A stretch of DNA of 26,225 nucleotides from a virus, in IMG/VR virus record IMGVR_UViG_3300044715_000451, positions 1 to 26,225 of that record; one strand, given 5' to 3'. The translations under genes and the position numbers were made by a program. The first letter of the stretch is position 1; each line of letters starts with the position of its first letter. Positions 1 through 26,225 of the stretch are shown here, in pieces. Below the pieces are notes generated by a model, which was not told where the DNA came from, did no database searches, and worked only from the letters and a program-made list of their open reading frames with translations.

Positions 1-2
1 CA

Positions 3-776
3 TATGATGAATATGGTAGCTCAAGCCCCATAACAGATAATACTGGACCCACTTCCGCAAGCACAGCCTGGTTTGCGTATGTTAGATCTGTATCAAGTCC
101 AACTAACACTGGAACAGGTCCGTCTTCAACAATAAGTGCCTGGAGTGCTGGATATCAATTTACTGTTACTCAGGCTCCAATAATTCCAACAATTACAATG
201 AATGCAAATACTAATATTACTACAAGCGGTGCAACAATCAACTGGTCTTCAAGTAATCAATCGTATTCTACTGTAAACGGTACAAATATTGGTTTTGCTA
301 ATAGCTATACTTTTTCTAGTTTATCCTCAAGCACATCTTATTCTGGAACTGTTACTGTTTATTCTTCTACTGGTAATTCGGCATCGGCTAACTATAGTTT
401 TACCACAAACTCTTCATTTGTTACTCCATCTATATCGCTAACCACAAATCCACCAGCATTTGCAAGATCTACTGTTAACACAAATCGATTTGGTTGGGGA
501 TGGAACAATGCTTCTTACAGCGGAAGCACCTCTGGAAACCCTAGTTATCCATGGAGAATTAGATCAGGAAGTTCCTCTGGAACTATAATAAATTCTGGTA
601 CACGCTCATATAGCACTGGAGCTATTAACGTGGGAGGTTCGAACTATAATTATAGAATTGGAACAGAAGAGGGAGATACACCAAGAACTACCTCTGCTAG
701 ATGGGGAAGCTATGAAGCAACAATATTAGGAACTAATGGTCAGACATATTCTTCAGGATTCTCGGCTAGCGTATAA
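3..776 (+). CDS. Tail fibre or adhesin-like protein with FN3-like domain (5' truncated)
   Basis: The reading frame is open from the window edge to a TAA at 774-776, so only the C-terminal 257 residues or so are present. The protein is extremely rich in Ser, Thr, Gly and Asn and has no Cys. Residues about 60-135 read as a fibronectin type III-like beta sandwich with alternating hydrophobic strands and an S-x-S-T-S-Y-x-G-x-V turn. This is flanked by two copies of another beta-type repeat: the end of one copy (residues 1-55, ending SAGYQFTV) and a fuller copy at the C-terminus (ending SSGFSASV). Such composition is typical of virion fibres and adhesins that bind host glycans. The position upstream of other virion-like genes fits a tail fibre, but a secreted adhesin cannot be excluded. 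Confidence 0.6.
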   Translation, partial: YDEYGSSSPITDNTGPTSASTAWFAYVRSVSSPTNTGTGPSSTISAWSAGYQFTVTQAPIIPTITMNANTNITTSGATINWSSSNQSYSTVNGTNIGFANSYTFSSLSSSTSYSGTVTVYSSTGNSASANYSFTTNSSFVTPSISLTTNPPAFARSTVNTNRFGWGWNNASYSGSTSGNPSYPWRIRSGSSSGTIINSGTRSYSTGAINVGGSNYNYRIGTEEGDTPRTTSARWGSYEATILGTNGQTYSSGFSASV

Positions 777-783
777 AATGACC

Positions 784-811
784 TTTACAGGTTATTTAAA
801 AATGATATAAT
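784..811 (+). promoter_or_regulatory. Sigma70-like promoter with extended -10
   Basis: TTTACA at 784-789 and TATAAT at 806-811 are separated by 16 bases. A TG one base upstream of the -10 makes it an extended -10. Transcription would begin near 818, about 20 bases before the ATG at 838, leaving room for the AGAAAGG ribosome-binding site. Confidence 0.65.
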
Positions 812-837
812 AGAACAAATATAAGAAAGGTAAATTA

Positions 838-1059
838 ATGACAAGCCCTGATTTAAATAATGAACAAAAAATAGCAATAATTAATGCCCATATTATGGAA
901 TTAAAAGCCGAACAATATAGCCATGAAATTAGAAAAATAGAATTAGAGACAATATCAAGCACGGATAATGAAATTTATTCAAATATTGTTAGAATAATTG
1001 GAGACTATAATTTACAAATTTCTACTCTAGAGTCTTTAAAATCTAACTTGCCAGCATGA
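838..1059 (+). CDS. Small helical protein, paralogue A
   Basis: This 73-residue acidic protein has no Cys and is predicted from composition to be two helices joined by a short Ser/Thr/Asp-rich loop. The ATG follows AGAAAGG and a dedicated promoter. It is clearly related to the next gene (1091-1318). Both begin with an E-x-K-x-x-I-I-x-x-H-I motif, then a Y-x-x-E-I segment at about residues 27-31, an acidic/Ser loop, and a C-terminal helix with Q/I heptads. I do not recognise the family. Its place beside the fibre suggests a virion accessory, chaperone or coiled-coil assembly protein, which is inference. Confidence 0.6.
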   Translation: MTSPDLNNEQKIAIINAHIMELKAEQYSHEIRKIELETISSTDNEIYSNIVRIIGDYNLQISTLESLKSNLPA

Positions 1060-1075
1060 ATTTAAATGCTATAAT
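1048..1075 (+). promoter_or_regulatory. Promoter with extended -10 upstream of paralogue B
   Basis: TTGCCA (1048-1053), 16 bases, then TATAAT (1070-1075) with a TG extension (TGCTATAAT). The -35 lies inside the end of the preceding gene. The start point would be near 1082, so the mRNA would begin at or within the AGGAGG (1081-1086) that precedes the ATG at 1091, giving a leader of only about nine bases. Confidence 0.6.
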
Positions 1076-1090
1076 ACAAAAGGAGGAAAA

Positions 1091-1318
1091 ATGACTATTA
1101 ACTTAACAAAAGAAGAAAAAGCTCAAATTATATCTTCACATATTAAAAATTTAAATTATACAAGATATAATTTAGAAATTGATATTATTCAAGAAAATGC
1201 TAAAGTGTCGCCATCATCAAGCGCATTAACTAATTTTAATACACAAATAGATGAGGTTGACGATCAAATAGCAGCACTTCAAACACAACTAACAGCAGTT
1301 AATGCTTTAACGGAATAG
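1091..1318 (+). CDS. Small helical protein, paralogue B
   Basis: This 75-residue protein has a strong ribosome-binding site (AGGAGG, five bases before the ATG). It shares its N-terminal pattern with the 838-1059 product (E-x-K-A-Q-I-I-S-S-H-I-K-N-L here), and the Y-x-L-E-I segment also aligns. The C-terminal half has hydrophobic heptads (I-D-E-V-D-D-Q-I-A-A-L), suggesting a coiled coil. The tandem paralogues are probably a local duplication. Function is unknown. Separate promoters imply the two can be expressed at different levels or times. Confidence 0.6.
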   Translation: MTINLTKEEKAQIISSHIKNLNYTRYNLEIDIIQENAKVSPSSSALTNFNTQIDEVDDQIAALQTQLTAVNALTE

Positions 1319-1325
1319 AGATAAA

Positions 1326-1505
1326 TTGGAAAAAGCAGAACTAGTAATAACAGCACTACAACAGCGTATAGGGGAAATTGTATCTAATTATGAAACTCAG
1401 ATTGCAGTACTACGTGCAGAAATTACTCAACTTATTGATGAAAAGCAGGAACGTGAAAAGTCTATTCAAGAATACTCAGACTCTCTTAATAACATCACCG
1501 ACTAA
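1326..1505 (+). CDS. Coiled-coil miniprotein starting at TTG
   Basis: A 59-residue frame starts at TTG 1326, four bases after AGAGA, and ends at TAA 1503-1505. Nearly the whole protein is a charged heptad coiled coil (for example Q-x-x-I-G-E-I-V-S-N-Y-E and E-I-T-Q-L-I-D-E-K-Q). Small leucine-zipper-like proteins next to tail fibre genes are common in phages and are sometimes misannotated as bZIP factors. It overlaps the frame of the next gene from 1372 onwards. The coding-like amino acid pattern here makes this frame, not the basic/hydrophobic overlapping one, the likely real product of 1326-1500. It may be joined to the next frame by a +1 shift. Confidence 0.55.
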   Translation: MEKAELVITALQQRIGEIVSNYETQIAVLRAEITQLIDEKQEREKSIQEYSDSLNNITD

Positions 1506-1851
1506 TTTCCCTTCAGGAATTGCGGTTAAAGCCGATAAGGCAACTTATTGGATTAAAGACGGAAAGAGATATAAACTGATTTCGGACAGGGCTTCAAAGT
1601 CTTGGTCATTTGCTACAGCAAATGCAACAGAAGAGGCATTATCGTTAATCAAGATTGCAGGAAAACTTGGGTTTAGAGACGGCTCTTTGATAAAGAATAT
1701 AGCAGATGGTAAAATATATTTAATATCACAAAATAAAAAGAGACATATTGTAGACCCAGATTCATTTACTAAATACGGCCTAGATAGATCAAAGGTTATA
1801 GAGGTAAGCGAGTCGGAATCAAATGCTCATGATTTAGGAGAAAATTTATAA
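1378..1851 (+). CDS. YLI/GKKR-repeat surface or tail protein, start uncertain
   Basis: The convincing part runs from about 1505 to the TAA at 1849-1851. It contains two related repeats: a first copy with YWIKDGKRYKLIS and a second with DGSLIK...IYLISQNKKRHIVDPDSF, then G-L-x-x-S-K-V-I-E-V-S. This pattern (G-x-L-I-K, Y-L-I-x-x-x-K-K-R-x-I, F...G...V...V) is known from bacterial cell-surface and phage tail proteins. The first 45 residues as called from TTG 1378 overlap the coiled-coil gene, are basic and hydrophobic, and look non-coding. No start codon with a good ribosome-binding site exists near 1505. GTG 1453 (after AGGA) is one alternative, and a frameshift from the 1326 gene is another. 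Confidence 0.5.
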   Translation: MYLIMKLRLQYYVQKLLNLLMKSRNVKSLFKNTQTLLITSPTNFPSGIAVKADKATYWIKDGKRYKLISDRASKSWSFATANATEEALSLIKIAGKLGFRDGSLIKNIADGKIYLISQNKKRHIVDPDSFTKYGLDRSKVIEVSESESNAHDLGENL

Positions 1852-2285
1852 TGGCAGAAACATGGAAGTCCGTAGTATTCAATGAGGGTGCCCCACTAGA
1901 TCCTAATGATTTAAATCAATTACAAACTAATTTAACAAACGTATTTAACACATCTAAGTCTTTATTAAACGCAACTAAAGATGCTTCTGGTACAAATAGA
2001 GTTGCAATTATTGACTCAAATGTAGAAACAATTCCTCTTAGCGGGAAGGCAAACATAGCCTCCGCAGCGTTCCCAGTAACATTTAGCTCTTCATTTAATT
2101 CTGGAACCGAGATATCATTTACAGCCTCTGTAGGAGACGTACCATTATCTGGAGCTGGAGTCATATCTGTTGCAGCCGTTGTAACACCTGGAACTTTAAG
2201 CGGTAAGATATATGTTACAACTAGTTTAGCAAAGGCTGGTTCGGTTAAAGTAAACTGGATTGCAGCTCAATTAAAAGACATTTAA
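1851..2285 (+). CDS. Probable virion or tail-associated protein
   Basis: This 144-residue protein begins in TAATG, where its ATG shares one base with the preceding stop, so translation is probably coupled. The N-terminus (W-K-S-V-V-F-N-E-G-A-P-L-D-P, then L-N-Q-L-Q-T-N-L) resembles the opening of phage fibre-linked proteins that declare a trimer or attachment helix. From about residue 60 on it is a Ser/Gly/Val-rich beta-type domain without Cys. It is the last gene before the terminator at 2331-2355, so it probably closes the structural operon. The specific role is not recognised. Confidence 0.5.
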   Translation: MAETWKSVVFNEGAPLDPNDLNQLQTNLTNVFNTSKSLLNATKDASGTNRVAIIDSNVETIPLSGKANIASAAFPVTFSSSFNSGTEISFTASVGDVPLSGAGVISVAAVVTPGTLSGKIYVTTSLAKAGSVKVNWIAAQLKDI

Positions 2286-2288
2286 TAC

Positions 2289-2316
2289 TTGACGATATCT
2301 AACAATATGCTACAAT
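2289..2316 (+). promoter_or_regulatory. Promoter immediately upstream of a terminator
   Basis: TTGACG (2289-2294), 16 bases, TACAAT (2311-2316), with a TG extension (TGCTACAAT). The predicted start at about 2323 lies only about eight bases before the hairpin at 2331-2352, so transcripts would end as a roughly 30-base RNA unless the terminator is read through. Confidence 0.55.
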
Positions 2317-2330
2317 TCCATGTAGTATGT

Positions 2331-2355
2331 AAAGTCACGAAACCGTGACTTTTTT
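2331..2355 (+). terminator. Intrinsic terminator of the structural operon
   Basis: Perfect 9-bp stem AAAGTCACG (2331-2339) / CGTGACTTT (2344-2352) with loop AAAC, followed by a T tract running to 2355. It separates the virion genes from the replication genes. It also lies between a promoter and the metallophosphoesterase gene, so it could act as an attenuator. Confidence 0.8.
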
Positions 2356-2372
2356 AATTTAAGGGACAAAGA

Positions 2373-3188
2373 ATGTCAAATGATTTAAAATGGATGCTCT
2401 CATCAGATCAGCAATTTCCTTACCAAGATGATAAAATGATTGAGCTCTGGTTTAAAGTAATGAAATGGTTTAAGCCAGACGTTGTAGACTACCTCGGCGA
2501 TACAGACGATCAGGCATGCTACAGCAAGTATACTGACGGTAAACCAACAGAATTTTTAAAGGCATACAAGAACGATGATGTAACTAATGACTTAGAGTTA
2601 ATGCTAAAAGATATGAAGATTGAAGCAAGCGGTGCTAGAGAATTTTATGCTAGGACAAGAAAAATGCTTCCTAATGCACAATTGTTTTCGGCATTGGGAA
2701 ACCATGACATTAGAATTTTTGATTATCTTGATAAGAAAATTCCAGAGTATGCAAAGCATGTTACTCCAGAAGCTTTATGGAGTTTAGATTCTTTAGGATA
2801 TGACTATATATACTACGACAGTTTACCGAAGAAAAGATTTGGAGATATCCATGTTCATCATGGACTTTCAATATCAGCAACTGGGGCAGTAAGAAAAGAT
2901 ATGGAAGATATGCAGGTTTCATTAATTAGAGGACATTCTCATAGAATTGCTTCTCATATGGTAACCTACGAACTTAGAAATAACGGTAAAGGCGAAACCC
3001 TTAGAGGATATGAAATTGGTCACATGTGTGACGAAAAGGGTCCAGGAATGAAGTACACTCAACATCATGATTGGCAAAAAGGATTTGCTATAGCACATAT
3101 TGAAAATGGAAAATACCCACACGTACAAATGATACATGTATCTCCAAATTATACATGCGTAGTTGATGGAAAGATGTTTGCCTTATAA
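2373..3188 (+). CDS. Calcineurin-like metallophosphoesterase
   Basis: This 271-residue cytoplasmic enzyme of the two-metal phosphoesterase superfamily shows the family motifs in order: D12-x-Q14 (Gln replaces the usual His of D-x-H), G42-D43, G109-N-H-D112, H162-H163-G164 and G187-H-S-H190. The D-x-Q form occurs in other phage phosphoesterases, so the enzyme is probably active. Possible substrates are nucleic acid ends, cyclic nucleotides or protein phosphates, and the sequence does not decide between them. The ATG follows AAGGGA. It is the first gene after the terminator, heads a long replication operon and ends in a TAATG overlap with the next gene. Confidence 0.85.
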   Translation: MSNDLKWMLSSDQQFPYQDDKMIELWFKVMKWFKPDVVDYLGDTDDQACYSKYTDGKPTEFLKAYKNDDVTNDLELMLKDMKIEASGAREFYARTRKMLPNAQLFSALGNHDIRIFDYLDKKIPEYAKHVTPEALWSLDSLGYDYIYYDSLPKKRFGDIHVHHGLSISATGAVRKDMEDMQVSLIRGHSHRIASHMVTYELRNNGKGETLRGYEIGHMCDEKGPGMKYTQHHDWQKGFAIAHIENGKYPHVQMIHVSPNYTCVVDGKMFAL

Positions 3189-3373
3189 TGTGGTGTCAAA
3201 AATGTAAAGGAAGAGTTTTTGTAGATAGAGTGTTTTCTCAAAAACTTCACATAGAACTTTTTTGCATTCTTTGTGGAAAAAGATGGATGATTAACAAAGA
3301 GACGAATAGGTTTGGTAAATGGTTAGAAAAAAAAGATCAGGCATACGCAAAAAGTTCCTCTATTTCTTCTTAA
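3188..3373 (+). CDS. Zinc-ribbon miniprotein
   Basis: A 61-residue basic protein with C3-x2-C6 and C26-x2-C29, a complete four-Cys zinc ribbon, followed by a charged tail. Its ATG overlaps the stop of the phosphoesterase (TAATG). The 3' end overlaps the next gene by 55 bases. Small ribbon proteins of this kind usually bind nucleic acid or a polymerase. No specific function can be assigned. Confidence 0.6.
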   Translation: MWCQKCKGRVFVDRVFSQKLHIELFCILCGKRWMINKETNRFGKWLEKKDQAYAKSSSISS

Positions 3374-3798
3374 ACGATAAATTACATAAAGTAATTAGAT
3401 CGTCTAGGGCGAAAGACGAACTAGTAGCATGGTCATACCTAGATAAAAAAAGAGTCCTGTACTCATTTTCAGATGTACAAAAGAATATGGAAACAGCATA
3501 TACAATGAAACAAGCTGGACAAATATTGGGCAGGCACAAAGTTACAATTGAAGAGTATATACTTCAAGGTAAAATAAGCAAACCTCAGAAAGTATACCCA
3601 ATAAGTAATCCAGATAGCAGATGGTATAAATTTATGTTTAGTGAATCTAGTATACTTAAAATACACGAGTATATACTTGAGGCTGGATATTCTAAAAATT
3701 TACCCTCAAAGGCAGAATTACAGGCCCTTCTCAAACACAACATGATATTGTATACTAAGACCGTTGACGGTTTCGTGCCAGTATGGAAGGCGGAGTAA
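3319..3798 (+). CDS. MerR/excisionase-like HTH DNA-binding protein
   Basis: A 159-residue basic protein with a winged HTH of the MerR/excisionase type at about residues 60-92 (Y-T-M-K-Q-A-G-Q-I-L-G-R-H-K-V-T-I, then a wing I-L-Q-G-K-I). The segments before (K-L-H-K-V-I-R) and after the HTH look globular. ATG 3319 gives a strongly basic N-terminus and a 55-base overlap with the zinc-ribbon gene. A later start is possible because the strongest coding pattern begins near residue 18. It could be a transcription regulator or a replication-origin factor, given its place ahead of the helicase. Confidence 0.6.
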   Translation: MVRKKRSGIRKKFLYFFLNDKLHKVIRSSRAKDELVAWSYLDKKRVLYSFSDVQKNMETAYTMKQAGQILGRHKVTIEEYILQGKISKPQKVYPISNPDSRWYKFMFSESSILKIHEYILEAGYSKNLPSKAELQALLKHNMILYTKTVDGFVPVWKAE

Positions 3799-3908
3799 TG
3801 TCTAATAGAGTTGTTGTATGCGATATATGCAATAAAGAAATAGAGTTACGCTGGGCAATATTTGCAAGTGATACTTTAAGGCGACATATTAAGGCGGAGC
3901 ATAAGTAA
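3798..3908 (+). CDS. C2H2 zinc-finger miniprotein
   Basis: A 36-residue protein with TAATG overlaps at both ends, shared with the genes on either side. It has C8-x2-C11 and H30-x4-H35 on a basic helix (L-R-R-H-I-K-A-E-H-K), a C2H2 finger with an 18-residue spacer instead of the usual 12 or so. The exact overlaps at both ends and the intact finger make it a real gene despite its length. Nucleic acid binding is the likely activity. Confidence 0.65.
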   Translation: MSNRVVVCDICNKEIELRWAIFASDTLRRHIKAEHK

Positions 3909-4114
3909 TGTCAGAAACAAAAGTAAAAGTGGACCTTTCATTTACTAGAAATCTTGGTAATTATGAAAGCATTAAAATTAGTATTGGTGTAGAGGACGAT
4001 GTTCGCTCTGGGGAAAATGTCGACTCAGCCACGGAAAGAGTGTATAAGTTTGTTGAAGAAAAATTAATTAAAAAAACTCAAGAGATAGAAGAAGAGCTAA
4101 ACAGTGGAAAATAA
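3908..4114 (+). CDS. Conserved small phage protein
   Basis: This 68-residue protein has an N-terminal beta part (V-D-L-S-F-T-R-N-L-G-N-Y-E-S-I-K) and an acidic C-terminal helix (E-R-V-Y-K-F-V-E-E-K-L). I recognise the N-L-G-N-Y-E-S-x-K pattern from small proteins encoded next to replication genes in phages and mobile elements. Their function is not established. Start is coupled to the preceding gene by TAATG. A role as a replisome accessory is only suggested by position. Confidence 0.55.
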   Translation: MSETKVKVDLSFTRNLGNYESIKISIGVEDDVRSGENVDSATERVYKFVEEKLIKKTQEIEEELNSGK

Positions 4115-4448
4115 TTTAGAAATTTTGCAGGTTGATAAAAACAAACAGCCATATGTTATGCTTTGGAAGTACGAAAAGCTGTATGAAGAAAAATATGGCA
4201 AAAAACCTATGTTAAATAAATACAGAGATAAGTCAGCTATGAAAGATGTAATTGAAAGTGTTGGGTTTGAAAGAGGCATGGATCTTTTAGAATATTATTT
4301 TAAAACTCCAAAGTATGGACACCCACTTATATTTTTTTTATATAATTTTGATAGAATGGACCGTGCAGAAAAAGAATTAATTAAGGATAAAAAGAATCGT
4401 AAACTTTTAAGAGAAGCAACTAAGAAGATGGTAGAGGGCGAAGAGTGA
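4104..4448 (+). CDS. Hypothetical helical protein upstream of the helicase
   Basis: A 114-residue, highly charged, mostly helical protein starting at GTG 4104 inside the end of the previous gene, with GAAGAG upstream. It has a Y-x-x-x-Y-G-K-K-P segment near residues 27-35, a conserved-looking Y-F-K-T-P-K-Y-G-H-P-L region, and a basic C-terminus. Its stop overlaps the helicase start (GTGA). Size, charge and position directly before DnaB would fit a helicase loader or adaptor, but no loader motif is visible and the function is unknown. Confidence 0.5.
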   Translation: MENNLEILQVDKNKQPYVMLWKYEKLYEEKYGKKPMLNKYRDKSAMKDVIESVGFERGMDLLEYYFKTPKYGHPLIFFLYNFDRMDRAEKELIKDKKNRKLLREATKKMVEGEE

Positions 4449-5683
4449 ATACAGAAGCAACAGTAATATCGGCGGTTTGCAAAAACAAAGACATAAGCAC
4501 TTTGCTTGCAGATAACGTTGATGATTTATTTACTTCGCATAGAGATGTATGGGATGGCCTAAAGTCATACTATTATAAGTTTAAATCAGTTCCAGAAATT
4601 GGAGTATTACAAGAAAAATTTAAAGACTTTGACCCAGACATAAATGTTAAAGCCGAAACTGGATACTATTTAGATAAATTAAAGAATGAATATCTTTCTT
4701 CTAGGTTAAAGTCAATTATGTTGCAGGGCGGAGCAGCGCTTAAAGAAGATGCTGCATCTAGAGTCTTATCTGATATGCAAAGTAAACTTGCTGGGCTATC
4801 TAGATTTACAAACAACGTAAGAGATTTAGATGTAACAGATCTAGAGTCAGCAGAGCGACACTTTATGTCTGTGAAAGATAGATCATTAGCAATGGGTGGA
4901 AGCCCAGGAATTAAAACTGGATTTCAAGCAATAGACACAGCATATCCAACTGGAATGGCACCAGGACATTTAATTGTTGCAATTGGTTGGCCAGGAAAAG
5001 GTAAAACATGGTTTACATCGTATCTTGCATGCAAAGCTTGGGAGCAAGGATTTAAGCCAATGATTATTTCCCTTGAGATGTCTCCAGAAAATATGCGTGA
5101 CCGTATTTATACAATGTTAGGTTCTGGATTATTTAAAGCTAGCGATTTATCCAAAGGAGATATTAATATAGATGACTTTAAATCATGGGGTCAGAAAAAG
5201 TTTGAAGGAAAAAATAGTTTTGTGTTGGTTTCAAACGAGGGAGCAGGAGATGTAACACCAGCAACTATTCAGGGCAAGATAGATCAACATAAACCAGACC
5301 TAGTTATTTTAGATTATCATCAACTATTTAATGATAACAAAAGAAGCAATTCTGAAGTGGAAAGAAATAGAAACGTGTCTCGTGAATTTAAGTTATTGGC
5401 TGTAACAAATAACATACCTGTCATTGATATCACAGCAGCAACCGCAGACGATATATCAGATCAAGATAATCCACCAATGATGTCTCAAGTTGCTTGGTCA
5501 AAGGCAATCGAATATGATGCAGATATGGCACTTGCCGTACACAGACACCCAGGCACAAATTTAATTGAAATTGTTTCTAGAAAAAATAGACATGGAACTG
5601 AGTTTGCCTTTCATTTAGATTGGGATATTAACAGAGGTATTATCAAAGAATTGTACGATTATGTACCAGCACAAACAAATTAA
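4445..5683 (+). CDS. dnaB: DnaB-family replicative DNA helicase
   Basis: A 412-residue protein with a short helical N-terminal domain (about 1-100) and a RecA-fold motor. The Walker A is G181-W-P-G-K-G-K-T188, S-L-E-M is at 209-212, Walker B is D-L-V-I-L-D290-Y-H, and an R-K-N-R-H-G finger region lies near 379-384. It unwinds DNA 5'-3' ahead of the fork as a hexamer and works with the primase encoded just downstream. It is slightly shorter than bacterial DnaB (about 450-470), mainly at the N-terminus, as in many phage helicases. The GTG start is in a GTGA overlap with the previous gene. Confidence 0.92.
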   Translation: MNTEATVISAVCKNKDISTLLADNVDDLFTSHRDVWDGLKSYYYKFKSVPEIGVLQEKFKDFDPDINVKAETGYYLDKLKNEYLSSRLKSIMLQGGAALKEDAASRVLSDMQSKLAGLSRFTNNVRDLDVTDLESAERHFMSVKDRSLAMGGSPGIKTGFQAIDTAYPTGMAPGHLIVAIGWPGKGKTWFTSYLACKAWEQGFKPMIISLEMSPENMRDRIYTMLGSGLFKASDLSKGDINIDDFKSWGQKKFEGKNSFVLVSNEGAGDVTPATIQGKIDQHKPDLVILDYHQLFNDNKRSNSEVERNRNVSREFKLLAVTNNIPVIDITAATADDISDQDNPPMMSQVAWSKAIEYDADMALAVHRHPGTNLIEIVSRKNRHGTEFAFHLDWDINRGIIKELYDYVPAQTN

Positions 5684-5954
5684 AAGATTTAATATAGATG
5701 TAGAGTTTAAAGACGACTCAGATATAATTAGGCTCAAACATCAATATGAAAATATGCTAACTCATAAAATGAGAGACAAGGGATATTCAAGGGTACTTGA
5801 CATAGACACCTCATTTTCGGTAGAATTTACTGGTACAACATGGAGATTCTTAATGACTCTTTATGGTATATATACAGGAAGGCGGAAAGCATGGCAATCA
5901 GAGGGAATAACACAGGGCAAGTTAGTTCCACGCAATATGCACCCAGCCATATAA
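5661..5954 (+). CDS. Conserved hypothetical between helicase and primase
   Basis: A 97-residue protein overlapping the helicase end by 23 bases and the primase start by 64 bases. It has an acidic N-terminal half (F-N-I-D-V-E-F-K-D-D-S-D), a helix, a G-Y-S-R-V-L-D-I-D motif, and a beta-rich end with W-R-F-L-M-T-L-Y-G-I-Y and K-A-W-x-x-x-G-I-T. I have the impression of similar small proteins between helicase and primase genes of other phages, with no known function. Its place suggests a helicase-primase adaptor, which is inference. Confidence 0.6.
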   Translation: MYQHKQIKRFNIDVEFKDDSDIIRLKHQYENMLTHKMRDKGYSRVLDIDTSFSVEFTGTTWRFLMTLYGIYTGRRKAWQSEGITQGKLVPRNMHPAI

Positions 5955-6889
5955 AATCTGTTATAAAGGAAATTGGTTTAAGGATAATTAGCGAGTCAAA
6001 TAATAATTTGGTTTTATACTGTCCATTTCATAACAATACTCATAGCCCTAGCTTTTACATTAGCGAAGAAAATGGAGCATGGCTTTGCTTTAATCCGTCA
6101 TGTGGAGAAACTGGAAACATAATTCAATTAGTTAAACGCATTGCAGGTAAAAATGATTTTGAAGCTATTAGATTAATTACATCAAAAGAGTCACAGGCAC
6201 TAGATAATTTTGACGAAGCCCTAAGCCAGATGTTTGAAGATAAACCAGATTTTGTAGAGTTTGATCAAAAAAAACTTGACGACTTATCTTTAGAATTAAC
6301 TTTAAATAAACCCGCTAGAGATTATTTTGAGTCTCGTGGAATCAATGAACAATCTATGAATTATTTTAAATTAGGATATTCTGAGGCACAAGGCATGGTT
6401 ATTGTCCCAGTTCATAGTCCAGACGGTACTCCAGTAGGACTAGTAGGCAGATCAATATCTGAAAAGAAATTTAAAAATAGCACAAACCTTCCTAAGAATA
6501 AAACTCTATTTAATATACATAGGGCAAAAAGAATTGGTGATCAAGTTATTATTGTTGAATCTAGTTTTGATGCAATAAGAATACATCAATCTGGATTCCC
6601 AAATGTTATTGCCACATTGGGCGGACACATATCCACAGATAATTTAAAGTTATTAAATAGACATTTTAATAAAGTAGTAATAATGACAGACGCAGATCAG
6701 GCTGGCAGAGAATTAGGAATGTCAATTTCTAGTAAATTAAAAAATAAAGACATCTTGTGGGCTTCGCATTCTTATGGTAAGATATACCCTCATGATGCAA
6801 AAGATGCAGGAGACATGACTGAGGATGAAATTAAGCTTTGTATTAACAACGCTGTTTCTGATATAGAATACAAATCCTGGAGCTTGTGA
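5891..6889 (+). CDS. dnaG: DnaG-type primase (CHC2 zinc finger plus TOPRIM)
   Basis: A 332-residue protein starting at ATG 5891 after GGAAGGCGG. A frame is open further upstream, but that stretch overlaps the previous gene and looks non-coding. The zinc-binding domain uses C44, H47, C66 and C71. The TOPRIM fold shows E223 (I-V-E-S) and D267-A-D269-Q-A-G. It synthesises RNA primers for lagging-strand replication. It is shorter than bacterial DnaG (about 580-650) and lacks the C-terminal helicase-interaction domain, so the link to the phage DnaB may go through another protein. It ends just before the promoter of the SSB gene. Confidence 0.9.
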   Translation: MAIRGNNTGQVSSTQYAPSHIKSVIKEIGLRIISESNNNLVLYCPFHNNTHSPSFYISEENGAWLCFNPSCGETGNIIQLVKRIAGKNDFEAIRLITSKESQALDNFDEALSQMFEDKPDFVEFDQKKLDDLSLELTLNKPARDYFESRGINEQSMNYFKLGYSEAQGMVIVPVHSPDGTPVGLVGRSISEKKFKNSTNLPKNKTLFNIHRAKRIGDQVIIVESSFDAIRIHQSGFPNVIATLGGHISTDNLKLLNRHFNKVVIMTDADQAGRELGMSISSKLKNKDILWASHSYGKIYPHDAKDAGDMTEDEIKLCINNAVSDIEYKSWSL

Positions 6890-6895
6890 TATAAT
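6887..6895 (+). promoter_or_regulatory. Extended -10 promoter for the SSB gene
   Basis: TGATATAAT at 6887-6895, spanning the primase stop codon region. No good -35 is visible upstream, as is common for extended -10 promoters. Predicted start near 6902 leaves a leader of about 43 bases with a small hairpin and a strong ribosome-binding site. Confidence 0.55.
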
Positions 6896-6904
6896 ACAGT
6901 TACA

Positions 6905-6921
6905 GATGGATTTATACCATC
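6905..6921 (+). promoter_or_regulatory. Leader hairpin of the SSB mRNA
   Basis: GATGG (6905-6909) pairs with CCATC (6917-6921) around a 7-base A/T loop, at the very 5' end of the predicted SSB transcript. It could stabilise the mRNA or serve in autoregulation, as the leader of T4 gene 32 does. The stem is short and could be chance. Confidence 0.3.
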
Positions 6922-6944
6922 AACTATATAAAAGGGGAAATAAA

Positions 6945-7610
6945 ATGGGTCTAGTAAAAGGACTAAAAGATTTAAATAAGGTAATGGATAAACCGCAATC
7001 ATCTGGCGGAGATAGCTCAAGAGCACGTTGGGTTAAATTGGATGACGCAGAAAGTGTTAAAATTAGATTTCTTCAGGAATTAGATCCTGACTCTCCCCAC
7101 TATAATGAAAAAAATAGTTTGGGATTTATTGCAGTAGAACACACAAACCCAAAAGACTATAAGCGTAAAGCTTTATGTACAATTGACGATCAAGGAAAAT
7201 GTTGGGGATGTGAACAACATCGTAAAGATTACAAAGCAGGATGGAAAGGCCGTTCTCGCCTATACATCAATGTTCTTGTAGATGATGGTAAAGAAGATCC
7301 ATATGTTGCCATCTTGTCTCAGGGTAGTAGCGGGAAGACTATTACTCCTACATTAATTGAATATGCTGGCGAAATGGGTAGCATATCAAATTTAGTGTGG
7401 CGCATTAAGCGTACAGGCACAAAGACAGACACCAGTTATACATCAATCCCTCTTGCCAAAGATGAAAAACCATTTGATTCATCTGGACTGGAATTGTATG
7501 AATTGGAAAAGGTTGCAGTTCGTGACCTACCCTATACAGAGCAAGAAGCCTTCTTTAATGGTGAAGGTGGAGAAGAGCCATCAAACGCAACAGGTAGCGT
7601 AGAGTGGTAA
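6945..7610 (+). CDS. gp32-like single-stranded DNA-binding protein
   Basis: A 221-residue protein starting at ATG 6945 after AAAAGGGG. Residues 1-30 are a basic, polar arm. H66-x11-C78-x7-C86-x2-C89 closely parallels the zinc site of T4 gp32 (His64, Cys77, Cys87, Cys90). A beta-rich core follows (Y-I-N-V-L-V-D-D). The tail is acidic with a terminal aromatic (E-W), like the protein-interaction tails of SSBs. It probably coats ssDNA at the fork and recruits partners. Its own promoter and terminator make it a separate, probably highly expressed unit, as expected for a protein needed in stoichiometric amounts. The assignment rests on motif layout, not on a clear full-length match. Confidence 0.7.
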   Translation: MGLVKGLKDLNKVMDKPQSSGGDSSRARWVKLDDAESVKIRFLQELDPDSPHYNEKNSLGFIAVEHTNPKDYKRKALCTIDDQGKCWGCEQHRKDYKAGWKGRSRLYINVLVDDGKEDPYVAILSQGSSGKTITPTLIEYAGEMGSISNLVWRIKRTGTKTDTSYTSIPLAKDEKPFDSSGLELYELEKVAVRDLPYTEQEAFFNGEGGEEPSNATGSVEW

Positions 7611-7622
7611 ACTAAATAGACT

Positions 7623-7651
7623 TAGGGGTGGCTATTGCCACCCCTAGTTTT
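7623..7651 (+). terminator. Intrinsic terminator after SSB
   Basis: Perfect 10-bp GC-rich stem TAGGGGTGGC (7623-7632) / GCCACCCCTA (7637-7646), loop TATT, then GTTTT and further T-rich sequence. The downstream promoter's -35 lies inside the loop and right arm. Confidence 0.9.
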
Positions 7652-7663
7652 ATTTAGTAGAAT
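7635..7663 (+). promoter_or_regulatory. Promoter embedded in the terminator, leaderless start
   Basis: TTGCCA (7635-7640), 17 bases, TAGAAT (7658-7663). The expected start point (six or seven bases on) is the A of the ATG at 7670, so the transcript for the zinc protein and DnaE would be leaderless. No ribosome-binding site precedes that ATG. Confidence 0.55.
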
Positions 7664-7669
7664 CCATAT

Positions 7670-7876
7670 ATGATAACTTATGAGATACCAGATCCATTTG
7701 CCACTTTTGTAAGAAATAGAAACATAAACTGTGTTGGTTCAACATATGATTATTTTTCTAAAGAGTGGAGTTTTAAATGCTCGACATGTTCAGAAGTTAT
7801 GTTTGCTCCAAGTAAAAAAACAATAATAAAAACCAGACTTTATCACACAAGAAATATTTGCTTAGGCGGTTACTAA
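7670..7876 (+). CDS. Small zinc-binding protein ahead of DnaE
   Basis: A 68-residue basic protein with C21, C37-x2-C40, H59 and C64, enough ligands for one zinc site. It has no ribosome-binding site and lies at the predicted 5' end of its mRNA. Its stop overlaps the DnaE start (TAATG), so its translation probably drives that of the polymerase. It does not match a family I can name. A polymerase-associated or nucleic-acid-binding role is only suggested by coupling. Confidence 0.55.
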   Translation: MITYEIPDPFATFVRNRNINCVGSTYDYFSKEWSFKCSTCSEVMFAPSKKTIIKTRLYHTRNICLGGY

Positions 7877-10800
7877 TGAGTTTTACACACCTACACGTTC
7901 ACAGCTATTACTCTTTAATGGATGGACTTAATTCTCCAAGAGAGCTATGCCAAGCAGCACTAGATGCTGGACAAACCGCTATTGCTATTACAGATCATGG
8001 TACACTATCATCACACCGAGATATGCAGATTGCTGCAAAAGAATTGGGCATTAAACCAATACTTGGAGTGGAAGCCTACATATCCCCAACGGATAGATTT
8101 GATAGATCATCTAAAACAGATAAAAGTATTCAGGCATACAATCACATTATTTTATTAGCAAAGAATCAAAATGGATTAAAAAATATTAATAGTTTGCAGG
8201 AAATCGCATGGAATGAAGGTTTTTATCATAAGCCACGTATTGATATGGAGGTTCTCAAAGAATATGCAAAAGATATTATTGTTCTTTCTGGATGTCTTAA
8301 TGGACTTATTAGCAAGTGCATTGAAAAGGGAGAGTTTGAGGAAGCGGAAAATATACTTAAAGATTTTAAGAAAACTTTTGGCGAAGATTTTTACATTGAG
8401 GTACAATCTCACAATCCCCAAGAAATAAATAGTAAGCTATTAGAGCTAGCAGATAAACTGGGAATTAAACCAGTTGCAACTGGGGATGCTCACTTTGCCA
8501 AAGGCGAAGACAAGATCTTGGAAGAAGCCATGTTAATTTTATCCACTTCACCCAAGTCGGACAAGGAAGCAGATTTTGAAATGTCTAGAAACATGAATAA
8601 CATGTTAGATAGATTTAATTATCTTTATCCTGACCGTAGAATTTCATTCCAAGACTATAATTTATTTATTCAGACAAGAGCTGAAATAGAGGCAGACTTT
8701 AATAAGGCTGGAATTAGCAGAACAGACATTTATGAGAATACCATGGAGATATCCGAAAAAATTGGAGAATACGATTTTAACAGGGGTCTAGACCTTCTTC
8801 CAGTACCCAAGACGGATGCCGACCAGAAACTGGCTGAGATGGCCTTTAAAGGCCTAGAAACCCTACACCTTACCTCGCCATGGCTAGGAAATGACACATA
8901 TGAACTTAGATTAAATGAAGAATTAGAAATTATTAAAGATAAAAGCTTTGCCTCATATTTCTTAGTAGTGGCAGATATGATTAATTGGGCTAAAGAGAAT
9001 GGCATTATGGTTGGGCCTGGACGTGGTTCTGCTGCAGGATCTTTAGTTTGTTATGCATTAGGAATTACTGATGTAGACCCAATAGAATATGACTTATTGT
9101 TTTTCCGATTTATTAATCCAGAGCGTAATGACTTCCCAGATATCGACACAGACTTTGAAGACCGTCGTCGTAAAGAGGTTAAAGATTATCTTAAGAAAAA
9201 ATTTAAACACGTAGCATCAATTTCTACATATACATACTTTAAAGATAAAGGTGTTATTAGAGATGCAGCCCGTGTATTTATGGTTCCTCTACAAGACGTA
9301 AATCGTGCACTAAAATCAATTGATACTTTTGAAGACTATATGGAATCTCCAAACACTAAAGAATTTAGAATGAAGTATCCAGAAGTAACGTGGCTAGCAG
9401 AAAGACTACGTGGCAAAATTAGAAGCGTTGGTGTTCATGCTGCTGGTGTTGTTGTTGCTAAAGATGATCTTAGAAATTTTGCACCAATAGAATCAAGAGC
9501 GGACGCACAAGATCAAGTTTCTGGACGCATACCAGTAGTCGCATACGACATGGACACAGTTGCCGATATTGGGCTAATTAAACTAGACGCATTAGGGCTT
9601 AAAACACTTTCCGTTATTTCAGATACCATAAAAGCTATTAAAGAAAGACACAACAAGGATATAGTTTTATCAAATTTATCTATGGACGATAAAGAAGTTT
9701 ATAAGGTGCTAAGCGAAGGATATACAAAAGGAGTGTTTCAAGCCGAAGCAACTCCGTACACAAATCTATTAATTAAAATGGGTGTTGATAAATTTGAAGA
9801 TCTTGCTGCTTCAAACGCCCTAGTACGGCCAGGAGCAATGAATACTGTGGGAGCCTCCTATATTAAACGAAAACATGGAGAAGAAGCGGTATCGTATGTT
9901 CATGAAATTATGAAACCCTTTACCGAGAATACATATGGTGTTATCATATATCAGGAGCAGGTCATGCAGGCCTGCGTACACTTAGGTGGTATGTCTTGGT
10001 CAGAGGCTGATAAGGTCCGCAAGATTATCGGAAAGAAAAAGGATGCAAAAGAATTCGACCAATTCAAGGATAAGTTTATTGCTGGGGCTTCAAAACACAT
10101 TTCTGAGAAAAAGGCCCAGTCTTTATGGAGTGACTTTGAGGCTCATGCTGGCTACTCTTTTAATCGTAGTCATGCTGTTGCTTATTCCATGCTTAGTTAT
10201 TATACGGCTTGGCTTAAAAAGTATTACCCTCTTGAATTCATTTTTTCAATTCTTAAAAACGAAAATGATAAAGACAAAAGAACAGAATATTTAATTGAGG
10301 CTAAAAGATTAAACCTTAAAGTATTACTGCCTCACATTAATGAATCTGAACTTTACTTTTCATTAAAAGAAAACGCAATTCAATTTGGATTAGCTGAAGT
10401 TAAATTTATTTCAGATAGCATTGCAAATAAAATTATAGAAAGAAGGCCTTATGCCAATTATTCCGATTTCGTACAAAAAGCCTCTACGAAAGGTAGTGGG
10501 ATTAACAGTAGGGCTGTATCTGCTCTTAATGCTATTGGCGGTTCTGCTTTTGAGGACAATCTCAGAGACGGTAAGGAAAAAGAAAACTACTACGAATACT
10601 TAGGAATTCCTACATTTAATTTAGAATCTATTCCACCTAGAATTAAGGCACAAGCAAAACCAATTGAAGAGTTTGATGACTTAGGATCTTTTCCCATGTT
10701 TGGTATGGTTAAAAGTATTAAAAGAGGAACTGGCTGGGCAAGAGTTGAGTTAGTAGATGAAACTGGATCTATAGGTTTATTTCATAATGAGCAAACTCAA

Positions 10801-11157
10801 ATAGAGACTGGACAAATGTATTTTATTCTTGTTGGAGATAATAGAATAGCAAGATACATTAAAATAAACGACATGGACCCGAACGGCTCAGATTTATTTG
10901 TAGACTATTTATATAGAAAAGAATATGACATGGAAGATGACGAGCAGATAGTTATTAACTTTAGTCCATATAAAACTAAAGCTGGAAAAACAATGGCACA
11001 CATCGTGATGTCAGATAAAAATAAACAATTAACTAGAGCAATTGCATTTCCAACAATGTATACAAAAGTTTTAGCAAGAATGCGTGAGGGAATGAAAAGC
11101 AAACCAGTTCTGTCAAAATTAGATGACGGTACATTAATGATAAAGGAGATAAAGTGA
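7876..11157 (+). CDS. dnaE: DNA polymerase III alpha subunit (DnaE)
   Basis: A 1093-residue C-family replicative polymerase, near the length of bacterial DnaE (about 1160). The start is ATG 7876, in a TAATG overlap with the zinc protein. The N-terminal PHP domain has what look like all nine metal ligands: H7, H9, D16, H41, E66, H90, C140, D204 and H206. The palm has G-P-G-R-G-S-A-A-G-S and the catalytic P-D-I-D-T-D-F, with the third Asp in I-K-L-D-A-L-G-L. An HhH region and a C-terminal OB-like domain (W-A-R-V-E-L-V-D-E-T-G) follow. It is the phage's own replicase and probably still uses the host clamp. An intact PHP site predicts built-in 3'-5' proofreading. The stop overlaps the next GTG. 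Confidence 0.96.
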   Translation: MSFTHLHVHSYYSLMDGLNSPRELCQAALDAGQTAIAITDHGTLSSHRDMQIAAKELGIKPILGVEAYISPTDRFDRSSKTDKSIQAYNHIILLAKNQNGLKNINSLQEIAWNEGFYHKPRIDMEVLKEYAKDIIVLSGCLNGLISKCIEKGEFEEAENILKDFKKTFGEDFYIEVQSHNPQEINSKLLELADKLGIKPVATGDAHFAKGEDKILEEAMLILSTSPKSDKEADFEMSRNMNNMLDRFNYLYPDRRISFQDYNLFIQTRAEIEADFNKAGISRTDIYENTMEISEKIGEYDFNRGLDLLPVPKTDADQKLAEMAFKGLETLHLTSPWLGNDTYELRLNEELEIIKDKSFASYFLVVADMINWAKENGIMVGPGRGSAAGSLVCYALGITDVDPIEYDLLFFRFINPERNDFPDIDTDFEDRRRKEVKDYLKKKFKHVASISTYTYFKDKGVIRDAARVFMVPLQDVNRALKSIDTFEDYMESPNTKEFRMKYPEVTWLAERLRGKIRSVGVHAAGVVVAKDDLRNFAPIESRADAQDQVSGRIPVVAYDMDTVADIGLIKLDALGLKTLSVISDTIKAIKERHNKDIVLSNLSMDDKEVYKVLSEGYTKGVFQAEATPYTNLLIKMGVDKFEDLAASNALVRPGAMNTVGASYIKRKHGEEAVSYVHEIMKPFTENTYGVIIYQEQVMQACVHLGGMSWSEADKVRKIIGKKKDAKEFDQFKDKFIAGASKHISEKKAQSLWSDFEAHAGYSFNRSHAVAYSMLSYYTAWLKKYYPLEFIFSILKNENDKDKRTEYLIEAKRLNLKVLLPHINESELYFSLKENAIQFGLAEVKFISDSIANKIIERRPYANYSDFVQKASTKGSGINSRAVSALNAIGGSAFEDNLRDGKEKENYYEYLGIPTFNLESIPPRIKAQAKPIEEFDDLGSFPMFGMVKSIKRGTGWARVELVDETGSIGLFHNEQTQIETGQMYFILVGDNRIARYIKINDMDPNGSDLFVDYLYRKEYDMEDDEQIVINFSPYKTKAGKTMAHIVMSDKNKQLTRAIAFPTMYTKVLARMREGMKSKPVLSKLDDGTLMIKEIK

Positions 11158-11393
11158 CCCAAACACCAGCAGAAGTATATAAAGCAATGAGCGCTACTAA
11201 CATTCTAGTAGCTATTTTAGAATCACAAAAAAAGATATCTATTCCCATAGATGTATTTTTAAATGCGTCAAAAGGAGATAAAAATTTAAATGTTGAGTAT
11301 GACGAAGATACATCTTCATTTGTATTTGAGTTAAAGGAGAAAATTGAACAGCCAGATGATAATCAGAATGCTGATGCAGAACCAAATATCTAA
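11154..11393 (+). CDS. Conserved small protein after DnaE
   Basis: A 79-residue acidic protein starting at GTG in a GTGA overlap with the polymerase stop, with GGAGATAAA upstream. The first half is helical (N-I-L-V-A-I-L-E-S), then I-P-I-D-V-F-L-N-A, a V-E-Y-D-E-D strand, and an acidic Asp/Asn/Gln-rich tail. No known domain. Coupling to DnaE suggests it acts with the polymerase or is only co-expressed with it. Confidence 0.55.
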   Translation: MTQTPAEVYKAMSATNILVAILESQKKISIPIDVFLNASKGDKNLNVEYDEDTSSFVFELKEKIEQPDDNQNADAEPNI

Positions 11394-11481
11394 AACCCCT
11401 ACTCCTATTTTAAATAAAAGGTCAAAAGACTTTAATTATAATGACACAGAGCCTGATTTTAATGCTATAATGGGCATATAG
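11368..11481 (+). CDS. Possible 37-residue ORF over the recA promoter
   Basis: ATG 11368 to TAG 11481 in another frame from the preceding gene. The product is polar, with K-T-P-T-P-I-L-N-K-R-S-K. There is no clear ribosome-binding site and the frame runs through the promoter at 11441-11471. It fills the gap between two genes, which phages often do with small ORFs, but it may be spurious. Confidence 0.2.
   Translation: MLMQNQISKTPTPILNKRSKDFNYNDTEPDFNAIMGI
11441..11471 (+). promoter_or_regulatory. Extended -10 promoter for recA
   Basis: TGCTATAAT at 11463-11471, with ATGACA at 11441-11446 as a weak -35 at a long 19-base spacing. The surrounding bases (TTTTAATGCTATAAT) are nearly the same as those of the promoter at 1048-1075. 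Start near 11478, leader about 16 bases with GAGAAAG before the ATG. Confidence 0.6.
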
Positions 11482-11493
11482 AGAAAGAAAACA

Positions 11494-12498
11494 ATGACAA
11501 TTTTAATAGATGATGTATTAGCAAAATTAGATCCAAAAACAAGAGCAAGAGTTCAGTCAGCACAAGATATTAAAGTTGAAAAACAGGCTACGCCAAGCAT
11601 AGGATTAAATTTATCCTTAAAGGGTGGTCTTGGATACGGTAGACAAGTTTTGGTTTGGGGAAATAAGTCTGCTGGCAAATCATCATTTTGTTTACAAATG
11701 ATTGCTATTGCACAAAAAGAAGGCAAGACTTGTGCTTGGATTGACGCAGAAGCATCATATGATCAATCATGGGCAGAGCAATTAGGAGTAGACTCATCAA
11801 AGTTAATTTATTCTTCGGCTAAAACAGTTAACGATATGGTTGATGTTGCAACTAAACTTATGGACGCAGGAGTAGATTTAATTGTAGTAGATTCAATATC
11901 TGCTTTGCTTCCAGCAATTTATTTTGAAAAAGATGGAAATGAAATGAAAGATCTTCAAGATACCAAACAGATTGGCGCAGAAGCAAAAGACATGACCCAC
12001 GCAGTCAAAATGTTAAACTATGCAAACAAAAACACACTACTTGTTCTTATTTCACAACAAAGAAATCAATTTGGATCGATGCATGCAAGCCATATTCCAA
12101 CAGGTGGCATGGCAGTAAAATTCTTTTCTTCTACGGTAATTAAATTATGGTCTTCTGAAGCTGAGGCAAATGCAATTAAAGCTGGAGTTAAAGTTGGAGA
12201 TAAAATTATTGAACAAAGAGTTGGAAGGCCAGTTAATTGGATTATTGATTACAATAAACTAGGGCCCCCAAATTTATCAGGACAGTATGACTTTTACTAC
12301 CAAGGAGAAACTCTTGGCGTGGATTCAGTAGGAGAAACTTTAGATGTTGCTGAAATGGTTGGAGTTGTTGAAAAGGGTGGAGCGTGGTACACAGTTAATG
12401 GAGAAAGATTTCAAGGACGTGCAAAAGCTGTTCAGTATTTAAAAGAGAATCCAAAAGTTGTTGAAGTACTTAAAAAGGGCATAGATGCCAAAAATTAA
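11494..12498 (+). CDS. recA: RecA-family recombinase
   Basis: A 334-residue ATPase with Walker A G56-N-K-S-A-G-K-S63, Walker B L-I-V-V-D-S-I-S-A, and an ISQQRNQFG segment near the L1 loop and Q-motif region, followed by a P-T-G-G-x-A-V-K-F-F stretch matching the conserved GGNALKF area of RecA. It forms filaments on ssDNA and drives strand exchange, replication restart and recombination-dependent replication. It is close to bacterial RecA in length (about 350) but with a divergent C-terminal domain. It has its own promoter and heads a group with two zinc or nuclease-like genes, overlapping the next by 14 bases. Confidence 0.92.
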   Translation: MTILIDDVLAKLDPKTRARVQSAQDIKVEKQATPSIGLNLSLKGGLGYGRQVLVWGNKSAGKSSFCLQMIAIAQKEGKTCAWIDAEASYDQSWAEQLGVDSSKLIYSSAKTVNDMVDVATKLMDAGVDLIVVDSISALLPAIYFEKDGNEMKDLQDTKQIGAEAKDMTHAVKMLNYANKNTLLVLISQQRNQFGSMHASHIPTGGMAVKFFSSTVIKLWSSEAEANAIKAGVKVGDKIIEQRVGRPVNWIIDYNKLGPPNLSGQYDFYYQGETLGVDSVGETLDVAEMVGVVEKGGAWYTVNGERFQGRAKAVQYLKENPKVVEVLKKGIDAKN

Positions 12499-12673
12499 TG
12501 AGTTTTTTAAAAACCCAGAAATTTTGCATAAAAAAGATTTAGAATTAATTCCTGGAACAAAACCTTGCGGCAAGTGCAATAAAGATGCACAAGAATCTTT
12601 TTGGGACCCAACAAATTTAATTATGTCCTGGAAATGTCCAGACGGACATAGCAATCAGCATAAGGTTAACTAA
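12485..12673 (+). CDS. Zinc-finger miniprotein after RecA
   Basis: A 62-residue protein with C28-x2-C31 and C51-x3-H55, a compact zinc site. The N-terminus is helical and basic. It overlaps recA by 14 bases and ends in TAATG with the next gene. It is probably nucleic-acid-binding. I do not recognise a named family. Confidence 0.55.
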   Translation: MPKINEFFKNPEILHKKDLELIPGTKPCGKCNKDAQESFWDPTNLIMSWKCPDGHSNQHKVN

Positions 12674-12987
12674 TGTCTGAAAGGTCGGAGGCTAAACGTG
12701 ACGGAGCAAAACAACAAAAAAATAGTGGACGTGGTGATTATCAAAAAGGTGACGCTCAATGGAGAGATTTTGTGGTGGATTATAAAGAGTACGAAAAGTC
12801 AATCTCTATTTCGCAAAACATATGGGCTAAAATTTGTACAGATACTTTTAAGGTCAGCAGGGATAAGTATCCAGTACTTAAACTAATACTTGGCTCTACT
12901 AGCAGTAAAACAAGGCTTGCTGTTATTGAATGGGCACTTTTAGAACAACTAATAGAATGTTGGGAGGAAAATAATGGGATCAAATAA
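12673..12987 (+). CDS. Putative PD-(D/E)XK Holliday junction resolvase-like nuclease
   Basis: A 104-residue basic protein. The N-terminal part A-K-x-x-G-A-K-Q-Q-K-N-S-G-R-G, then K-G-D27, then V-V-D36-Y-K38, followed by a helix W-A-K-I and a strand P-V-L-K-L-I-L, resembles small phage nucleases annotated as Holliday junction resolvases (G-S-G...K-G-D...E-x-K). D27, D36 and K38 would form the PD-(D/E)XK core. Its place after RecA fits junction processing. The match is by pattern only, and Asp in place of the usual Glu before x-K is unusual. Confidence 0.45.
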   Translation: MSERSEAKRDGAKQQKNSGRGDYQKGDAQWRDFVVDYKEYEKSISISQNIWAKICTDTFKVSRDKYPVLKLILGSTSSKTRLAVIEWALLEQLIECWEENNGIK

Positions 12988-13105
12988 TAAAATACCTTTT
13001 AATCCTACTGTTATTAAAAATGGTAGAATAGTAAGAATTAGAAAAGATGGAAGCATAAAGGCTGATTTGGGTCCATATAAATCAAAGAAGAAGGTAAAAA
13101 AATGA
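12974..13105 (+). CDS. Small basic protein
   Basis: A 43-residue, strongly basic protein (G-R-I-V-R-I-R-K-D-G-S-I, ending K-S-K-K-K-V-K-K). The start is well supported: GGAGG at 12963-12967 lies six bases before the ATG. Its stop overlaps the next start (ATGA). Charge suggests nucleic acid contact. No family is recognised. Confidence 0.55.
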   Translation: MGSNNKIPFNPTVIKNGRIVRIRKDGSIKADLGPYKSKKKVKK

Positions 13106-13917
13106 TAAAACAATCTGGACTAGTTAGATTGTTAACTGAAGAGCAGTGCGAAGATATTGTGTCTAAAATTGATTCATTAAATAAATATTGGACTGCTAGA
13201 CCAAGAAATGGTTTAAATATGTTTTATACCATGGGTGGAGCAGCTTATTTAGACACCTATAACGGCTCCAGACCAGATCAATATGTAAAGTCATATACAA
13301 AAATGAATCCAATACTCATGGAAAATTTTTCTGAATTATATGATCTATTATTAAAAAATTTAAATTCAATAGTTGGACCATGTGCATTAGCAGATGACTT
13401 AGCAATACCTGGGTTTCAAATATTTGGATTAAAAAAAGAGAACATGACATTGCCTATTCCTATACCTAATTTAGGTTACTCGACAGAACTTCATTCAGAT
13501 AAAGTCTCATACGACCACAAAGAATTTTGGTCAAAGTATAAAAATGTGGAAGAAGATTTATTAACAATAACAGTTGCAATTGATGTACACAACAATGGTT
13601 CTGGTTTAGCTGTCTGGGATAAAGAAATGAATATAGACTCAAACAGCGAATACGCAAACACTGTTAAACAGCAAGGAATGGAAGCATTAAATAAAATTAA
13701 AGAAGTTTCAGGATACCCATTTAACTCGGATAAAATTGCAGAGTTTGATATGGAATATCCTAAAATTGTAGAGTATTTTAAAGGCAGTATGTTTTATGTA
13801 ATTGGAGACCCTTGGCATCAAGTGACACCGCCAATTAATGCAACAACAAATGAGCGCAGGATTACTTTACAGGCACATGCTTTAAAGTGTGATGGAATAT
13901 GGAGACTACACTTTTGA
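13102..13917 (+). CDS. 2-oxoglutarate/Fe(II)-dependent dioxygenase-like protein
   Basis: A 271-residue protein with the double-stranded beta-helix signature: E-L-H131-x-D133, a distal H239 (D-P-W-H-Q-V), and R252/R253 (E-R-R-I-T-L-Q) as the 2-oxoglutarate anchor. The middle has L-L-T-I-T-V-A-I-D and G-S-G-L-A-V-W-D strands typical of prolyl-hydroxylase-like enzymes. Such enzymes hydroxylate proteins, small molecules or nucleic acid bases using O2 and 2-oxoglutarate. The substrate is unknown. It sits between recombination genes and the cobalamin genes, overlapping its neighbours by ATGA and TTGA. A TET/JBP-type DNA hydroxylase would look different, so protein or metabolite is the likelier target. 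Confidence 0.65.
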   Translation: MIKQSGLVRLLTEEQCEDIVSKIDSLNKYWTARPRNGLNMFYTMGGAAYLDTYNGSRPDQYVKSYTKMNPILMENFSELYDLLLKNLNSIVGPCALADDLAIPGFQIFGLKKENMTLPIPIPNLGYSTELHSDKVSYDHKEFWSKYKNVEEDLLTITVAIDVHNNGSGLAVWDKEMNIDSNSEYANTVKQQGMEALNKIKEVSGYPFNSDKIAEFDMEYPKIVEYFKGSMFYVIGDPWHQVTPPINATTNERRITLQAHALKCDGIWRLHF

Positions 13918-14018
13918 TTAAATTTTTTATAGGAGTTTTAATTGGATTTTTAATCGCATATCCAATAGGGTTATGGGCTGGATATTATACTGATTGGATA
14001 AATAGAGATGGAAAATAA
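13914..14018 (+). CDS. Single-pass membrane miniprotein (34 aa)
   Basis: It starts at TTG 13914 in a TTGA overlap with the dioxygenase stop and ends by overlapping the next gene. After M-I-K, residues 4-24 are a continuous hydrophobic helix with small residues (F-F-I-G-V-L-I-G-F-L-I-A), then a short polar tail. Precise overlaps on both sides support it as real. It could be a small subunit of a membrane complex with the DUF4430 protein, or a membrane-active lysis-related peptide. The sequence does not decide. Confidence 0.5.
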   Translation: MIKFFIGVLIGFLIAYPIGLWAGYYTDWINRDGK

Positions 14019-14355
14019 ATCTGATTCAAAAAACACATTAGAATTAATTAGTGATATTACTGAATTTAATGATTTACATGAGTTTATGAAGGATGAACAT
14101 TTAGATAAAGCTCTTGCAATTGTGGTAAAATTGTTAATGAACCCAGATGTGCCTTCAGCTAAAGCACCTCATTTAATTATGGAGCTACAGGCAATGTCTA
14201 CTAAATTTGCAGTTATGTCTTCTGTATACTCAACTATTATGAAAGATAAGGCTGGAACAGTTAATAATAATAAAAAGAATGTATATTATTCAGTAAAAGA
14301 ATCTATAGACAAACTTGTTGATGCACTTAAATATGTTGTTAGGTATAACTCATGA
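14008..14355 (+). CDS. Conserved helical phage protein
   Basis: A 115-residue, all-helical, cytoplasmic-looking protein with L-D-K-A-L-A-I-V-V-K-L-L near residues 32-43, a P-H-L-I-M-E-L-Q-A-M-S stretch, and a C-terminal helix ending L-V-D-A-L-K-Y-V-V-R. I have seen comparable helical proteins in other phages without a proven role. It is linked to its neighbours by overlaps of 11 and 4 bases. Confidence 0.5.
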   Translation: MENKSDSKNTLELISDITEFNDLHEFMKDEHLDKALAIVVKLLMNPDVPSAKAPHLIMELQAMSTKFAVMSSVYSTIMKDKAGTVNNNKKNVYYSVKESIDKLVDALKYVVRYNS

Positions 14356-14801
14356 TTCAAAAAAGAATTATGTTTTTGTTTATTTTTATTGGTTCAGCAA
14401 TAGGATTGTTTGTTTTAAATTCTAATCAACCAGAGTGCATTAACCTATATGTAGACTACGGAAATAATTCTACCGTAGAAAAGAAATGCGTCAGTGCCAG
14501 TGGTAAAGTTAATTCTTTAGATCTATTAAAAGCAAATGGATATAAGATAGAGGGGACAGCAAAGTATGGGAATGCTGTTGTCTGCAGAGTAAATAATTTT
14601 CCCAACAACAGTGTTGAAAAATGCCAAGACATGCCACCAGAAAATGCATATTGGGCCGTGTTAGTAAAAAAGAATCAGGCCTTGCCATTTCCAAGAAATG
14701 AATGGGGCTGGGCACAAAAGGGAATTAATGAAACTTTTGTCGAACCAGGAGACCACCTTGGCCTAGTATTTTCTACTAAAGGAGAAGTAAGATGGCCGTA
14801 G
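14352..14801 (+). CDS. Membrane-anchored DUF4430 (transcobalamin-like) protein
   Basis: A 149-residue protein with a signal anchor at residues 4-22 and an extracytoplasmic domain. The domain holds four Cys (C29, C46, C78, C91), enough for two disulfides. The layout S-L-D-L-L-K-A-N-G-Y, Y-G-N-A-V-V-C-R-V, C-x-D-M-P-P-E-N-A-Y-W-A-V-L, E-W-G-W-A-Q-K-G and F-V-E-P-G-D-H-L-G matches the DUF4430 domain, related to the C-terminal domain of transcobalamin and intrinsic factor and often encoded with corrinoid uptake genes in bacteria. It probably binds cobalamin or a related ligand outside the membrane. A cob(I)alamin adenosyltransferase two genes on supports this. Overlap with the previous gene is ATGA. 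Confidence 0.65.
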   Translation: MIQKRIMFLFIFIGSAIGLFVLNSNQPECINLYVDYGNNSTVEKKCVSASGKVNSLDLLKANGYKIEGTAKYGNAVVCRVNNFPNNSVEKCQDMPPENAYWAVLVKKNQALPFPRNEWGWAQKGINETFVEPGDHLGLVFSTKGEVRWP

Positions 14802-14953
14802 AATTATTAGAAGAAGTAGAATTATTAGAAGAAAAGGTTAAGAATAAATCTTTTCCAATATTAGTTATTGCTCAGCTTTTTATAACAGTTGTTGCTTTAT
14901 CTGTAGTTAATGAAATTGCAGTAGATGTTTGGCGTTCTTTAAGGGGTCATTAA
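14792..14953 (+). CDS. Single-pass membrane miniprotein (53 aa)
   Basis: An acidic N-terminal heptad (E-L-L-E-E-V-E-L-L-E-E-K), a transmembrane helix at about residues 21-40 (F-P-I-L-V-I-A-Q-L-F-I-T-V-V-A-L), then a short tail. It overlaps the DUF4430 gene by 10 bases and the adenosyltransferase by one base (TAATG), so it is embedded in the cobalamin pair. The ATG follows GGAGAAG. It may be a membrane partner that couples the outside binding protein to the inside enzyme, which is inference. Confidence 0.55.
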   Translation: MAVELLEEVELLEEKVKNKSFPILVIAQLFITVVALSVVNEIAVDVWRSLRGH

Positions 14954-15450
14954 TGGTAATACTAAGTAAAATTTATACTAAAACTGGTGACGATGGGCAA
15001 ACCTCTAACGCTAATAACGAAAGGGTGTCTAAGACTAGCCCCGTAATGGAAGCAATAGGTGCTGTAGATGAGGCTAACTCTGCTATTGGAATGGCAACAG
15101 ATGAATATAATGATGTTATTGAAAGAGTTCAGAGCGACTTATTTGATCTTGGTGCAGAGCTTGCGGGGGCCCCAACAATAACAATATCTGAAAACAGAGT
15201 GACATATTTAGAAAATGTAATTGATGACTACAATGAATATCTAGAGCCTCTAAGATCTTTTGTTTTACCAACAGGTCCACTGCACAATGCAAGGACTGTT
15301 GTAAGAAGGGCAGAGCGTGAGGTTTGGAAGATAGAAAATGTAAATCCAAACATTGCTAAGTATTTAAATCGTCTATCAGACTTATTGTTTGTTATGGCTA
15401 GATATCACAATAAAGGAAAAGAAAAAATGTGGGTGCCAAACAATGAGTAG
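14953..15450 (+). CDS. pduO: PduO-type cob(I)alamin adenosyltransferase
   Basis: A 165-residue enzyme that transfers adenosyl from ATP to cob(I)alamin to make adenosylcobalamin. Motifs: T9-K-T-G-D-D-G-Q-T (ATP site), E33-A-I-G-A-V-D-E-A-N-S, Q60-S-D-L-F-D-L-G-A-E-L, F103-V-L-P-T-G, L110-H-N-A-R-T-V-V-R-R-A-E-R and Y137-L-N-R-L-S-D-L-L-F-V. A frame open upstream from 14929 is ignored because ATG 14953 sits in TAATG and gives the family N-terminus. It is about 20-25 residues shorter than typical enzymes. Part of this is a gap of about five residues between L-P-x-G and L-H-x-A-R, close to the active site. It is in one operon with the DUF4430 protein. Confidence 0.9.
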   Translation: MVILSKIYTKTGDDGQTSNANNERVSKTSPVMEAIGAVDEANSAIGMATDEYNDVIERVQSDLFDLGAELAGAPTITISENRVTYLENVIDDYNEYLEPLRSFVLPTGPLHNARTVVRRAEREVWKIENVNPNIAKYLNRLSDLLFVMARYHNKGKEKMWVPNNE

Positions 15451-16228
15451 AGAAATAGTAAAGAACCTTAAATTTAAAAAACATACTGGAAAATTCTTTG
15501 ACCCAGAACTTTTTGCAAATCTTCTCGATGAGTCTTATAGAAATACAAAACGTCCAAGCGGAGAAATGACAAAGAAATCTTTTAGCCCAAGCTCACTTGG
15601 GTATGGTCATGGCACTTGTCCAAGATATTGGTACATGGCATTTTCTGGCGCTATGTTTATAGACGACAACGACGCTGTTGCTGTTGCTAATATGGCCCAA
15701 GGAACTCAAGCACACGAGAGACTTCAAAAACTTATTTCTACTATGCCAGAGTGGAAAGCAGAAGAAGAAGAAATTGTTAATGATTATCCACCAATTAGAG
15801 GGTTTATAGATCTTATTATGGAATACGATGGCGAAACAGTAGTTGGTGAAATAAAAACAGCAAAGCAAGAAGTTTGGGACATAAGGCAGTCAGAAATGAA
15901 ACCTACAGCAAACCATTTGTTGCAATTATTAACTTATATGAAATTAAAAAAAGCAAAAGAAGGATTTTTTCTTTATGAAAACAAAAACACACAGGAGCTA
16001 ATAGTCATTCCAGTTTCCATGAATGAAAAAAATACAGCTATTATTGAAGAAACTTTTACTTGGATGTGTGAGGTTTGGGATAACTTTAAAGATGGAGATC
16101 TCCCAATGAAGCCCTCTGGCGCTACAAAATCTAAAATGCCTTGCACCTATTGCCCAGTTAAAAAAGAATGTTACGCAGGACTTACTGGAACAGTTCAAAT
16201 AGAATCTTATAAGGTACCATCTATATGA
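15443..16228 (+). CDS. Cas4/AddB-like PD-(D/E)XK exonuclease with Fe-S cluster
   Basis: A 261-residue protein starting at ATG 15443. C59 pairs with the C-terminal C234-x2-C237-x5-C243, the four-Cys iron-sulfur layout of Cas4 and AddB nucleases. The catalytic set is H91 (G-T-Q-A-H-E-R), D122 (R-G-F-I-D), E136-I-K138 and a Q-L-L-T-Y-M motif. It would degrade or resect DNA ends, feeding RecA recombination or host DNA breakdown. No CRISPR array or cas1 is nearby, so it is a stand-alone phage nuclease. It overlaps the adenosyltransferase by eight bases and the next gene by ATGA. Confidence 0.85.
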   Translation: MSREIVKNLKFKKHTGKFFDPELFANLLDESYRNTKRPSGEMTKKSFSPSSLGYGHGTCPRYWYMAFSGAMFIDDNDAVAVANMAQGTQAHERLQKLISTMPEWKAEEEEIVNDYPPIRGFIDLIMEYDGETVVGEIKTAKQEVWDIRQSEMKPTANHLLQLLTYMKLKKAKEGFFLYENKNTQELIVIPVSMNEKNTAIIEETFTWMCEVWDNFKDGDLPMKPSGATKSKMPCTYCPVKKECYAGLTGTVQIESYKVPSI

Positions 16229-16503
16229 TTTGTTTTAATAAAGAATGTGGTAAAGATTTTGAACCCAAAACACATAATCAAAAATATTGTAATGAGCAGT
16301 GTTGTCGTATTTCTACAAATAGAAAAATAATGGAAAAATATTATGAAAAAAAAGCAATTAAAAATGGAGCAACAAGAATTTGCAAATCTTGTAAAACTAA
16401 ACTAAGTAGGTACAACCAGCAATCTGTGTGTTCTTCTTGCGAAAAAAACATTAATCAACAAGCTAAAGCAGCAATATGGAGCATTCTAAATGAACTTAGC
16501 TAG
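16225..16503 (+). CDS. Double zinc-finger protein
   Basis: A 92-residue basic protein with two zinc sites: C3-x4-C8...C22-x3-C26 (C-G-K-D-F-E-P...N-Q-K-Y-C pattern, common in small phage and HNH-associated proteins) and C53-x2-C56...C69-x2-C72. No catalytic motif is visible. It lies between two nucleases and overlaps both genes, so a DNA-binding accessory role is plausible. Confidence 0.6.
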   Translation: MICFNKECGKDFEPKTHNQKYCNEQCCRISTNRKIMEKYYEKKAIKNGATRICKSCKTKLSRYNQQSVCSSCEKNINQQAKAAIWSILNELS

Positions 16504-17056
16504 TTTAGTCAAAACTAAAGCAAACAGAGTTTTAGGAATAGATGCTTCCACTAACTCAGTAGCATTTTGTTTAATGGAAAATGACGTCCCATTAAAATGG
16601 GGCAAAATAGAATTATCTGGATCAGACATATACGAAAAAATATATGATGCAAAAGTTAAAATGAAAGCAATGCTTAATGAATTAAAGTCTGATTATATAG
16701 TTGTAGAAGGCGCTATACTTGTCAGATCACCAGATGCTGTGATAAAATTATCTTATGTCTATGGTGTTGTTATTGCTGAGCTTATGTCTACTGGCGCTAA
16801 GGTTATTACTATTGGCCCATCCTCGTGGCAGGCGTACATTGGCAACAAAAATCCAACAAAGGATGAAAAATCTGCAATAAGATTAAAAAATCCAGGGTAT
16901 GCAGATTCTTGGTACAAAAATCAATTAAGGAATATGCGTAAGCAAAGAACGGTAGATTATTTTAATAGTAAGTATAATTTATCTTTAACCGATTTTGATG
17001 TCGCAGATAGTTTTGGAATTGCTCATTATTCAAATCAAGTTTTAACCAAAAGATGA
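16490..17056 (+). CDS. RuvC-like Holliday junction resolvase
   Basis: A 188-residue RNase H-fold nuclease: D18 in V-L-G-I-D-A-S-T, E73 in Y-I-V-V-E-G, and D170/D173 in F-D-V-A-D-S-F-G. The size matches RuvC (about 170). It cuts four-way junctions formed during recombination-dependent replication and could debranch concatemers before packaging. A segment of about 35 residues around N-P-T-K-D-E-K-S extends the middle compared with RuvC. It overlaps the previous gene by 14 bases and the next by ATGA. Confidence 0.8.
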   Translation: MNLASLVKTKANRVLGIDASTNSVAFCLMENDVPLKWGKIELSGSDIYEKIYDAKVKMKAMLNELKSDYIVVEGAILVRSPDAVIKLSYVYGVVIAELMSTGAKVITIGPSSWQAYIGNKNPTKDEKSAIRLKNPGYADSWYKNQLRNMRKQRTVDYFNSKYNLSLTDFDVADSFGIAHYSNQVLTKR

Positions 17057-17199
17057 AATTATACCAAAGCCATCCTTGGCTATATAGAAGATATATTGTA
17101 CAAAAAAAGACAGTTACAGAAATTGCTATTGAGTGTGCGGTTTCTCCAATGACAATACAAAGATATCTAGAACAGTTTGGACTAATTAAAAGGAGATAA
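17053..17199 (+). CDS. HTH miniprotein (48 aa)
   Basis: The whole protein is a helix-turn-helix: W-L-Y-R-R-Y-I-V, then T-V-T-E-I-A-I-E-C-A-V-S-P-M-T-I-Q-R-Y-L. It starts at ATG 17053 in ATGA and ends just before the next start. Similar HTH segments occur in phage homing-endonuclease and resolvase proteins, so it may be a DNA-targeting partner of the RuvC-like enzyme or a small regulator. Confidence 0.6.
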   Translation: MKLYQSHPWLYRRYIVQKKTVTEIAIECAVSPMTIQRYLEQFGLIKRR

Positions 17200-17200
17200 T

Positions 17201-17962
17201 ATGAGTATAGAAAAAAAGATCTGGCAGACTTACGAAACAAGTTTTGATGAATTGCCAATTTACGCTAAAGAAAGCGTAGGGACATGGACTCATCAAAATC
17301 CAGGATGGGCTTATGGCTACATGAGTGGACAAGACAGGGAAAACTTCTTTAAGGAACACTTCGACTCAAAAACATATGAGACCTATTTAAACCTGCCTTT
17401 AGGAGTAATGAAAGCTGGCTTATGGAGATTTGCTATTCTTTATATTCACGGTGGGATATATACAGATATGGACACACACTGCAAGACTCCAGTAGATACT
17501 TGGTTAAGCCCTGAATACGATATGATTTTAGATATCGAAAGAGATACCCCATGGCTAGCAACTCAAACAATTGCCGCTAAAGCTGGGCATCCGCTACTAA
17601 AAGCAGCCATAGACCTTTGTGTTGAAAGATGTTCTGAAGGAATTATTCAACATAATCATATGGTTCATTACTATACTGATGTTCAAATGTTTACAGATGC
17701 ACTATATAAAAAATTAGGCGTTGAGCCTTATCAAAAACATATCAATGAGTGGGCCCCAGAACTTATGGAAATGGATTTTCTAAAAGAAAATAAAGTAAAA
17801 ATTCTTTGTGGAGAAGAAGCCAGAAGACTATTAGATAAAGATGTAGTCCATCTTTATTGGGGAGATGACAGAGAAGCAGGATGGATTGCTTGGAAAAAAG
17901 ATCCTCTTGTAAATGAATCTTATCCTAATGGATTTAATCCTCATGAATGGGAAAAAGAATGA
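17201..17962 (+). CDS. GT32-like glycosyltransferase
   Basis: A 253-residue enzyme. K-I-W-Q-T-Y at the start, then L-W-R-F-A-I-L-Y-I-H-G-G-I-Y and the metal-binding D89-M-D91, as in OCH1/capsular GT32 enzymes with a GT-A fold. It would transfer a sugar from a nucleotide donor. The next gene encodes a sugar-nucleotide-forming enzyme, so the two probably form a glycosylation pair. The target could be a virion protein, DNA or a host glycan. The ATG follows AGGAGA. Confidence 0.8.
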   Translation: MSIEKKIWQTYETSFDELPIYAKESVGTWTHQNPGWAYGYMSGQDRENFFKEHFDSKTYETYLNLPLGVMKAGLWRFAILYIHGGIYTDMDTHCKTPVDTWLSPEYDMILDIERDTPWLATQTIAAKAGHPLLKAAIDLCVERCSEGIIQHNHMVHYYTDVQMFTDALYKKLGVEPYQKHINEWAPELMEMDFLKENKVKILCGEEARRLLDKDVVHLYWGDDREAGWIAWKKDPLVNESYPNGFNPHEWEKE

Positions 17963-18621
17963 GTGTTATAGGAGTATTGCCAGCATCTGGAAAAGCTTCT
18001 AGAATTGGTGGCATCCCTAAATTTTGTTTACCTATATCAGATGAAAGATCTCTTTTACAATGGCACGTAGAGCAAATGCTTGAAGTGTGTGATGAGGTTA
18101 GGGTATCTACAAGAGCTGAGTGGGTTCCAATTATTCAAAATATGGACATGAATATTAAACTAATTGTTCGTGAGCCTTCAACAATGTCAGATGCAGTAAA
18201 GTTTATGGTGGGCGAGTATAACGATACAGTGCTTATTGGAATGCCAGATACATATATATTAAACGCACCTGTAAATATATACAAACCTTTATTTAAAGAT
18301 AATAACGCAGACCTTGTTCTGGGAATTTGGGAATGCGGAGAAGTATTAAAAGGACGTGTCGGTCAAGTTTTAGTATCCCAAGATAAAGTAATTGGTTCAG
18401 AAGACAAGGTAGATAATTGTGATTACCCAGATATGTGGGGCACTATGCTATTTCGAAAGAATATGATAAGATACATAGATACAACATTAGATCATCCAGG
18501 AAAACAATTAAAGGAATGGATATCTCAAGGATTTAATATTAGGGCGGAAAGACCAGGTGGACAGTATATGGATATTGGAACATTAAGAGGACTTAAACAA
18601 TTATACAAGGAGATGGAATGA
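17959..18621 (+). CDS. Sugar nucleotidyltransferase
   Basis: A 220-residue NTP-transferase. The N-terminal signature is V-L-P-A-S-G-K-A-S-R-I followed by P-K-F-C-L-P-I (the usual G-x-G-T-R is changed to S-G-K-A-S-R). Metal-binding D97 is in L-I-G-M-P-D-T-Y. G-Q-Y-M-D-I-G-T near the end matches the W-x-D-x-G-T/Y-x-D-I-G-T motif. It makes an NDP-sugar for the glycosyltransferase upstream. ATG 17959 overlaps the previous stop (ATGA). ATG 17947 is an alternative that adds four residues. Confidence 0.8.
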   Translation: MSVIGVLPASGKASRIGGIPKFCLPISDERSLLQWHVEQMLEVCDEVRVSTRAEWVPIIQNMDMNIKLIVREPSTMSDAVKFMVGEYNDTVLIGMPDTYILNAPVNIYKPLFKDNNADLVLGIWECGEVLKGRVGQVLVSQDKVIGSEDKVDNCDYPDMWGTMLFRKNMIRYIDTTLDHPGKQLKEWISQGFNIRAERPGGQYMDIGTLRGLKQLYKEME

Positions 18622-18944
18622 CATTAAAACCAGTATTTGCAGATGTTAAAAATTTTCATTACGATGATTTATATCTACATGCCGTATCAGCGCCAGCTGG
18701 ACATAAAATTTTAAATGCATGCTTAGAGGCTGCTCAAATGCTTATTGAAAAAAACATATCTTATGGCAACTCAGCTTTAGATCCAATTAGAATATTTTCA
18801 ACGGCTGACTCTACAGAGCAATTAAAGGTAAGAATTGACGATAAGCTAAATAGGGTAAAAAATAACCAGGGTTTTGCAGGAGATAATGACATAGACGACC
18901 TAATTGGATACCTATTATTATATAAAATAGCAAAATCTAATTGA
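18618..18944 (+). CDS. Nucleotide-modification-associated / MazG-like small protein
   Basis: A 108-residue helical protein with K-N-I-S-Y-G-N-S-A-L-D-P-I, V-R-I-D-D-K-L-N-R-V and D-I-D-D-L-I-G-Y-L-L-L-Y. The Y-G-x-S, D-K-x-x-R and D-x-x-D-x-x-G-Y series resembles DUF1599 (nucleotide modification associated domain 1) and MazG-type phage proteins. A role in the nucleotide pool or base modification is possible. It directly follows the sugar-nucleotide gene. The assignment is moderate. Confidence 0.5.
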   Translation: MTLKPVFADVKNFHYDDLYLHAVSAPAGHKILNACLEAAQMLIEKNISYGNSALDPIRIFSTADSTEQLKVRIDDKLNRVKNNQGFAGDNDIDDLIGYLLLYKIAKSN

Positions 18945-18969
18945 CTTTTCAGTCAACTAGAATTATAAT
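18941..18969 (+). promoter_or_regulatory. Promoter for terminase, leaderless
   Basis: TTGACT (18941-18946), 17 bases, TATAAT (18964-18969). The ATG is at 18978, so the predicted start point (18975-18977) is at or just before the initiation codon. There is no ribosome-binding site. Confidence 0.65.
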
Positions 18970-18977
18970 AACTATAT

Positions 18978-19514
18978 ATGGAAATTGAATTATCTGATCA
19001 TTTTGATCGAATGAATAAGGTTGTTGCCGAACTATTAAAAGGTAACAATCCTACACAAATAGCTACCCTAACTGGATTCAAAAGGTCTGATGTAGTAGAG
19101 CTTATAGATGAATGGAAAGCTGTTGTCTATAACGATACAAGTTCAAAAGAACGTGCCAAGGAAGCAATCTCTGGGGCTGACCAACACTACTCTATGCTTA
19201 TTAAAGAAGCATGGAAAACAGTAGAGGATGCAGATCAGGCAGGACAATTAAATGTTAAGGCTAACGCACTCAAGTTAATTTCAGACATTGAGACTAAAAG
19301 AATTACAATGTTAAAAGAGGTAGGCTTACTAGATAATGCTGAGATGGCATCTCAAATTGCAGAGACAGAACATAAGCAAGACATTTTAATTAAAATATTA
19401 AAAGAGGTAACAGCCAGTTGTCCAAAATGCAAAATGGATGTTGCACGTAGACTATCTCAAATTACTGGGATTGTTGAACCAATAGAAATTATTGAGGAAG
19501 TAAGTGGATCTTAA
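18978..19514 (+). CDS. terS: Terminase small subunit
   Basis: A 178-residue, mostly helical protein directly upstream of the large terminase. An HTH lies at about residues 13-48 (N-N-P-T-Q-I-A-T-L-T-G-F-K-R-S-D-V), then long helices for oligomerisation, and a C-terminal C148-P-K-C151 knuckle. It recognises the packaging site and regulates the large subunit. It overlaps terL by 11 bases. Assignment rests on position, HTH and length. Confidence 0.75.
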   Translation: MEIELSDHFDRMNKVVAELLKGNNPTQIATLTGFKRSDVVELIDEWKAVVYNDTSSKERAKEAISGADQHYSMLIKEAWKTVEDADQAGQLNVKANALKLISDIETKRITMLKEVGLLDNAEMASQIAETEHKQDILIKILKEVTASCPKCKMDVARRLSQITGIVEPIEIIEEVSGS

Positions 19515-21303
19515 TTTTAATGACCTTATTGACATACTCGATGGAGAAGAGTTTGAAGAAAGACCAGTAGATCTAAGAGCATTTGTAACCAACCCAGAGT
19601 ATCTTGGACTTCCACCACTTTCCGAATATCAATATACCTTAATTGAAAAAAGTTCTCAGATATATAAAGAGGCAACCCTAATGAAACTTTTTGGAGAAGA
19701 AGAGGGTTCTAGAATATTTAAGCAAACGGCTAACGAAGTAATTGCTCAACTTGGTAAGGGTTCTGGTAAAGACTACTGCTCAACAATTGCAACAGCCTAT
19801 ATAGTTTATTTATTATTATGCTTAAAAGACCCAGCGGCATATTACGGAAAGCCACCAGGAGATGCAATTGATATTTTGAATATTGCTATTAACGCACAGC
19901 AAGCAAACAATGTTTTTTTTAAAGGGTTTAAAACACGAATTGAAAAGTCTCCGTGGTTTACTGGAAAGTACACAGATAAAGCTTCTGAAATGAAGTTTGA
20001 TAAATCTATTACAGTTCATTCTGGTCACTCTGAGCGTGAGGCTTGGGAAGGTTATAACGTTATTGTTGTTATCCTTGATGAGATTTCAGGATTTGCTACA
20101 GAAAATACAACTGGACACGATCAAGCAAAAACTGCAGATGCAATATATGATATGTACAGGGCTTCAGTAGATTCACGTTTCCCAGACTTTGGTAAAGTAA
20201 TATTGCTTTCTTTTCCAAGATTTAAAAATGATCCAATACAAAAATTCTATGAATCTGTCATTGCAGAAAAAGAAATTGTAATAAGAAGTCATAATTTTAA
20301 AATGGACCTAGACCTGCCAGACGGAACCGAAGGAAATGAATTTGTAATTGAATGGGAAGAAGACCATATAGTTTCTTATTCTATTCCAAAGGTGTATGCA
20401 TTGAAACGTCCAACTTGGGAAATTAATCCAACTAGAAGCATTGATGATTTTAAAGTAGCATTTTATAAAAACTCTATGGATGCACTAGGAAGATTTGCCT
20501 GCATGCCGTCAGACGCAGTAGATGCATTTTTTAAATCAAGAGAAAAAATAGAAACTGCATTTAACAATACAGCAATTGCCCTAGATCAATTTGGAAGATT
20601 TGAAAATTGGTTTGCACCAGATCCAGATAAAGAATATTTTATACACGTAGACCTTGCACAAAAGCATGACCACTGTGCAGTTTCTTTAGCGCATGTTCAA
20701 AAATGGGTAAATGTAAAAGTTACAGACACGTACTCACAACCAGCGCCAATAGTAGAAGTAGATGCTGTCAGGTTTTGGACTCCCACGCCAGACAAATCTG
20801 TGGACTTTGCAGAAGTAAGAGACTACATATTGTCTTTACAAACAAAAGGTTTTAAAATAAGACTTTGTACTTTTGATAGATGGAACTCTCACGATATGAT
20901 GCAACAATTAAAGCAATATGGAATTAATACAGAAATTTTATCTGTTGCTAAAAAACATTATGATGACATGGCAATGATAGTTTTAGAAGAAAGACTTAAG
21001 GGTCCACACATACCCTTACTTATAGATGAACTATTACAATTAAAAATTATGAGGGACAAGGTAGATCACCCAAGAAAAGGATCAAAGGATTTGGCTGACG
21101 CCGTTTGCGGCTCAGTATTTAATGCAATAAGTAAAACTAAATTTGATTTAAATCAAGAAATTAAAATACATACATATGAATCTATGAGTTTTGATGACGA
21201 CTTCTCAAAAGATAACCCAGATGTTACGGCTACCAACATGATACGGGCTCCCCGTATGCCAACTAGTTTGTCAGAGTCTTTAGAAAGGATGACAACATTA
21301 TGA
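19504..21303 (+). CDS. terL: Terminase large subunit
   Basis: A 599-residue packaging motor starting at GTG 19504. The ATPase domain has Walker A G84-K-G-S-G-K-D90 and Walker B V-I-V-V-I-L-D192-E193. The nuclease domain has D383 (H-V-D-L-A-Q-K-H-D), F-D-R-W-N-S-H-D, and a C-terminal D-L-A-D-A-V. It translocates DNA into the prohead and cuts concatemers. An internal segment of about 40 residues (Y-L-L-L-C-L-K-D-P onward) before the Walker B is within normal variation. The next gene is not a portal protein, which is unusual. Confidence 0.92.
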   Translation: MDLNFNDLIDILDGEEFEERPVDLRAFVTNPEYLGLPPLSEYQYTLIEKSSQIYKEATLMKLFGEEEGSRIFKQTANEVIAQLGKGSGKDYCSTIATAYIVYLLLCLKDPAAYYGKPPGDAIDILNIAINAQQANNVFFKGFKTRIEKSPWFTGKYTDKASEMKFDKSITVHSGHSEREAWEGYNVIVVILDEISGFATENTTGHDQAKTADAIYDMYRASVDSRFPDFGKVILLSFPRFKNDPIQKFYESVIAEKEIVIRSHNFKMDLDLPDGTEGNEFVIEWEEDHIVSYSIPKVYALKRPTWEINPTRSIDDFKVAFYKNSMDALGRFACMPSDAVDAFFKSREKIETAFNNTAIALDQFGRFENWFAPDPDKEYFIHVDLAQKHDHCAVSLAHVQKWVNVKVTDTYSQPAPIVEVDAVRFWTPTPDKSVDFAEVRDYILSLQTKGFKIRLCTFDRWNSHDMMQQLKQYGINTEILSVAKKHYDDMAMIVLEERLKGPHIPLLIDELLQLKIMRDKVDHPRKGSKDLADAVCGSVFNAISKTKFDLNQEIKIHTYESMSFDDDFSKDNPDVTATNMIRAPRMPTSLSESLERMTTL

Positions 21304-21548
21304 GTGAATATCAAGAAAAAGCAAAAGAATGCAAATGCTGTGGCAAACATGTGCCACTTCCAACAGTATTAAAAGAATACAATGGAATGGTTGTATGCCC
21401 AACTACATTTTCAAACATTGTTGAATATCAAAGAATATGGAATGCTATTGGATCTAGGCCACCTGGAAACATAAGAAAGCATTTTTCAGAGTATGTACAA
21501 CAAATAGTAGAATTGCATTTTATAGAAAACAAAAAAGATGAAAAATAA
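21300..21548 (+). CDS. Small Cys-rich protein after terminase
   Basis: An 82-residue protein with C11-x-C13-C14 and C33, likely a zinc site, followed by helices ending E-L-H-F-I-E-N. Its start is in ATGA with terL and its end overlaps the next gene by 11 bases. The pattern C-x-C-C-G-K-H-V-P-L-P...V-V-C-P looks like a conserved phage protein of unknown function. Confidence 0.55.
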   Translation: MSEYQEKAKECKCCGKHVPLPTVLKEYNGMVVCPTTFSNIVEYQRIWNAIGSRPPGNIRKHFSEYVQQIVELHFIENKKDEK

Positions 21549-22530
21549 AAGAGCATCTTACTGGCAAGAAAATGATAATGATGTTTTTAGTAAATTACAA
21601 AATAAAGAAACTGTAAATCTAATGTGGTCTTGTATTAATAACATAGAGCCAGAACAGCCAATGCTACTGCAAAATACATTGCGTTTAAACGAAGACAGAA
21701 TGTATTTTGATTTAAGCGATAATATAGAAAAAAGAATAAATACAGATGGACACAGGGGCCCAGATTTTATTAAAAATGTAGATATTTTATTTGCTGGGTG
21801 TTCGCAAACCTATGGTTTAGGGGTTAAAGATGGGGCAATATGGGGGGAGATGGTAGCTAAAAATCTAGGCCTTAAATATAATAATGTGTCTTATCGTGGA
21901 GGATCCGTTATGCAAATAGTTTATAACATTTTTAACTATTTTGAAAAATATGGTAATCCAAAATATATCCTATGTGCATTACCATCGTTTGCCAGAACTC
22001 ATGTATTTATAGATTCTGAAATATTAACCTCAGCACCTCATAACAAAGTATTAGAAAAAGCATATGGATCCGACAAAGGACCTTATAGAGCGCTATATCT
22101 TTCTAAAAATAGCAGGTACATAAAGCTTCCAGCCAAAGTAGAAGAAGTTTTTCCAAATGAACATAGAGTTTGGATTAACTTAATGTTTATTTCAATGTTA
22201 GAAACATATTGTCATTCAAATAATATAAAATTACTATGGACAACATGGCTAGACGTATATGAAGATAACAATCAACAAATGTATGATAAATTTAAAAATT
22301 TTTTTGAATTATCAGAAGACTGGGACCAGACAATACCGCCAGACGGCATTTCTCCAGAAAAAGAAAGCGTGTGCCATCAAAACTTTAAAGATAAATATGA
22401 AAATTTTTTTCATAGGGGAACAGATTGGGATATTAGGGATCTTGAAGTTTGGGAAGGGCATTGGGGCGCCCACACACATATACACATATATGAAAATTTT
22501 ATAAGAGAAATGAAAAAACTTGGACTATAG
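21538..22530 (+). CDS. SGNH hydrolase-like protein A
   Basis: A 330-residue protein. N68-T-D-G-H-R-G-P-D-F precedes the nucleophile block I-L-F-A-G-C-S89-Q-T-Y-G-L-G, then S-Y-R-G-G-S. The C-terminus has G-H-W-G-A-H-T-H. Layout and motifs match the second SGNH protein at 24441-25412, which flanks the carbamoyltransferase on the other side. SGNH enzymes are esterases or acyltransferases acting on acetylated glycans. In this copy the Asp expected in D-x-x-H is a Trp (V-W-E-G-H), so catalysis may be altered. Confidence 0.65.
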   Translation: MKNKRASYWQENDNDVFSKLQNKETVNLMWSCINNIEPEQPMLLQNTLRLNEDRMYFDLSDNIEKRINTDGHRGPDFIKNVDILFAGCSQTYGLGVKDGAIWGEMVAKNLGLKYNNVSYRGGSVMQIVYNIFNYFEKYGNPKYILCALPSFARTHVFIDSEILTSAPHNKVLEKAYGSDKGPYRALYLSKNSRYIKLPAKVEEVFPNEHRVWINLMFISMLETYCHSNNIKLLWTTWLDVYEDNNQQMYDKFKNFFELSEDWDQTIPPDGISPEKESVCHQNFKDKYENFFHRGTDWDIRDLEVWEGHWGAHTHIHIYENFIREMKKLGL

Positions 22531-22617
22531 ATTTATTATTTATTTATACTATAAGGTTATTTATAAAATAAAAAAAATATTTATAAAACAGCCTAAGCAA
22601 AAAGATAGGTACATATA
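22531..22617 (+). repeat. AT-rich intergenic with two 11-bp direct repeats
   Basis: Very AT-rich gap of 87 bases. TATTTATAAAA occurs at 22558-22568 and 22578-22588, a 20-base spacing of about two helical turns, so a regulator could bind both on one face. A weak -10 (TATACT at 22545-22550) lies upstream. No terminator hairpin is seen. Confidence 0.35.
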
Positions 22618-24057
22618 TTGATAATTTTAGGAATTAATGAAACTTCCCATGACGCTTCTGTATCTTTAATTAAAGATGGAGACATATTATTTTCTGGGCA
22701 TGCCGAAAGATATAGTAAGCAAAAAAATGATTGGTTTACAAATGATAGTTTAATTAAAGATGCATTAGAGTACGGGTATCCAGATAAAATAGCCTATTAT
22801 GAAAACAGATGGCTAAAGAAGGCCCGTATAGCCATTCATGGCGGGTTTGGTGGTGACAAGCCATACTTTCTTCAAACACCCCTTAAAAAAATTCCTAGGG
22901 CTTCCTTTGGGCATCACAAATCCCATGCAGCAGCAGGATACTACACAAGTAATTATACAGATGCGGTTATTGTAGTTTTAGATGCAATTGGAGAATTTAA
23001 TACTTCTACGGTATGGGTGGGAGAAGGATCTAACATTAAACAAGTTTACAAACAAAACTACCCTGTAAGCTTTGGACTTTTTTATTCCGCATTTACTCAG
23101 CTTATAGGGTTAATGCCAAATCAAGAAGAATACATTATGATGGGAATGGCTGGTTACGGAGACTGGACAAAATATTATAAACAGGTAGATAATTATTTCC
23201 CTAAATATGATAAACAAAAATATAATTTTCACAAAGGCATTACTGATTGGGGATGGGTTTCAGAGCAAGACAAGTTTGATATTGCCGCAGCAGTTCAGGT
23301 AGTTTATGAGCAAAGGCTTATAGACTTTATGAATATGGCTAAATCAATAACAAGAAAAACAAATTTAGTTTTTATGGGAGGATGTGCCCTTAACTGTTCT
23401 GCTAATACATTGCTATGGAAAATATTTGATAGCGTTTGGATTATGCCTAACCCAGGAGATGCTGGTAGCTCATTAGGCGCAGCAGCGTTATTGTATGGCA
23501 AGCATTTAAATTGGAGTGGCCCCTATCTTGGATATAATTTATCAGGTGAATATCCCGTTAATGAAATTGTTGATGAGATATTAACAAATAAAATAGTAGC
23601 GGTAGCAAACGGAAGAGCAGAATACGGACCTAGAGCGTTGGGCAATAGGAGCATACTGGCAGACCCCAGAGACCCAGACATTAAAGATAAAGTTAATTTA
23701 ATTAAACAAAGAGAAAATTTTAGGCCGTTTGCCCCAGTAATTATGGAAGAATGTGCTAGTGAATGGTTTGAAATGAATTTTACTTCACCATACATGCAAT
23801 ATGCCGTAAAATGTAAAAAACCAGATTTAATACCCTCTGTTGTTCACGTAGATGGAACGTCTAGAGTGCAGACAGTAAACAGAGAACAGCATCGAGGCTT
23901 GTGGCGTGTTTTAAATAAATTTTATCAAGAAACAGGTGTGCCAGTTTTATTAAATACTAGCCTAAATATAAAGGGTCAGCCACTTATTAATGATAAAAAT
24001 GATATCATTGACTGGCAGCAGCATTATAAGTATAATATACTAACTGGGCAACAGTAG
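22618..24057 (+). CDS. NodU/TobZ-family carbamoyltransferase
   Basis: A 479-residue enzyme starting at TTG 22618, giving M-I-I-L-G-I-N-E-T-S-H11-D-A-S. The family uses carbamoyl phosphate and ATP to carbamoylate an alcohol. H99, H100 and H103 (G-H-H-K-S-H-A-A-A) and D122 match the metal site, and R-A-E-Y-G-P-R-A-L-G-N-R-S-I-L-A-D-P-R is the C-terminal carbamoyl-transfer signature. The end (N-T-S-L-N-I-K-G-Q-P) is followed by only about 25 residues, a little shorter than usual, and the TAG stop lies inside the tRNA gene. The substrate is probably a sugar on a glycan, nucleoside or small molecule. Confidence 0.9.
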   Translation: MIILGINETSHDASVSLIKDGDILFSGHAERYSKQKNDWFTNDSLIKDALEYGYPDKIAYYENRWLKKARIAIHGGFGGDKPYFLQTPLKKIPRASFGHHKSHAAAGYYTSNYTDAVIVVLDAIGEFNTSTVWVGEGSNIKQVYKQNYPVSFGLFYSAFTQLIGLMPNQEEYIMMGMAGYGDWTKYYKQVDNYFPKYDKQKYNFHKGITDWGWVSEQDKFDIAAAVQVVYEQRLIDFMNMAKSITRKTNLVFMGGCALNCSANTLLWKIFDSVWIMPNPGDAGSSLGAAALLYGKHLNWSGPYLGYNLSGEYPVNEIVDEILTNKIVAVANGRAEYGPRALGNRSILADPRDPDIKDKVNLIKQRENFRPFAPVIMEECASEWFEMNFTSPYMQYAVKCKKPDLIPSVVHVDGTSRVQTVNREQHRGLWRVLNKFYQETGVPVLLNTSLNIKGQPLINDKNDIIDWQQHYKYNILTGQQ

Positions 24058-24121
24058 CTTAGTTGGTTAAAGCCCCGAACTCATAATTCGGTAACCGTAG
24101 GTTCGAGTCCTACCTGTTGTA
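24048..24121 (+). tRNA. tRNA with CAT anticodon (Met or Ile2)
   Basis: A 74-base cloverleaf. The acceptor stem GCAACAG (24048-24054) pairs with CTGTTGT (24114-24120), with one G-T at the first pair, and the discriminator is A. The D stem is GCTT/AAGC. The anticodon stem CCGAA/TTCGG has loop CTCATAA, anticodon CAT. The T stem GTAGG/CCTAC has loop TTCGAGT. CCA is not encoded. The gene overlaps the carbamoyltransferase by 10 bases: its T8-A9-G10 are the stop codon of that gene. It could be elongator Met, or Ile2 (lysidine-modified, reading ATA), which would suit this ATA-rich genome. Confidence 0.9.
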
Positions 24122-24133
24122 CAAGGAGATATT

Positions 24134-24457
24134 TTGGAATACTCAGAAGAACAGTTTGACAGAGATTTAGAATATTACATTGAAATTGGTGCTATTGAAA
24201 TATCTGGCGTTGATGAATACGGCGAAATAATTTTTAAAATTACAGATGAAGCGGAAGAACTAGCCCCAGAGCTATGGCAATCACATAAAGATTATATAGA
24301 CGAGACGCTTCTTGATCTTTATGAAAAAGATTTGATTTCTGTAGAGTATGATGAAAATCTTCAAGCAACAATTACTTTAACGGAAGGGGCAAAAAAAATA
24401 GCAAGGCAGCACGGAATGATAGAGTTTGAGGGAGAAGAGCATGAACAAAAAGATTAA
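24134..24457 (+). CDS. Winged-helix-like small protein
   Basis: A 107-residue acidic protein starting at TTG 24134 after AAGGAGATATT. Helices with I-T-D-E-A-E-E-L-A-P-E-L, L-L-D-L-Y-E-K-D-L-I-S-V-E-Y-D, and an I-T-L-T-E-G-A-K-K-I-A segment give the strand-helix rhythm of a winged helix. Its acidity makes a DNA-mimic or protein-binding role possible as well. The tRNA lies 12 bases upstream and the next gene overlaps by 17 bases. Confidence 0.5.
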   Translation: MEYSEEQFDRDLEYYIEIGAIEISGVDEYGEIIFKITDEAEELAPELWQSHKDYIDETLLDLYEKDLISVEYDENLQATITLTEGAKKIARQHGMIEFEGEEHEQKD

Positions 24458-25412
24458 TATATACAAAAAAGAAAACTTTTCTGGGCCCCCATTTATTAAA
24501 GGATTAATTAGTTTTCAAAACCCAAACTCAAGTTTTAAATTAATGATACATGAAGAAAAACTGGGGATCCCAGAAGATGACGAATTTACTTATAGTTATA
24601 ATTCTGCAGGGCTGCGGTCAGACGAATTCACAAACAATCATTCTGGAACACATGTTCTTTTTGCTGGCTGCTCTGAAACAGAGGGTCTTGGGAATAAATT
24701 AGAAAATATTTGGGCAAATCAATTATATAAAAAAATTATAAATGAAGAGCCATGTTCTGGATTTTTTAACGTAGGAGTTCGGGCCGTTGGTATCTCTGCA
24801 ATAAATAGGCAAATAATTAGCTACATGCAACAGTACGGGAAACCAAATAATTTATTCGTCAACTATCCAGACTTTTATAGACATTATAAATGGAACGATA
24901 TAAAAAAATTTTGGGAACAAAAAATTGGCTTAGAAACAATGGCTTCATACAATCTTAAAGATAAATTCTTTTTAAAAGAATTTAAAGATGCAGCAATTAA
25001 TGACTCTGATTCTTTTTTTATAGATGACAACTTGCCCGAAGAGGCAATGAGACAATCGGCAATAGCAAACGGGAAACTTATGATTCATGAATATATGAGT
25101 GATGAAAGAAAATCTGACTTTGTTATAAACTCAATTCATAATATAATGTTAATGGAACAGATTTGCAAAGTAATGGGAATAAATTTTTTGTGGGGAACTT
25201 GGGATCAATATGCTTCCGCAACTATCAGAGAAAGTGGTTTATTTAATAGCTATGTAGATATTGGTAATGTCAAAAATTTTTATAAATGGGCGGAAGAGTC
25301 TGGATACAATACAAAAGATCTGTCGGCCAGAGACCGTGGGCATTCTGGAATTCCATACCATACATATTGGGCAGAACAATTTTTTAATTCATATAAAGAA
25401 AATAAAAAATGA
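24441..25412 (+). CDS. SGNH hydrolase-like protein B
   Basis: A 323-residue paralogue of the 21538-22530 protein: N54-S-A-G-L-R-S-D-E-F, V-L-F-A-G-C-S78-E-T-E-G-L-G, and a C-terminal A-R-D-R-G-H-S-G-x-x-x-H with a full D-x-x-H dyad. It is therefore the better candidate for an active esterase or acyltransferase. The start ATG 24441 follows GGGAGAAGAG. A TTG frame extension at 24426 is not used. It overlaps the next gene by ATGA. Confidence 0.7.
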   Translation: MNKKINIYKKENFSGPPFIKGLISFQNPNSSFKLMIHEEKLGIPEDDEFTYSYNSAGLRSDEFTNNHSGTHVLFAGCSETEGLGNKLENIWANQLYKKIINEEPCSGFFNVGVRAVGISAINRQIISYMQQYGKPNNLFVNYPDFYRHYKWNDIKKFWEQKIGLETMASYNLKDKFFLKEFKDAAINDSDSFFIDDNLPEEAMRQSAIANGKLMIHEYMSDERKSDFVINSIHNIMLMEQICKVMGINFLWGTWDQYASATIRESGLFNSYVDIGNVKNFYKWAEESGYNTKDLSARDRGHSGIPYHTYWAEQFFNSYKENKK

Positions 25413-26225
25413 AATTTCATTGGATGCATAGGTTTAGTTTTGGCAACACAGAAGATAAATTAGTTGAAATGGCAAGGACTTTAGAAAAATCAAAAGCCTA
25501 TTCTGTTCTTTTAACCTACTCGACAGGGTCACCAGACTATGTTCCATTTTTACCAATAATGATCAGGTTAACAAAAAATCTTAAATTTATGATGGCATTT
25601 AGGCCTTATACCTTAAGCCCAGAGTATGCAATTAGATTTTTTAATACAATGAAACAGGCTTATGGAGACAGATTAACATTTAATATGGTAGCTGGCAAAA
25701 TGCTTGAAGATGAAGAACAAGCAGCAATTAAGATGTATAACCTTGAAGAATCATTAATAAATACCATTGAAAAAAGAATAGAGTTTACAGATAAATGGGC
25801 AGAAAAATTTTTTTCTTATATGAAACCAGAAAATCTAATTTCTTATACAATAGCAAATTCACCAATTACACTTGAACTTGGGAACAGGTGGACAGATTAT
25901 ATTATTTTTGATCATTGGAAGATAGAAGAAAATTATGCTAAAGCAAAAGATACCAAATTAGTTTTATGTATTGATCCCCTTATTAGGGAAACCAAAGAAG
26001 AACTGGACTCAGAAATAGAATATCATTATCAATCATGGGCAACAAATGAAGGACTAAAACCCTCTATTTGGGAAAAAAGAGAGCATTTGATCCGTGGCAA
26101 TATGGAAGAAGTTAAGCAGCAGATTAGAGACATATCTAAAAAATATGGGATAGATGACTTTATGATAGTAACCAGCCAAAAAGACATATCCAGCCTTTTG
26201 AAGCTTATGCAAGAAATGTCTGATT
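25409..26225 (+). CDS. Luciferase-like monooxygenase-type protein (3' truncated)
   Basis: The frame starts at ATG 25409 (ATGA overlap) and stays open to the window end, giving 272 residues so far. A TIM-barrel pattern is visible: K-F-H-W-M-H-R-F-S, then L-K-F-M-M-A-F-R-P-Y-T-L-S-P-E-Y-A-I-R near residues 61-79 and R-L-T-F-N-M-V-A-G-K-M. These fit the bacterial luciferase-like family (FMN- or F420-dependent). Within the carbamoyltransferase/SGNH cassette it may oxidise or reduce the same substrate. Similarity is partial, and the active-site end is missing. Confidence 0.6.
   Translation, partial: MKFHWMHRFSFGNTEDKLVEMARTLEKSKAYSVLLTYSTGSPDYVPFLPIMIRLTKNLKFMMAFRPYTLSPEYAIRFFNTMKQAYGDRLTFNMVAGKMLEDEEQAAIKMYNLEESLINTIEKRIEFTDKWAEKFFSYMKPENLISYTIANSPITLELGNRWTDYIIFDHWKIEENYAKAKDTKLVLCIDPLIRETKEELDSEIEYHYQSWATNEGLKPSIWEKREHLIRGNMEEVKQQIRDISKKYGIDDFMIVTSQKDISSLLKLMQEMSD

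Follow-up and report, generated by a model that had tools for sequence, protein, structure and literature searches.

A transcobalamin-like surface protein, a miniprotein and a PduO-type adenosyltransferase form a candidate phage-borne corrinoid supply module

Introduction

How B12-dependent viruses obtain the vitamin in hosts unable to make it is the question raised by a small gene group in a 26,225-base virus record (hereafter the window, meaning the whole stretch of DNA analysed), which is probably a fragment. Viruses with a B12-dependent ribonucleotide reductase (RNR) are reported to be ubiquitous in the pelagic ocean in PMC10547690, which names a possible role for them in regulating or enhancing B12 uptake or production and says no more on the matter. 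According to PMC6370689, no B12 transporter is known in Prochlorococcus or Synechococcus or in the phages of either, and PMC11183165, on a wastewater virome, lists among the viral genes cobA, named there as a cob(I)alamin adenosyltransferase. Phage class II RNRs, PduO-type adenosyltransferases and transcobalamin-like surface proteins are each already known, and a published description of their combination was not found in the open-licence literature, in agreement with the original prediction, which knew of no description of it as a phage system. The gene group analysed here offers a testable mechanism for B12 supply to such viruses.

Results

Organization of the gene group in the window

The genes considered in this work are the following, the first two lying outside the proposed module:

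13914 to 14018, plus strand: upstream single-pass miniprotein; similar ORF, judged by eye, in relatives without D
14008 to 14355, plus strand: phrog_9818 gene (phrog_9818, E 4.9e-43); a PduO neighbour in this phage lineage
14352 to 14801, plus strand: D, transcobalamin-beta-domain-like protein, 149 aa
14792 to 14953, plus strand: single-pass miniprotein after D, 53 aa
14953 to 15450, plus strand: PduO-type ATP:cob(I)alamin adenosyltransferase, 165 aa

The positions of D, the miniprotein and PduO, and the overlaps that join them end to start, are as originally claimed, and the three genes are flanked by the phrog_9818 gene on one side and by a Cas4-like exonuclease gene on the other. The stop of the phrog_9818 gene overlaps the D start as ATGA and the miniprotein stop overlaps the PduO start as TAATG, the TTG start at 14929 given in a program-made list of ORFs being unnecessary. 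Start/stop overlaps are frequent throughout this compact window and by themselves are therefore weak evidence; they were dropped as a stand-alone argument in favor of the conservation of the grouping elsewhere. The upstream miniprotein at 13914, initially counted as part of the module, was excluded because look-alikes, recognized by eye, occur in relatives without D (namely L109, L110, L122 and others), and in the D-less relative L068 the phrog_9818 gene directly abuts PduO. Purifying selection was detected on D (dN/dS 0.09-0.35, 9 pairs tested), on the miniprotein (0.14-0.4, 6 pairs) and on PduO (0.02-0.07, 7 pairs). No cobalamin riboswitch was found in the window and no RNR among the ten window genes scanned, the latter result counting against a module that would include an RNR.

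PduO belongs to the ATP:cob(I)alamin adenosyltransferases

The assignment of the third protein to the PduO-type adenosyltransferases was confirmed by PF01923 (171.7 bits, cut-off 24, E 1.9e-50) and TIGR00636 (153.8, cut-off 108.45, E 3.4e-45), and by a match to PDB entry 2g2d with E 1.1e-31. The stretches YTKTGDDG, RRAER and NRLSD, which we take to be conserved ATP and corrinoid site stretches, are invariant in 13 sequences (alignment A2) and align with those of 2g2d, in which the first reads YTRTGDDG. The phage protein matches the family over its full length with the conserved stretches kept, differing from 2g2d in its shorter chain (165 vs 193 residues) and in being phage-borne; judged from its sequence, it is clearly an ATP:cob(I)alamin adenosyltransferase by family. 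PduO was present in 15 INPHARED records, all below 60% identity and 13 of them without annotation.

D resembles the transcobalamin beta domain and DUF4430

D has an N-terminal membrane segment, read by eye, and an ectodomain starting at about residue 26. Its four cysteines, already pointed out in the original prediction, and an MPPxxAYW motif are invariant in 39 phage and cellular sequences (alignment A5). The window D had no match in Pfam, PHROGs or NCBIfam, and D was not found among INPHARED phages at E<=1. The proposal that D is a DUF4430 protein was refuted in a narrow sense, since the PF14478 HMM matched neither D nor any scanned relative; this counts against the module, and the label DUF4430 as applied to D is thus not derived from that HMM. 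Four D relatives (L031, L035, L047 and L062) had no Pfam match at E<=1, and the 39 members of A5 only hit 12 scattered weak Pfam families, with a best E of 0.0057 and PF14478 not among them. Sequence profiles of D gave chance matches (E 0.35-0.98) or none in the PDB. With the SCO2322 family (NF040672), phage D had no match at E<=0.01 and the cellular relative L151 scored 31.4 bits, below the cut-off of 85.

The DUF4430 relationship was nevertheless upheld by profile-profile comparison with hhalign, using an alignment of 23 DUF4430 domains from which L332 was left out due to a misread frame. The combined phage and cellular alignment A5 matched these domains at 93.4-95.1% (E 2.5e-7 and 3.2e-8), whereas 30 column-shuffled controls reached at most 1.8% and the reversed and PduO controls 0.1%. 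Cellular D alone matched at 89% and phage D alone at 45.7% (E 2e-4), a value counted against the module; phage and cellular D matched each other at 99.8%.

The ectodomain was modelled with AF2 from the 39 aligned sequences with a pLDDT of 90.4; a poor first model (pLDDT 56), built from 14 close phage sequences, was discarded. In the model, strands 41-44 and 48-55 come after the helix. Structural superposition on the transcobalamin beta domain 2bb6 gave a Z score of 11.1 and an rmsd of 2.7 over 94 aligned residues, which bears out the expected transcobalamin-like fold. Upon re-comparison of the Foldseek PDB matches, the first 14 rows were all occupied by transcobalamin, intrinsic factor, haptocorrin and 3u7z (Z 10.2-11.1), including 5np4, an isolated human beta domain with cyanocobalamin, and the next-ranked fold had a Z score of only 5.8. 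We take 3u7z to be a bacterial DUF4430 protein. The Foldseek search of the PDB itself returned nothing at E<=0.001, which was counted against the module, and ranked transcobalamin-type proteins first with E 0.0043-0.11. No convincing match was found among the viral models of BFVD (best E 0.082, TM 0.39). Together, profile-profile and predicted-fold comparison place D with the transcobalamin-type beta domain and DUF4430, as a candidate cobalamin-binding protein.

The beta domain of transcobalamin, intrinsic factor and haptocorrin is assigned to the transcobalamin clade of the SLBB superfamily in PMC1796856, in whose main text neither "phage" nor "virus" occurs. The fold is common to D over 93-96 residues, but D is viral, only 14-21% identical, and has a membrane segment in place of the N-terminal alpha/alpha toroid; a toroid partner for D was not found on the phages.

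Cellular relatives of D lie beside ECF-type genes and cobalamin riboswitches

A pattern search of species genomes retrieved 17 D relatives, all from genera that we take to be actinobacterial. The 16 that were aligned contain the same four cysteines and MPPxxAYW motif as phage D, the closest being L146 from Aurantimicrobium (37%). The neighbours of cellular D genes were scanned in four clusters. CbiQ was detected in L151 and, fused to ATPase domains and just above cut-off, in L146; ECF-type ATPases were found beside D in L146 and L148. Matches below cut-off were obtained for an S-component in L148 (weak) and for SCO2321-type proteins in L148 and L157. The genome of L146 had no SCO2321 match, with a model that also weakly scores its controls, and since L146 does have an ECF cluster, a stand-alone beta domain may suffice there.

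Riboswitches were searched in a first sample of 9 of the 17 host loci, in stretches of up to 16 kb, and in a larger sample of 36 of 61 genomes with D matches. A cobalamin riboswitch was found near cellular D in 23 of 45 sampled copies (7/9, 7/18 and 9/18 loci), compared to 1 of 18 hand-picked control stretches of 8 kb each from 13 of the same genomes. By coordinates, 22 of the 23 riboswitches were upstream and on the same strand, the exception being L208. None was above threshold in L146 or L150 and none was found at 20 of the 36 loci of the larger sample, both results weighing against the module. The riboswitches and neighbouring genes suggest that the cellular D clusters are putative B12 transport systems.

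D, the miniprotein, PduO and RNR are linked in viral contigs

We surveyed 80 of the 120 viral contigs with D and, from the PduO side, 80 of 222 relatives; many of these contigs are near-identical and the linkage counts below are not independent. In the D survey, the miniprotein was the next gene 3' of D in 76 of the 77 contigs that could be assessed, PduO lay downstream and ended within 1.3 kb of D in 64 of 76, and a class II RNR was directly upstream in 33 of 74, so the gene group predicted for related phages does occur in them. Three arrangements were seen, namely RNR-D-miniprotein-PduO, RNR-D-miniprotein and, in the lineage of the window, D-miniprotein-PduO with the RNR at another site or not found. 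The RNRs that take part in the group fall into two lineages, and the versions of PduO are diverged. The RNR-D-miniprotein arrangement without a nearby PduO, seen in 11 contigs of this survey, was counted against the module.

In the PduO survey, D was upstream of PduO in 63 of 74 assessable contigs. The other 11 (11/74), also held against the module, had no D; an RNR was upstream in two of them and neither D nor RNR was present in nine. A further point against it is that D and the miniprotein are absent from relatives whose PduO is up to 98.8% identical. Out of 33 D-less PduO loci, drawn from 80 of 245 relatives, five (L124 and L129-L132) were left out as the contig begins in or just before PduO; among the remaining 28, the miniprotein was found only in L118, whose contig begins at the miniprotein. 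D and the miniprotein seem to have been gained or lost jointly.

The miniprotein, read by eye as single-pass like the one at 13914, has the C-terminal end [IV][DN][IVL]WR[SA]x[TRK]GH, and its W-R..G-H residues are kept in 17 of 17 aligned sequences. Because this end is retained despite differing codons, it matters at the protein level. That the GH ending could be a by-product of a ribosome-binding site was considered and dropped, since the codons differ and GH is still present in L275, L304 and L309, where PduO is not directly next. A search of 198 actinobacterial genomes, run without a positive control, found no miniprotein.

Class II RNR, transporter genes and probable hosts

The class II RNR (nrdJ) had been proposed as the consumer of the cofactor, and this held for related phages but not for the window genes scanned. 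A TIGR02505 match was found in 27 of 38 phage records, hand-chosen and mostly larger ones, namely in 26 of 34 that have D and in 1 of 4 that have PduO without D; the match was above the family cut-off in 10 of the 38. The type B RNR of related phages passes this cut-off (L143, 357.1 bits, cut-off 340.05), whereas the type A RNR of the near relatives of the window fails it (L137, 308 bits vs 340.05, E 1.2e-91); the latter matched PDB entry 1l1l with E 2.4e-40. The class I small subunit was found in 0 of 22 records chosen in the same way. The near relatives G005, G006, G009 and G010 have the RNR elsewhere on the genome, and in some records, such as G004 (85.9 kb, D 99% identical), an RNR was not found, which counts against the module.

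An EcfT/CbiQ permease was detected in none of 15 phage records by a search that was positive in both host genomes, suggesting that D probably acts through a host transporter. SCO2321 was likewise unmatched in the 15 phage records. WhiB was present in 15 of 32 records, also hand-chosen and mostly larger, an indication that the hosts of these viruses are probably actinobacterial.

Discussion

The reading of the locus as one of corrinoid capture and activation is supported by these results, and we consider it probable that the group is a phage-borne corrinoid supply module comprising capture, activation and use by a phage RNR. D would be anchored in the membrane of the host, expose its transcobalamin-like beta-grasp domain on the outside and bind corrinoid, which it would most likely hand to a host ECF-type B12 transporter, either replacing or joining the D-like surface protein of the host. 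The miniprotein, co-produced with D, may anchor or couple it. Inside the cell, the phage PduO would adenosylate cob(I)alamin to adenosylcobalamin, to be used by the class II (adenosylcobalamin-dependent, RTPR-like) RNR that the phage itself encodes in making deoxynucleotides for phage DNA. The family of PduO, the fold of D, the conserved linkage and the existence of a class II RNR among related phages were established by sequence and model comparison; we infer the binding of cobalamin by D, its docking on the host transporter and the flux of corrinoid to the RNR. In such a module the capture, activation and use of B12 would be encoded together on a phage, D would be a virus-borne transcobalamin-like protein, and D and the miniprotein would be an added protein pair. 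A more specific version, which we regard as rather unlikely, is that D and the miniprotein act together as a corrinoid relay at the membrane, specific to the phage, in which D captures B12 outside and the miniprotein, with its near-invariant WR..GH end, couples physically to the transporter or to PduO, re-routing scarce B12 from a non-producing host to the phage RNR.

B12 receptors such as BtuB are used as phage receptors in other bacteria, and D is similar to what is probably the surface component of a host uptake system; D and the miniprotein could accordingly be imagined to block host B12 uptake or to mask a surface protein in superinfection exclusion, with PduO and the RNR as mere neighbours. 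We consider this improbable, as exclusion leaves unexplained why D is flanked by an RNR or PduO, in several arrangements, in 76 of 77 assessable contigs of the D survey (80 of 120), the sole exception being L308, in which PduO lies at a distance of 6 kb and the small ORF is diverged.

Less probable again is that the module chiefly feeds host B12 enzymes during infection, methionine synthase for example, and not the phage RNR. Several enzymes draw on B12, and in Aurantimicrobium (L146) the D relative has a methionine synthase gene about 3 kb away; yet the cofactor of methionine synthase is methylcobalamin, for which PduO is not required, and a class II RNR was present in 14 of 14 chosen phage records of at least 95 kb, besides being the immediate 5' neighbour of D in 33 of the 74 assessable contigs of the D survey. 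Least probable is a different ligand for D, such as a metal ion or another cofactor. In favor of it, the beta-grasp fold is common to many binders, function is not readable from fold alone and the record of 3u7z is named a putative metal-binding protein; against it, the riboswitch frequencies at cellular D relatives and controls (23/45 vs 1/18) and the linkage of PduO and class II RNR to D speak for cobalamin.

The corrinoid supply module may be compared with known systems. The nearest are the actinobacterial SCO2321/SCO2322-like surface proteins with ECF genes, often with cobalamin riboswitches, whose D-type domain is alike, with the same four cysteines and MPPxxAYW; the phages differ in having D alone, with no CbiQ or SCO2321 match in 15 records, in adding the miniprotein, and in having PduO or RNR as neighbours. 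With the phage class II (RTPR) RNRs of PMC10547690 and PMC4428469, the RNRs found here have TIGR02505 matches in common, and differ in being grouped with genes for putative B12 capture and activation.

A phage-borne surface protein that binds a nutrient has a precedent. The PstS protein of cyanophages is a phosphate-binding surface protein that would likewise feed a host transporter, although fold, nutrient and transporter type all differ from those proposed for D.

In a related viral contig (locus L128), a 250-aa ORF (1365-2117) lies between the phrog_9818 gene and the gene of the PduO-type adenosyltransferase, where the window has the transcobalamin-beta-domain-like protein D and its partner miniprotein, and this site may therefore accept different cargo. 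The single-pass miniprotein encoded further upstream (window 13914-14018) is a feature of the phage lineage in its own right. Look-alikes of it are carried by relatives without D.

Two distinct lineages of class II ribonucleotide reductase, the proposed consumer of the module's B12, were found within one group of related phages (L136-L145), with lengths of about 644 and 676 aa, the shorter of which matched RNR_Alpha only weakly. DUF4430 matches were detected near D-type genes in two cellular genomes, at distances of about 6.3 kb (G212 contig 1, about 3652-3659 kb) and about 1.3 kb (G081 contig 203, about 2.3-4.2 kb).

Two neighboring genes elsewhere in the window perhaps form a sugar modification pair:

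17201-18621, DXD glycosyltransferase (PF04488) and MobA-like nucleotidyltransferase (PF12804)
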